Of a stretch of 45,518 bases of DNA, positions 1-45,518 are shown one piece after another (position 1 is the stretch's first letter; every line of letters begins with the position of its first letter). The DNA comes from Parcubacteria group bacterium (lineage in GTDB: Bacteria > Patescibacteriota > Minisyncoccia > JACPHC01), in assembly GCA_016188775.1 (NCBI GenBank), contig JACPHC010000001.1, forward strand, positions 1 through 45,518. Direction: 5' to 3'. Both the position numbers and the translations under genes were made by a program. The notes under the pieces were generated by a model. That model was given only the letters and a program-made list of their open reading frames with translations. It did not search any database and was not told where the DNA came from.

Positions 1-163
1 TATCGGGAGAAAAGTTTTTTGAAAAAAGTTATCATTATTTTTTATAAAAAATTACCACGCCAATCAATTTCTTCGATATAAACCCTGTAATACTCAAGAG
101 GTGTTTTTACCTAGAATTGATCGTTTTTCAAAGCCGCCGAACAGCGCTTGGGATTTTATTTAT

Positions 164-190
164 GTTTTACGAGGTTTAGTCTCGTAAAAC
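164..190. repeat. perfect 10-bp stem hairpin GTTTTACGAG-gtttagt-CTCGTAAAAC
   Basis: read directly from sequence. Confidence 0.8.
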
Positions 191-194
191 CTTA

Positions 195-236
195 AATTTA
201 CACCTTTACCGACGATCGTTGGTAAAGATGTAAATT
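195..236. repeat. 16-bp hairpin AATTTACACCTTTACC / GGTAAAGATGTAAATT (one mismatch), tandem with the hairpin at 164-190
   Basis: read directly from sequence. Confidence 0.75.
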
Positions 237-280
237 CTTTTTTGGGACGTTCTCTTGATTTTTTAAATAGAAAGATTAAG

Positions 281-877
281 ATGAATTTTATGAACACTCA
301 TGCCATATCTTTTCCACCCGTCCGGCGGACAAGAAAAATTTTAGAGAAAGAAGAAAATTTTGTCGCGAGAGAAGAAGAATTTAGGGGTTTTTGGAGTCCG
401 TCGGAAGATAAAAGATTCACGATTGAAGAAGTAGCTGATAAATTAGGATCATACATAAGTGAAAATCCGGAAAAAAAATATCGCCTGATTATCGGCACTG
501 ATTCCCAGGAAAATCATGATGGCGTTGTTTTTGTCAGCGCCATTATTTTGCATCGGGTCGGCAACGGCGGCCGTTATTTCTGGCACAGAAGCAAAAGAGA
601 AGGGACAATGGTTTTGCGCGATCGCATTCATCAAGAAGTTGATTTTTCAAGGCGTTTGGCGGAAAAATTTGAAGCGTTTTTTAATGAATGGAAGATGAAT
701 TTTAGAGGGTCAAAAACGTTTTGGCCGAATTTGGAAATTCACGTTGACATCGGCGAAAACGGCGCCACCCGATCTTTGATCAATGAAATCGTCGGGATGG
801 TGCGGGCTTTTGGTTTTGAAATAAAAACTAAACCTAATTCTTACGGCGCTTCCACTATAGCGGACAGACATACGTAA
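281..877 (+). CDS. RNase H-like ribonuclease, DUF458/YkuK-like
   Basis: ORF 242..877 with a plausible ATG at 281; motifs LIIGTDSQ, EIHVDIGENG and C-terminal SYGASTIADRHT typical of the YkuK/DUF458 family. Confidence 0.7.
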   Translation: MNFMNTHAISFPPVRRTRKILEKEENFVAREEEFRGFWSPSEDKRFTIEEVADKLGSYISENPEKKYRLIIGTDSQENHDGVVFVSAIILHRVGNGGRYFWHRSKREGTMVLRDRIHQEVDFSRRLAEKFEAFFNEWKMNFRGSKTFWPNLEIHVDIGENGATRSLINEIVGMVRAFGFEIKTKPNSYGASTIADRHT

Positions 878-949
878 ATTGAATAGCCATATTTGCATTA
901 ATTATAACACAAAAAATATCTTTGTAAGAAAAGCTGTTTACATTTAAAT

Positions 950-1093
950 GGAGCGGATATCTGTTGTGGGGAATGTCTCGGAGGCGCCAAAAGATTAGTC
1001 TTTTGCGAAGTAAAAGTTTTGGCGCCGAGAGTCAAGCTGCGGCGAGCCGCTGGAGCGAGCCGATAGCGGTTCCCCTAGACAGATGTCCGCTCC
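950..1093 (+). repeat. palindromic element family A, copy 1 (about 144 bp)
   Basis: outer arms GGAGCGGATATCTGTT / GACAGATGTCCGCTCC; core CTCGGAGGCGCCAAAAGATT...GGCGCCGAGAGTCAAGCTGCGGCGAGCCGC shared in inverse orientation with 4803-4943. Confidence 0.85.
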
Positions 1094-1122
1094 TTTATTG
1101 TTAAATTTTTACTTGCGAATAT

Positions 1123-1815
1123 ATGGCAAATAATATCGAAACGATAAATTTTAAAACATCCGATAACGTAATAATTGTCGGCGATTATTTTAAAACCGCG
1201 GATCCAAAAGCGCCCGCGGTTTTACTTTTGCATATGATGCCGGCCGATCGTTTTTCTTGGACTGAATTAGCGAAAAAACTTCAGCAAAACGGTTTTCAGT
1301 GTTTGGCCATTGATTTACGGGGTCATGGCGAGTCCCGAGATCAAAACGGGAAGCATTTGAATTATCGGAATTTTTCCGATTTGGAACATCAAAGTTCCAA
1401 GTTTGATGTCGATAGATCTGTAAAATTTTTTATCGAAAAAGGAATTAAGCTTGAAAATATTTCAATAATCGGCGCGAGCATTGGCGCGAATCTGGCTTTG
1501 GATTTTGCCGTCGGGCATAACGAAATTAAAGCTGTTGTTTTACTTTCTCCGGGTTTAAATTATAGAGGAATTTTAACCGAACCTTTAGCGAAAAATTTAA
1601 AAGGGGATGATGGGCAAAGTGTTTTTATGGCCGCGACTTACGGCGATGAATACTCGGCGGATTCGGTAAAAAAACTTTCAAAAATAATTCCGAAAGGCGT
1701 TAAAAAAGAAATAAAAATTTTAGAAGGGAAAGCTCACGGCACCGATATGTTTGAAGAAAATTTGAATTTGGAAAATGAGTTAATCAGTTGGTTAAAGTTT
1801 ATATATTTTAAATAA
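1123..1815 (+). CDS. alpha/beta hydrolase
   Basis: LLLHMMPADRFSW, DLRGHGES, GASIGANLAL nucleophile elbow, late Asp/His region (LEGKAHGTDMF). Confidence 0.8.
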   Translation: MANNIETINFKTSDNVIIVGDYFKTADPKAPAVLLLHMMPADRFSWTELAKKLQQNGFQCLAIDLRGHGESRDQNGKHLNYRNFSDLEHQSSKFDVDRSVKFFIEKGIKLENISIIGASIGANLALDFAVGHNEIKAVVLLSPGLNYRGILTEPLAKNLKGDDGQSVFMAATYGDEYSADSVKKLSKIIPKGVKKEIKILEGKAHGTDMFEENLNLENELISWLKFIYFK

Positions 1816-1872
1816 GCGATTTAGTTATCCACAGATTTGCCGATAAAATAGATTTGTTGGTAAAATTTGTGC

Positions 1873-1878
1873 TATAAT
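1873..1878 (+). promoter_or_regulatory. extended -10 promoter element (TGcTATAAT) 6 nt before ATG 1885
   Basis: TGTGCTATAATAGCGATATG. Confidence 0.5.
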
Positions 1879-1884
1879 AGCGAT

Positions 1885-2208
1885 ATGAGCATTAAGTCCC
1901 TCCAACTTTTAAGAAATAAAGATTGCAATCTTTGGACAAGCGCGCTGGAAATTTTAAAAAAAATTTTAAAAGAAAATAAAATTGGAATACGGCTGGAGGT
2001 GATTTTGATTGAGGATGACGAAATGGCCAAGAAGTATAAATTTTTCGGCTCGCCTCAAATAAATATTAATAACGCGGATATTGATCCGGATTCTAAAAAA
2101 ATGACCAGTTATCATGAATCCGGTTGTCGAATCTATATTTGGAAAAATAATGTTTACGAAGGTCCGCCCAAGGAAATGATTGAGGCGGCCTTAAATCAAG
2201 TAATGTAA
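1885..2208 (+). CDS. small thioredoxin-fold-like protein (DUF2703-like), hypothetical
   Basis: ORF; ATG at 1885 preferred over 1867; FFGSPQININNADIDP and SGCRIYIW resemble thioredoxin-like DUF2703 proteins. Confidence 0.5.
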   Translation: MSIKSLQLLRNKDCNLWTSALEILKKILKENKIGIRLEVILIEDDEMAKKYKFFGSPQININNADIDPDSKKMTSYHESGCRIYIWKNNVYEGPPKEMIEAALNQVM

Positions 2209-2214
2209 ATAAAA

Positions 2215-2290
2215 CTGGCTGGCAAAGCAAATTTTTGCCACCTCTTCTCTCTGCATGGTGATTCCATCAAAAATCTGCTTTGCCAGCCAG
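2215..2290. repeat. 15-bp perfect inverted repeat CTGGCTGGCAAAGCA / TGCTTTGCCAGCCAG
   Basis: read directly; lies between two same-strand genes. Confidence 0.85.
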
Positions 2291-2304
2291 CATCGCATAT
2301 ACCT

Positions 2305-3264
2305 ATGTTATACGATTTAATAATTATTGGCGGAGGGCCGGCCGGCGCGTCAGCCGCTATTTACGCCGCCAGGAAAAAATTAAAAACCGTTTTAATCACC
2401 GAATCTTTCGGCGGCCAATCCATTGTTTCCGATGACATTCAAAATTGGATCGGCGAGAAATCTATTTCCGGTTTTGATTTGGCGAAAAAATTGGAAGAAC
2501 ACGTTAGGTCTTTTTCCGATTTGGTTGATATTAAAATTCCGGAAAAAGTTATCGCGGTTAAAGAAACGATATGTTCGGAGGACGATAAACGTATCTGCGA
2601 TTTTGAAGTCCAGACGGATAAAGGCAATAAATATCAAGGCAAAGCGATAATTTTGGCGGCCGGAGCCAGACGCCGGCATTTGAATATTCCGGGCGAAACT
2701 CAATTTGAAGGCAAAGGCGTGGCTTTTTGTTCAACTTGCGACGCCCCGCTTTTCGCGGGTAAAGTCGTGGCAGTTGTCGGCGGAGGGAACGCCGGACTCG
2801 AAGCCGCGGTTGATCTTTTTTATTACGCGACTAAAATTTATCTTTTGGAACACGGCGAAAGTTTAAAGGGCGATCCTGTTTCACAGGAGGAAGTGCGGAA
2901 AAATCCCAAAGTGGAAATTATTTTAAACGCCCAAACCAAAGAAGTGGTGGGCGATAAATTCGTCACCGGGCTTAAATACCTGAATCGAAAAACTAATCAG
3001 GAAAAAATAATTGAGTTAGACGGGATTTTTGTGGAAATCGGTTCGGTTCCCAATTCAGAAATTGTCAAAGGTTTGGTTGATTTGGATAAATTCGGGCAAG
3101 TGGTCATAAATTCAAAAAACGCTTCCACTTCGCATTCGGGCATTTTTGCCGCCGGCGATATTACCGATGATCCTTTTAAGCAAAATAATATTTCCGTCGG
3201 GGACGCGGTTAAAGCCGCTCTTGCCGCTTACAATTATTTGCTCGAGCGGTCAAAAAAATATTAA
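2305..3264 (+). CDS. trxB: thioredoxin reductase-like FAD/NAD(P) disulfide oxidoreductase
   Basis: GGGPAGASAAIYAARK, active-site-like FCSTCDAPLF, second Rossmann GGGNAGLEAA, GIFAAGDITDDPFKQ. Confidence 0.92.
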   Translation: MLYDLIIIGGGPAGASAAIYAARKKLKTVLITESFGGQSIVSDDIQNWIGEKSISGFDLAKKLEEHVRSFSDLVDIKIPEKVIAVKETICSEDDKRICDFEVQTDKGNKYQGKAIILAAGARRRHLNIPGETQFEGKGVAFCSTCDAPLFAGKVVAVVGGGNAGLEAAVDLFYYATKIYLLEHGESLKGDPVSQEEVRKNPKVEIILNAQTKEVVGDKFVTGLKYLNRKTNQEKIIELDGIFVEIGSVPNSEIVKGLVDLDKFGQVVINSKNASTSHSGIFAAGDITDDPFKQNNISVGDAVKAALAAYNYLLERSKKY

Positions 3265-3269
3265 ACATT

Positions 3270-4301
3270 ATGAAAACAAAAATAGCGATTAACGGGTTTG
3301 GCCGGATCGGCCGGCAATTTTTTCAAATCGCTTTTACTAATCCCGAATTTGAATTTGTCGCTATAAATGATCTGGGCGATATGGAAAATATGGCTTATCT
3401 TTTAAAATACGACACGGTTTACGGCCGATTTAGCCAGAGCGTTGAATTTAAAAAAGAAAATGACAAAAATTATTTAACGGTTGGCGGTCAAGATATTTTA
3501 TATGTTTCGGAAAAAGATCCGTTAAAATTGCCCTGGAAAGATTTGGGAATCGATATTGTCATTGAAGCCAGCGGCGTTTTCGCTTCGGAGGAAAAAGCCG
3601 GCGCTCATTTAAAAGCCGGAGCCAAACGGGTCGTGATTACGGCGCCGGCCAAAGGCGATGTGCCTCATTTGATTTTAGGCGCCAATGAGGATAAATTTCA
3701 AAAAGGAAATTTTGGTTCCATCACTTGCAACGCTTCTTGCACGACTAATTCCATTGTGCCGGTGGCCGCGATTATGAGCGAGAACCCCGGAATTTTTAAA
3801 GGAACTTTAACCACGATTCACGCTTTTACCGCGACCCAAAATTTAGTGGACGGTCCAGTTAAAGAGGGGAAAGATTTTCGCCGGGGCCGGGCCGCCGGTT
3901 CTAATATCGTTCCTTCCACCACGGGCGCGGCCGAAGCGGTGAAAAAATCTCTGCCTCAACTGGATGAAATTTTTGACGGTACGTCTATTCGTGTTCCCGT
4001 CATCAGCGGTTCTCTTTCCGATTTTACATTTTTAGCCAAAAGAAAAATTACGGTTGAAGAAATCAATAATATTTTTCGCCAAAAAGCCAAAGACGAACTC
4101 TGGAAACCGATTTTGGCGGTCACCGAAGAACAACTGGTTTCTTCGGATATTTTGCGCCGCCCCTACGGAGCGATTGTGGATTTGACTTTGACAAAAGTCA
4201 TTGACGGGGATTTGGTCAAAGTTTTTTCTTGGTATGATAATGAATGGGGTTATTCGATTACTTTATTGGGTCATGTTTTAAGAATCGCTAAAAATTTATG
4301 A
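3270..4301 (+). CDS. gap: glyceraldehyde-3-phosphate dehydrogenase
   Basis: INGFGRIGR, SCTTNSIVPV, WYDNEWGYS. Confidence 0.97.
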   Translation: MKTKIAINGFGRIGRQFFQIAFTNPEFEFVAINDLGDMENMAYLLKYDTVYGRFSQSVEFKKENDKNYLTVGGQDILYVSEKDPLKLPWKDLGIDIVIEASGVFASEEKAGAHLKAGAKRVVITAPAKGDVPHLILGANEDKFQKGNFGSITCNASCTTNSIVPVAAIMSENPGIFKGTLTTIHAFTATQNLVDGPVKEGKDFRRGRAAGSNIVPSTTGAAEAVKKSLPQLDEIFDGTSIRVPVISGSLSDFTFLAKRKITVEEINNIFRQKAKDELWKPILAVTEEQLVSSDILRRPYGAIVDLTLTKVIDGDLVKVFSWYDNEWGYSITLLGHVLRIAKNL

Positions 4302-4792
4302 AAATTTACTTCGCTTCGGATCACGCCGGTTTTGAACTCAAAGAAAAATTAGAGGAATTCGTTCAGCATTTAGACTTATCTGCCGGAAAAGCAAGATACG
4401 AAATAGAAGATTTGGGTCCCTTTACTTTTAACGCTGACGACGATTATCCGGATTTTATAATTCCTTGCGCCCAAAAAGTCGCCGAAGATAAAACCGCGGT
4501 TGGCATTGTCATAGGCGGCTCCGGTCAGGGAGAGGCGATAACGGCCAATAAGATTAAAGGAATTCGGGCGGTTGTTTTATATGATTATAACGAAGACATA
4601 GTCAAGCTCTCGCGGGAACATAATGACGCCAATGTCTTATCGCTCGGGGCCAGATTTATTTCCGAAGAAAACGCCAAAAAAGCCGTGAAGTTATGGTTGG
4701 AAACAAAATTTTCTAATGAAGAAAGGCATAAAAGAAGAATTGAAAAGATAAAAAACTACGAATTGAAAAATTATATAAAATTTGAACCCTAA
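4298..4792 (+). CDS. rpiB: ribose-5-phosphate isomerase B
   Basis: ASDHAGFELKE, GIVIGGSGQGEAITANKIKGIRAV, HNDANVLSLGARF. Confidence 0.93.
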   Translation: MKIYFASDHAGFELKEKLEEFVQHLDLSAGKARYEIEDLGPFTFNADDDYPDFIIPCAQKVAEDKTAVGIVIGGSGQGEAITANKIKGIRAVVLYDYNEDIVKLSREHNDANVLSLGARFISEENAKKAVKLWLETKFSNEERHKRRIEKIKNYELKNYIKFEP

Positions 4793-4802
4793 ATCTCGCG
4801 AG

Positions 4803-4943
4803 AAACGGATGCCTATTCGCGGAACCGCTGTCGGCTCGCTCCTGCGGCTCGCCGCAGCTTAACTCTCGGCGCCAAAACTTTTACTTCGTAAAAGACCAAT
4901 CTTTTGGCGCCTCCGAGATATTCCGCTTAATAGGCATCCGTTT
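4803..4943 (-). repeat. palindromic element family A, copy 2 (about 141 bp, inverse orientation to copy 1)
   Basis: outer arms AAACGGATGCCTATT / AATAGGCATCCGTTT (15 bp perfect) with the same core as 950-1093. Confidence 0.85.
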
Positions 4944-4963
4944 AAATAAATTTTAGAAAATTT

Positions 4964-5629
4964 ATGTCTGACATCGAAATTATTCCGGCGATTATTGCCA
5001 AAGATTACAAAGAATTTGAAGAAAAAGTGAAAAAAGTCGAACCCTATGTCAAATGGGTTCACTTTGATATTTCGGATGGCATTTTTACTAAAAATATCAC
5101 TTTTAGAAATCCTAAAGAAGCCGAGAAATTAAAAACAAAAGTTAAAATCGAGGTTCATTTGATGGTTTCTTCTCCGGAACGGATGATTAACGATTGGCTC
5201 AATACCGGAATAGAACGGATTTTAGTTCATTACGAATCCACTCGCGCTTTAAGAAACATTTTGGAAAAAATAAGAAAAACCAATATAGAGGCGGGCGTGG
5301 TTTTAAATTTAAAAACGCCGGTCAATATTTTAGATAGGTTGCTTATCTGGAAAGACAAAGAGAGTAGGCCGATGGTGAACGCGGTTCAATTTATGGGCAT
5401 AGCCAAGATCGGTTTTTACGGAGCGGAATTTCAGGAATCAGTTTTGGAGAAAATAAAATATATTCGCGAGAAATATCCTGAGGTTTCGATTGCGATTGAC
5501 GGAGGAGTTAATTTAAAAAACGCTAAAGAAATAGCTCGAGCCGGCGTCAAACGACTCGTGATGGGCTCGGCGATTTTTGAAACCAAAGACATAAAAAAAG
5601 CGATTGAGGGTTTTAAACAGATTATATAA
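4964..5629 (+). CDS. rpe: ribulose-phosphate 3-epimerase
   Basis: IIPAIIAKDYKEFEEK, WVHFDISDGIF, IEVHLMVSSPERMI, IAIDGGVNLKNAKEIARAGVKRLVMGSAIF. Confidence 0.85.
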   Translation: MSDIEIIPAIIAKDYKEFEEKVKKVEPYVKWVHFDISDGIFTKNITFRNPKEAEKLKTKVKIEVHLMVSSPERMINDWLNTGIERILVHYESTRALRNILEKIRKTNIEAGVVLNLKTPVNILDRLLIWKDKESRPMVNAVQFMGIAKIGFYGAEFQESVLEKIKYIREKYPEVSIAIDGGVNLKNAKEIARAGVKRLVMGSAIFETKDIKKAIEGFKQII

Positions 5630-5634
5630 AAAAA

Positions 5635-5688
5635 CAATATCAGCATTTTCTTTAATACTAAGTAGTATTAAAGAAAATGCTGATATTG
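5635..5688. terminator. perfect 25-bp stem palindrome with 4-nt loop after rpe
   Basis: CAATATCAGCATTTTCTTTAATACT-AAGT-AGTATTAAAGAAAATGCTGATATTG. Confidence 0.55.
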
Positions 5689-5725
5689 AGCGTAACTATG
5701 CAAACTGCGACTACATAAATTATTA

Positions 5726-5754
5726 TTGACAATTTAAATATCTTTAAATATTAT
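5726..5754 (+). promoter_or_regulatory. sigma-70-type promoter TTGACA-17 bp-TATTAT for the transketolase operon
   Basis: hexamers with 17-nt spacer, 9 nt before ATG 5764. Confidence 0.65.
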
Positions 5755-5763
5755 TTTAATAAC

Positions 5764-6624
5764 ATGGCGCATCTTCACGATGATGAAATAAAAAAAATGG
5801 AGGAAATCGCCAATCAGGTCAGGCAAGATATTATCAGTATGCTGGTGGAAGCAAAATCCGGCCATTCGGCCGGACCTTTGGGAATGGCGGATATTTTTAC
5901 CGCGATGTATTTTCATATCCTGCGTCATGATCCGAAAAATCCGGATTGGCCGGAACGCGATCGCTTAATTCTTTCCAACGGCCACATCGTGCCGGTCAGA
6001 TACGCGGTCATGGCCCGGGCCGGCTATTTCCCTCTGGAAGAATTAAAAACTTTGCGGAAATTCGGTTCTCGGCTTCAGGGTCATCCGGAGCGGGAAAAAC
6101 TTCCCGGAGTGGAATCGACATCCGGTCCTTTGGGCTCCGGCCTGTCTCAGGCCGCTGGCATTGCTTTAGCCGCCCTAATGGATAAGAAAAATTTTCGCGT
6201 TTATTGCCTGATGAGCGACGGAGAGCACGACGCGGGAAATATTTGGGAAGCGGCGATGTTCGCTTCCAAATATAAACTTCATAATTTAACCGGCGTGATT
6301 GACAGAAATAACATTCAAATTGACGGCTATACGGAAGATATAATGCCTCTTGAATCGCTTCGGGCAAAATATGAATCTTTTGGCTGGCACGTGATTGAAG
6401 TTGACGGGCATAATGTCAGCCAATTTATTGAAGCCGTGGAAGAAGCTAAGGCGATTTTTGAAAAACCAACGGTGATTATCGCTCACACCATTCCCGGAAA
6501 AGGAGTTAATTTTATGGAATTTAATTTTGAATGGCACGGCAAACCACCTAAACCCGATGAAGCCAAAATCGCCCTGGAACAGCTGCGAACTCTGGGAGGA
6601 AAAATTAAATCGGAACACCAATAA
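5764..6624 (+). CDS. tktA: transketolase, N-terminal subunit
   Basis: GHSAGPLGMADI, LSNGHIVPVRYA, CLMSDGEHDAGNIWEAAMFA, DRNNIQIDG, IAHTIPGKGV. Confidence 0.9.
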   Translation: MAHLHDDEIKKMEEIANQVRQDIISMLVEAKSGHSAGPLGMADIFTAMYFHILRHDPKNPDWPERDRLILSNGHIVPVRYAVMARAGYFPLEELKTLRKFGSRLQGHPEREKLPGVESTSGPLGSGLSQAAGIALAALMDKKNFRVYCLMSDGEHDAGNIWEAAMFASKYKLHNLTGVIDRNNIQIDGYTEDIMPLESLRAKYESFGWHVIEVDGHNVSQFIEAVEEAKAIFEKPTVIIAHTIPGKGVNFMEFNFEWHGKPPKPDEAKIALEQLRTLGGKIKSEHQ

Positions 6625-6686
6625 TTTTTATCTCATTACTAAGCTTCGGAAATAAATCTTTCAAATCGCCTTTATCTTTTCTAATT

Positions 6687-6780
6687 TAATAAGTATTCTA
6701 AAAAATTTTTGAGGTCGAGGCGCTTTAATGAAATTATATAATCCGCCGAGGGTACCTAAAAATTTTTAGGATACCTATTA
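6687..6780. repeat. imperfect inverted repeat with arms TAATAAGTATTCTAAAAAATTTTTGAGGTCGAGGCG / CGCCGAGGGTACCTAAAAATTTTTAGGATACCTATTA (family C)
   Basis: reverse complement of the right arm aligns to the left arm; motif recurs at 13572-13601. Confidence 0.75.
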
Positions 6781-6806
6781 ATTACTCGTTTTGATAAAAA
6801 ATTTTT

Positions 6807-7811
6807 ATGCCTCTTAATCCAAAAGCAAAATTAAACCCGGATTTATTGGATAAAGCCAAAATAAAAATGGCGCCGATTCGGGACGGCTACGGAGAGGGTT
6901 TGGTAAAATTAGGCGAGGAAGATCCGCGCGTAGTGGTTCTTTGCGCGGATTTGACCGAATCCACCCGCTCTTTGCCTTTTAAACAAAAATTTCCCGAGCG
7001 GTTTATTCAAATGGGCGTGGCGGAACAGAATATGGCCACGGTGGCCTCGGGATTGGCCAATTACGGCAAAATTCCTTTTATATCTTCTTACGCGGTTTTT
7101 AGCCCAGGCCGAAATTACGAACAAATAAGGACGACTTGCGCTTTGAATAACGTGCCGGTAAAAATAGCCGGCGCTCATGCCGGCATTTCCGTTGGTCCGG
7201 ACGGCGCGACTCATCAGGCTCTTGACGATGTCGCTATAATGAGAGTGATGCCTCGAATGACGGTTTTAGTGCCTTGCGACGCGATTGAGGCCAGGAAGGC
7301 GACTATTGCCGCCGGAAAAATTCCCGGGCCGGTTTATATCAGGTTCGGCCGAGAAAAATCACCTTTATTTACCACTGACGAAACTCCTTTTGACATTGGC
7401 AAAGCCCATATTTTTTGGGACGGAATAGCTGGAAAAAAATTAGATTTAGCGATTGTCGCGTCTTCCCAGCTTGTTTGGAACGCTTTGCTCGCCGCCTCGG
7501 AATTAGAAAAAGAAGGCATTTCAGTTCGCGTTATCAATAATCCGAGTGTTAAACCGATTGATAAGGAAATATTGATCGCGGCTGCTAAAGACGCCGGCGC
7601 TATGGTTACTGTTGAAGAGCATCAAGTCGCTGGCGGAATGGGCTCGGCCGTGGCCGAGGTTTTGGCGAAAAATTATTCGGTGCCCATTGAATTTATCGGC
7701 GTTCAGGATCGGTTCGGCGAATCCGGCGAGGCTTATGAGCTGATTGAAGCCTTTGGCATGGGAGTTAAAAATATTTTGGAAGCGGCGAAAAAAGTTATCA
7801 AGAGAAAATAG
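6807..7811 (+). CDS. tktB: transketolase, C-terminal subunit
   Basis: CADLTESTRSLPFKQKFPERFIQMGVAEQNM, HAGISVGPDGATHQALDDVA, TVEEHQVAGGMGSAVAEVL. Confidence 0.9.
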   Translation: MPLNPKAKLNPDLLDKAKIKMAPIRDGYGEGLVKLGEEDPRVVVLCADLTESTRSLPFKQKFPERFIQMGVAEQNMATVASGLANYGKIPFISSYAVFSPGRNYEQIRTTCALNNVPVKIAGAHAGISVGPDGATHQALDDVAIMRVMPRMTVLVPCDAIEARKATIAAGKIPGPVYIRFGREKSPLFTTDETPFDIGKAHIFWDGIAGKKLDLAIVASSQLVWNALLAASELEKEGISVRVINNPSVKPIDKEILIAAAKDAGAMVTVEEHQVAGGMGSAVAEVLAKNYSVPIEFIGVQDRFGESGEAYELIEAFGMGVKNILEAAKKVIKRK

Positions 7812-7842
7812 AATTAAACAGGAGGCAAATTTATCATTGACA

Positions 7843-7870
7843 AAATAACGCTTTTGCGTTATTTTTTATT
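7843..7870 (+). terminator. rho-independent terminator AAATAACGC-tttt-GCGTTATTTTTTATTT
   Basis: hairpin followed by T-rich tract after transketolase. Confidence 0.75.
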
Positions 7871-7945
7871 TAGATATTGGCTTGATATATCTATTATAGA
7901 TAAAAATATAGTTCATTTAAATTTTAAAAAATACGGAGGAGTGGA

Positions 7946-8317
7946 ATGTGGCAGAAAATATTTGAAAAAGCGGCAGAATACGTTCCGCTGTATAAGCTTG
8001 ATTTTTTTCTCGGAGAAGCAAAAGTGAAAGGGTTTGTTAGAAATGTTTTTCAACGCGAATGCAAAAGGCATCCTTTAATGGCTCTGGCCCATTATTCCAG
8101 CGATGTTTTCGTTGTTTTGGAAAAAAGTATTTGCGAAATACAGAAATTATCAATTGAGTTAGGAATAACTCCGGGAGAGGTTTATGATTTTTCGGAAATT
8201 TGGGATAGCGGCATTATTTCAACCGGCGAGTTGGTTGAAATCGCTGAAAAAATGAGAAAAAAAAGATTAGAAAAGGAGACGATTAAAGATGTCTTATATC
8301 AAAAACGATCTTATTGA
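7946..8317 (+). CDS. hypothetical protein, overlaps speE by 29 nt
   Basis: ORF with RBS (GGAGG) upstream; no family recognised. Confidence 0.6.
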   Translation: MWQKIFEKAAEYVPLYKLDFFLGEAKVKGFVRNVFQRECKRHPLMALAHYSSDVFVVLEKSICEIQKLSIELGITPGEVYDFSEIWDSGIISTGELVEIAEKMRKKRLEKETIKDVLYQKRSY

Positions 8318-9203
8318 CGCCGTTCATCCGGCTGGTAAGGTTTTTTATCATTATAAAACCGAAAAAAAAATAATTTCAGAGTTGACCGAATATCAGAAAA
8401 TTTCAATCGTTGATTTGGAAGTGTACGGTAGAGCTCTTTTTCTTGATGACGAACTGCAAAGCGCGAAAATCGATGAGCATATTTATCATGAAACCCTTGT
8501 TCATCCGGCCTTTTTGAATTATAAACACCTTTTAAATAATTATGGCGCTAAATCGATCAATGTGCTTATTTTAGGCGCGGGCGAAGGAGCGGCGATACGC
8601 GAAACGCTTAAATATCAAAACGTGAAGAAAATAATAGCGGTGGATATAGACAGGAAAGTCATAAATTTTTCCAAAAAATATCTGCCGACTTTTCATCAAG
8701 AATCTTTTAATGATCCGCGGGTTGAATTAGTTTTTGACGACGCGGTTGAATTTCTAAAAAGGCGCGATCGGAAATTCCAAATTATAATTTGCGATCTCGT
8801 TAATTATAATGTTGGAAAAAACAATGAAGTGGCTGAAAATCTATACAGTAAAGAATTTTTTCAGAATCTTTCCAGATGTTTGTCTGATGAAGGAATATTG
8901 AGCATTCAGGCTCATTATCTTACCGAAGTTTGCTACGAAACTCATTATTTGATAAAAAAACGCGTTGCCAAATATTTTAATCGCTGTCTTTCGTATCGAG
9001 TTTACGTGCCAAGCTCGCTAATAATGCAGGCGTTTCTTCTGTGTAAAAAGTCGGACAAAAATAATTCAGATTTCCATTTTCCTTATGATATCGCGCCGCG
9101 CGAGCCAAGAGCGAAATTTCTTCAAAAATTGAATTTGCGATTTTTGGACATTGACACTTACGGGACGTTATTTAAATTTCCTCCCATTTTAAAAAATAGA
9201 TAG
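8289..9203 (+). CDS. speE: spermidine synthase-like aminopropyltransferase
   Basis: DDELQSAKIDEHIYHETLVHPAFL, VLILGAGEGAAIRETLKY, VDIDRKVI, DDAVEFL. Confidence 0.85.
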   Translation: MSYIKNDLIDAVHPAGKVFYHYKTEKKIISELTEYQKISIVDLEVYGRALFLDDELQSAKIDEHIYHETLVHPAFLNYKHLLNNYGAKSINVLILGAGEGAAIRETLKYQNVKKIIAVDIDRKVINFSKKYLPTFHQESFNDPRVELVFDDAVEFLKRRDRKFQIIICDLVNYNVGKNNEVAENLYSKEFFQNLSRCLSDEGILSIQAHYLTEVCYETHYLIKKRVAKYFNRCLSYRVYVPSSLIMQAFLLCKKSDKNNSDFHFPYDIAPREPRAKFLQKLNLRFLDIDTYGTLFKFPPILKNR

Positions 9204-9210
9204 ACGATAT

Positions 9211-9238
9211 AAAAGCTCCCAAAAGGAGCTTTTACTTT
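9211..9238 (+). terminator. terminator AAAAGCTCC-caaa-GGAGCTTTTACTTTT
   Basis: hairpin with T-rich tail after speE. Confidence 0.75.
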
Positions 9239-9258
9239 TCAGTAAGAATAATTTTTGA

Positions 9259-9264
9259 TATAAT
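9259..9264 (+). promoter_or_regulatory. extended -10 TGaTATAAT 7 nt before ATG 9272
   Basis: TTTTTGATATAATTTAGATAATG. Confidence 0.5.
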
Positions 9265-9271
9265 TTAGATA

Positions 9272-10255
9272 ATGTACGATATCATCACAATCGGGACCGC
9301 CACTCGCGACGTTTTTTTAAAAAGCCCGGCTTTTAAAATTTTGCGCGATCCAAGTTTTGCCACGGGGCAGGCCGAATGCTTCGCTCTGGGTTCAAAAATT
9401 GAGGCGCCGGAAATTTATTTCACCACCGGCGGCGGAGCGACTAACGCGGCCGTCACTTTTTCCCGCCAAGGTTTAAAAACCGCCTGTCTAACGAAAGTCG
9501 GCAACGACCCTAACGGAAAAGAGATTATTCAAGAATTAAAATCCGAAGGCGTGAGTGTTTTCGTAAAACAGGAAAAAAGGGGAGGCACGGCTTACTCGGT
9601 GATCTTAATGGCGCCGGGCGGGGAACGAACCATTCTTGTTCATCGAGGCGTATCTGAAAAAATTTCTCCAAGCGACTTTTCTTTAAATTCCATTAAAACC
9701 CGCTGGGTTTATTTAGCGCCTTTGGGCGGAAAAAATGTCCGTCTTTTTAAGCCATTGGTTGATTATTTCTATAAAAATAAAATCAAAATCGCGGTTAATC
9801 CGTCCGGAGCGCAAATAAAAATGGGAGTTAAAAAACTGATTCCAATTTTAAAAAAAATCGATGTTTTTATTTTAAATCAAGAAGAGGCCGGTTATTTGAC
9901 TGGCGTTGATTTCAAAAAGGAACAAAAAATTTTTAAAAAACTTGATGATTTAATTACTCCCGGCATCGCCGTGATGACCAAAGGCAGAGACGGGGTTAGC
10001 GTTTCCGATGGCAAACATATTTGGCAAGCGGGCATTTTAAAAGAAAAAAAACTGGTTGACCGAACCGGCGCCGGCGACGCTTTTGGCTCCGGTTTTGTCG
10101 CCAGCCTGATTAAAAAAGATAACATTGAAGACGCGATTCAATTGGGTTCAGCTAATGCCACTTCCAAATTGGAGAGTATCGGCGCCAAGAACGGACTTTT
10201 GAAAAAAAACGAGTCAATTTATAAATGGGGAAAGCTTAAAATTAAAAAAATATGA
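9272..10255 (+). CDS. PfkB/ribokinase-family carbohydrate kinase
   Basis: TGGGATNAAVTFSRQGL, DRTGAGDAFGSGFVA signature. Confidence 0.9.
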   Translation: MYDIITIGTATRDVFLKSPAFKILRDPSFATGQAECFALGSKIEAPEIYFTTGGGATNAAVTFSRQGLKTACLTKVGNDPNGKEIIQELKSEGVSVFVKQEKRGGTAYSVILMAPGGERTILVHRGVSEKISPSDFSLNSIKTRWVYLAPLGGKNVRLFKPLVDYFYKNKIKIAVNPSGAQIKMGVKKLIPILKKIDVFILNQEEAGYLTGVDFKKEQKIFKKLDDLITPGIAVMTKGRDGVSVSDGKHIWQAGILKEKKLVDRTGAGDAFGSGFVASLIKKDNIEDAIQLGSANATSKLESIGAKNGLLKKNESIYKWGKLKIKKI

Positions 10256-10282
10256 CCCTTCGGGTCATCACCCGTGGGGTGA
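10254..10282. repeat. double-hairpin repeat family D: GACCCTTCGGGTC-AT-CACCCGTGGGGTG
   Basis: same sequence class as 18695-18723 and 20758-20786. Confidence 0.8.
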
Positions 10283-10292
10283 AAAATTTAAA

Positions 10293-11546
10293 ATGACGCC
10301 TGATTTTATTTCAAAAGTGGCAAAAATTTTACGAACGGACGATGAGATTATTTTGGATATGGAAAAAAAGATGAATAACCTGACCGAGAAAAAGGGCATG
10401 CTGGCGCGCATTGCCAAAAGAAACGATGTTTTGACAAAGCAGGTCTTAAAAACGATTAAGATGGATTACCAGTCTTCGGCTGAAAAAATTTACGCCGCTT
10501 TAATCGAGCATTTAAAAATCAGCGACGAGCGGCTTTTTAATCTTTTACAAAAGCCGCAAATGACTATGGCCGGCCTGACCACTCTTTCCAATATCGCTAA
10601 AGAATTAGCCGACATACCCAAGGGTTTTTTTTTGAAGAAAGACAAAGCGCGGGAAATTTTGCGCCGGCACCCGCCGCCAAATATAATGAAGGCCTTGGGA
10701 TATAAAAATGTTCAAGAACTTTTAGACAATGAGCCGTTCGAGCAGCTTTATTCGGCCTTAAGATTCGTGGAGTCGAGCGACTGGATGAATGATATTTTAG
10801 TCGGCGAATATGAAGCCTTAAAACCGAAAGATTTTGAAGAGCGCGACGTCAAATTGATAGTTTTAGACAAAAGATGGCTGGAAATTGCCGAGAAATTTAT
10901 AAAGAAAAAGTATCATAATGTCAGTCATTTGAAAGAATTGGGCGTCCTTTTTATTATCCCTTTGCCGATTGACACTCCCGGAGAAACTCTTCGCCTTTTT
11001 TCTTTAGTTCTTCATTATTTTCACGAGATTGATTTTTATTCGAAACTTATCAGAAAATACGCCGAAGAGGAAAAGAATTTTGCCAAAAAACTGATGTCGC
11101 TTATCAGAGGAGATGTGATGAGGACGGCCCCGCCCGACGGCCAAGAAATGAATTGGCTGATAGTTCAGCGATATTTAGCTAAAGACGATCCCAATGATCC
11201 GAGACTTTTTATTCCTCATGTCAGTCCCGAGGCGATTCATTGGCAAAAAGCCGAATCGGATATCGCCCGTCTTGGCCACCGTTTTTCTTTGCTTAATCTT
11301 GAACTTTGGGAAGATTTGGATATCGTCGGGGATTATTTTAATTCCGAACTTTACGGTCAAAAATTGCTCGTCAGTTTTAATTTAATTGACACGATAATGT
11401 CGCTAGTTAAAGAAAAAGAATTGATTAAATATCTTTATCATCATCAAGAATCTTTATGGACGACGATTTTTCTTGAATATGTCGGGCCCAAACAAGGCGA
11501 AGATATGATAATTGAGAATTTTGACCGAGGGTATATAACATTATAA
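10293..11546 (+). CDS. conserved-looking hypothetical protein (417 aa) between pfkB-type kinase and fba
   Basis: long ORF, no recognised domain. Confidence 0.7.
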   Translation: MTPDFISKVAKILRTDDEIILDMEKKMNNLTEKKGMLARIAKRNDVLTKQVLKTIKMDYQSSAEKIYAALIEHLKISDERLFNLLQKPQMTMAGLTTLSNIAKELADIPKGFFLKKDKAREILRRHPPPNIMKALGYKNVQELLDNEPFEQLYSALRFVESSDWMNDILVGEYEALKPKDFEERDVKLIVLDKRWLEIAEKFIKKKYHNVSHLKELGVLFIIPLPIDTPGETLRLFSLVLHYFHEIDFYSKLIRKYAEEEKNFAKKLMSLIRGDVMRTAPPDGQEMNWLIVQRYLAKDDPNDPRLFIPHVSPEAIHWQKAESDIARLGHRFSLLNLELWEDLDIVGDYFNSELYGQKLLVSFNLIDTIMSLVKEKELIKYLYHHQESLWTTIFLEYVGPKQGEDMIIENFDRGYITL

Positions 11547-11556
11547 TTATAAATTT

Positions 11557-12411
11557 ATGTCTAACCTAAACCAAGTTTTAAAAGAAGCGGAAAGCGGCGG
11601 ATACGCCATTCCTCATTTTAATTTTGCCAATATGGAAACTTTAAAAGCCTGCGTTGAAGCCGCTAAAGAATTAAACTCGCCGCTGATGCTTGGGACATCG
11701 GAAGGCGAGAGAAAATTTTTTGGCCGCGCTCAAGCAGTCAGTGTTATAAAAGCTTTTCAAAAAGAACTGGAGATTCAAATTTTTCTTAACGCCGATCACA
11801 CTAAATCTTTTGAGGAGGCAAAACTGGTTATTGATTTAGGTTATGATTCCGTAATTATTGATTTGGCCCACTTGTCTTTTGAGGAAAATGTTAAAATCAC
11901 AAAACAAGTCGTTGAATACGCCAAGTCAAAAAATCCGGATATTTCAGTGGAAGGGGAGCTGGGCTATCTTTTGGGCGAATCAAAAATTTTAAAAGAAAAA
12001 ATCGAGCTCAAACCGGAAAATTACACCAAACCGGAACAAGCTTTTGAATTTTGGAAGGAAACAAAAGTGGATCGTTTGACCGTCGCGGTGGGCAATATTC
12101 ACGGCGTCTCCATCGCCGGAAACCCGCGTTTGGATATCGGACTTATTCAAAAAACTAAAAAATTGATTCCTGAAGTTCTTTTGACTTTGCACGGCGGCTC
12201 GGGCATTGCCAATGAAGAGATTAAGCAGGCGGTCAAGGCCGGGATGTCCAATGTTCATTACAATACCGATTTACGGGTGAGCTATTTGAACGCTTTGAAA
12301 AAAGCGATTGGCGATCTGCCGGAAGAAACAACGCCCTATAAGCTTTTCGGCCCGGTCATTGAAGCGGTTAAAAAAACCGCTAAAGATAGAATTGAGCTAT
12401 TGACCCCGTAA
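11557..12411 (+). CDS. fba: class II fructose-bisphosphate aldolase
   Basis: AIPHFNFANMETLKACVEAA, NADHTKSFEEA, VEGELGYL, LHGGSGIANEEIKQAVKAGMSNVHYNTDLR. Confidence 0.92.
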   Translation: MSNLNQVLKEAESGGYAIPHFNFANMETLKACVEAAKELNSPLMLGTSEGERKFFGRAQAVSVIKAFQKELEIQIFLNADHTKSFEEAKLVIDLGYDSVIIDLAHLSFEENVKITKQVVEYAKSKNPDISVEGELGYLLGESKILKEKIELKPENYTKPEQAFEFWKETKVDRLTVAVGNIHGVSIAGNPRLDIGLIQKTKKLIPEVLLTLHGGSGIANEEIKQAVKAGMSNVHYNTDLRVSYLNALKKAIGDLPEETTPYKLFGPVIEAVKKTAKDRIELLTP

Positions 12412-12509
12412 GACAACTTCGAAAAAAATTTCTTGCTGTCGTTATTTAATTAGAGTAGATTTAATATCTACAAGATAAAATTTTTAGACAGCATTCGAAG
12501 TTGCTCTAC
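12408..12509. mobile_element. MITE-like palindromic element family B, copy 1 (about 102 bp)
   Basis: ends GTAAGACAACTTCGAAAA / ATTCGAAGTTGCTCTAC; ends are exact reverse complements of the opposite ends of 16604-16738; flanked by CCCC/GGGG. Confidence 0.6.
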
Positions 12510-12558
12510 GGGGTTGAGAAGTTAAAAAAAATCTGATAATATAAATAATAATTATCTT

Positions 12559-13551
12559 ATGCCAAAAATTTTTGTCACCAGAAAAATTCCGGATTCAGGG
12601 ATAATAATGCTCCAAAATAAGGGTTGGCAAGTTGACGTTAACCCAAAAGACAAAGTTTTGTCTAAAAATGAGTTAATCAAAGCCTTAAAAGGAAAAAATT
12701 ATGATGCCGTGCTTTGTCTTTTAACCGACAAAATTGACGACCAGATTTTTGAGGCCACTGGCTCTCAAGTCAAAATTTTCGCCAATTACGCCGTTGGTTT
12801 TGACAATATTGATCTGGAGGCCGCGAAAAAAAGAGGGATTATGATAACTAATACGCCCGGCGTTTTAACCGATACCGTGGCCGAACACACTTTTGCCCTG
12901 ATGCTTTCTATCGCTCATCGTATCGCTGAAAGCGACAAATTTACCAAAACGGGAAAATATAAAGGCTGGGCGCCGATGCTGCTTTTAGGAACCGATGTTT
13001 CAAGAAAAACATTAGGAATTATTGGTCTTGGCCGAATTGGATCTCGGGTCGCTTATCACGCCGTTAAAGGTTTTGAAATGAAAGTTTTGTACACGGATAA
13101 AGAGCGTAATTTAGAGTTTGAGAAAGATTTTTCCGCCCAAAGCGGAAAAGAATACGACGCCAAATTTGTTGATTTGGCAACTCTTCTTCAAGAATCGGAT
13201 TTTATCTCTATCCACGTGCCTTTGCTTCCGGCCACTCATCACTTGATCGGAGAAAAAGAATTAAAAATAATGAAACCCGGCGCTTATTTAATAAATACTT
13301 CTCGAGGCCCGATTATAGACGAAAAAGCGCTGGTTAAAGCGCTGAAAGAAAAATGGATAAAAGGCGCGGCCTTGGATGTTTATGAATTTGAGCCAAAATT
13401 ATCAGCCGGTCTTAATAATCTTGACAATATTATTCTTACTCCGCATACTGCTTCTGCCACGGAAGAGACAAGGTCAAAAATGGCGGAATTGGCCGCGATT
13501 AATATAATTGAATTTTTGGAAGGCCGAACGCCGCCGAATTTAGTTAAATAA
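12559..13551 (+). CDS. D-isomer-specific 2-hydroxyacid dehydrogenase (glyoxylate reductase/glycerate dehydrogenase-like)
   Basis: LGIIGLGRIGSRVA, INTSRGPIIDEKALVKAL, LTPHTASATEETR. Confidence 0.9.
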   Translation: MPKIFVTRKIPDSGIIMLQNKGWQVDVNPKDKVLSKNELIKALKGKNYDAVLCLLTDKIDDQIFEATGSQVKIFANYAVGFDNIDLEAAKKRGIMITNTPGVLTDTVAEHTFALMLSIAHRIAESDKFTKTGKYKGWAPMLLLGTDVSRKTLGIIGLGRIGSRVAYHAVKGFEMKVLYTDKERNLEFEKDFSAQSGKEYDAKFVDLATLLQESDFISIHVPLLPATHHLIGEKELKIMKPGAYLINTSRGPIIDEKALVKALKEKWIKGAALDVYEFEPKLSAGLNNLDNIILTPHTASATEETRSKMAELAAINIIEFLEGRTPPNLVK

Positions 13552-13601
13552 AATTGAGAAAGTAGAAAACGGGTAATTTAATAAGTATCCTAAAAATTTT
13601 T

Positions 13602-14261
13602 ATGTTGGAACTTAAAGCAAAAATTAGAGAAAAATTAGGATCAAAAGCTTCAAATAAATTGCGAAGCGAAGGTTTTTTGCCGGCTGTTGTTTACAGTCAG
13701 GGTAAAAGCAATTCAATTACCGTCGAGAGAAAAAATTTTGATCAGGTTTTTAAAAAGGCCGGCGAATCTTCCATTATTTCTCTTGATTTAGACGGAAAAA
13801 AAGAATTGGTTTTAATTTACGATATCGCTCATGATCCAATTAGCGATCTTTTAACGCATATTGATTTTTTAGGGGTGCGGGCTGGCGAAATAATTAAAGC
13901 CCGCGTGCCTTTAGAGTTTGTTGGCGTGGCGGAAGCGGAAAAGGCCGGAGGTATTTTGATTAAAAATATTCATGAAGTCGAAATCGAAGCGAAAGTGGAA
14001 TCTTTACCTTATTCCATTCCGATCGATATCAGCGTTTTGAAATCTTTTGAAGACAATATTTTAATTAAAGATATTCAAACGAATTCCGACGTTAAAATAT
14101 TAGAAACCCCTACTTTAGTGGTGGTCGGAATGGCTTCGCCGAGGACCGAAGCGGAAATAGCCGAAATCGAACAGCCGGCGGAATTTAAACCGGAGGAAAT
14201 TAAAGTTGAATCGGAAGAAAAACGCGCCGCCAAAGAAGAACAACAAGTCAGCGAAGAATAA
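13602..14261 (+). CDS. rplY: 50S ribosomal protein L25/CTC
   Basis: LPAVVYSQGKSN, HIDFLGVRAGEIIKARVPLEFVG, EIEAKVESLPYSIPIDISVL. Confidence 0.88.
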   Translation: MLELKAKIREKLGSKASNKLRSEGFLPAVVYSQGKSNSITVERKNFDQVFKKAGESSIISLDLDGKKELVLIYDIAHDPISDLLTHIDFLGVRAGEIIKARVPLEFVGVAEAEKAGGILIKNIHEVEIEAKVESLPYSIPIDISVLKSFEDNILIKDIQTNSDVKILETPTLVVVGMASPRTEAEIAEIEQPAEFKPEEIKVESEEKRAAKEEQQVSEE

Positions 14262-15586
14262 TGAGATTAAAAAAATCTTTTTTAATCATTGTCATTTTAT
14301 TTTTGCCTTTTTTCGTCGCGGCTCAACTTTCGGATTCCGCAAAAACCGAGCAAGCATCCATTAAAAAACAACTGGAAGAGCTTGAATATCAAATTGGTCA
14401 ATACGAAAAAGTCATCGAAATAAAACAAAAAGAAAAGGCCTCATTACAGAAAGAAATTGGAATTTTTGACAGCGAGATCAAAAAAACCGCCGCTCAAATT
14501 AAATTGATTGATATTGAGATTCAACAGTTTAAATCCAGCATCATCTCGACCAAAAAAAATATTGCCATCACGGAAAACGATTTGAATGAAAAAAAAGTTG
14601 TCATCAGCGATATCATTCGTAAAATCGAAGAAGAAGAACGATCGCCTCTTTTGACGGCGCTTTTTTTAAACGGGGGACTTTCTCATTTTTTTGAAAGCGC
14701 GAAAGAATTGATGATTTTACAAAAGCAAATGAAAGAAAGTTTTAATATTTTAAAAAATATTAAAATTGATTTGATAAAAAAGCAGGAGATTTTAGAGGAT
14801 CAGCTTGATCAAGAAGAAGAATTGCAAGCAACGGAAATCGTTGAAAAAAGAAATCAGGAAAATAAGAAAAAAGATAAAGACGAACTTTTAAGAAAAACAA
14901 AAGGAAAAGAAGCCGAATACAAAAAAATTTTAACCGCGACGAAAAAAGAAGCTTCAACTTTAAAAAGCCAGCTGTTTTATTTGGAAAGAAACGGAATTTC
15001 AGTTGATGATGCGATCGCCGAGGCCAAAATAGCGGCCAATCGCGTTGGCATCAGGCCAGCTTATCTTTTAGCTCTGTTGGAAGTGGAAACCGGAAGGCGT
15101 ATGGCTGATGGAAATTTAAGCCCGGGTCTATATATCGGTTCCGGAAATTGGCTGACGGATATGTATTCTTGTTATCTTAATTTAGGCAAAAAAAGTCAAG
15201 CGGAAAATCAAAAAGCGGCGTTTTTTGAAATTACCGATAAACTGCATTACGATCCGTCGGCAATGCCGGTTTCCAGGAAACCCAGTTACGGTTGCGGCGG
15301 GGCTATTGGTCCGGCCCAGTTTTTACCGTCCACTTGGCTGATTTATGAAAATCGGGTGGCGGCCGCGACCGGAAATAATCCGCCGGATCCGTGGAAAATT
15401 CGCGACGCGTTCACGGCCGCGGCATTATTTCTGACTGATTTGGGGGCCAATAAAAAAACCGAATCAGCCGAGATTCGGGCCTCGCGCGCTTATTTATCCG
15501 GTAATCCTAATTGCGATAAATTGGTTTGCAAAATTTATTCTTCCAATATTCTCTCGCTTACTCGGACGATCGAGAGACTGCTTTAA
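14261..15586 (+). CDS. secreted coiled-coil protein with C-terminal lytic transglycosylase-like domain
   Basis: signal peptide, long coiled coil, then LALLEVETGRR, GAIGPAQFLPSTW, DAFTAAALFLTDLGA. Confidence 0.75.
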   Translation: MRLKKSFLIIVILFLPFFVAAQLSDSAKTEQASIKKQLEELEYQIGQYEKVIEIKQKEKASLQKEIGIFDSEIKKTAAQIKLIDIEIQQFKSSIISTKKNIAITENDLNEKKVVISDIIRKIEEEERSPLLTALFLNGGLSHFFESAKELMILQKQMKESFNILKNIKIDLIKKQEILEDQLDQEEELQATEIVEKRNQENKKKDKDELLRKTKGKEAEYKKILTATKKEASTLKSQLFYLERNGISVDDAIAEAKIAANRVGIRPAYLLALLEVETGRRMADGNLSPGLYIGSGNWLTDMYSCYLNLGKKSQAENQKAAFFEITDKLHYDPSAMPVSRKPSYGCGGAIGPAQFLPSTWLIYENRVAAATGNNPPDPWKIRDAFTAAALFLTDLGANKKTESAEIRASRAYLSGNPNCDKLVCKIYSSNILSLTRTIERLL

Positions 15587-16295
15587 AAGCTTTAATAATC
15601 GGATCAATGTTGCCATCTAAAACATCGTCAATATTATGCCAGGATTTTTTAATCCGATGATCGGTGATTCTTGATTGGGGAAAATTGTAAGTTCGGATTT
15701 TTTCAACTCTTAAGGCGCTGCCGATTTGAGATCTGCGCTCGGCAATTAATTTTTCCATTTCTTTGTTTTGTTTGGCCTCAAAAAGTTTTGATCGCAATAT
15801 TTTCATCGCCAGTTCTTTGTTTTTTAATTGCGATCTTTCCTGCTGGGCCGAGACAACGATGCCGGACGGAAGATGGTAAAGCCTGACGGCCGTTTCCACT
15901 TTATTGACGTTTTGTCCTCCCGCTCCCGATGATCGAAAAAATTCAATTTTTAAATCCTGGGGTTTTATTTCTATTTCTATTTCCGTCGGCTCCGGCAAAA
16001 TAGCGACAGTAGCGGTTGAGGTGTGAACCCGGCCGCTTTTTTCAGTTTTAGGAATTCTTTGAACCCGATGAACGCCGCTTTCAAATTTAAGCAACGCGTA
16101 AATATTATCTCCGCTGATTTCGGCGGCTCCATTTTTTAAACCGCCTAAATTAGTGTAACTGGCGTCAATAAATTGAAAGCGAAAATTTTTTCTTTCGCAA
16201 AATCTTCGATACATTCGCAGTAGATCGGCCGCGAATATAGCCGCTTCTTCTCCGCCGGTTCCGGCTCGAATTTCTAAAATAGCGTTTTCTTTCAT
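15558..16295 (-). CDS. prfA: peptide chain release factor 1, short form lacking domain 1
   Basis: LEIRAGTGGEEAAIFA, HRVQRIPKTEKSGRVHTSTATVAILPE, SSGAGGQNVNKVETAVRL, YNFPQSRITDHRI; starts directly at RF1 domain 2. Confidence 0.9.
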   Translation of the reverse strand: MKENAILEIRAGTGGEEAAIFAADLLRMYRRFCERKNFRFQFIDASYTNLGGLKNGAAEISGDNIYALLKFESGVHRVQRIPKTEKSGRVHTSTATVAILPEPTEIEIEIKPQDLKIEFFRSSGAGGQNVNKVETAVRLYHLPSGIVVSAQQERSQLKNKELAMKILRSKLFEAKQNKEMEKLIAERRSQIGSALRVEKIRTYNFPQSRITDHRIKKSWHNIDDVLDGNIDPIIKAFKAVSRSSE

Positions 16296-16300
16296 TAAAT

Positions 16301-16513
16301 TTAAGATTTTTTGGCTTTGGCCATTCGGCGTTTAAATTTTTCGACTCGGCCAGCCGTGTCAATCACTTTCCCTTTTCCGCTATAGAAAGGATGGCAATTG
16401 CCGCAGATTTCTATTTTGATTGAATCGAGAGTTGAGCCGACTTCGAATTTATTTCCGCAGGCGCATTCCACTTGGACTTTTTTATTATATTTTGGGTGTA
16501 TATCTTTTTTCAT
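16301..16513 (-). CDS. rpmE: 50S ribosomal protein L31
   Basis: [34 protein letters not shown]; start trimmed from the ORF at 16558 to ATG 16513. Confidence 0.95.
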
Positions 16514-16603
16514 AAAAGATATATTAGCAAATATCTTGCAATATTTCAAGATTTCCATTATATTAGAGTTAGTCTAATAAAAAAGTTTCAATAATTATGC
16601 CCA

Positions 16604-16738
16604 GTAGAGCAACTTCGAATCTTTAATTTCCAAGTTGCGCTAAATTAAAAAGAGAGGGCATAATAAATAAAGATGATTAATTATAAAAAGAAATTTATTA
16701 TTAAATTAAACAAAAGCAACTTTTCGAAGTTGTCTTAC
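16604..16738. mobile_element. MITE-like palindromic element family B, copy 2 (about 135 bp), just upstream of rpsB
   Basis: ends GTAGAGCAACTTCGAAT / TTTTCGAAGTTGTCTTAC match family B copy 1 in inverse orientation. Confidence 0.6.
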
Positions 16739-16743
16739 TAGGT

Positions 16744-17439
16744 ATGGCGGAAGAAATAAAACAAAATAATGTCTTAAAAGAAGCTGTCTTGGAAATGGCA
16801 AAAGTCGGAGCTTATTTGGGCAAAAAGAAATCAAAAAGTCATCCCAAAATGAAGCCTTACGTCTTGACTGCCAGAAACGATACTTTAATGATCAATCTTG
16901 AAAAAACCTACAAGAGTTTGATTAACGCTTTGGATTTTTTGAGAGAGATTAAAAAGAAAGGAGGAGTGGTTCTTTTTGTCGGCACGAAAGTAGCCGCTAA
17001 AAAATTGGTTAAGGAAGCGGCTTTAAAAATTAATATGCCCTATGTTTGGCAGCGATGGTTGGGAGGCACCTTGACAAATTTCGAAATTATCCAGAAACGG
17101 CTTAATTATTTTGACGATTTGGAAAAAAAATCTAAAGCCGGCGAACTGGAAAAATACACAAAATGGGAACAACTGCAATTTGAAGAAGAGCTGAAAAAAT
17201 TGGAAGAGAAATTCGGCGGCTTAAAGAATATTAAGAAATTGCCGGACGCTCTTTTTATTATTGATTCCAAAGAAGAAGAGACTGCCTTGCGGGAAGCCAA
17301 AAGAATGAAGATTCCGGTGGTGGCCTTGATTAACACCGACACCGATCCGACTTTAATCGATTGGCCGATTCCGATTAACAACAATGCCGGCTCGGCAATA
17401 AATTATGTTTTGGAAAAAGTTAAGGAAATTTGGGGATAG
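16744..17439 (+). CDS. rpsB: 30S ribosomal protein S2
   Basis: GAYLGKKKSKSHPKMKPYV, GTKVAAKKLVKEAA, QRWLGGTLTNFEII, NTDTDPTLIDWPIPINNNAGSAI. Confidence 0.95.
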   Translation: MAEEIKQNNVLKEAVLEMAKVGAYLGKKKSKSHPKMKPYVLTARNDTLMINLEKTYKSLINALDFLREIKKKGGVVLFVGTKVAAKKLVKEAALKINMPYVWQRWLGGTLTNFEIIQKRLNYFDDLEKKSKAGELEKYTKWEQLQFEEELKKLEEKFGGLKNIKKLPDALFIIDSKEEETALREAKRMKIPVVALINTDTDPTLIDWPIPINNNAGSAINYVLEKVKEIWG

Positions 17440-17510
17440 ACCTCTTGCCTAATAACTTTTTCTACTACAATCATGATTTCGTTACGAAAAATTATTATGC
17501 AAGAAGTCTT

Positions 17511-17966
17511 ATGAATATCGAGGCGATTAAAAAAATAAGAGAATTAACAAGCGCGTCTATTTCTGAAATTAAAAAAGCTCTCGAGGCTTCAAAGGGGGAT
17601 GAAAAAACCGCCATTGATATTTTGAAAAAAAAGGGATCAGAAATTATCGGTAAAAAAAACGCGAGAAGCGCTCGGGAAGGGATTATCGACGTCTATATTC
17701 ACGCCGACGGCAAAATCGGAGTTATGGTTGAACTTTTATGCGAGACGGATTTCGTGGCCAGAAACAGCGACTTTAAAAGCTTAGCCCATGACTTAGCCAT
17801 GCATATCGCCGCTTTCGCGCCGAAAGACATTGAAGAACTCAAAGGTCAGGAATTTCTTAAAAATTCTTCGCTGAGCGTGAAAGACGCGATTGGGGAGGCG
17901 ATCGCGAAATTCGGAGAAAATATTATTTTAAACCGTTTTTGCTATTTAAATTTAAAAAATGACTGA
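17511..17966 (+). CDS. tsf: elongation factor Ts, short form (about 152 aa)
   Basis: IKKIRELTSASISEIKKALEAS, IHADGKIGVMVELLCETDFVARN; start trimmed from 17430. Confidence 0.9.
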   Translation: MNIEAIKKIRELTSASISEIKKALEASKGDEKTAIDILKKKGSEIIGKKNARSAREGIIDVYIHADGKIGVMVELLCETDFVARNSDFKSLAHDLAMHIAAFAPKDIEELKGQEFLKNSSLSVKDAIGEAIAKFGENIILNRFCYLNLKND

Positions 17967-18432
17967 CACTTTACTTATAGGTTTCGCCACCTTTTCTTTT
18001 TTGGGAATGATTTTGATTTTTTTTCGAAAGACGCGGGAAATTTCTCATTTGAGCGAAAATCAAATTCAGGAAATATTACAAGCTCTTGGAAGCGAGCGCG
18101 GATTTTTTAAAAGAAGAGCCGTTAATGTTTTTCTGATGATTTTGCACTCAAGCGAGAAATTATTGAGAAAATTTAAAATTTTGGCTTTGCGTTTCGATAA
18201 TTTTTTTTCCCGCCAGATTTTAAAATTGAAAAGCAAATCAACGGAATTGAGACACCCCAGTTCTTATTTTAAGGATATTCATCTTTGGAAAAAGGACGAA
18301 TATCAAAAAAATAATGAAACAATGCCAAAAAAAAATAGGGAGGGAATTTCTTTAAAAGATATTATAGATATAGAACCGATAAATCCGGCGGCGAAAAAGT
18401 ATCTGGAGGAATTTGAAAAAAGAAAAAAATAA
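17959..18432 (+). CDS. hypothetical protein with N-terminal transmembrane segment
   Basis: ORF overlapping the tsf end; hydrophobic N-terminus. Confidence 0.55.
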   Translation: MTDTLLIGFATFSFLGMILIFFRKTREISHLSENQIQEILQALGSERGFFKRRAVNVFLMILHSSEKLLRKFKILALRFDNFFSRQILKLKSKSTELRHPSSYFKDIHLWKKDEYQKNNETMPKKNREGISLKDIIDIEPINPAAKKYLEEFEKRKK

Positions 18433-18488
18433 ATGATAAGCTTGCTATCTTAGTTGAGCGGGGCAACTGTTTTTCCAATCCCATCAGA

Positions 18489-18522
18489 GCCGACCTAGCT
18501 CAATGGCAGAGCAACGGTTTTG
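18489..18522 (+). pseudogene. tRNA-Thr-like 5' fragment (acceptor strand, D arm, start of anticodon arm)
   Basis: GCCGACC TA GCTCAATGGCAGAGC A ACGGTTTTG. Confidence 0.65.
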
Positions 18523-18539
18523 CCCGCCCCGTTAGAAAT

Positions 18540-18612
18540 GCCGAGGTAGCTCAGCTGGTAGAGCAACTGTTTTGTAAACAGTAGGTCGTGGGTTCGAATC
18601 CCTCCCTCGGCT
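18540..18612 (+). tRNA. tRNA-Thr(UGU)
   Basis: GCCGAGG/CCTCGGC acceptor, ACTGT-TTTGTAA-ACAGT anticodon arm, TTCGAAT T-loop; one T-T mismatch in the T-stem. Confidence 0.85.
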
Positions 18613-18632
18613 CATCGGCATTTCTAACTGGG

Positions 18633-18667
18633 TAAATAGGTTCCGAGTTCGAGTCTCGGGTTCGGCT
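18633..18667 (+). pseudogene. tRNA 3' fragment (T arm and acceptor strand) likely matching the 18489 fragment
   Basis: AAATAGGTT CCGAG-TTCGAGT-CTCGG GTTCGGC T. Confidence 0.6.
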
Positions 18668-18676
18668 CTGACGGGA

Positions 18677-18741
18677 TAAATAGGTCCTCGGTTTGACCCT
18701 TCGGGTCATCACCCGCAGGGTGACAAATCCGAGAGGCGGCT
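18677..18741 (+). pseudogene. second tRNA-like 3' fragment with family D double hairpin inside the T-loop
   Basis: AAATAGGTC CTCGG-TTTGA[CCCTTCGGGTCATCACCCGCAGGGTGA]CAAAT-CCGAG AGGCGGC T. Confidence 0.55.
18695..18723. repeat. double-hairpin repeat family D
   Basis: GACCCTTCGGGTCATCACCCGCAGGGTGA. Confidence 0.85.
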
Positions 18742-18759
18742 TTGATAAAAAATATCTAT

Positions 18760-18843
18760 CCGGCGGTGACAGAGTGGCCAAATGTACCTGACTGTAAATC
18801 AGGCGGGTTAATCCCTACGTAGGTTCGAATCCTACCCGCCGGA
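18760..18843 (+). tRNA. tRNA-Tyr(GUA), class II, with C1:G72
   Basis: CCGGCGG/CCGCCGG acceptor then A73, T8, anticodon loop CTGTAAA, long variable arm CGGGTTAATCCCTAC, T arm GTAGG-TTCGAAT-CCTAC. Confidence 0.92.
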
Positions 18844-18866
18844 CAATAAAATTTATCCATAATGTT

Positions 18867-19532
18867 ATGTTTAATATGACGAATTTTAAAAAATATCTCG
18901 CCGAATTAGTCGGAACTTTTACTCTTGTTTTAATTGGCGCCGGAACAGTTATCGCTAATTTCGCCAGCAGGGGCAAAGTCGGTCTTTTGGGCATTGCTTT
19001 GGCTTTTGGTTTTGTCGTTATGGTTATGGTTTATGTTTTTGGGCGGATTTCCGGAGCTCATTTGAATCCGGCTGTCACTATCGCTCTTTTTTTGAAAAAG
19101 AAAATAAATTTTCAAGACTCCGTTTTGTACGTTATTTTTCAGAATCTAGGCGCGGTTTTAGCCGGACTTGTTTTGCTTTTTAGTTTTGGTTCTTCTGATT
19201 TAGTCGCTCAAGGAGTGACGGTTCTGGGCGAGAATATTTCGCTTTTTCAAGGCGTCGCGATTGAATCATTTTTAACTTTTTTTCTAATGATGGCCATTTT
19301 GTCGTTTGTTGATCAGGAATCGGAAATAATTATCGGAGCGGCTGTGATTGGCGTGACCATTTCAATGGATATTCTTTTTGGCGGTGTTTTAACCGGAGCT
19401 TCCATGAATCCGGCCCGGACTTTTGGTCCGGCGCTTGTGGCCGGAGTATGGAATAATCATTGGATTTATTGGGTTGGTCCGATTCTAGGCGCGGCAGTCG
19501 CCGTCTGTATTTCAAAAATTTGGAAGAAATGA
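18867..19532 (+). CDS. aquaporin / MIP-family channel
   Basis: HLNPAVTIALFL and GASMNPARTFGPAL NPA motifs with six predicted TM segments. Confidence 0.92.
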   Translation: MFNMTNFKKYLAELVGTFTLVLIGAGTVIANFASRGKVGLLGIALAFGFVVMVMVYVFGRISGAHLNPAVTIALFLKKKINFQDSVLYVIFQNLGAVLAGLVLLFSFGSSDLVAQGVTVLGENISLFQGVAIESFLTFFLMMAILSFVDQESEIIIGAAVIGVTISMDILFGGVLTGASMNPARTFGPALVAGVWNNHWIYWVGPILGAAVAVCISKIWKK

Positions 19533-19547
19533 GACAATAAAATTTTA

Positions 19548-20648
19548 ATGAACATAAAAGAAAAATTAGAGCTTATCAGTCGAAATACCGAAGAAGTTTT
19601 GACAAAAGAAGATTTAGAAAATCTTCTTTTGTCAAAATCAACGCCTCGTCATTATATCGGCTTTGAAATTTCCGGAAAAATTCATTTAGGCACCGGACTG
19701 GTCGCGCTTTCTAAAGTTAAAGATTTCGCGGATGCCGGCCTAGAATGCGTTATTTTTTTGGCCGACTGGCACACCTGGATTAACGATAAATTAGGCGGCG
19801 ATTTCGCGGCGATTAAAGAAATCGCGGTAAATTATTTTAAAGAAGGAATAAAAACATCTTTCAAGATTTTAGGAGGCGACCCCAAAAAACTTCATTTCAT
19901 TTTGGGTTCGGACCTTTATCATCGCAATGATAAATATCTTGGACTTATTCTGGGGATAGCCAAACATTCGACTCTGGCAAGAATTAAACGGAGTATCACT
20001 ATTTTGGGCCGAAAAGAAGGCAGCGAAGTTGATTTTGCCAAATTGATTTATCCGGTAATGCAAGTGGCCGATATTTTCGCCTTGAAGGCGGATATCGCTC
20101 ATGCCGGCCTTGATCAACGAAAAGCTCATGTTATCGCGCGAGCCGTTGCTCCAAAAATCGGATATCTAGAACCTGTTGTTATTCATCACAGCCTTCTTAT
20201 GGGGCTTACCGCTCCCGCGAAATGGCCAATTACGGATTTGGAAAAAAAAGAATTAAAATTAGAACTTAAAATGAGCAAATCCAAACCTGATTCGGCGATT
20301 TTTATTCATGATTCAGAAGAGGAAATAAAAAGAAAAATTAAAAAATCTTTTTGTCCGGAAAAAGAAATCGCGTATAATCCGATTCTGGATATGGTTGAAA
20401 AGATTATTTTCAGATTAAATCGGCGAGATTTTGAAATTAAACGGCTCGCAAAATTTGGCGGCAATATCGTTTATAACTCGTTTTCCGATTTGCAAAATGA
20501 TTATAAAACAGGTAGACTTCATCCTGAAGATTTGAAAATCGCCGTATCGTTGAGGCTGATTCAAATTTTGAAGCCCGCGATTGATCATTTTAAAAAGACC
20601 GAACCGGCTAAAATGCTTGCCAGGCTTGAAGAATTAATGGAAAAATAA
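19548..20648 (+). CDS. tyrS: tyrosyl-tRNA synthetase, archaeal/eukaryotic-type
   Basis: HYIGFEISGKIHLGTGL, FLADWHTWIN, IYPVMQVADIFALKADIAHAGLDQRKAHVIAR, KMSKSKPDSAIFIHDS, KIKKSFCPEKEIAYNPILDM, KFGGNIVYNSFSDL. Confidence 0.88.
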   Translation: MNIKEKLELISRNTEEVLTKEDLENLLLSKSTPRHYIGFEISGKIHLGTGLVALSKVKDFADAGLECVIFLADWHTWINDKLGGDFAAIKEIAVNYFKEGIKTSFKILGGDPKKLHFILGSDLYHRNDKYLGLILGIAKHSTLARIKRSITILGRKEGSEVDFAKLIYPVMQVADIFALKADIAHAGLDQRKAHVIARAVAPKIGYLEPVVIHHSLLMGLTAPAKWPITDLEKKELKLELKMSKSKPDSAIFIHDSEEEIKRKIKKSFCPEKEIAYNPILDMVEKIIFRLNRRDFEIKRLAKFGGNIVYNSFSDLQNDYKTGRLHPEDLKIAVSLRLIQILKPAIDHFKKTEPAKMLARLEELMEK

Positions 20649-20650
20649 AT

Positions 20651-20723
20651 GCCGTTGTAGCTCAGTTGGCAGAGCAACTCCATGGTAAGGAGTAGGTCGT
20701 CGGTTCAAATCCGACCAACGGCT
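20651..20723 (+). tRNA. tRNA-Thr(GGU)
   Basis: GCCGTTG/CAACGGC acceptor, ACTCC-ATGGTAA-GGAGT anticodon arm, TTCAAAT T-loop. Confidence 0.93.
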
Positions 20724-20757
20724 CCGGCAATGAATGAAAAAATGATGTCGTCGGTTT

Positions 20758-20786
20758 GACCCTTCGGGTCATCACCCGCAGGGCGA
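20758..20786. repeat. double-hairpin repeat family D inside another tRNA-like T-arm remnant
   Basis: TCGGTTT[GACCCTTCGGGTCATCACCCGCAGGGCGA]CAAATCCGCGCCTGGGCT. Confidence 0.8.
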
Positions 20787-20839
20787 CAAATCCGCGCCTG
20801 GGCTCATAAATAAATTTAAATATTATAATTAAGGTATGG

Positions 20840-20924
20840 CTTCCGCCTACGCTACAGCTTCGGCGGATGCTCATAATTGTAGCGAAATTTATTTCGCTAC
20901 GCTCACAAATTTCGACAATTATGG
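20840..20924. repeat. palindrome cluster upstream of rpmG
   Basis: TCCGCC..GGCGGA; then CATAATTGT[AGCGAAATttATTTCGCT]...ACAATTATG nested arms. Confidence 0.6.
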
Positions 20925-21082
20925 CACAAGAAAATGTTATAAAATTAAGTTGCGTCAATTGCAAAAGAGCCAATTATTTGACTCACAAGAATAAGAAAAA
21001 AGTTGAAAGAAAATTAGAGCTCAAAAAATTTTGCCAATGGTGCAAGGCTCATACTATTCACAAGGAATCTAAAAAAAGATAA
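20921..21082 (+). CDS. rpmG: 50S ribosomal protein L33
   Basis: VIKLSCVNCKRANYLTHKNKKKVERKLELKKFCQWCKAHTIHKESKKR; start trimmed from 20867. Confidence 0.92.
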   Translation: MAQENVIKLSCVNCKRANYLTHKNKKKVERKLELKKFCQWCKAHTIHKESKKR

Positions 21083-21114
21083 TTTTAAAACCTTTTTTAA
21101 AGAAACTGGGGGCT

Positions 21115-21185
21115 GGGACCATAGTTCAATGGCAGAATAGCGGTCTCCAAAACCGTTGATCGAGGTTCAAATCCTCGTGGTCCCG
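21115..21185 (+). tRNA. tRNA-Trp(CCA), G73 discriminator
   Basis: GGGACCA/TGGTCCC acceptor, CTCCAAA anticodon loop, CGAGG-TTCAAAT-CCTCG T arm. Confidence 0.9.
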
Positions 21186-21267
21186 CTGTTTTAAAGCACC
21201 TTGACAATAAAAATAGCCAAGTTCATCTGTAACGGGCAGGATTTGATTTTAAAAAGGAGGGCTAAAA

Positions 21268-21705
21268 GTGAGCCGCAGATATAAAGGAAGGAATAAAAGA
21301 CAGCAAAAATTGCATGAAGATTGGCATCATGTTTATCCAAGATCCAGGCATATTCACAAGACAGGGGTTTTTTGTATTCTTTGCGATTTTCGTTTGCATA
21401 AGCGAATAGACGATCATCGAAGTTGGCATTGTTTGTTTGTCAATAAATATCCGGAAGAAGTCATAGAAAAACTTTGGCAAGCGACCGATGAAAACGGAAA
21501 AATAAAAAAATACCTTATTATAAATAACTCAAAAAACCAACTGAAAGCCTGGCATATACTCTTCCAAGACTTAGAAGATACGGCCTTTTTGGTTAATATA
21601 ATTAAAAGATATTGGATGTATCCGGGAGCACGTTTAGAAAAAGGTCCGGACAAACAATTTAGCAGGTTGGTTTTTGATTCCAGTCTGATTTTAAAAAGGA
21701 GGTGA
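21268..21705 (+). CDS. HNH-like hypothetical protein
   Basis: GTG start with AAAGGAGGG RBS; WHHVYPRSRHIHKTG...HRSWHCLFVNKYPEEVI His-rich pattern. Confidence 0.55.
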   Translation: MSRRYKGRNKRQQKLHEDWHHVYPRSRHIHKTGVFCILCDFRLHKRIDDHRSWHCLFVNKYPEEVIEKLWQATDENGKIKKYLIINNSKNQLKAWHILFQDLEDTAFLVNIIKRYWMYPGARLEKGPDKQFSRLVFDSSLILKRR

Positions 21706-21710
21706 TAAGA

Positions 21711-22922
21711 ATGCGTAAAGAAGATTTTCCGATTCAGATTGATCTTGAAAAAAAAATATTCGAAATTGATAAAATAGAGCGGGAAATGAATCAAGAAATT
21801 ATTGGTCAGTCAAGGGCGATAAGAAAAATAATGCGTTCAGCCGCTATTTATCTGGCTAAAGTAAAAAATCCTTTAAAGCCGATAGACGCTTTTATTTTTT
21901 CCGGTCCGACCGGCGTTGGAAAGACTTATACTGCCGAAACTTTTGCTTGGAAGTTTATAGGAGGAGAAGGCTCGGACGCGCCACTGACAAAAATAAACTG
22001 TTCCGAACTTTCAGAAAAACATCTGGTAACCAGGCTAACCGGAGGCGCGCCGACTTTTGTCGGATACGGCGACCCGACCCAATTGGATCAATTTTCAATT
22101 GATAGTTATCATTTTCGGGAAAAAGCCAAAGAGGAAATATCCAAATTGAAAATACCAATAGAAAAATTTATTGAATTGGGTTCGGACGACAAAGATATTA
22201 AAGCAAATCGCAATAAGTTATTTGAGCTTTATTTAAAATACAAACCGTATCGATCAGTTGTGCTTTTTGATGAAATCGAAGAAGCCCACCCGGCTGTTTA
22301 TAAATTACTCCTCCAAATTTTGGATGACGGATTGTTAAGGATGGGAGATGGGAGTATCACGAGCTTTCGAGATTCCGAGATTTTTCTGACCACTAATATA
22401 GGTTCGGATAAAATAAAAAACATTATGAATCCAGGCATGGGATTTCACGCGGATATCCCGTATAAAAAGAAATTAGAAGCCGCTGGAAACGGCGAGATTG
22501 ATAAATTGATTTATCGAGAAGTCCGAGATGAAATTATTAAGCATAAAGATTTTCCGCCGAAATTTATCGGCAGATTTAGAGATAAAATAGTCGTTTTTAG
22601 AACCCTAAAGCATGATCATTATCTGGAGATTCTTAATCGTCAATTTTTAAAAATTCAAGATCGTATCGCTCATTCGGAAAATCCGTTTTTAATAAGCGGC
22701 TATTCCAATGAGGTAAAAGAGTTTCTTTTGCAAAAAGGGATTAATCCCGAATATGGAGCGAGGCCGCTTAACGCCGCGATTGAAAAATATTTAACATTCA
22801 ATTTATCAAAAGCTCTTTTAGCGGGCGAAATCGTAAAAGGAGATGAAGTTTTCGTGGATATTGAAAACGATAAGATTGTCCTTTTAAGAAAAAATAGACC
22901 AAAAAACCATAAAAAGGGGTAA
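21711..22922 (+). CDS. AAA+ ATPase, ClpB/ClpA AAA-2-like single-ATPase-domain protein
   Basis: FSGPTGVGKTYTAETFA Walker A, VVLFDEIEEAHPAVYKLLLQILDDGLL Walker B, TTNIGSDKI, GARPLNAAIEKYL; RBS GGAGGTGATAAGAATG. Confidence 0.85.
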   Translation: MRKEDFPIQIDLEKKIFEIDKIEREMNQEIIGQSRAIRKIMRSAAIYLAKVKNPLKPIDAFIFSGPTGVGKTYTAETFAWKFIGGEGSDAPLTKINCSELSEKHLVTRLTGGAPTFVGYGDPTQLDQFSIDSYHFREKAKEEISKLKIPIEKFIELGSDDKDIKANRNKLFELYLKYKPYRSVVLFDEIEEAHPAVYKLLLQILDDGLLRMGDGSITSFRDSEIFLTTNIGSDKIKNIMNPGMGFHADIPYKKKLEAAGNGEIDKLIYREVRDEIIKHKDFPPKFIGRFRDKIVVFRTLKHDHYLEILNRQFLKIQDRIAHSENPFLISGYSNEVKEFLLQKGINPEYGARPLNAAIEKYLTFNLSKALLAGEIVKGDEVFVDIENDKIVLLRKNRPKNHKKG

Positions 22923-22937
22923 TAAGCCCCTTTTTGT
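22912..22937 (+). terminator. terminator AAAAGGGG-taataag-CCCCTTTTTG
   Basis: hairpin with T tract directly after the AAA+ gene. Confidence 0.8.
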
Positions 22938-22983
22938 TTGTCAAATTTTAAAAATTTTTTTAATGGTATATAATTAAAAAAAA

Positions 22984-23805
22984 ATGAAAAAACTTTTTTT
23001 ATTAAGCCTGTTGCCTATTTTAGCGGTTTTATTTTTGATAGCCGCCTTTTTCGCGCTGTCTTTTGTTATTTCTTTTTTAAGAAATAAAGCGAATCAGGAA
23101 TTTAAATTTACGCCCAATGACATTGCCATTACTTTTCCCGAAGGTTTTACCAAAAACGAGATTAAAAAACGGTTTGAAGAAAACGGATTTTTTGTCAGTT
23201 TGGAATTGGATAAAAATACGTCCGGTAATTTGAGAAAAAAATTTGATTTTTTCATTGGCGCCCCGTCCGGCGTTATAAATCTGGAAGGATTCTTATTTCC
23301 CGACACGTATCGTTTTGATAAAAATTCAAGCGAGGAAGAAATTATTTCGCGAATGCTAAATAATTTTGACAAAAAACTTGATTTAGAGTTTCGGGAAGAA
23401 ATTAAAAATCAGAATAAATCAGTTTTTGAAATAGTGACAATGGCTTCGCTGATTGAAGAGGAAGGAAAAATAAAAACTGATCGGGAGATTATTTCCGGAA
23501 TTTTATGGAAAAGACTGGAAGTGGGAATGCCGCTTCAAATTGACGCGACTATTAATTACATCACCAACGGCAAAAATTTAAAAATTCCTCTTGAAGAGAC
23601 AAAAATTAAATCGCCTTATAATACTTATTTAAATAAAGGTTTGCCGCTCGGGCCGATTGCCAGTCCCGGCCTGGAATCAATTGAAGCGGCGGTTTTTCCG
23701 GAAAAAACGGAATTTTGGTATTATCTTTCAAAACCCACCGGCGAAATTATTTTTTCCAAAACGCTTGAGGAACATAATATCGCCAAAGTCAAATATTTAA
23801 AATAA
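22984..23805 (+). CDS. mltG: endolytic murein transglycosylase, YceG/MltG family
   Basis: LEGFLFPDTYRF, VTMASLIEEEGK, SPYNTYLNKGLPLGPIASPGLESIEAA. Confidence 0.92.
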   Translation: MKKLFLLSLLPILAVLFLIAAFFALSFVISFLRNKANQEFKFTPNDIAITFPEGFTKNEIKKRFEENGFFVSLELDKNTSGNLRKKFDFFIGAPSGVINLEGFLFPDTYRFDKNSSEEEIISRMLNNFDKKLDLEFREEIKNQNKSVFEIVTMASLIEEEGKIKTDREIISGILWKRLEVGMPLQIDATINYITNGKNLKIPLEETKIKSPYNTYLNKGLPLGPIASPGLESIEAAVFPEKTEFWYYLSKPTGEIIFSKTLEEHNIAKVKYLK

Positions 23806-23938
23806 ACTTGATTTTATTTTGATAATGTGAAATAATAGTTTAAAGTCGAACAATATTAAGTTTTTAGCATGGAGTGTGAGTAAAATTATTCTTTGCGAAT
23901 TTTTTTCAACCGTTCTTTGCTAAGCGAAAAATAATTAA

Positions 23939-24247
23939 ATGGCTAAGAAATTATACGTAGGCAGTCTTCCGTATCAGACCACTGACGGAGAGCTCAAGGA
24001 GCTTTTCGGCCAAGCGGGAACGGTTGAATCAGCGACCATTATTATGGACAAGTTTTCCGGCAAATCCAAGGGATTTGGTTTCGTGGAAATGTCTTCGGAC
24101 GACGAAGCCGGAAAAGCGATTGAAATGTTTAATGGCTACGAGATGGGCGACAGAAAAATTGTCGTCAATGAAGCCAGGCCTAAATCCGAATTCGGACCGA
24201 GGCGGGATTCAAGAGACGGCGGTTTTCGTTCCAGAGGTCGCTACTAA
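23939..24247 (+). CDS. RRM RNA-binding protein with Gly/Arg-rich tail
   Basis: KLYVGSLPYQTTDGELKELF RNP2, KSKGFGFVEM RNP1, tail RRDSRDGGFRSRGRY. Confidence 0.93.
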   Translation: MAKKLYVGSLPYQTTDGELKELFGQAGTVESATIIMDKFSGKSKGFGFVEMSSDDEAGKAIEMFNGYEMGDRKIVVNEARPKSEFGPRRDSRDGGFRSRGRY

Positions 24248-24249
24248 AA

Positions 24250-24294
24250 AAACAAAAAACATCCTTGAACATCGGGGGTGTTTTTTGTTTGAGG
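24250..24294 (+). terminator. probable terminator ACAAAAAACATCC...GGGTGTTTTTTGT
   Basis: stem-loop with T-rich 3' side after the RRM gene. Confidence 0.6.
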
Positions 24295-24341
24295 CGATTT
24301 TTGTGTTAAAATATTCTTAATTAGAAATTTTACTGCGGGAT

Positions 24342-24725
24342 ATGAATCAAGAATATAGTTATTCTCGTTATTCAAAAATCTTTTTACGGATTTCTATCGC
24401 CGCGCTTTTTCTTTTTTTCGGAGCGCTGGCGGTTTTAAGGCCGGAAACGCAAATTGTTTGGATCAGAAAAGAATTTCTTAATTTAATTTCCGATTTTTTG
24501 GGCATAAAAGTTTTTATGTTTATTTTGGGAGTTTTGCAAATAGTGCCGGCAATGGGCGTTTTATTTAATTTTTATCTGAAATGGAGTCTATGGCTGATTG
24601 CTTTGATTTTAATTCCGATTATTATTAACCTTATTAATTTTTCCGTTTTGCTTGCCAATGATATCGCTTTGCGCGATATCGTTATTTTGGCCACTGTGAT
24701 TTATTTAGCAACGGAAGAACGGTAA
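24342..24725 (+). CDS. small integral membrane protein (DoxX-like), hypothetical
   Basis: four hydrophobic segments; ISIAALFLFFGALAVLRP. Confidence 0.5.
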   Translation: MNQEYSYSRYSKIFLRISIAALFLFFGALAVLRPETQIVWIRKEFLNLISDFLGIKVFMFILGVLQIVPAMGVLFNFYLKWSLWLIALILIPIIINLINFSVLLANDIALRDIVILATVIYLATEER

Positions 24726-24732
24726 AAATAAT

Positions 24733-24844
24733 TTTATCCGCCAAAATTTTAAAAATTTAAGCGGATGAATTCATAAAAAATTTTAAATTATGAGTTGCGT
24801 TCATATTCTACAAAAAAATTATTTTTAAAATTTAGGCGGATAAA
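24733..24844. repeat. inverted repeat family E, copy 1
   Basis: TTTATCCGCCAAAATTTTAAAAAT / ATTTTTAAAATTTAGGCGGATAAA (one mismatch); right arm reaches the start codon at 24844. Confidence 0.8.
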
Positions 24845-25251
24845 TGACTCTTAAATATTTTATAATTTTAATTTTAGCCGTTATCGGCATCGCTGACACG
24901 GCCTATATTTATTATAAAAAACGAAAAGGAAGCAAGCTCGTTTGTTATGTTGGCGAAAATTGCGATTCGGTCATTCACAGCCAATATTCAGAAATTTTTG
25001 GCGTCCCGGTGGAAATTATCGGCAATTTTTATTTTATTTTCGTCGTTATTTTTATATTAACGAAGCGGTTTTTTAATTTTCAAATTTTCGGATTAACGCC
25101 TTGGGATATTTTTTTGGGAATTACCAGTTTTGGAGCTTTATTTTCAGTGATTTTTGTCTATATTCAAGCCGTTGTTTTAAAAGAATGGTGCGAATACTGC
25201 ATGGTCGCCCATATTTTAAATTTTATCATCTGGATTTTATTGGTAATTTAA
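24844..25251 (+). CDS. vitamin K epoxide reductase (VKOR) family protein
   Basis: four TM helices, GENCDSVIHSQYSEIFGVPVEIIG and WCEYCMVAH CxxC. Confidence 0.88.
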   Translation: MTLKYFIILILAVIGIADTAYIYYKKRKGSKLVCYVGENCDSVIHSQYSEIFGVPVEIIGNFYFIFVVIFILTKRFFNFQIFGLTPWDIFLGITSFGALFSVIFVYIQAVVLKEWCEYCMVAHILNFIIWILLVI

Positions 25252-25365
25252 ATTTAAATAATTATATTTATCAGTCATTTTATTAAGAAACAGGGCTACG
25301 ATTTATTATTTTGATAAAATAAAGAGATAAAAAATAAGAAAGAAATATCAAAAGTGCCATGGGGT

Positions 25366-25394
25366 TTGACACAAAGTTTATCTTAAGATAAACT
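25366..25394 (+). promoter_or_regulatory. promoter TTGACA-17 bp-TAAACT overlapping a 22-bp perfect palindrome (25374-25395)
   Basis: AAGTTTATCTTAAGATAAACTT covers the spacer and -10. Confidence 0.7.
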
Positions 25395-25400
25395 TAATAT

Positions 25401-25637
25401 ATGGAAAATACTATTGGATTAAAAGAACTTAGAGAAAAAATGGAGGTCTGGATTAATCAGATCCAGAAGGGCAAGTCTTTTATGGTTGTTAGAAAATCAA
25501 AACCGATTTTTAGAATAATACCGCCGGAAACGGAAGAACAATGGGAAACTATAGTTGATTTTACGACAATAAACAAAAACGGTCTGTCAGCAAACAAGAT
25601 TTTAAAAGAACTCCGCAAATTGAATGCCCAATCTTAA
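25401..25637 (+). CDS. type II antitoxin, Phd/YefM-like
   Basis: IGLKELREKMEVWINQIQKGKSFMVVRKSKPIFRI; overlaps the downstream toxin. Confidence 0.7.
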   Translation: MENTIGLKELREKMEVWINQIQKGKSFMVVRKSKPIFRIIPPETEEQWETIVDFTTINKNGLSANKILKELRKLNAQS

Positions 25638-25863
25638 AAAACTTTTTTCTAAGTTCAATAGAGAAGAAAGAGAAGTAATAGAATCTTTGATTGAAATAAT
25701 TATGTCTTTAAGTTGGCATAATTTAGACATTAAAAAATTAAGAGGATATCAAAATATTTTTAGGGTTCGCAAAGGTAAAATACGAATCCTCTTTGCTAAA
25801 AATAAAAAAGATATCCTTATTCTTGCCATTGAACGTCGTCGCGAAGATACTTATAAATTTTAA
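25624..25863 (+). CDS. type II toxin, RelE/ParE-like
   Basis: LRGYQNIFRVRKGKIRILFAKNKKDILILAIERRREDTYKF. Confidence 0.75.
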   Translation: MPNLKKLFSKFNREEREVIESLIEIIMSLSWHNLDIKKLRGYQNIFRVRKGKIRILFAKNKKDILILAIERRREDTYKF

Positions 25864-25960
25864 TCGGAAAGAAATATAAAAAGTGTCCTGGAGTATATAA
25901 GTAAAAAACTCTATCTGTCGTAGATTATTCTTTCAATCTGGTCAATAATCAATAAAATTA

Positions 25961-25998
25961 AAATACCCGTTTACTGATTTCTAAAACGGGTATTTTTT
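25961..25998. terminator. bidirectional terminator AAATACCCGTTT...AAAACGGGTATTTTTT between convergent genes
   Basis: stem with T tract on both sides. Confidence 0.75.
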
Positions 25999-26809
25999 AA
26001 AAGTGAAACAAGATGAGAAATAACGCTTGATTGTCATTTGTTTCTAATTGATGGGAGAATCGGAAAGAAACTCCGGAATCATTATTATTTTGTCGCAGAA
26101 ATAGTCCGAATTGACGTTTATTTAATGAGTAATCGGCGCTTGTTTTTAGCCCGAAAATTTCTTTTTCTAAATTTAAATAAACGATTGTTCGTCTTTTTAT
26201 CCAATCTTCCAAATTTATTTTTAAGCCGATATTGAAAATATCCGTTTGAGAATAATTTAAATCTAAAATCGGATGCAACGGCTGCGATTCTTGAAAGACA
26301 CCGACAGAAGAAATTTTTTCATTGAGAGCGAGCTTAATTTTCAATTTATTTTCGCCGATTTTTTTTGTTAAAACATTCGCGTTGGCTTCTAATTTTAATT
26401 GCGGTGAAGGTATTTCTTCTTCACTCTTTATTATTTTTATTTTTTCGGGATCGAAAACTAGTTGAACCTCAATTTGAGTATAAGGCTTTATATAGTGTTT
26501 AAAAAAATCGTTTATTTTTATGACAAGATCGAATTCATTAAGAACATCGGCTCCGGCCCTAATAAAGGGTTTTTCCGCGAATCTCGGAAATTCTAAATAA
26601 TTAAAAGAGTAGCGGTCATATTCCAAATCTATTGTTTTTTTATCGGAGTTTTTGATTTTAAAATCAACCCAACCTTCAAGAAAATTCCATTCGTTTATTC
26701 TTTGATTAAGATGCAGAGCGTAGGACTTAAAATAATTTTTTTCTTCTTTAGCTTCCGCCAATAAAGGAAAAAAAATTAAAATAAATAAAAAAAGAACGGC
26801 TTTTTTCAT
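25997..26809 (-). CDS. secreted hypothetical protein
   Basis: signal peptide MKKAVLFLFILIFFPLLAEA; start at 26809 because GGAGGACGAG RBS precedes it. Confidence 0.65.
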   Translation of the reverse strand: MKKAVLFLFILIFFPLLAEAKEEKNYFKSYALHLNQRINEWNFLEGWVDFKIKNSDKKTIDLEYDRYSFNYLEFPRFAEKPFIRAGADVLNEFDLVIKINDFFKHYIKPYTQIEVQLVFDPEKIKIIKSEEEIPSPQLKLEANANVLTKKIGENKLKIKLALNEKISSVGVFQESQPLHPILDLNYSQTDIFNIGLKINLEDWIKRRTIVYLNLEKEIFGLKTSADYSLNKRQFGLFLRQNNNDSGVSFRFSHQLETNDNQALFLILFHF

Positions 26810-27020
26810 CTCGTCCTCCATTTTTAAACTGCTAATTCAATATATGTTTTTTTTAGTTTTTTGTCCATTTTTATAATAAATTTACCAATATTTAAACGAT
26901 AGCGTAAAAATGTGTAAAAATTGTTTTATTAAATTATTGCAAGTTCACAAGTTTTAAAATGAAATTATTTGTGGATAACTTTTTGCCGTTTTTCTATTAA
27001 TATATTAAAATTAATCAAAC

Positions 27021-27488
27021 ATGTCCGCGAAAAAATTTTTAATCATTTTTGGCGTTTTAATGATATTTTTTGTTTTTTCTTTTGAGTCGGTTTTTTCCCA
27101 AACCGACGTCAAAAATTTAATCAAAACGGTTGACGAATTGAATAAAAAAGCCTCGGAGGCTTTTAATATTTTGGATAAAATCAGTTCGGTTAAAAACTGG
27201 TTTTTTGAAAAATTTTTAAATAATTCAACTTTAAAAAATTTTTTGTCAAAAGTCCGAACGGAAGTGAAAAAAATAGGAGACGAACTGGATAAATTAAATA
27301 AACAATTTTTGCCGTTTTTAAAAAAGAAATTAAAGTCAGAAAAAAAAGAGGAAGAAAAAATATGCCTCGCTCTTTTTGATCCAGTTTGCGGATCCAATAA
27401 ACAGACCTATTCCAATCAATGTTTCGCGGAAAAAGCCGGCGTTAAAGTTGATTATAAAGGCGAGTGCGAAAAAACTGGACAAAAATAA
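27021..27488 (+). CDS. secreted protein with C-terminal Kazal-type domain
   Basis: signal peptide, helical linker, CLALFDPVCGSNKQTYSNQCFAEKAGVKVDYKGEC. Confidence 0.85.
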   Translation: MSAKKFLIIFGVLMIFFVFSFESVFSQTDVKNLIKTVDELNKKASEAFNILDKISSVKNWFFEKFLNNSTLKNFLSKVRTEVKKIGDELDKLNKQFLPFLKKKLKSEKKEEEKICLALFDPVCGSNKQTYSNQCFAEKAGVKVDYKGECEKTGQK

Positions 27489-27531
27489 AAAGTTGTGGTA
27501 GATTATTGGTAATAAAAAGCCGCCTTTATAT

Positions 27532-28560
27532 ATGGAAAATTATCTTAGAAATATTAATAAAGAATTATTTTTTGAACTAAAAACCCTGGAAAAAAAAATC
27601 AAATTTTTACTTCGATACGCAATTTTAGCTCCCTCTACTCATAATAGCCAGCCTTGGCTTTTTAAAATTACTTCCAATTCGTGTAAGATTTATTCAAATT
27701 CGAAAATTTCGATCAAAGAAGCAGACCCCTTGGGCCGGGATTTATACATCAGCTTGGGTTGTCTGATTGAAAATTTAACAATCGCCGCTAAATATTTTGG
27801 CGTTTACGAAAATATCATTTATCGTTTAAACGAAGAAAAAAATTTAGTGGCGGAAGTATTTTTTAAAGATAATCAAAAAAAAGAAAATATAGACAGGAAT
27901 TTTGAAAAACTTTTAGAAGTTATTCCTAAAAGATTTAACGCCCGAGGGTTATTTGAAAATAAAAAAATCGAAGAAGAAGTTTTAAAAAATATAGTTTTGG
28001 TAAATTCTGATAAAGATTTAAGGATTGATTTTATAACTGAAAAAGAAAAAATAGAAAAATTGTCAGGATTGACGGCTGAAGGATTGAAAATCGCTTATTT
28101 AAATTCGGCTTTTCGGAAAGAAATGTCCGGTTGGATTAATAATAATTTCTCTTCTAAAAAACGGGGAATTCCCGGTTATGCCTTAAGAATGCCCGCCATT
28201 TTATCTTTTATCATTCCGACTTTGATTAAATTTTTCAATTTAGGCAAGATGTTGGCAAAATTAAATTATCAAAGCATGGTTTCCGCGCCTTTGGTTTGCG
28301 TAATTAGCGCTCGAAATAATTCTCCTTTGACTTGGTTAAAAATCGGGAGACTTTCTGAAAGATTAATGCTGGAATTTAATTTAACGGGCGTTAAAACTTC
28401 GATTTTTGTCGCCGCTGTTGAAATGGATGATCTTTATAAAAAAATTCAAACAATCATAAATTCAGAATATATTCCTCAATTTTTATTTGTCGCCGGCTAT
28501 ATGGATTTTCAGCCAAAATTTACGCCTCGAGAACCGCTCGAGAACAAAATAATAAAATAA
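27532..28560 (+). CDS. nitroreductase-fold protein, Acg-like
   Basis: LRYAILAPSTHNSQPWLFKI, ADPLGRDLYISLGCLIENLTIAAKYFG. Confidence 0.8.
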   Translation: MENYLRNINKELFFELKTLEKKIKFLLRYAILAPSTHNSQPWLFKITSNSCKIYSNSKISIKEADPLGRDLYISLGCLIENLTIAAKYFGVYENIIYRLNEEKNLVAEVFFKDNQKKENIDRNFEKLLEVIPKRFNARGLFENKKIEEEVLKNIVLVNSDKDLRIDFITEKEKIEKLSGLTAEGLKIAYLNSAFRKEMSGWINNNFSSKKRGIPGYALRMPAILSFIIPTLIKFFNLGKMLAKLNYQSMVSAPLVCVISARNNSPLTWLKIGRLSERLMLEFNLTGVKTSIFVAAVEMDDLYKKIQTIINSEYIPQFLFVAGYMDFQPKFTPREPLENKIIK

Positions 28561-28561
28561 A

Positions 28562-29695
28562 ATGGCTAAAGATTTAAAAAATATAATTCAAGATCGCGTT
28601 AACATAAACGGTTCATCCTCTTTAATTTATAAGCCTTTAATTTTTAATTTAAAGAGAAAAAATGATAGAACAAATTTACTATCTTTATTTAGACAAAATA
28701 AAATTTTAAAAGTCATTGACGATTTTGATGAAGAAAAAAAAGAATTGAATATAGTAAAAAATCCGAAAATAATTTCTCACGCGCTTTTATTCCCCCAGAA
28801 AAGGAAAATTAAAAATAAAATTGTTTTGGAAGACGGGGTGTGGGTTTATTATCCATGGCGCGAAACTCTTGTTCATATTTTGGATAAAAAATCTTACCAT
28901 CAATTGAGAATTTCGCGAAATTTTAATTTAATTTTACCGACTGAACAAAAAAAATTTGAAAATTTAAGAATCGGCCTTGCCGGTTTAAATGTCGGCAATC
29001 CGGCCGCGATTTGTTTTGCTTTGGAAGGAATTTGGAAAATGAAATTTGCCGATTTCGACCCGTTGTCTCTTTCAAACTTAAATCGTTTTCGGGCTGGAAT
29101 TCCAGATCTCGGCCTTAATAAAGTTTTTCTTTCAGCGAGGCAGGCTTATGAGATAAATCCCTTTTTGGGCATAGAAATTTTTGAAAAAGGAATTCAACCG
29201 GAAAATATTGACCGCTTTTTATTAAAGCCGAAAATAGACGTTTTGATTGAAGAAATGGACAATTTAAAGCTCAAAATAGTTATTCGGGAAAAAGCGAAAA
29301 AATATCGCATTCCCGTGTTAATGGTTACCGGTAACGGAGAAAACATAATAATAGATATTGAAAGATTTGATCAAAATCCGCGTCTTTCTTTGCTTAACGG
29401 CTATTTGAAAAAAGGCGTTATTGATAAAATTCAAAAAATACAGCCCGGCAAAGGAACTTTTGAAGAAAGAATTGAATTAGCCCGCGATTTTATGGGAGCG
29501 AAATACTTAACGAAAAGATTGCAAGATTCATTTAGGCTTGTCGGTTCAAAATTAGCCGGGATTCCCCAGATCGCTGAATCTTCTTTTTTAAGGGGCGCGG
29601 CGCTTTGTTATTTTGTAAGACAAATTGCCACAGGCAAAAAAGTTCCTTCCGGCAGATATTATTTAAAATTGGATTCGGTTATTAAAAATAAATAA
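28562..29695 (+). CDS. ThiF/MoeB/E1-like adenylating-fold protein without an obvious catalytic Cys or Zn motif
   Basis: LRIGLAGLNVGNPAAICFALEGIWKMKFADFDPLSLSNLNRF. Confidence 0.8.
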   Translation: MAKDLKNIIQDRVNINGSSSLIYKPLIFNLKRKNDRTNLLSLFRQNKILKVIDDFDEEKKELNIVKNPKIISHALLFPQKRKIKNKIVLEDGVWVYYPWRETLVHILDKKSYHQLRISRNFNLILPTEQKKFENLRIGLAGLNVGNPAAICFALEGIWKMKFADFDPLSLSNLNRFRAGIPDLGLNKVFLSARQAYEINPFLGIEIFEKGIQPENIDRFLLKPKIDVLIEEMDNLKLKIVIREKAKKYRIPVLMVTGNGENIIIDIERFDQNPRLSLLNGYLKKGVIDKIQKIQPGKGTFEERIELARDFMGAKYLTKRLQDSFRLVGSKLAGIPQIAESSFLRGAALCYFVRQIATGKKVPSGRYYLKLDSVIKNK

Positions 29696-29698
29696 AAT

Positions 29699-31117
29699 AT
29701 GTTAAATCCGGAACAAAAAAAAGTTTTAAAATTATTTCATCAGGCAGCTAAAGATATTCCGGCTTATCAAGTTTTTCTTAAAAAACATAAAATTAAATCG
29801 AGGAAGATTAAGGCTTGGAAAGATTTTCAAAAAATTCCGCTAATGGACAAAAAAAATTACCTCCGCGTTTATCCGTACGTCGATTTATTTCCAAAAAAGA
29901 AAATTCCGCCGATAATTTCGATGAGTTCCGGTTCTTCCGGAAAACCTTTTTATTGGCCAAGAGGATTTGATCAAGAAGAAAGGGGAGGGAAAATTCACGA
30001 AATTATTTTTAGAAATATTTTTAAAATCGGCTCAAAAAGAACTTTAGTTATTGTCTGTTTTTCAATGGGCACTTGGATCGCCGGAACTTTCACGGCGTCT
30101 TGCTGCCGTTATATCGCTCAAAAGAGCTATAATCTTTCGATAGCCACGCCCGGCATTGAAAAAGAAGACGCGCTTTCAATTTTAAAAGATTTTGCTCCCA
30201 ATTTTGAAACGGTTATTTTAGCCGGATATCCGCCGTTTTTAATGGATATTATTGATGAAGCTAATCAAAGAAAAATTAATTTAAAAAAACTTAATTTAAG
30301 ACTGCTTTTTGCCGGGGAAAATTTCTCGGAAAAGTGGAGAGATGTTATTCATGAGATGGCTTCTATGCCGAAAACCTTAGATCGTTCAGTCAGTATTTAT
30401 GGGACAGCCGATGCCGATATTTTGGGGCACGAAACTCCGCTTTCGGTTTTTTTGAGAAAAAAAGCGAATATAAACAGAAACTTTGCCGAAGCCTTTTTCG
30501 GAAAAATTTCTTTTATTCCAACTTTAGTCCAATATTATCCAATGGAAAAATTTTTTGAGTCCGTGAACGGGAAATTAATTTTCACTTCAGCGGCCGGCAT
30601 TCCTTTGATTCGCTATAATATTCAGGATACCGGCAAATTAATTTCATATAGCGAGGCGATGAAATTAATCCGGGAATTCGGTTTTGAAAAAGAGATTAAA
30701 AAAAGAGGATTGGATAAATGGAAATTGCCGTTTTTGACGCTCGGAGGACGAAAAGACGTGTCCGTCACTTTTTACGCTTTAAATATCTACCCGGAAAACA
30801 TTAAAAGCGGACTGGAAGATGATTTTGTTTCCAAATATCTTTCCGGAAAATTCATTGCCTCAACTAAATCCGTCAATAAAGGTAAAAACCAAAAACTTAT
30901 CATTAAAGTCGAACTCGCCAGAAATACAGAGCCGACGGAAAACATCAAAGAACTGGCCGAGCAAATTATTTTTGAACATCTTTTAAAACTGAATATTGAA
31001 TACCGAAAACTTTATAGTTCGATTAGCAAAAAGGCTTTGCCGCAAATAGAGCTTATTCCTTTCGGAGATCCTATTTTTCAGGTTAAAAAATCAAAACATG
31101 GATGGGTAAGGAGATGA
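29699..31117 (+). CDS. PaaK-like adenylate-forming enzyme (phenylacetate-CoA ligase-like)
   Basis: ISMSSGSSGKPFYWPRG, SIYGTADADILGHETP, LGGRKDVSVTFYALNIYPENIKSGLED. Confidence 0.75.
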   Translation: MLNPEQKKVLKLFHQAAKDIPAYQVFLKKHKIKSRKIKAWKDFQKIPLMDKKNYLRVYPYVDLFPKKKIPPIISMSSGSSGKPFYWPRGFDQEERGGKIHEIIFRNIFKIGSKRTLVIVCFSMGTWIAGTFTASCCRYIAQKSYNLSIATPGIEKEDALSILKDFAPNFETVILAGYPPFLMDIIDEANQRKINLKKLNLRLLFAGENFSEKWRDVIHEMASMPKTLDRSVSIYGTADADILGHETPLSVFLRKKANINRNFAEAFFGKISFIPTLVQYYPMEKFFESVNGKLIFTSAAGIPLIRYNIQDTGKLISYSEAMKLIREFGFEKEIKKRGLDKWKLPFLTLGGRKDVSVTFYALNIYPENIKSGLEDDFVSKYLSGKFIASTKSVNKGKNQKLIIKVELARNTEPTENIKELAEQIIFEHLLKLNIEYRKLYSSISKKALPQIELIPFGDPIFQVKKSKHGWVRR

Positions 31118-31145
31118 GTTATAAATTTTTACTCCTTTATTACTC

Positions 31146-31174
31146 TTGACTTATAAAGTATATCATGCTAATAT
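31146..31174 (+). promoter_or_regulatory. promoter TTGACT-17 bp-TAATAT with TGn extension
   Basis: hexamers with 17-nt spacer upstream of 31230. Confidence 0.65.
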
Positions 31175-31229
31175 TTAAAAATGAAATAGGTATTTAAAAA
31201 TTTTAAATTTAGACAAGGAGGGAATATAA

Positions 31230-32171
31230 ATGCGATATGCCGATTTTTTAGGGTTTTTATTTCCGCAAAACGCGTTAATTAAAAAAGACAAAAAGGAGTT
31301 GGTCATAGATCCAAATATCAAATTGGATTTATGCGGAGTGACAAGCGTTCCGCCATTTATGAAAAAAATTTCGGAGATTGTAAGAGAACATAAATGGTTT
31401 TGCGAGATTTTAAAAAAGCAAAATCAAAATAACAAGATTAAAATTTTTTGCGGCCTTCAACACCCGCCGGAAAACGCGATTCCATCGGATATTTCATATC
31501 TTGGAGATATAGGGATAAAATACATGACGCTCGCTTATGAAACGGAGAGCGTTTATGGAGGCGGATTTGCGACACCTCAAGCCCCTTTAACAGAAGAAGG
31601 AAAGTGGCTTTTAAGGATGATGGCTAGAGCAGGAATTATATTAGACTTATCTCATGCCGGTCATCGTACAGCAAGAGAAGCTCTCGTTTATATTCACGAA
31701 AAAAATTTACGATTAAAAGTCGTCGCTTCTCATACCGGATGTTGGTCAATATATTCTCATTACAGAAATCTTCCCGACGATGTACTTCTCGGCATCAAGG
31801 AACTAAATGGCATTGTAGGACTCGCGACAGTGACATTTAAATTGGACCAGTATGACAACACTTTAAACCCGTTTTTCAATCATTTTAATCACGCCTTAAA
31901 TATTTTAGGAGAGGATCACATCGCGCTCGGAACCGATGGTTTATATCGCATAATGGATGCGAAAGAAGAGGCGGCAAGATTTGAAGTAATGAAAAAAAAG
32001 CTTGATCCGCGCGGAAATTTCAAAGCGCGATATCCGGATCAGCCGATGGAGCTTAACAGGCCTGATCGGCTTACGGTTATAGAAAATGAAATGATTAAGC
32101 GAGGAATATCAGTAAAGACAGCGGAGAAAATAATGGGAGAAAATCTCGCTAAATTTTTCTCGGAACTTTAA
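31230..32171 (+). CDS. membrane dipeptidase-like protein, peptidase M19 family
   Basis: YMTLAYETESVYGGG, GIILDLSHAGHRTAREAL, VVASHTGCWSI, HIALGTDGLYRI; RBS AAGGAGGG. Confidence 0.8.
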   Translation: MRYADFLGFLFPQNALIKKDKKELVIDPNIKLDLCGVTSVPPFMKKISEIVREHKWFCEILKKQNQNNKIKIFCGLQHPPENAIPSDISYLGDIGIKYMTLAYETESVYGGGFATPQAPLTEEGKWLLRMMARAGIILDLSHAGHRTAREALVYIHEKNLRLKVVASHTGCWSIYSHYRNLPDDVLLGIKELNGIVGLATVTFKLDQYDNTLNPFFNHFNHALNILGEDHIALGTDGLYRIMDAKEEAARFEVMKKKLDPRGNFKARYPDQPMELNRPDRLTVIENEMIKRGISVKTAEKIMGENLAKFFSEL

Positions 32172-32187
32172 AAAAGAAAAAAATAGG

Positions 32188-32220
32188 GCCTCTTAGTTTT
32201 TAAAACTAAGAGGCTTTTAT
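32188..32220 (+). terminator. terminator GCCTCTTAGTTTT-t-AAAACTAAGAGGCTTTTAT
   Basis: 13-bp perfect stem and T-rich tail. Confidence 0.85.
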
Positions 32221-32356
32221 CTATTGTTTTTTTATATTAATCCATCCAAAACATCTTGAGGTGTTTTTAGGTTAGCGTTATCAATATCCTTTTTAATTTT
32301 TGTAAAATCAGCTAATTTAAAGTAAAATAATTATAAATATCGAGTTTTTAAAAATC

Positions 32357-34015
32357 ATGTCTTTGAATATATCTTTCGCCTCCACGTTAATCGTCAGTTT
32401 TACGATTTTTTTTATTGGGATTATTGTTTATTTGCGAGATCGAAAAAATTTCAGCAATATTTTTTTCTTTCTAATGGCCTTATCAACGGTATTTTGGTCT
32501 ATTGCGAATTATTTTTCTTTAAATGTCAAACCGGAAAACGATTTATTTTGGATAAGATTAGTTTTATTTTTCGCCGCTCCTCACGCGGTTCTGTTTTTTC
32601 TTTTCGTTTTCAATTTCCCTAAAAAAGAAATTAAATTTAATAAAAAAATCCTTTTTTTTGTTTTAATTATTTTATTTTTAGTCATGATAGCCACTGTTTC
32701 TCCGTTTGTTTTTTCAAAAATCGAAATAAAAAATAATCAAGCTATACCAATTGCCGGATCTTTAATGCCTTTTTTTGCGGTTACTGTTTTTGGTTCTCTT
32801 ACTGCTGGCTTAATAACGGTTTTTAAAAAATACATAAGAGCTGAAGCCGAGGAAAAAATTCAATGGCGATTTATGCTGATCGGCGTATCATTGAGTTATT
32901 TTCTTTTGATTTTAACCAATTTTCTTTTCGTTATTTTATTTCAGAAAACGATTTTTGTCGCTTACGGACCGATATTTATGTTACCGGCGATTTTCGGAAT
33001 GAGTTACGCCATATTACGGCATCATTTGCTGAATATAAAAATTATCGCGACAGAAATATTAACTTTCAGTATTTTATCCGTCGCCTTAATTGACGTTCTG
33101 ACGTCTCGGAGTATTTTAAATTTTATTTTTCGTTTTTCCGCTTTTATTTTGTATTTATTCTTCAGTATTTTTCTCATTCGCAGTGTTGTTAGAGAAGTTC
33201 AACAGCGCGAGAAATTAGAAGAATTAACCAAAGAATTGGCGCAAAAAAACGAAGAACTAAAAAAACTGGACGAAGCGAAATCTCAATTTGTTTCCATTAC
33301 TTCCCATCAGTTGCGCACGCCGCTCTCAGCCATTAAAGGCTATATTTCAATGATGCTTGAAGAATTATTCGGTCCGGTCAATAAAAAAAATCGTTCTATT
33401 CTTGAAAAAATCTACGCTTCCAACGAAAGATTGATTACGCTGGTGCGCAATCTTTTGAACGTTTCCCGAATCGAATCCGGCCGAATACGATATATCAAAA
33501 CCAACATTGATTTAGTTGATCTTTTAAAAAGCGTGGGCGATGATGTTCATAGCGAGCTTGAAAAAAGCGGTTTGTCTTTAAAAATTAATGCGAAAAAAAT
33601 GCCGAAAATTTTTGGCGATCCGTCTTACTTGCGCCAAGTTTTTCTTAATTTGATCGATAACGCCATAAAATATACTCCCAAAGGAAAAATAACGGTTGAT
33701 TTTGATATAATAAATGAAGACAGGGCGGAAGAGATGATTTTAGTCAGCGTTCAAGATACGGGATTGGGCATGAGCCAAGAAGAACTTAATTCAATTTTTA
33801 AAAAATTTTCCCGAGGTGTTTCAATCGAGAAATATTATACCGAAGGCTTAGGACTCGGTTTATTCGTGGCCAAAGAAATCGTCAGAGATCACGGCGGAAA
33901 AATTTGGGCTGATTCCGAGGGAAAAGGCAAAGGAAGCGTTTTTTATGTCGCTTTGCCTTTGATGAAGGAAAAAAACATTAAACAAAAAGTCGAAGAGAAA
34001 AATTATGCAATATAA
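32357..34015 (+). CDS. sensor histidine kinase with multi-TM N-terminus
   Basis: SQFVSITSHQLRTPLSAIKGYISMM H-box, NLIDNAIKYTPKG, GLGLGLFVAKEIVRDHGGKIWADSEGKGKGSVFYVALP. Confidence 0.95.
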   Translation: MSLNISFASTLIVSFTIFFIGIIVYLRDRKNFSNIFFFLMALSTVFWSIANYFSLNVKPENDLFWIRLVLFFAAPHAVLFFLFVFNFPKKEIKFNKKILFFVLIILFLVMIATVSPFVFSKIEIKNNQAIPIAGSLMPFFAVTVFGSLTAGLITVFKKYIRAEAEEKIQWRFMLIGVSLSYFLLILTNFLFVILFQKTIFVAYGPIFMLPAIFGMSYAILRHHLLNIKIIATEILTFSILSVALIDVLTSRSILNFIFRFSAFILYLFFSIFLIRSVVREVQQREKLEELTKELAQKNEELKKLDEAKSQFVSITSHQLRTPLSAIKGYISMMLEELFGPVNKKNRSILEKIYASNERLITLVRNLLNVSRIESGRIRYIKTNIDLVDLLKSVGDDVHSELEKSGLSLKINAKKMPKIFGDPSYLRQVFLNLIDNAIKYTPKGKITVDFDIINEDRAEEMILVSVQDTGLGMSQEELNSIFKKFSRGVSIEKYYTEGLGLGLFVAKEIVRDHGGKIWADSEGKGKGSVFYVALPLMKEKNIKQKVEEKNYAI

Positions 34016-34023
34016 TTTTAAAA

Positions 34024-34398
34024 ATGTCTAAAAATAAAAAAATAGTGATAGTGGAAGACGAGTCCGTGATTGCCGAAATGTATCAGATTAAATTTGAAAA
34101 ATCCGGCTACCAAGTAATTAAAGTTCTTGATTCGGAAAAGGCTTTTGAAACAATTCAAAAAGAAATGCCTAATCTTATAGTTCTTGATATTATTATGCCG
34201 GGTTTTTCCGGTTTCGCTCTTTTGAAACAATTTAAGAACGACGAGAAATTAAAAAATATTCCGGTGGTAATTTTGAGCAATTTGGGCGACCCGGCCGATA
34301 TTGATAAAGGGAAAGCGATGGGCGCCGACGATTATTTGATTAAAGCCGATAACACGCCCAGCCAAGCGCTTGAGAAAATAGAAAAATATATAAAATAA
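34024..34398 (+). CDS. response regulator receiver protein (CheY-like, no output domain)
   Basis: KIVIVEDESVIAEMY, LIVLDIIMPGFSGFALL, PVVILSNLGD, DDYLIKAD. Confidence 0.95.
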   Translation: MSKNKKIVIVEDESVIAEMYQIKFEKSGYQVIKVLDSEKAFETIQKEMPNLIVLDIIMPGFSGFALLKQFKNDEKLKNIPVVILSNLGDPADIDKGKAMGADDYLIKADNTPSQALEKIEKYIK

Positions 34399-34403
34399 AG
34401 CAT

Positions 34404-34428
34404 CCGCGTCACCCGCAGGGTGACGCGG
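34404..34428. repeat. perfect hairpin CCGCGTCACCC-gca-GGGTGACGCGG (family D half-element)
   Basis: 11-bp perfect stem; shares CACCCGCAGGGTG with family D. Confidence 0.85.
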
Positions 34429-34623
34429 TATTGTGATAATGCTTTGTTATGAAAAGTTCTCGCTCGGCTCGACCGACTCGCCTCGCTCGATTCAGACTCG
34501 CTTCCTGCCTACCGGCAGGCAGACGCTCGCCGCCTCATTTCCGTCTCCTGTAGGGAGACGAAGTATTCGGCGGATACATAATAAAAATTTGAAAAATTCA
34601 TCTTTTTCGCTTATTATTTTTTT

Positions 34624-36051
34624 ATGCCCGCTCGAATACTGACAAAATATATAAAAAATAAAATAGGACAATCTGTGATTTTAGCCGGTTGGGTAAACGT
34701 TCGGCGAGACCACGGTAAAATCATTTTTATCGACCTTCGCGACCGATTCGGCCTGTGTCAGCTTGTTTTTATTCCTAAAAATAAAGAGCTGTATCAGGAA
34801 GCCGATAAATTAAGATCGGAATGGGTGATAGAAGTTGAAGGCGTGGTCAATCAACGGCCAAAGGGAATGGAAAATCCTAAAATCGAAACCGGCGAATTGG
34901 AAGTTTTAGTTGAAAAATTAAAAATTTTAAACGCGGCCAAAACTCCGCCTTTTGAAATTAACGAAGAGAAGGCGATTTCGGAAGAAATCAGATTAAAATA
35001 TCGTTATCTTGATTTAAGGCGCGAAAGATTAAAAAATAATCTTGTTTTGCGTCACGAAATTATTAAATTTTTTCGCGACTGGCTTTCGGACCGAAATTTT
35101 CTTGAAATTGAAACTCCTCTTTTGACTAAATCAACGCCGGAAGGAGCCCGAGATTTTGTCGTTCCTTCAAGGCTTCATCAGGGAAAATTTTACGCCTTGC
35201 CGCAAAGCCCTCAACAATATAAACAGCTTTTAATGGCCGCTGGGCTGGAAAAATATTTTCAAATCGCCCGGGCCTTGCGGGATGAAGACCCCCGGGCCGA
35301 CCGGCAATCCGAGCATACTCAATTGGACCTGGAGATGTCATTTATAGAAGCCCAAGACGTAATGAATTTGATTGAGGATATGATCTTGGGCGCGCTCAAA
35401 CATATTCTCCCGCAATTTAGCGTTCATCAGCAAAAATGGCCGAAGATCGGTTATCAGGAAGCGATGAAAAATTACGGCTCTGACAAGCCGGATTTAAGAA
35501 TTGATAAAACCGACTCCAAAGAATTGGCCTTTGCTTGGATTATTGATTTTCCGCTTTTTGAGTGGAATAAAGAAGAAAAAAGATGGGATTCAACGCATAA
35601 TCCTTTTACCTCGCCCAGGCCTGAATTTATCGAATTTTTGGAAAAAATAAACGCATCCGGCAAATTAACCGATGATGCCGGACTTGAAAAGATTATTTCC
35701 CGTCAGTATGATTTGGTTTTAAACGGCCATGAACTGGGATCGGGCAGTATTCGAATAAATCAGTCGCGTTTGCTTGAAAAAATTTTTCAGATTTTGGGCC
35801 ATTCTCAAGAAAATATTCGCGAAAATTTCGGCCATATGCTGGAAGCTTTTGAATACGGAACTCCGCCTCACGGCGGTATTGCTTTGGGCATTGACAGATT
35901 GATAATGATTTTGGCCGGAGAGCCCAATATTCGGGAAGTGATCGCTTTTCCCAAAACCGGCGACAGCCGAGATCCGATGATGGGCTCGCCTTCCGAAATC
36001 GATAAAAAACAGCTTGATGAAATTGGCCTGGAGATAAAAAAGAAAAAATAA
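34624..36051 (+). CDS. aspS: aspartyl-tRNA synthetase, bacterial-like but without the GAD insertion
   Basis: VRRDHGKIIFIDLRDRFGLCQLVF, ETPLLTKSTPEGARDFVVPSR, FQIARALRDEDPRADRQSEHTQLDLEMSF, GGIALGIDRL. Confidence 0.93.
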   Translation: MPARILTKYIKNKIGQSVILAGWVNVRRDHGKIIFIDLRDRFGLCQLVFIPKNKELYQEADKLRSEWVIEVEGVVNQRPKGMENPKIETGELEVLVEKLKILNAAKTPPFEINEEKAISEEIRLKYRYLDLRRERLKNNLVLRHEIIKFFRDWLSDRNFLEIETPLLTKSTPEGARDFVVPSRLHQGKFYALPQSPQQYKQLLMAAGLEKYFQIARALRDEDPRADRQSEHTQLDLEMSFIEAQDVMNLIEDMILGALKHILPQFSVHQQKWPKIGYQEAMKNYGSDKPDLRIDKTDSKELAFAWIIDFPLFEWNKEEKRWDSTHNPFTSPRPEFIEFLEKINASGKLTDDAGLEKIISRQYDLVLNGHELGSGSIRINQSRLLEKIFQILGHSQENIRENFGHMLEAFEYGTPPHGGIALGIDRLIMILAGEPNIREVIAFPKTGDSRDPMMGSPSEIDKKQLDEIGLEIKKKK

Positions 36052-36068
36052 TTTTAACATAAATTTAA

Positions 36069-36767
36069 ATGTATTCTTTGAGACTGCAACAATTCGAGGG
36101 GCCGCTGGAGACTCTTCTTAATTTGATTGAGTCCAAAAAAATGGATATTACCGAAATCGCTTTGGCTCAAGTGACGGAGCAATTTTTATTGTACTTGAAA
36201 AGCTTGGGCAACGCGTCGCAGTCCGATATCGCGAATTTTTTAGTCGTTGCTTCCCGGTTGATTTTGATTAAATCAAGAGCGATTTTGCCGTCTTTAAGTT
36301 TGACCGAGGAAGAGGAGGAGGGGATTGAGGATTTAAAGCAAAGACTGGAAAGACTGTCTTATTTTAGAAAAATTGCCAGAGCGATGGAAAAAATAGTCGG
36401 ATTGGGAAAAGAGGCTTTTTCCCGGGAAAGTTTCTCCGGGGTAGAGCCGGTTTTTTATCCGCCTCGGGATATTAACGTTCTAAAATTAGTCAAAATAATG
36501 GATGAATTTTTGGCCGCCACCGCTAAAATCATTAGAATAGAGGAGAAAACAATACAGCCGCGCTTTTCTCTCGAAGAATCAATTGACGAATTTATTGTTA
36601 AAATTTCCAGCCGACTGGAAGCCGCGTTTTCAAAATTAATCAAAGAAAATTCTTCAAAAGTCGATATTATTATAAGTTTTTTGGCAATGCTCGAACTCGT
36701 CAAAAGGCGAATTCTTACGGTCAGGCAGGAAAATAATTTTGAAGAAATAATTTTAACTAAAATTTAA
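36069..36767 (+). CDS. scpA: segregation and condensation protein A
   Basis: FEGPLETLLNLIESKKMDITEIALAQVTEQFLLYL, DIANFLVVASRLILIKSRAILP. Confidence 0.9.
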   Translation: MYSLRLQQFEGPLETLLNLIESKKMDITEIALAQVTEQFLLYLKSLGNASQSDIANFLVVASRLILIKSRAILPSLSLTEEEEEGIEDLKQRLERLSYFRKIARAMEKIVGLGKEAFSRESFSGVEPVFYPPRDINVLKLVKIMDEFLAATAKIIRIEEKTIQPRFSLEESIDEFIVKISSRLEAAFSKLIKENSSKVDIIISFLAMLELVKRRILTVRQENNFEEIILTKI

Positions 36768-36768
36768 A

Positions 36769-37296
36769 ATGCTTAAATCAATCATTGAAAGTTTATTATT
36801 TGTCGCCGGCGTTCCGCTTTCTTTAAAACGGCTTTCGGTTTTGACGGAAAAAAGCGAGGAAGAAGTTTTGGTCGCCCTGACAGCGTTTGATAATGATTTA
36901 AAAAATCAAGAACGAGGACTTCGGCTTTTTCAAAATAACAGCGAAATTCAGTTGGTTTCAGCTCCGGAACACGCCCAGTGGGTTAAAAAAATGATTGAGA
37001 GCGAATTTCGCGAAGAACTGGGCAAAGCTTCTTATGAGACTTTGGCCATCATTTCTTTTAAAGGGCCGATTACCAAGGCCGGACTGGATGATATCAGGGG
37101 CGTTAATTCCGGCTATATTTTAAGACACCTTTTGATTCGGGGGCTGATTGAAAGAAAGCCGAATTCCGAAGACGCTCGTTCTTATATTTATTCGCCGTCT
37201 CTGGATTTTTGGAAAATTTTAGGCATTTCATCCCGCGAAGAATTTCCGGATTATGAAAAAATAATGTCTGAATATAAAGAAAGATTCAATGGATAA
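36769..37296 (+). CDS. scpB: segregation and condensation protein B
   Basis: SIIESLLFVAGVPLSLKRL, LGKASYETLAIISFKGPITKAGLDDIRGVNSGYILRHLLIRGLIE. Confidence 0.9.
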   Translation: MLKSIIESLLFVAGVPLSLKRLSVLTEKSEEEVLVALTAFDNDLKNQERGLRLFQNNSEIQLVSAPEHAQWVKKMIESEFREELGKASYETLAIISFKGPITKAGLDDIRGVNSGYILRHLLIRGLIERKPNSEDARSYIYSPSLDFWKILGISSREEFPDYEKIMSEYKERFNG

Positions 37297-38281
37297 GGAA
37301 AATCAAAATCAACTTTCTGAAAAATTGCTGGCTTTAGTTTTCGTTTTGGTTCTTTTTATAATGGTTTGGAAAACCGCTCCCGATCGTAATTTTTCTGAAC
37401 AAAATTATTTTCCAGCCAAGAACGTTAAAGTTCAAACCGAAGCCAGCGTTTTGCCGTCTTTAAATATTCAAAAAAATCAGTTGGAAAAATCGCAAACGCC
37501 AAAACCCGATATTAACGCCCAATCAGCGGCTTCTTATTTGTTTCATTCTGACGGAGAAAAAATTGTTTTATTTGAAAAGAATTCAACGTTGAAGCGGCCG
37601 ATCGCCAGCATTTCCAAATTAATGACCGCTTTTTTGGTTTTCGAGAATACGAATCTCAATGACAATATCAGAATAATTCCGGAAGCGATAGCCCAAGACG
37701 GCGATCAAATTCATTTGGTCAATGGAGAAATTTTAACTGTTTTGGATTTAACCAAGGCTATGTTGATTCCTTCTTCAAACGACGCGGCCTACGCTCTTTC
37801 CAATTACGTCGGAGGGGTTGTTTTTACCAAAATGATGAATGAAAAAGCGAAAGAAATCGGACTGGTCAATACTTATTTTTCCAATTCGCATGGCCTGATG
37901 AGCGAAAATAAAGACAGACCGAGCAATTATTCAACCGCCCAAGATTTATCGAAACTGGTCCTTGCGATTTATAAAAAATTTCCTCAAATTCTGGAAATAA
38001 CCCGAATTCAAAAAACCGAGATTTTTTCCGTTGATAAAAAATTCCAGCATCATTTGAAAAACACCAATGATCTACTCGGCGAAATTCCGGAGATAATCGG
38101 CGGCAAAACCGGTTTTACCGATGAAGCCGGAGAGACGTTTTTAACAATGATTAAAAAATCAAAAAATCAAGGCGATCGAGAAAATAATATTATCGTTAAT
38201 GTTATTTTAGGAACCTCTAATCGTACTGACGAGATGAGAAAATTAATTAATTGGTCGCTCAAATATTATGCCTCTTTTTGA
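37289..38281 (+). CDS. dacA: D-alanyl-D-alanine carboxypeptidase (S11)
   Basis: PIASISKLMTAFLV SxxK, PSSNDAAYALSNYVGG SxN, IIGGKTGFTDEAG KTG. Confidence 0.88.
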   Translation: MDKENQNQLSEKLLALVFVLVLFIMVWKTAPDRNFSEQNYFPAKNVKVQTEASVLPSLNIQKNQLEKSQTPKPDINAQSAASYLFHSDGEKIVLFEKNSTLKRPIASISKLMTAFLVFENTNLNDNIRIIPEAIAQDGDQIHLVNGEILTVLDLTKAMLIPSSNDAAYALSNYVGGVVFTKMMNEKAKEIGLVNTYFSNSHGLMSENKDRPSNYSTAQDLSKLVLAIYKKFPQILEITRIQKTEIFSVDKKFQHHLKNTNDLLGEIPEIIGGKTGFTDEAGETFLTMIKKSKNQGDRENNIIVNVILGTSNRTDEMRKLINWSLKYYASF

Positions 38282-39314
38282 AATTATTAGAATTTTAATA
38301 TTGGGCTCTCTTTCTTTTTTGGCGGCCTTAACGTTTACTCCGATATTTTTTAAATTGTTTGAGAGATATCGGCTGGGAAAACAAATTCGCATTGATGAAA
38401 ACGCGCCGATTTTTTCAAGCCTTCATAAAAAAAAAGAAGGAACGCCAACTATGGGGGGAATTCTTATTTGGTTTACTTTAATTTTTCTTTTATTTATTTT
38501 TTGGTTTTTGGCTTGGCTGTTTCCCGAGACATTTTTGGTAAAAATAAATTTTTTAAGCCGAAAAGAGACTTATTTGCCGCTCTCACTTTTATTGGTCGGC
38601 GCTTTTTTGGGATTTATTGATGACTGGCTCGGCATCCGGCGGATCGGCCTTAAAGGCGGCGGCATACGAATGAGGCAAAAAGTTTTACTTTATTCCATCG
38701 CGGCTTTAATCGGCGGCCTTTGGTTTTTTTATAAACTGGATTGGGATCAGATTCATATCCCGTTTTTAGGCGATTTCACGATCGGGATTTGGTACATACC
38801 TCTTTTTATTTTTTCCGTTGTCGCTTCCGGTTTTTCTTTAAATGAAACCGACGGGTTGGACGGACTGGCTGGCGGCGTTTTAATTTCGGCTTTTTCAGCT
38901 TTGACTCTTATAGCCTTTAGTCAGGGACGGTACGATTTGGCTGTTTTTACCGCTGTTATTTCCGGCGCCTTGCTCGCTTTTTTGTGGTTTAATATCCCGC
39001 CGGCCCGATTTTTTATGGGTGATACCGGTTCAATGTCATTGGGCATTACGCTGGGAGTTTTGAGTATGTTGACCAACACTTTCTTTCTTTTGCCGTTTTT
39101 CGGATTTATCTTGGTTCTCGAATCTTCCTCGGTAATCATTCAAATAGCTTCGAGATTATTTTTTAAAAAAAAGGTGTTTTTATCCACGCCGATTCATCAT
39201 CATTTTGAAGCCAAGGGGTGGCCAGAGTCGCGAGTAGTGATGAGGTTTTGGATTATTTCGGCGATTTTTACCGTTTTCGGTTTAATTATTTTTTTCTTGG
39301 ACAGACATATTTAA
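38268..39314 (+). CDS. mraY: phospho-N-acetylmuramoyl-pentapeptide-transferase
   Basis: KKEGTPTMGGIL, FIDDWLGIR, ETDGLDGLAGG, MGDTGSMSLG, STPIHHHFEAKGWPESRVVMRFW. Confidence 0.95.
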   Translation: MPLFEIIRILILGSLSFLAALTFTPIFFKLFERYRLGKQIRIDENAPIFSSLHKKKEGTPTMGGILIWFTLIFLLFIFWFLAWLFPETFLVKINFLSRKETYLPLSLLLVGAFLGFIDDWLGIRRIGLKGGGIRMRQKVLLYSIAALIGGLWFFYKLDWDQIHIPFLGDFTIGIWYIPLFIFSVVASGFSLNETDGLDGLAGGVLISAFSALTLIAFSQGRYDLAVFTAVISGALLAFLWFNIPPARFFMGDTGSMSLGITLGVLSMLTNTFFLLPFFGFILVLESSSVIIQIASRLFFKKKVFLSTPIHHHFEAKGWPESRVVMRFWIISAIFTVFGLIIFFLDRHI

Positions 39315-39331
39315 TTTAAATAAATTTTATT

Positions 39332-39365
39332 AATATTTTTAATATACTAGTATATTAAAAATATT
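39332..39365. repeat. 34-bp perfect palindrome AATATTTTTAATATACTAGTATATTAAAAATATT
   Basis: read directly between mraY and ftsW. Confidence 0.9.
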
Positions 39366-39380
39366 GTATGACATTAAATA

Positions 39381-40469
39381 GTGAAAAAGATTGATTACGC
39401 TTTAATTTTTATCGTTATTTCTTTGATGGCTATCGGATTTTTAATGCTTTCTTCGGCCTCAATCGTGATTGCTCAAGATATTTCCGGCAGCCCTTATTAT
39501 TATCTTAAACACCAATTTTTATACGGATTTATTTTTGGCCTTTTGGCTTTTTTCTTGACTTTTAAAATCAATTACCGATTTTGGAAAAAAATAGCTCTGC
39601 CTATTTTGATTATTTCTTTTGTTTTAGTTTCGCTGGTATTTATCAAGCCTTTTGGCGTCGGTTTTGGAGGCGCCAAGCGCTGGGTTAATTTTGCCGGATT
39701 TGTTTTTCAGCCCGCTGAAATTTTAAAATTAAGTTTGGTGATTTATCTGGCCGCCTGGCTAAGCTCAAAAAGCGATAAAGAAATAAAAAGTTTAAGCCGC
39801 GGTTTTTTGCCGTTTTTAATTATCGCCGTCGGAGCCGGTTTCTTGCTCGCCTCCCAGCCGGACATTGGAACGCTAAGTATACTTTTTGCCGCTTCGCTGA
39901 TAATTTTTTTCGCCTCGGGCGCCCGTATTTATCACGTTATTTTAACCGTTCTTTTTTCTCTGATTTCTCTTTTTTCTTTAATAAAAATCGCTCCTTACCG
40001 TTTAAATCGCCTGATAACTTTTTTAAACCCCCAATTTGATCCGGCTGGCATCAGTTATCAAATTAATCAAGCCCTGATTGCCATCGGTTCCGGCGGATTT
40101 TGGGGCCTGGGATTGGGGCAGGGAAGACAAAAATATTACTATTTACCCGAGCCGACCGGCGATTCTATTTTTGCCATCATAGCCGAAGAACTCGGTTTTG
40201 TCGGCGCCTCAACAATCATTGCCTTATTTGTTTTATTGGTCTGGAGAGCTTTTTTTATCGCTAAAAACGCCAATGATTATTTTGGCAAACTTCTTGCTTG
40301 CGGAATCGGAGCCTTAATCGGAACGCAAGCCTTTATCAATATAGGGGCGATGGTCGGACTTTTCCCTTTAACCGGCGTTCCTTTGCCTTTTATCAGTTTT
40401 GGCGGCACGAGCCTGGCAATGGCCATGGCTGCCATCGGGATTTTGATAAACATTTCCCGTTATTCTTAA
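39381..40469 (+). CDS. ftsW: FtsW/RodA-family SEDS protein (GTG start)
   Basis: GFGGAKRWVNFAGFVFQPAEILKLSLVIYLAAWL, GSGGFWGLGLGQGRQKYYYLPEPTGDSIFAIIAEELGFVG, PLPFISFGGTSL. Confidence 0.92.
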   Translation: MKKIDYALIFIVISLMAIGFLMLSSASIVIAQDISGSPYYYLKHQFLYGFIFGLLAFFLTFKINYRFWKKIALPILIISFVLVSLVFIKPFGVGFGGAKRWVNFAGFVFQPAEILKLSLVIYLAAWLSSKSDKEIKSLSRGFLPFLIIAVGAGFLLASQPDIGTLSILFAASLIIFFASGARIYHVILTVLFSLISLFSLIKIAPYRLNRLITFLNPQFDPAGISYQINQALIAIGSGGFWGLGLGQGRQKYYYLPEPTGDSIFAIIAEELGFVGASTIIALFVLLVWRAFFIAKNANDYFGKLLACGIGALIGTQAFINIGAMVGLFPLTGVPLPFISFGGTSLAMAMAAIGILINISRYS

Positions 40470-40519
40470 TTTCTGCGGCAAAAATTCACTTTTTATCTTA
40501 AAAATGTTAAAATTTTTTT

Positions 40520-41647
40520 ATGTTAATTCGAATCGCTTTTACCGGCGGAGGCACCGGCGGACATATTTTTCCGCATATTGCCGTCAGCCGTTCGCTTTTA
40601 AAAATCGCTGAAAAAGAAGGGATTAATTTGCGGTTTTATTATATTGGGCCGGCTATTTTTAACGCGAGTATTTTTGAAAATGAAGGCATTAATGTCCGCT
40701 GGATCAGAGCCGGAAAATTCCGGCGATATATGTCATTTTTAAATATTATCGATCTTTTTAAAATCGGTCTCGGATTCATTGAATCTCTTTGGTATCTTTG
40801 GCGAATTATGCCGGATGTCATTTTTTCCAAAGGCGGCTACGGCGCTTTGCCGGTGGCGCTGGCCGCTTGGGTTTATCGAATTCCGATTCTAATCCACGAA
40901 TCCGATGCAATTCCGGGAATGGTTAATAAAATCAGCTCCCGTTGGGCAAAAAAAATCGCGATTTCTTTTGACCGAACAAAGAATTTTTTTCCTTTAACCA
41001 AGACGAATTTAATCGGTTTGCCCATTCGAACCCAGCTTTTAGATCAAAATAAAAATGAGGCGAAAAAAAATCTGGGACTTGATTTGGACAGAAAGGTTGT
41101 TTTAGTTACGGGCGGCTCTCAAGGATCAAGCCGCATTAACGATTTTATTTTGGATATTTTGCCGGATTTAACCAGATCATACGAGTTGATTCAGGTGAGC
41201 GGCGTTAAAGATTATGAACGCGTTCTCCAGGAGGGTAAAATAATGATTTCCGATGAGTTAAGACGTTTTTGGCACCTGGTTGATTTTTTGGATGAAAGCA
41301 GTCTCGCCGACGCTTACGCCGCCGCCGATATTATTATTTCTCGATCCGGCGCTTCCAGTATTTTTGAAATCGCTTCAGTGGGTCTGCCTAGTATTTTAAT
41401 TCCTTTGCCGGAATCCGCTCAAGATCATCAAAAAGAAAACGCTTATGAATACGCTCGCGTTTCCGGAGCGACCGTCCTCGAAGAGACTAATTTGAAATCG
41501 GGCATTATTTTAACCCAGATTGAAAAAATTTTAAACGATCCCGCTCTTTCGCGCTCTCTTCAAGAAAAATCTAAAAATTTCAGCAATCTTGGGGCCGCTG
41601 ACGCGATTGCCGCGGAATTACTGGATTTGGCAAAAGCTAATTCATAA
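40520..41647 (+). CDS. murG: UDP-N-acetylglucosamine--N-acetylmuramyl-(pentapeptide) transferase
   Basis: IAFTGGGTGGHIFPHIAV, VIFSKGGYGALPVALAAW, VTGGSQGSSRINDFI, ADIIISRSGASSIFEIASVGLPSILIPLP. Confidence 0.95.
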   Translation: MLIRIAFTGGGTGGHIFPHIAVSRSLLKIAEKEGINLRFYYIGPAIFNASIFENEGINVRWIRAGKFRRYMSFLNIIDLFKIGLGFIESLWYLWRIMPDVIFSKGGYGALPVALAAWVYRIPILIHESDAIPGMVNKISSRWAKKIAISFDRTKNFFPLTKTNLIGLPIRTQLLDQNKNEAKKNLGLDLDRKVVLVTGGSQGSSRINDFILDILPDLTRSYELIQVSGVKDYERVLQEGKIMISDELRRFWHLVDFLDESSLADAYAAADIIISRSGASSIFEIASVGLPSILIPLPESAQDHQKENAYEYARVSGATVLEETNLKSGIILTQIEKILNDPALSRSLQEKSKNFSNLGAADAIAAELLDLAKANS

Positions 41648-43135
41648 ATGAAAACTGAACCAATAAAAATTGAGCCCGGTCATTTAAGAGCGCGGATCGC
41701 TCCTTCGCCGACCGGCGCTTTGCATATCGGCACTGCCAGAACGGCGCTGTTTAATTTTTTATTGGCGCGCCGTTTTGGAGGCAAGTTTATTTTGCGAATT
41801 GAGGATACCGATCTTTCGCGTTCCGATAAAAAATACGAAAAAGACATAATCGAAAATTTAAAATGGCTGGGCATTATTTGGGATGAGGGACCGGATAAAG
41901 GCGGACCCTACGCTCCGTATCGCCAAACCGAACGAACCGATATTTACCGGAATTATATTCAAAAACTGCTTGATCAGGGCTTGGCTTTTTATTGTTTCCA
42001 TTCCCAAAAAGAATTAGACGAAGAGAAAAAAAATCAACTGATCCAAAAAATTCCCCAGCGCCATATTTGTTCTTTTCGCGATTTAGATATTAATGAAGTT
42101 AAAAAGAAATCAAAGAAAAAATCGATTATTCGATTAAAAACGCCACAAAAGATCGTCAATTTTTCCGATTTTTTAAAAGGCCAGGTGGTTTTTGATGCCT
42201 CTCTTTTGGGCGATATTGCCCTATCCAAAGATATTGAAACGCCGCTTTATAATTTCGCCGTTGTTATTGATGATTTTACCATGCGAATTAATTATGTTAT
42301 GCGCGGCGAGGATCATCTTTCCAACACGCCCAAGCAGATTTTAATTCAAGAAGCGCTTGAATTGGATAAAGTTAATTATATTCATCTTCCGCTGATTTTT
42401 GATCCGAATCGAAAAAAACTTTCAAAAAGATTCGGCGCGGCCTCCGTGGCCGAATATCGCCGGGTCGGTTATTTGCCGGAAGCGCTTATTAATTTTTTAG
42501 TTTTAATGGGCTGGAATCCCGGCACGAATCAAGAAATTTTTAATCTTGAAGGGTTGGAAAAAGATTTTTTTCTTGAAGGATTACAAACCAGCGCGGCTGT
42601 TTTTAATATAGAAAAATTAAATTGGCTGAACGGCGAATATTTGAAAAAAATAAACGCCGATAAATTTTATGAATTAGCTTTGCCGTATCTTGAAAAAAAG
42701 AAATTTTTTGAGAAACGATTATTTAGTAAAGAAAAATTAGAAAAAATTTTGATTCTGGAAAAAGCCAGAATATCAAAACTGAATGAGGTGGGGGAGAGTA
42801 TTGATTTCTTTTTCAAAAAAACTTTAATTTACCCGGCCTCTTTGCTTTTTTGGCAAAAGACGGATAAAAAAGAAACAAAAGAAATATTAACCAGACTGAA
42901 AAAAATAATTTCGGAAATTTCCGATAGAAAATTCAATCCGGACAATTTAAAAAATCTGCTTTTCAATGAAGCCGGAAAATTTGAAAATAAGGGATATCTT
43001 CTTTGGCCCTTGCGGGTCGCGCTCTCGGGTAAAAAAAATTCACCCGGGCCTTTTGAAATTATGGATATTTTAGGTAAAAAAGACACTTTGCAACGAATTG
43101 CTTCGGCAATTAAAAAATTAAATTTACCCGCCTAA
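41648..43135 (+). CDS. gltX: glutamyl-tRNA synthetase
   Basis: RIAPSPTGALHIGTARTALFNFLLARR, RIEDTDLSRS, VMRGEDHLSNTPKQI, KKLSKRFGAASV. Confidence 0.95.
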   Translation: MKTEPIKIEPGHLRARIAPSPTGALHIGTARTALFNFLLARRFGGKFILRIEDTDLSRSDKKYEKDIIENLKWLGIIWDEGPDKGGPYAPYRQTERTDIYRNYIQKLLDQGLAFYCFHSQKELDEEKKNQLIQKIPQRHICSFRDLDINEVKKKSKKKSIIRLKTPQKIVNFSDFLKGQVVFDASLLGDIALSKDIETPLYNFAVVIDDFTMRINYVMRGEDHLSNTPKQILIQEALELDKVNYIHLPLIFDPNRKKLSKRFGAASVAEYRRVGYLPEALINFLVLMGWNPGTNQEIFNLEGLEKDFFLEGLQTSAAVFNIEKLNWLNGEYLKKINADKFYELALPYLEKKKFFEKRLFSKEKLEKILILEKARISKLNEVGESIDFFFKKTLIYPASLLFWQKTDKKETKEILTRLKKIISEISDRKFNPDNLKNLLFNEAGKFENKGYLLWPLRVALSGKKNSPGPFEIMDILGKKDTLQRIASAIKKLNLPA

Positions 43136-43177
43136 ATTTTTCACCCGTCGTAAATTTAAAAAATTTAGGCGGGTAAA
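43123..43177. repeat. inverted repeat family E, copy 2
   Basis: TTTACCCGCCTAAATTTTT / AAAAATTTAGGCGGGTAAA (19 bp perfect); left arm contains the gltX stop codon. Confidence 0.85.
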
Positions 43178-43189
43178 TAGGTTAATATT

Positions 43190-44428
43190 GTGCGACATAT
43201 TAAGAAAACCGATTTTTTCCTAACACTGATATTTTTAATCGCAATCTTTTTTTTATTTCTAAAAAATTCTCAGGCCAGCGTTATTGAGGATTTGAAAACT
43301 CAAATTGCCCAAAAAGAATCTGAAATTAAAGAATTAGAAACTAAAGCCAATAATTATAAAATCACTATTGAAAAAACTAAAAAAGAAAAAAACACTTTAG
43401 CCAACCGTCTCAAAATATTGGAGAATGAAATCAATAAACTTTTAGTGGAAATTAGCATTACCCAGAAAAAAATCGCTGAAAAAAAACTTCGCATCGAAGA
43501 GTTAATTTTTGGAATTAACTCCCGCCAAAATGAAATAGAAAAACAGCAAGAAAGTCTTACGGCCGCTCTTCAGAGCATTTATGAGGGCGACTCCGAACCA
43601 TATTTTGTGAAATTTTTAAAAAATAAAAATATATCCGGATTTTTTAATCAAATTGAATATCTGGTTCTTTTCCAATCTGATATTTCTCAAGAACTTTCGG
43701 CGTTGAAAGCCCTAAAAGAGGATTTGGAAACCAAGAAAGACAGTGAAGCTCAAAAACAGCAAGAGTTAGGCGAATTAGAAGAGGAATTAGAGGGGAAAAA
43801 AGAGGCTATGGATCTTGAAAAAAACAATAAAAAAGATCTTTTAAAAATAACGCAGAAAAAAGAAAGCAAATATCAAAACTTACTCGCCGAAGTTCAAAAA
43901 AAAAGAGAAGAAATTCAAAAAGAAATATTTGACCTTGAAGATAAATTGCGCCTGACTATTGACCCGGCTTCATTGCCTCAGCCCCGAGCCGGTTTTCTTT
44001 TAAAGCCGACCGTAGGCAGATTATCGCAGACATACGGGCCGACGTCCTTGACCGGATTTACGAATCACGCTTATAAATTTCATAATGGCATTGATATTGC
44101 CGGCGACACGGGTCAGCCGATTTTTGCCGCCGATGACGGTCAAATCATCGCTATTGGCAATAACGGCAATTACGCTTACGGCCGATGGATCGCGATTGAT
44201 CACGGCAATAATTTAATAACGCTTTACGCCCATCTTTCTTCAATTAAAAAAAATCCTGGTCAGACTGTCAAGCGCGGCGAATTTATCGGTTTAATGGGCT
44301 CAACAGGATTTTCCACCGGCTCGCATCTTCATTTCAGTCTTTTTGCCGGAAATACCTTTCGAGTGGAAGAACGTTCTTTTGGTTCTTTGCCTATCGGCGG
44401 TTCCATTGATCCCAATAATTATTTATAA
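43190..44428 (+). CDS. coiled-coil M23-family murein endopeptidase (EnvC-like)
   Basis: N-terminal TM/signal, long coiled coil, HNGIDIAGDTGQPIFAADDGQII, YAHLSSIKKNPGQTVKRGEFIGLMGSTGFSTGSHLHFSLF. Confidence 0.92.
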   Translation: MRHIKKTDFFLTLIFLIAIFFLFLKNSQASVIEDLKTQIAQKESEIKELETKANNYKITIEKTKKEKNTLANRLKILENEINKLLVEISITQKKIAEKKLRIEELIFGINSRQNEIEKQQESLTAALQSIYEGDSEPYFVKFLKNKNISGFFNQIEYLVLFQSDISQELSALKALKEDLETKKDSEAQKQQELGELEEELEGKKEAMDLEKNNKKDLLKITQKKESKYQNLLAEVQKKREEIQKEIFDLEDKLRLTIDPASLPQPRAGFLLKPTVGRLSQTYGPTSLTGFTNHAYKFHNGIDIAGDTGQPIFAADDGQIIAIGNNGNYAYGRWIAIDHGNNLITLYAHLSSIKKNPGQTVKRGEFIGLMGSTGFSTGSHLHFSLFAGNTFRVEERSFGSLPIGGSIDPNNYL

Positions 44429-44482
44429 TGATTAGACTTTATGTCGCAAAAGATACCTTGTGCGACATCATTAATAAGCAAA

Positions 44483-44530
44483 AAAGGCCGGTTTTAGGAT
44501 TATCCCCTTTTAACGGCCTTATTTATTTTT
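44483..44530 (+). terminator. terminator AAAGGCCGGTTTTAGG...CCTTTTAACGGCCTTATTTATTTTT
   Basis: GC stem followed by T-rich stretch. Confidence 0.65.
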
Positions 44531-44535
44531 ATATT

Positions 44536-44856
44536 TTAATGAATGGGAAAATTATTATACCAAACTGTTTTACAGCTGGAACAATAAATTCCCCATTCGT
44601 ATTTTTTAAAATTCAAAATCTTTGAATATCTCCAGCAGCAGCTGGAGCAAAAATCAGTAATTAAGATAGGCATGTAGAACATTCGTTGAACATCTAATTC
44701 CGCTTTTTGAGCTTTATCTAATATGTATTCTTTTAAAGATTTTTCCGATTTTTTTTCTGATCCCGCCACCCTTTCTTTAAATTCATAGTCTTTATCTAAT
44801 ATCCTGATTCCATTTTTGTTGAATCTGTCGCTATTCTTATTATTCTGCTTTTTCAT
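44536..44856 (-). CDS. hypothetical protein with CxxC-type zinc-ribbon-like C-terminus
   Basis: FCSSCCWRYSKILNFKKYEWGIYCSSCKTVWYNN. Confidence 0.6.
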   Translation of the reverse strand: MKKQNNKNSDRFNKNGIRILDKDYEFKERVAGSEKKSEKSLKEYILDKAQKAELDVQRMFYMPILITDFCSSCCWRYSKILNFKKYEWGIYCSSCKTVWYNNFPIH

Positions 44857-44943
44857 TTTTTCGTCCCTCTTTTAATAAATTTACAAAAAACTATTCCCTA
44901 TGTTAAACTAATAATATATCAATAATAATAATAACTATAAAAA

Positions 44944-45518
44944 ATGTCAAATTGGTATTCCAATGTTGAAAATTTTAAAAAGGTTAATGGTTATGAAATA
45001 GACGGAATTTGGTATCCTCGAGTTACGGCTATTACCAAAATTAAAGCTAATCCGGCATTGTATAAGTGGTATGCCGATTCAGCCAGTTTTTCCGACGCGG
45101 AAAAAGCCAAAAAAACTTCGGCTTCCGAGGGTTCTTTGCTGCATGAAGTCGTGGAAAGTATTTTATCAATGCCTCAGGGCGCGGATGTAGAAAAAATTCA
45201 GGAAATTCCGGCGTCAGTCCGGCCGGCGGTTGAAAAATTCATTGAATTTAAAAATCAGAATAAGATTACTCCCCTATCTATTGAGGAACGCGCTGTCAGC
45301 AAAAAACACGGATACGCGGGCACGATTGACGCTTTGGTGGAATTAAACGGCCAGATCGGCGTTTTAGACATCAAAACTTCTTCCGGAATCTGGCGCGATT
45401 ACGGCCTGCAAACCGCCGCCTATATTGAAGCCTTGAATGAAAAACATTTTCCTCTTATTAAAAATCGCTGGATTTTGAGGCTTGATCAGCTAAAATATTG
45501 TCTCTCTTGCGGAGCTAA
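44944..45518 (+). CDS. PD-(D/E)XK nuclease-like protein, truncated by window end
   Basis: open frame without stop, absent from the ORF track: MSNWYSNVENFKKVNGYEIDGIWYPRVTAITK...EGSLLHEVVESIL...GYAGTIDALVELNGQIGVLDIKTSSGIWRDYGLQTAAYIEAL. Confidence 0.75.
   Translation, partial: MSNWYSNVENFKKVNGYEIDGIWYPRVTAITKIKANPALYKWYADSASFSDAEKAKKTSASEGSLLHEVVESILSMPQGADVEKIQEIPASVRPAVEKFIEFKNQNKITPLSIEERAVSKKHGYAGTIDALVELNGQIGVLDIKTSSGIWRDYGLQTAAYIEALNEKHFPLIKNRWILRLDQLKYCLSCGA

Follow-up and report, generated by a model that had tools for sequence, protein, structure and literature searches.

The window, that is, the whole stretch of 45,518 nucleotides analysed here, contains an intact tRNA-Thr(UGU) gene enclosed by the broken remains of two further tRNA-Thr genes. 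The locus probably arose by at least two successive insertions of non-autonomous palindromic elements, which carry a rescue tRNA and insert into cognate tRNA genes. The nesting, the arms with and without an enclosed tRNA, the target duplications of tRNA-less copies, the cognate tRNAs recovered upon excision and the near-identical inserts in different outer tRNAs were all computed, from data that consist of assemblies, mostly metagenomic. The original prediction had proposed that palindromes bearing a tRNA were inserted repeatedly into tRNA loops. This reading was supported by the presence of the arms elsewhere, by shared inserts, by an un-nested syntenic locus and by excision restoring cognate tRNAs, while the options listed beside it, decayed tandem tRNAs or an intron, fitted less well than insertion. 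Beyond that prediction, the phenomenon is widespread and comprises several arm families as well as several isotypes, with the cargo having the isotype of the target.

Layers of the window locus and tRNA genes of the source genome

A single tRNA could be called by ARAGORN and Rfam in the region 18440-18745, namely tRNA-Thr(UGU) at 18540-18612 (73.5 bits), where an intact gene had been predicted. It lies in the anticodon loop of a broken tRNA-Thr (layer 2), which itself lies inside a more decayed one (layer 3). Inverted repeats around each layer, also part of the prediction, were recovered by an inverted-repeat search of the window, with arms of 17/18 bp for the inner element (18527-18544/18615-18632, 18 nt, 94%) and of 15/16 bp for layer 2 (18478-18493/18662-18677, 16 nt, 94%). 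They go beyond what shuffled sequence delivers: the best inverted repeat of 18440-18760 has 17 paired bases, against a maximum of 12 among 40 dinucleotide shuffles. Folding of the nested region as RNA gave z = -6.06, with 0/100 shuffles equally stable. The features of the locus are as follows.

~18444..18475, + strand: decayed 5' part of the layer-3 tRNA-Thr (AACTGTTTTT), up to the anticodon loop; resembles the 5' half of the inner tRNA, no ARAGORN or Rfam call
18478..18488, + strand: left arm of the layer-2 element (ATCCCATCAGA), running on into the layer-2 acceptor stem to 18493 (inverted-repeat search)
18489..18522, + strand: 5' half of the broken layer-2 tRNA-Thr, its TTTTG end in the anticodon loop (sequence reading)
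18523..18539, + strand: left end of the inner element, CCCG-C-CCCGTTAGAAAT, i.e. tetranucleotide plus arm, the arm reaching 18544 (inverted-repeat search; ends compared across elements)
18540..18612, + strand: intact tRNA-Thr(UGU) of the inner element; no second tRNA-Thr(UGU) called in the genome (ARAGORN, Rfam, genome tRNA list)
18615..18632, + strand: right arm of the inner element, TCGGCATTTCTAACTGGG (inverted-repeat search)
18633..18666, + strand: 3' half of layer 2, with TAAATAGG, T arm and acceptor GTTCGGC; anticodon stem short of about 3 nt on its 3' side (rejoined layer 2 without tRNA call)
18667..18676, + strand: right arm of the layer-2 element, TCTGACGGGA (inverted-repeat search)
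18677..18741, + strand: 3' part of layer 3, with TAAATAGG, T arm CTCGG/CCGAG and acceptor AGGCGGC; double hairpin in the T loop at ~18695-18723
20719..20794, + strand: ghost tRNA-Thr 3' half with the same hairpin in the T loop, downstream of tRNA-Thr(GGU) at 20651-20723

Both halves of layer 2 flank the intact tRNA as claimed, the 3' one with T arm CCGAG-TTCGAGT-CTCGG and acceptor GTTCGGC at 18643-18666. An uninterrupted tRNA much like layer 2, with arms of the same kind, was found in genome G007 (L030/L051). The further 3' part, from which layer 3 had been recognised, is present, and its description has to be completed by the decayed 5' part and by the T-loop hairpin in the 3' part. This double hairpin (GACCC-TTC-GGGTC / TCACCC-GCA-GGGTGA) recurs in ghost tRNA-Thr 3' halves at 20719-20794 of the window and at G000:C3:103196. 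A hairpin of the layer-3 type (GACCCTTCGGGTC..ATCACCC..GGGTGA) also stands as a solo copy between two protein genes at 10253-10287 of the window.

Two mutually exclusive folds of the inner tRNA had been suggested as well. Both exist on paper, at -46.9 kcal/mol with the arms paired and -38.7 with the acceptor stem forced, but an RNA switch as their function is unsupported; beyond the computed energies, no conservation argument for the alternative fold was found. Since the arms merely lengthen the acceptor stem in several relatives (L044, L051, L077), the alternative fold was not treated as a conserved function.

The source of the window is a small symbiont-type bacterium with a genome of 766,832 bases in 10 contigs. 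Its 48 tRNA matches include tRNA-Thr with UGU, CGU and GGU once each. Arrangements similar to that of the window were found at other tRNA genes: a tRNA-Gln(CUG) interrupts the D loop of a second, identical one, a tRNA-Pro(CGG) lies in the anticodon loop of another tRNA-Pro between the arms CCCCATTAGAAAT/ATTTCTAACGGGG, and a tRNA-Phe between 18-bp arms adjoins a 5' ghost. Ghosts of 3' halves occur at tRNA-Asp and at the two other tRNA-Thr. Downstream of the tRNA-Asp at G000:C10:64798-64873 (L328) stands a ghost 3' half of the same isotype, which has the identical acceptor and a T loop interrupted by a long insert. Screening of 52 distinct tRNAs in four genomes already known for nested tRNA-Thr revealed nests of Ile(GAU), Val(CAC), Val(UAC), Val(GAC) and Leu(GAG), the Val(CAC) nest having three layers.

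A fixed detector, demanding arms plus a ghost half, responded to 3/46 tRNAs in the source genome, 8/52 in the four nest genomes and 1/50 in four hairpin-free genomes. Ghost signals in sense orientation numbered 9, 14 and 3 in these three sets vs 7, 4 and 6 in antisense, which serves as background; single ghost halves alone are thus weak evidence. A separate observation concerns a weak tRNA-Ser(UGA)-like gene and the stretch that precedes it (L006 487-563 and 385-460, together G000:C3 ~102,885-103,062), a regular tRNA-Ser(UGA) being encoded elsewhere (L331). The preceding stretch bears a terminator, and two segments of 11 nt were recognised there by eye as complementary to the anticodon region of the gene.

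Arms and nested tRNA-Thr across the class

Nested tRNA-Thr was counted by reading in at least 36 of the 383 sampled genomes of the class, in 24 families and with several arm sequences. Seventeen of the 36 derive from a right-junction pattern and 15 more from an arm-independent pattern, to which G008, G053, G021 and G037 were added. With one mismatch allowed, the right-junction pattern matched 51/383 genomes, with background visible in the control; 17 of the 70 loci retrieved with it have an intact tRNA-Thr between arms with at least 12 of 14 bases paired. The arm-independent pattern matched 79/383 genomes, many by chance, and 16 further loci were read as nested, showing different arms and different junctions, the D loop among them. 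In a less selected sample, with one tRNA-Thr-like locus per genome from 50 of 55 relatives, 39 loci had tRNA-Thr(UGU), of which seven were nested according to the detector, plus L030 by eye; this is not a clean frequency, since the loci were the best matches to the window. A strict-pattern scan of named genomes delivered 22 stretches. Those bearing a nest all came from Parcubacteria groups (Sungbacteria, Vogelbacteria, Nealsonbacteria, Giovannonibacteria, Wolfebacteria, Terrybacteria, Staskawiczbacteria, Liptonbacteria and other Patescibacteria or Parcubacteria), and the nest was absent from the matches in other phyla among these 22.

The tRNA-bearing inserts are mostly located in the anticodon loop, some of them in D loops, and tRNA-less inserts are found in T loops. 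Inserts with a tRNA end with a tetranucleotide (CTTG, CCCG etc.) on one side and with TRAA or CGAA on the other, and none of them showed 4-bp target duplications like those of the tRNA-less hairpins. As judged from the compared ends, the element probably includes TRAA/CGAA (or its mirror). An earlier rule, by which every insert would stop immediately before TAAA of the tRNA, was dropped after the Gln, Pro, Ile and Val cases.

The original prediction had suggested a search for the arms in other contexts. The arms of the inner layer, formulated as CCCGTTAGA-N(0-30)-TCTAACGGG, were indeed found across the class, in 76/383 sampled genomes, with 0 for the reversed-pattern control. Copies reached 45 places in a single genome (G008) and 17 in G280, the shortest measuring 26 or 27 bp. 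In a sample of the phylum, 15 of 286 genomes matched, 10 of them outside the class. The same pattern gave 76 stretches in viral contigs, where, given the size of the collection, palindromes of 19-48 nt can be due to chance. The inner bases of the arms co-vary (AAAT/ATTT, GGC/GCC, AAGC/GCTT), indicating that the hairpin structure is kept.

Thirty tRNA-less copies were chosen regardless of their flanks. Exact 4-bp direct repeats outside the terminal Y..R pair were present in 10 of them, compared with a shuffled mean of 1.0 and 0/2000 shuffles reaching 10. Other tRNA-less copies have a CTTG-like foot in place of the duplication; a foot of CTTG type on one side was seen in 8/30. Twenty elements combined a CTTG/CCCG/CCTG/CTCG foot with TRAA/CGAA at the other end, although such ends were demanded by the selection pattern itself. 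By their sequence features, the tRNA-less arm copies look like mobile palindromes.

Several individual copies deserve mention. Palindromes of ~100 bp with CCCGTTAGA ends lie directly upstream of putative ribosomal protein genes (L087 508-607, L105 reverse 508-607, L095 508-607), identified by eye from the frame starts as S8, L24 and L19; they may be leader hairpins. In a genome from another class of the phylum, a palindrome inside a palindrome of the same family occurs twice (G404:C1:103034-103069 and 234526-234572). Hairpins of CCCGTTAG without tRNA are also found secondarily in dead outer tRNAs, in the T loop of L013 (G008) and in the outer 3' anticodon stem of L293 (G021), the latter with a clean TGAA target duplication.

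Origin of the inner tRNA and rejoined sites

Among 38 nested tRNA-Thr loci, the inner tRNA was not significantly nearer to its own outer tRNA than to the outer tRNAs of other loci by permutation. For the 5' halves the values were 26.5 (own) vs 25.4 (others), with 418/5000 permutations reaching the observed mean, and for the 3' halves 25.4 vs 24.8, with 1643/5000. Comparison with relatives, as the original prediction had advised, showed the same insert in different outer tRNAs. The inserts of G018 (family f19) and G096 (f28) are 98% identical, the outer halves 75% and 68%; the window-type insert is 93% identical to both, and across the comparisons of window, G018 and G096 the outer halves are 61-80% identical. 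Moreover, at the syntenic locus L012 (tsf, small ORF, tRNA-Thr(UGU), tRNA-Tyr, tRNA-Thr(GGU), tRNA-Trp) the tRNA-Thr is plain and un-nested. The permutations, the shared inserts in different outer tRNAs and the plain L012 locus together favour arrival from outside over local duplication.

Local duplication at insertion, by template switching or gene conversion, would mean that the inner tRNA was copied from the outer one, with the palindrome arising as a by-product. It agrees with the exceptions, namely tRNA-Gln(CUG) (L325), where inner and outer tRNA are identical across the shared parts, and L279 and L280, where they are identical or nearly so. As an account of the whole it is improbable, in view of the 38 tRNA-Thr loci, of the acceptor stems, which usually differ between inner and outer tRNA, and of one insert occurring in different outer tRNAs of different families. 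It was mostly rejected on the basis of the permutation test.

In order to restore the empty site, the insert was cut out in silico in 17 cases, 16 of which could be located. In 10/16 the rejoined outer site was called as a tRNA by ARAGORN, and in all ten its isotype and anticodon were equal to those of the tRNA in the excised insert. The ten restored tRNAs comprise eight Thr(UGU), one Gln(CUG) and one Ile(GAU). For L293 two inserts were removed, and the identity of the inner tRNA was taken from a separate call on that locus. Junctions without loss or gain were obtained in the D loop (L267, L274) and in the anticodon loop (L270, L293), and rejoined L043 and L086 were called in spite of a shortened anticodon stem. 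No tRNA was callable by ARAGORN at the remaining 6/16 rejoined sites, layer 2 of the window included, because the outer tRNA had lost bases or the halves no longer match. These six sites, a recurrent 3-nt loss in the outer 3' anticodon stem and the lack of 4-bp duplications at tRNA-bearing inserts count against the insertion reading.

The intactness of several outer tRNAs after excision (L267, L270, L274, L293, L325) would also be expected if the insert with its tRNA were spliced out in an intron-like manner and both the outer and the inner tRNA were functional. The anticodon loop is the classical site of tRNA introns, and most inserts are located there. Such splicing is nevertheless very unlikely: the outer 3' anticodon stem is damaged in the window and in many relatives, the six uncalled rejoined tRNAs do not fit, D loops also contain inserts and T loops contain tRNA-less ones, no intron family reached Rfam gathering scores, and the same arms occur as intergenic hairpins.

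Equally little credit can be given to scars of integrative elements or prophages which had their attachment site in a tRNA and were later lost. Integrases that target tRNA genes are known to cross over in the anticodon and T loops, in line with such an origin. There are also phages that disrupt a tRNA and supply a substitute for it (PMC10865867). The inserts, however, show no duplicated attachment core around them and, at ~110 bp, offer no room for an integrase; their arms are common to hairpins of 26-48 nt far from tRNAs, and one insert pattern gave 0 matches in viral contigs.

Proposed element and relation to known systems

In the insertion reading, each element would be a unit of ~110 bp with no protein gene and with a complete functional tRNA-Thr between inverted arms. 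Its target would be the anticodon loop of the tRNA-Thr(UGU) gene in use at that time. Insertion would destroy the host's only gene for that tRNA, and the clone is proposed to survive because the element supplies the cognate tRNA. The broken outer gene would decay, and the new inner tRNA would present the same loop to the next element. The folded palindrome, the tip of which can be a tRNA cloverleaf, may be moved by an enzyme acting in trans, and tRNA gene loops would be good targets. Where the tRNA gene hit is single-copy, insertion should kill the cell unless the tRNA carried is cognate and lies in the sense direction. As the short inserts leave little room for another promoter, the old outer one probably transcribes the inner tRNA. 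The units presumably moved as units and the inner tRNA alone would be functional; duplication-making and tag-recognising modes are both candidates for the insertion.

A wider proposal, for which belief and doubt are evenly balanced, is that class-wide selfish mini-elements of Patescibacteria destroy single-copy tRNA genes, supply their own cognate tRNA and thereby make the host dependent on the element. It would comprise independent captures of many isotypes, moves between families, repeated replacement of the tRNA set and single-strand targeting of tRNA loops.

As for the enzyme, the source genome encodes a Y1 transposase of the REP-associated type, with 39.9 bits for NCBIfam REP_Tyr_transpos, below the cut-off of 80. 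No CCCGTTAGA hairpin was found within 120 bases on either side of this RAYT-like gene. Y1_Tnp (PF01797) did not track the number of hairpins, with 7/12 hairpin-rich vs 7/14 hairpin-poor genomes, and G018 has nested tRNA-Thr yet no PF01797. A RAYT/Y1 transposase as mobiliser is therefore unsupported, both by the presence test in 26 genomes and by the flanks of the one Y1 gene of the source genome. Neither a viral vehicle, as judged from the one insert pattern, nor a free-standing tRNA-bearing donor was found; like the failure to identify a transposase, this weighs against the insertion reading.

If true, the insertion reading describes a minimal self-rescuing mobile element of ~110 bp, which disrupts an essential gene and itself constitutes that gene. 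Such an element would explain odd tRNA fragments in reduced genomes, turn the layers into a relative clock of insertions, imply horizontal replacement of essential tRNAs between families and raise a testable question, namely which enzyme moves the elements. For tRNA annotation it is a warning that an intact tRNA may be flanked by the halves of a dead predecessor; partial tRNA genes from integrated elements are a known annotation problem (PMC9897764).

No report of same-isotype nested tRNAs in bacteria was found in the literature searched (open-licence papers, titles and abstract openings). The rescue logic is known from tRNA-dependent prophages; its miniature, nested, multi-isotype version was not found there. 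In tRNA-dependent lysogeny, actinobacteriophages disrupt a tRNA gene and provide a cognate tRNA in exchange (PMC10865867). In that case a whole phage with a tyrosine integrase uses one attachment site, whereas here a palindrome of ~110 bp without an integrase gene is involved, nested repeatedly and in several isotypes and several loops. Bacterial MITEs are characterized by terminal inverted repeats and target duplications and have no transposase gene. The present elements resemble them, as they are outlined in the part of PMC3733652 that was available, in their terminal inverted repeats, in the lack of a transposase gene and in the target duplications of part of the tRNA-less copies; they differ in copies down to 26-27 bp and in tRNA-bearing copies without duplications, and no autonomous transposon with the same ends was noticed.

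With REPs and REPINs, on the basis of partial texts (PMC3116915, PMC2817692, PMC8266576, PMC3733652), they share the nature of short structured non-autonomous palindromes with many dispersed copies, part of which show a tetranucleotide foot. Unlike these, they carry a tRNA gene, have CTTG/CCCG where such a foot is seen, show no association with a Y1 gene in 26 genomes and have 4-bp duplications in a third of the tRNA-less copies. PMC3733652 deals with palindromic repeats that bear tetranucleotide tags; in its available part, tRNA is mentioned by way of synthetase and pseudouridine synthase genes. The same partial source (PMC3733652) presents the Rickettsia palindromic elements, likewise palindromic selfish DNA in functional genes; these are tolerated because the protein tolerates the insert, whereas here the gene is destroyed and replaced by the cargo. 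Finally, Dada DNA transposons are, in the accessible portion of PMC3706591, also specialised on small RNA genes, but their targets are multicopy and the loss of one is relatively harmless, whereas here single-copy tRNA genes are hit and rescued.

Follow-up and report, generated by a model that had tools for sequence, protein, structure and literature searches.

The window analyzed here, which comprises the first 45,518 nucleotides of a 125-kb contig from a Parcubacteria group bacterium, carries genes for a tRNA-Tyr(GUA) (18760 to 18843) and for a 366-residue archaeal-type tyrosyl-tRNA synthetase, TyrRS (19548 to 20648). Both genes lie on the + strand and are separated by 704 nt, in agreement with an earlier note on this DNA that placed the tRNA about 700 nt upstream. 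The space between them is occupied by a MIP/aquaporin channel gene (18867 to 19532, + strand; NCBIfam TIGR00861, 173.8 bits), a neighbor outside the Tyr system, and a tRNA-Trp(CCA) with the bacterial identity base G73 (21115 to 21185, + strand; ARAGORN and Rfam) lies downstream of the synthetase. The rules of tRNA identity were long held to bar the transfer of TyrRS between domains.

The tRNA-Tyr is a class II molecule found independently by ARAGORN and by Rfam (RF00005, 58.8 bits), with a score of 82.1 bits for the tRNA-Tyr model R1. The gene is 84 nt long through A73, and the CCA is not encoded. The acceptor stem, CCGGCGG/CCGCCGG, with U8 in register, pairs C1 (18760) with G72 (18842), which is followed by the discriminator A73 (18843). 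The anticodon GTA (GUA) is located at 18794 to 18796 by ARAGORN, and a long variable arm (V-arm) of the bacterial class II type, recognized by its sequence, its length, and the nearest tRNA bodies, spans 18804 to 18818. Thus, the two features that led the earlier note to call this tRNA a hybrid, C1:G72 in place of the bacterial G1:C72 and a retained bacterial variable arm, are both borne out, the first by the sequence, ARAGORN, and Rfam, and the second by the sequence and length of the arm and the kinship of the tRNA body.

When the acceptor stem is set aside, the closest relatives of this body are bacterial-type tRNA-Tyr molecules, several of which come from the organism's own class (genomes G088, G161, G172, and G116). 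The acceptor stem of one of these classmates (G088), GCGGCGG/CCGCCGC, is the stem of the window tRNA-Tyr except that the 1:72 pair is inverted. Because the body resembles the G1:C72 tRNAs of its own class, the resident tRNA has probably been retuned rather than imported, and the simplest reading of these sequences is that the retuning of the bacterial tRNA-Tyr probably took a single base-pair inversion. It is very unlikely that the tRNA-Tyr instead came from archaea together with TyrRS and gained its variable arm afterwards. The two genes do lie close together, and they are adjacent in other genomes too (for example, at loci L137 and L125), but the arm and the body match those of same-class bacterial-type tRNA-Tyr, and archaeal tRNA-Tyr has no V-arm (PMC5370408).

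The synthetase is archaeal in type throughout. It scores 419.6 bits with NCBIfam NF006330 (PRK08560; cut-off 220), covering model positions 1 to 336 of 342, and barely passes the bacterial tyrS model TIGR00234 (117.6 versus a cut-off of 113.8). PF00579 is its sole domain; there is neither an S4 domain nor a SYY C-terminal domain, and the same search detected both (PF01479 and PF22421) in a bacterial TyrS used as a control (L314). The HIGH-type motif (IHLG) is found at 19680 to 19691, the GLDQRKAH motif at 20106 to 20129, and the KMSKS motif at 20268 to 20282. The top PDB match is 2cyc (412.9 bits), the TyrRS of Pyrococcus horikoshii; human cytoplasmic TyrRS and Thermus TyrRS score 142.4 and 35.5, respectively. 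The earlier note had described an archaeal/eukaryotic layout lacking the bacterial S4-like domain. All of the motifs that it quoted are present and the domain is indeed missing, but only the archaeal part of the description, in a DPANN/Thermococcus-like form, stands; the PDB scores and the archaeal neighbors in the phylogeny speak against the eukaryotic part.

Within the GLDQRKAH motif, R191 (codon 20118 to 20120) aligns with Arg174 of M. jannaschii TyrRS, the residue by which that enzyme reads C1:G72. This arginine is invariant in 93/93 archaeal-type TyrRS proteins, and the position holds T or L in all six bacterial-type TyrRS proteins aligned. The window protein has in common with the P. horikoshii (2cyc) and M. 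jannaschii (1j1u/1u7d) enzymes its family, its motifs, and the equivalents of Arg174, His283, and Asp286. The archaeal systems differ in the partner: archaeal tRNA-Tyr is class I, whereas the tRNA in the window is class II with a V-arm. The bacterial TyrS/TyrZ system, with its G1:C72 class II tRNA-Tyr, shows the converse. It shares the tRNA body and V-arm with the window, and differs in the S4-like C-terminal domain, which the window TyrRS lacks, in the orientation of the 1:72 pair, and in having DQ(T/L)FN where the window protein has DQRK. Early in its coding sequence, the TyrRS gene also contains an inverted repeat (19597 to 19637) whose 19-bp arms, TTTTGACAAAAGAAGATTT/AAATCTTCTTTTGTCAAAA, match perfectly around a 3-nt loop; the repeat encodes part of LTKEDLENLLLSK.

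In an ML tree of 76 TyrRS proteins, eukaryotic sequences not included, the window TyrRS falls within an archaeal clade (support 100/99) that unites DPANN archaea and Thermococcus with Chloroflexota and several CPR lineages; the bacterial TyrS proteins make up a separate side of the tree (100/100). The phylogenetic check proposed in the earlier note thus shows no grouping with bacterial TyrS. Within the archaeal clade, the window protein stands alone on a branch with 0.62 changes per column, in an open region and apart from the other CPR groups; of its relatives with names, DPANN archaea are the nearest. The archaeal-type TyrRS proteins of CPR bacteria are scattered over several separate places in the tree, a pattern that fits the repeated transfers argued for by Mukai et al. 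(PMC5370408). No relative of the window TyrRS that might indicate a mobile-element carrier was found in viral contigs, phages, or plasmids at the limits used. Two other genomes, G239 (L111/L327/L328) and G250 (L122/L325), each encode two different archaeal-type TyrRS proteins, which lie in separate parts of the tree and share about 39% and 53-58% identity with the window protein.

The host genome is 767 kb in 10 contigs and is 100% complete with 0.26% contamination; nearly all of its phylum mates have small genomes. It encodes two PF00579 proteins, the window TyrRS and a bacterial-type TrpRS (contig C8), and among the 47 different tRNAs called by ARAGORN in its fetched tRNA stretches, exactly one is a tRNA-Tyr. 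The genome-wide search suggested in the earlier note finds neither a second TyrRS nor a second tRNA-Tyr in a complete genome. A TyrZ-like accessory role would need a housekeeping TyrS alongside, and this genome has only the one TyrRS. Since tRNA-Trp carries the bacterial G73, Trp identity is not archaeal; with TrpRS and tRNA-Trp both bacterial, the change in Tyr identity is not shared by Trp. The GC and GC3 of the TyrRS gene resemble those of the adjoining genes. It is extremely improbable that the locus is an assembly chimera or archaeal contamination, in which the TyrRS of a co-occurring DPANN archaeon has been mis-joined into a bacterial contig. The assembly is a draft, and among named relatives those nearest to the window TyrRS are from DPANN archaea, as such an error would have it, but TyrRS is flanked on either side by bacterial genes in a 125-kb contig of even composition, and no other TyrRS is present in the genome. 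Moreover, the bacterial-bodied tRNA-Tyr has the matching C1:G72, which would not arise through contamination, and 11 families within the phylum show the same pairing of archaeal TyrRS with C1:G72.

This recurrence emerges from an even sampling of the phylum, 192 genomes in all. TyrRS exceeds the archaeal-type cut-off in 24 of them, representing the 11 families, and passes the cut-off of the bacterial model in 165. Detection of tRNA-Tyr relied on a covariance model with 7 seeds; three of these, taken from E. coli, B. subtilis, and Thermus, served for detection only. In every archaeal-type genome with a readable tRNA-Tyr, the molecule has C1:G72 and A73 (24/24: 20/20 in the first set and four more, G187, G081, G136, and G065, after a recheck of genomes that seemed to lack it). 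The archaeal-type count includes one genome, G079, whose fragmented TyrRS is under the cut-off; the tRNA-Tyr of another, G030, was not found on recheck. Among the bacterial-type genomes, C1:G72 occurs in 0/97, with G1:C72 in 96 and G1:U72 in one. An apparent T1:A72 called by ARAGORN in five genomes was rejected as a one-base register shift. For the first 117 tRNA-Tyr molecules, Fisher's p is 6e-23, a value that overstates independence owing to shared ancestry. Despite that ancestry, the 11 families and a contrast within the organism's own class still stand behind the link: only the window genome among 55 class members has an archaeal-type TyrRS, and G1:C72 is present in all nine classmates for which a tRNA-Tyr was read.

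TyrRS type therefore predicts tRNA-Tyr identity without exception in 121 genomes of the phylum, and chance is excluded because the 1:72 pair tracks TyrRS type in every genome read. A sequencing error, which the earlier note had raised, would have to strike positions 1 and 72 together, and C1:G72 recurs in every archaeal-type genome read. The idea of coincidental drift, with the archaeal-type TyrRS indifferent to 1:72 and C1:G72 neutral, has a precedent in human mitochondrial TyrRS, which charges both 1:72 pairs equally (reviewed in PMC9976931), but is scarcely credible given the perfect association in these genomes and an Arg174 equivalent that is invariant in archaeal-type TyrRS only. The variable arm behaves differently from the 1:72 pair. 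It is present in all 97 bacterial-type tRNA-Tyr molecules and, among the 24 archaeal-type ones, is kept in 10 and lost in 14. Confinement of V-arm loss to archaeal-type genomes is expected if the archaeal-type enzyme needs no V-arm.

Together, the gene content, phylogeny, and covariation indicate that the locus is very probably the bacterium's only tyrosine-charging system, in which an archaeal TyrRS has replaced TyrS and the resident tRNA-Tyr has been retuned to the C1:G72 that the new enzyme would read. In the direction and order of steps that we infer, the ancestral bacterial TyrS would have given way to a TyrRS acquired from archaea, with a DPANN/Thermococcus-like source, and the resident tRNA-Tyr would have retained both its body and its long variable arm, with G1:C72 at its first pair turned round into C1:G72. 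The new enzyme, presumed to be catalytically active, would then charge the retuned tRNA by reading C1:G72, through a predicted contact of Arg191 (the counterpart of M. jannaschii Arg174), together with A73 and the GUA anticodon. This mode of charging is proposed by analogy with established work on archaeal TyrRS, for which the Tyr identity set is A73, C1-G72, G34, U35, and A36 (PMC9976931). In bacteria, the S4-like domain reads the V-arm (PMC5370408); because the window TyrRS lacks such a domain, its tRNA's variable arm would go unused.

Archaeal-identity Tyr systems, including V-arm tRNA-Tyr with C1:G72, have been described in CPR bacteria (Mukai, Reynolds, Crnkovic and Soll 2017, Life 7:8, PMC5370408). 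Many of these cases keep the V-arm, indicating a bacterial ancestry of the tRNA, and a DPANN source is probable for their TyrRS (PMC5370408). This is the work on archaeal tRNA-Tyr identities in bacteria to which the earlier note alluded, and it reports the same combination. The window shares with the published systems an archaeal-type TyrRS without S4, a C1-G72 tRNA-Tyr with a bacterial V-arm, and a small genome. The host, judged by its genome size and its relatives, probably belongs to the CPR, and a DPANN source may likewise apply to the window TyrRS, whose clade includes DPANN archaea and Thermococcus. It differs in that its 54 classmates all lack an archaeal-type TyrRS and in the separate branch of its TyrRS, and it has no feature outside the published kind. 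The window is, then, one more case of a phenomenon in print since 2017, and is less surprising for it. As a locus, it is a clean case, since enzyme and identity pair have both switched and the tRNA body is still bacterial, and the rule of 24/24 versus 0/97 turns an anecdote into a testable regularity. Pairs of archaeal TyrRS and C1:G72 tRNA are also candidates for orthogonal systems in which the tRNA is of class II; the window pair is plausibly orthogonal to bacterial TyrRS.

Newer to the specialist are two sets of systems that go beyond Mukai 2017. The first is in the Chloroflexota, including Dormibacteria, whose archaeal-type TyrRS proteins form a 20-row clade in the TyrRS tree (support 98/91; the Chloroflexota/Dormibacterota loci are L114, L115, L123, L124, L126-L136, L138, L139, L141, L142, L144, L146, L157, and others). 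Archaeal-type TyrRS is present in 6/201 sampled Chloroflexota genomes, and a TIGR00234 search found no bacterial TyrS in the genomes that carry it. The tRNA-Tyr read from more than 20 of these Chloroflexota genomes has, in all cases, C1:G72 and A73 and no V-arm. These systems are not mentioned in Mukai 2017 (PMC5370408), and a literature search for archaeal-type TyrRS in Chloroflexi gave nothing relevant.

The second is a WWE3 bacterium (Bin_101; G265) with two complete, identity-matched Tyr systems on one 864-kb contig; among the papers searched, none was found on a genome with both. Its archaeal system (L137, 3491 to 7134) consists of an archaeal TyrRS and a V-arm tRNA-Tyr with C1:G72, 1.6 kb apart. 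They are part of a cluster whose genes all point the same way and encode, in turn, an MBL hydrolase (MBL fold), the tRNA-Tyr, a HisC-like aminotransferase, an aminoacyl-tRNA editing-domain protein (PF04073), and the TyrRS. Its bacterial system, a TyrS with an S4 domain (L314) and a V-arm tRNA-Tyr with G1:C72 (L313), sits elsewhere on the contig, away from the archaeal cluster. A TIGR00234 search of 26 family members found no second, archaeal-type match, and no homologues of the cluster proteins were found beside the other archaeal TyrRS loci examined. The archaeal system of this genome may represent a still-living intermediate stage of the switch, or else a side system with a dedicated role; in the latter vein, the cassette might act in a tRNA-dependent task of its own or on a modified tyrosine. 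A tentative and rather doubtful extension is that archaeal-identity systems arrive in bacteria as a cassette of TyrRS and tRNA that at first exists beside the native system, with the window as an end point at which the native TyrS would have been lost and the native tRNA retuned.

Several other tRNA features of the host genome were noted. No tRNA-Asn was called in its fetched tRNA stretches, and two odd, low-scoring calls were made: a 73-nt 'tRNA-Ser(UGA)' without a V-arm, just upstream of tRNA-Thr(CGU) (L048, 391 to 463; G000:C3:102990-103062), and a second 'tRNA-Arg(GCG)' (L047, 19 to 92; G000:C3:5203). In the window, positions 18440 to 18746 hold a Russian-doll arrangement of tRNAs in nested inverted repeats, which folds much better than its shuffles (z -5.6). 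At the core, a tRNA-Thr(UGU) (18540 to 18612) is enclosed by inverted repeats that occupy the anticodon region of one degenerate tRNA, whose halves are at about 18490 to 18525 and 18634 to 18667. This tRNA is in turn enclosed by inverted repeats, located in the anticodon region of a second degenerate tRNA, whose 3' half is at 18676 to 18742. A repeat, GACCCTTCGGGTCATCACCCGCAGGG(T/C)GA, has four copies in the genome, at 18684 to 18731, 20747 to 20794, and 10254 to 10279 of the window and near 1490 to 1548 of locus L331. Each of the three tRNA-Thr genes (UGU, GGU, and CGU) is followed directly downstream by a degenerate 3' half that resembles tRNA-Thr, and three copies lie in the T-loops of these halves; the fourth copy is intergenic.

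Follow-up and report, generated by a model that had tools for sequence, protein, structure and literature searches.

The stretch of DNA analysed here (45,518 nucleotides from a Parcubacteria group bacterium; by the window we mean this whole stretch) comes from a genome of 0.77 Mb with a completeness of 100, and the bacterium is probably host-dependent. A sequence-only reading had described positions 27532–31117 as a compact operon of three adjacent genes, encoding a nitroreductase-fold protein, an E1-like (ThiF) protein and a PaaK-like ligase. The three ORFs are indeed found there in the same direction, with intergenic gaps of 1 and 3 nt. The end at 31117 did not hold, as the unit runs on through a sensor kinase and a response regulator to 34398. 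The genes and features are as follows:

27532–28560, + strand: NR, 342 aa, Acg-like flavin-dependent oxidase/desaturase
28562–29695, + strand: E1, 377 aa, predicted ThiF-like ATP-dependent cyclase of the Rv1355c/TrzS subfamily
28973–28996, + strand: nucleotide-binding motif GLAGLNVG of E1 (residues 138–145; G141 and G145 invariant)
29051–29086, + strand: E1 motif DFDPLSLSNLNR (residues 164–175; N172, N174 and R175 invariant, D164 and D166 nearly so)
29258–29260, + strand: D233 of E1, the invariant Asp of a D-N/S...K...R motif
29699–31117, + strand: AL, 472 aa, divergent PaaK-like adenylate-forming ligase
29921–29947, + strand: phosphate-binding loop MSSGSSGKP of AL (S77, G78 and G81 invariant, P83 nearly so)
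31094–31096, + strand: K466 of AL, a C-terminal Lys invariant in a 41-row alignment
31230–32171, + strand: M19-type dipeptidase-like gene between AL and HK (PF01244, 1.2e-35, profile positions 96–318 only)
32185–32217, + strand: terminator-like hairpin between the M19 gene and HK (15-pair stem, then a T-rich tail; a consensus match only)
32357–34015, + strand: HK, sensor histidine kinase (HisKA_7TM + HisKA + HATPase_c)
34024–34398, + strand: RR, single-domain response regulator, 8 nt 3' of HK (PF00072, 1.7e-20)

The gene order in the window is NR-E1-AL-M19-HK-RR. Since the order in its closest relatives is NR-E1-DH-AL(-HK), where DH is an amino-acid dehydrogenase, DH was apparently lost from the window and the M19 gene acquired; the latter is a singleton in the cluster analysis and was not seen in the other loci. 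Because this gene and the terminator-like hairpin intervene, co-transcription of HK with AL in the window is uncertain.

The wider distribution of the cassette was surveyed in a sample of 379 genomes spread evenly over the phylum. This type of E1 is present in 46 of them, about one in eight, by a hand count of matches above about 150 bits. Gene neighbourhoods were compared at 48 loci (45 from the sample, the window, and two Nomurabacteria contigs), where AL occurs within five genes of E1 at 43 loci (the window counted), HK at 40, NR at 37 and a related RR at 16; several of the missing neighbours are contig ends. Overlaps and short gaps between the cassette genes, as called by simple ORFs in the relatives, mark an operon, with gaps between core genes mostly below 25 nt. 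The gene set recurs in many families of the phylum and is more than a chance arrangement; the neighbourhood survey proposed earlier as a check thus speaks for a conserved operon.

The E1 protein matches the general ThiF model (PF00899) with 64.5 bits and the Rv1355c family (NF005901) with 300 bits, the next family scoring 74; residues 19–375 align with positions 7–340 of the 722 in the profile. The score lies below the curated cut-off of 476, the model being of fusion length and spanning both halves of a protein that is here divided between two genes. The second half of the same model (region 373–644) is matched by NR with 70.8 bits. The conjecture that the locus holds a split version of Rv1355c is therefore borne out, and both fused and separate forms of E1 and NR are present in the phylum; the closest E1 proteins, 54% and 50% identical, belong to the two 'Candidatus Nomurabacteria' loci. 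This kinship, together with the small genome, suggests that the window comes from one of the Patescibacteria. Rv1355c is now known as TrzS: its ThiF half uses ATP to cyclise N-acyl-Trp to an oxazolone, a class of compounds labile to acid and alcohol, and its flavin-dependent oxidase (FDO) half uses O2 to desaturate the ring (PMC12856293). In Mycobacterium tuberculosis, TyzB and TyzC carry out the same two reactions as separate proteins, on N-acyl-Tyr (PMC10404671). As E1 and NR correspond to the halves of an oxazolone-forming enzyme, small-molecule ring closure is likely and MccB-like tagging of peptides unlikely; oxazolone-type ring closure is our best guess for E1, judging by its family.

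The residues of E1 are consistent with such a role. Both previously noted motifs, GLAGLNVG and D.D...LSNLNR, are in place, and the protein has two Cys in total, with no Cys column invariant or nearly so in 44 relatives (44-row alignment); adenylation without thioester chemistry, as first suggested, agrees with this combination of a retained nucleotide site and no conserved Cys. D233 is kept in 46 of 46 aligned sequences, including a Nocardia fusion homologue, and K187 and R242 are likewise invariant. Judged from the motif rather than from a direct alignment with TrzS, D233 would be the equivalent of D217, the ATP-contacting residue whose replacement by Ala abolishes cyclisation in TrzS (PMC12856293).

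The nitroreductase-fold assignment of NR holds as an Acg-family match over the full length of the protein (NF047509, 187.5 bits, short of the curated cut-off of 199), and the closest solved structure is that of Acg (2ymv, 1.6e-6). Ten residues are invariant in a 35-row alignment (A33, S35, N38, Q40, P41, W42, G76, R138, G272 and G322). NR ends 1 nt upstream of E1, which places a flavin-dependent oxidase next to the cyclase as in TrzS, and our best guess from these similarities is that NR is the split counterpart of the FDO half, acting as a desaturase. Desaturation is not universal, as eight relative loci lack NR yet keep E1 and HK. The O2 dependence of the FDO reaction would conflict with an anaerobic life style, should this bacterium have one.

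The third gene is only distantly related to PaaK. AL has no Pfam match and scores 59 bits against the PaaK phenylacetate-CoA ligase model (TIGR02155), for which the curated cut-off is 646, and we reject its identification as an ordinary PaaK on that score; a profile search with AL does retrieve the PaaK structures 2y4o and 4r1l. The marks of ANL enzymes are conserved in the 41-row alignment, namely the phosphate loop, RYxxxD, RxD and the C-terminal Lys, and by analogy K466 is a candidate for the catalytic Lys of adenylate-forming enzymes. The distant similarity to PaaK noted from the sequence thus stands, and the view of the ligase as an added extra does not: no partner of E1 is more constant than AL, which is present in 43 of the 46 genomes with E1 and in 7 of the 333 without it (Fisher p ~1e-45, kinship ignored). 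E1 is found without an adjacent AL at loci L044, L046, L047 and L054; the genomes of L046 and L047 carry AL elsewhere, and in genome G138 AL adjoins a HisKA_7TM kinase.

We propose that AL is an N-acyl-amino-acid (amide) ligase, the formation of an amide bond being what we infer from its setting. Known oxazolone pathways N-acylate the amino acid from acyl-CoA, and the acyl supply they use is missing here, as the 46 genomes with E1 yield one FeeM and two ketoacyl synthase matches. Specifically, FeeM-type N-acyl amino acid synthases are absent from 45 of these genomes (a profile match occurs in one only) and ketoacyl synthases have no match in 44, in a search that covered these two families. In the window no acyltransferase is found among the flanking ORFs, and its genome has no FeeM match. 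We therefore reject, other families aside, an acyltransferase encoded elsewhere, and since FeeM and ketoacyl synthase are missing from nearly all genomes with E1, AL probably stands in for the acyl-CoA-dependent N-acyltransferase. Relatives also contain a second, smaller ThiF protein (NF006077/PRK08223 type), which is partnered by a FeeM/LuxI-like acyltransferase in nine kinase cassettes and by AL in one; because both combinations exist, AL and FeeM look interchangeable. AL is far from every characterised ligase and could alternatively be CoA-forming.

Genes for amino-acid-deaminating enzymes accompany the cassette in most relatives. At 32 of the 48 loci there is exactly one such gene, from one of three unrelated types, and at no locus are there two: an ELFV dehydrogenase (DH) at 17 loci (the example scanned has the Trp dehydrogenase ScyB as its best NCBIfam match, 295 bits), an aromatic amino acid lyase at 9 (best match the tyrosine ammonia-lyase FlxA, 599 bits; possibly an aminomutase instead) and a PLP aminotransferase at 6. 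At locus L042 the dehydrogenase is fused to AL (residues 1–347 and 357–847, respectively). On the simplest reading, AL would take the deaminated acid as its substrate. The window cassette has no deaminating gene. Its genome encodes no aromatic lyase and, outside the cassette, one ELFV dehydrogenase-like ORF of 434 aa, which scores far higher against the Pfam model than dehydrogenases of the cassette type and is perhaps a regular glutamate dehydrogenase.

The kinase of the window matches HisKA_7TM (PF16927, 6.7e-16, residues 11–227) together with PF00512 and PF02518. Kinases of the same family follow the cassette at 40 of the 48 loci, always downstream, on the same strand and within five genes, such that a multi-TM histidine kinase is linked to the synthase gene in the manner of CqsA/CqsS. 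Among 32 genomes with E1 that were searched there are 32 HisKA_7TM matches, and 27 of these belong to the cassette or, in the case of G138, adjoin its ligase. With occurrences in 156 of the 379 genomes, the domain is not confined to the cassette. When 60 further HisKA_7TM kinase neighbourhoods, mostly without this E1, were compared, the gene immediately 5' of the kinase was often a small-molecule synthase or modifier (FeeM/LuxI-like, Kbl/CqsA-type, KASIII, methyltransferases, or AL). Other genes in that position have no assignment, and a few of the genes 5' of those kinases sit on the opposite strand.

The association between synthase and sensor was assessed on quick trees of 113 kinases, with synthase types assigned for 78 of them by a script from the upstream genes. 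Synthase type requires 14 changes on the tree of sensor domains and 30 on that of kinase domains, compared with a mean of 37 on both when labels are shuffled (minimum 31 for the sensor and 33 for the kinase tree; the shuffles do not remove kinship). Family codes show the reverse, with 91 changes on the sensor tree and 70 on the kinase tree. Nearest neighbours have equal synthase type in 78% of cases for the sensor and 55% for the kinase domain, and belong to one family in 21% and 50%, respectively. The sensor domain thus tracks the type of the neighbouring synthase, and the kinase domain follows taxonomy instead. In the E1+AL class, the identity of E1 correlates at 0.60 with the sensor and at 0.40 with the kinase domain, while sensor and kinase domain of the same protein correlate at 0.52. 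That the sensor follows synthase type and that E1 co-diverges more with the sensor than the sensor does with its own kinase domain points to a sensor recognising something made by the synthase, and we propose HK as the putative receptor of the cassette product.

Taken together, we consider it an evenly balanced proposition that the operon makes a small amino-acid-derived oxazolone (azlactone) or a close relative, which is sensed by the adjacent kinase. A dehydrogenase, aromatic lyase or aminotransferase would deaminate an amino acid to a 2-oxo acid or a cinnamate-type acid; the gene for this enzyme is part of the cassette in most relatives, and in the genome of the window the enzyme would have to come from elsewhere. 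AL would adenylate this acid and couple it to another amino acid through the amino group of the latter, so that an N-acyl amino acid arises with no need for acyl-CoA. E1 would then adenylate the carboxylate, the amide oxygen closing the oxazolone ring, and NR would desaturate the ring with O2; these two reactions have been shown for the homologues OxzB, TrzS (PMC12856293) and TyzBC (PMC10404671). The product would bind the 7TM domain of HK, with the signal passing to the single-domain RR. The scheme draws on the observed gene set, the families, the conserved catalytic residues, the linkage and the co-divergence of sensor and synthase, and the exact product of the cassette is one that we infer. 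No export gene was identified. A photosensory function modelled on that of PYP, with an arylidene oxazolone as the chromophore-like group of the 7TM kinase, was considered and dropped for want of evidence.

Three other explanations deserve consideration. The same enzymes could make an oxazolone or N-acyl amino acid directed at the host or at competitors outside the cell, as a toxin, metal ligand or surfactant, with the kinase controlling production and sensing something else. There is no agreement on what related oxazolones and N-acyl amino acids do, and some of the latter are antimicrobial (PMC12856293); the kinase could be a local regulator. We regard this as unlikely, given that it is the sensor and not the kinase domain that follows synthase type across many different synthases, and that the stronger co-divergence of the sensor with E1 than with its kinase domain would be expected if the product is sensed, and less so under generic regulation. 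A catabolic role appears more doubtful still: AL would be an ordinary CoA ligase, the cassette would degrade or salvage amino acids or aromatic acids, and the kinase would sense that nutrient. The resemblance of AL to PaaK fits such a role, and amino-acid dehydrogenases, aminotransferases and lyases are known from catabolism too; on the other hand, no downstream catabolic gene family recurs in the cluster analysis, the ATP-costly E1 cyclase is biosynthetic in its characterised homologues, and this class of kinase pairs in relatives with FeeM/LuxI-like, CqsA/Kbl-like, KASIII and methyltransferase genes.

Very improbable, in our view, is that E1 modifies the terminus of a ribosomal peptide or protein by MccB, PaaA or ubiquitin-like chemistry. 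The E1/ThiF fold without catalytic or zinc Cys and a distant similarity to MccB and PaaA are compatible with it, and MccB-type peptide modification had been the initial suggestion. We reject it on family scores and gene spacing: the full-length TrzS-family match (300 bits against 74 for the next best) leaves MccB and PaaA far behind, and no precursor peptide or Ubl gene is seen between the core genes of the 48 loci, where the short gaps leave no room for a conserved one. The partners in the cassette, moreover, belong to amino-acid metabolism. Of the proposed activation of a peptide or metabolite, the small metabolite remains and the peptide does not.

Returning to the oxazolone proposal, Patescibacteria have tiny genomes from which much biosynthesis is missing, yet the cassette is kept in about one-eighth of those sampled. 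The joint evolution of its enzymes with the sensing part of the neighbouring membrane kinase suggests chemical signalling of a kind not described before. With somewhat less confidence than in the pathway itself, falling short of an even chance, we suggest that Patescibacteria employ oxazolones, or the N-acyl amino acids that precede them, as a class of signals, made from amino acids alone without fatty-acid-derived acyl-CoA and read by dedicated 7TM histidine kinases, and that these signals are one of several chemotypes using a common kinase through sensor-domain exchange. Should the cassette indeed make and sense a signal, communication in this phylum, of which hardly any members are cultured, would have a concrete class of molecule and a receptor. 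Oxazolones, whose mycobacterial function is unsettled, might thereby gain a biological role, and the exchanged sensor domains would offer natural material for the study of ligand change in kinases.

Among known systems, the tryptazolone pathway TrzAS (Rv1356c-Rv1355c) likewise combines an E1-like cyclase of the same subfamily with an Acg-type flavin oxidase. In contrast to TrzAS, the genes of the window are split, a 7TM kinase is attached, and AL stands where TrzAS has the acyl-CoA N-acyltransferase TrzA; relatives of the cassette add deaminating enzymes. In TyzACB (Rv2336-Rv2338c) and OxzAB, too, an N-acyl amino acid is processed by a ThiF cyclase and an FDO, either fused or as separate proteins; the window differs in that its E1 falls in the Rv1355c family model NF005901 and an acyltransferase is absent. 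The tryptazolone paper mentions neither Patescibacteria, candidate phyla, a ligase nor a histidine kinase (PMC12856293), and the tyrazolone paper, searched for two of these terms, mentions neither Patescibacteria nor a ligase (PMC10404671). PaaK has the adenylate-forming fold and core motifs in common with AL, which by its score is probably no CoA ligase of phenylacetate.

CqsA/CqsS, LqsA/LqsS and PhcB/PhcS are pairs of a signal synthase and a multi-TM histidine kinase, and the pairing of synthase gene and sensor kinase in the window is alike; the synthase chemistry differs from theirs, the sensor is HisKA_7TM, and its sensing of the product is a prediction. Adjacency of synthases and kinases in CPR bacteria is an idea already predicted by Bernard et al. 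2020, who report synthase homologues adjoining sensory kinases (51 CqsA, 18 LuxI, and PpyS; PMC7567580). The terms ThiF, operon and gene cluster gave no match when that paper was searched for them (PMC7567580), and the E1/AL/NR cassette and sensor–synthase co-divergence are not found there. The oxazolone chemotype, its ligase and the co-divergence of sensor and synthase did not turn up in the open PMC literature searched, and the chemotype and the co-divergence at the level of domains appear to be new.

Features in or next to the cassette in the window are as follows.

27021-27488, + strand: Kazal-type protease inhibitor domain protein (PF00050, 1.2e-7)
31230-32171, + strand: M19 dipeptidase-like protein, matched at M19 profile positions 96-318 only
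34404-34428, - strand: strong G+C-rich hairpin, 11 pairs, 9 of them G-C

The Kazal-domain gene ends 43 nt before the Acg-like oxidase gene (NR), and its product has a hydrophobic N-terminus and the inhibitor domain at its C-terminal end. Between the PaaK-like ligase gene and the kinase gene lies the M19-like gene, in whose product the metal-ligand-bearing N-terminal part of M19 enzymes seems to be absent or divergent. The hairpin is located directly past the response regulator gene. The G+C content around the cassette (22001-34000) is 0.29-0.36, lower than the 0.37-0.43 of most of the window. Among cassette-bearing relatives in the phylum, an alpha/beta-hydrolase is an added cassette member in four loci (L042, L062, L069, L070), and in L069 it is fused with NR into one protein.

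Other enzyme genes also adjoin HisKA_7TM kinases in the phylum. A Kbl/BioF/CqsA-type synthase gene is found directly upstream of the kinase in L126, L147 and L176, and a KASIII gene in L146. Other genomes carry a three-gene cassette of the kinase, a FeeM/LuxI-like acyltransferase and a small ThiF protein of the PRK08223 type (L113, L120, L131, L139, L145, L156, L163, L173, L175). At 13 loci (L109, L110, L114, L116, L117, L122, L123, L128, L130, L142, L150, L151, L155) the kinase is adjoined, mostly directly upstream, by the divergent methyltransferase-like family d2, which makes this combination a candidate for a further synthase-kinase pair.
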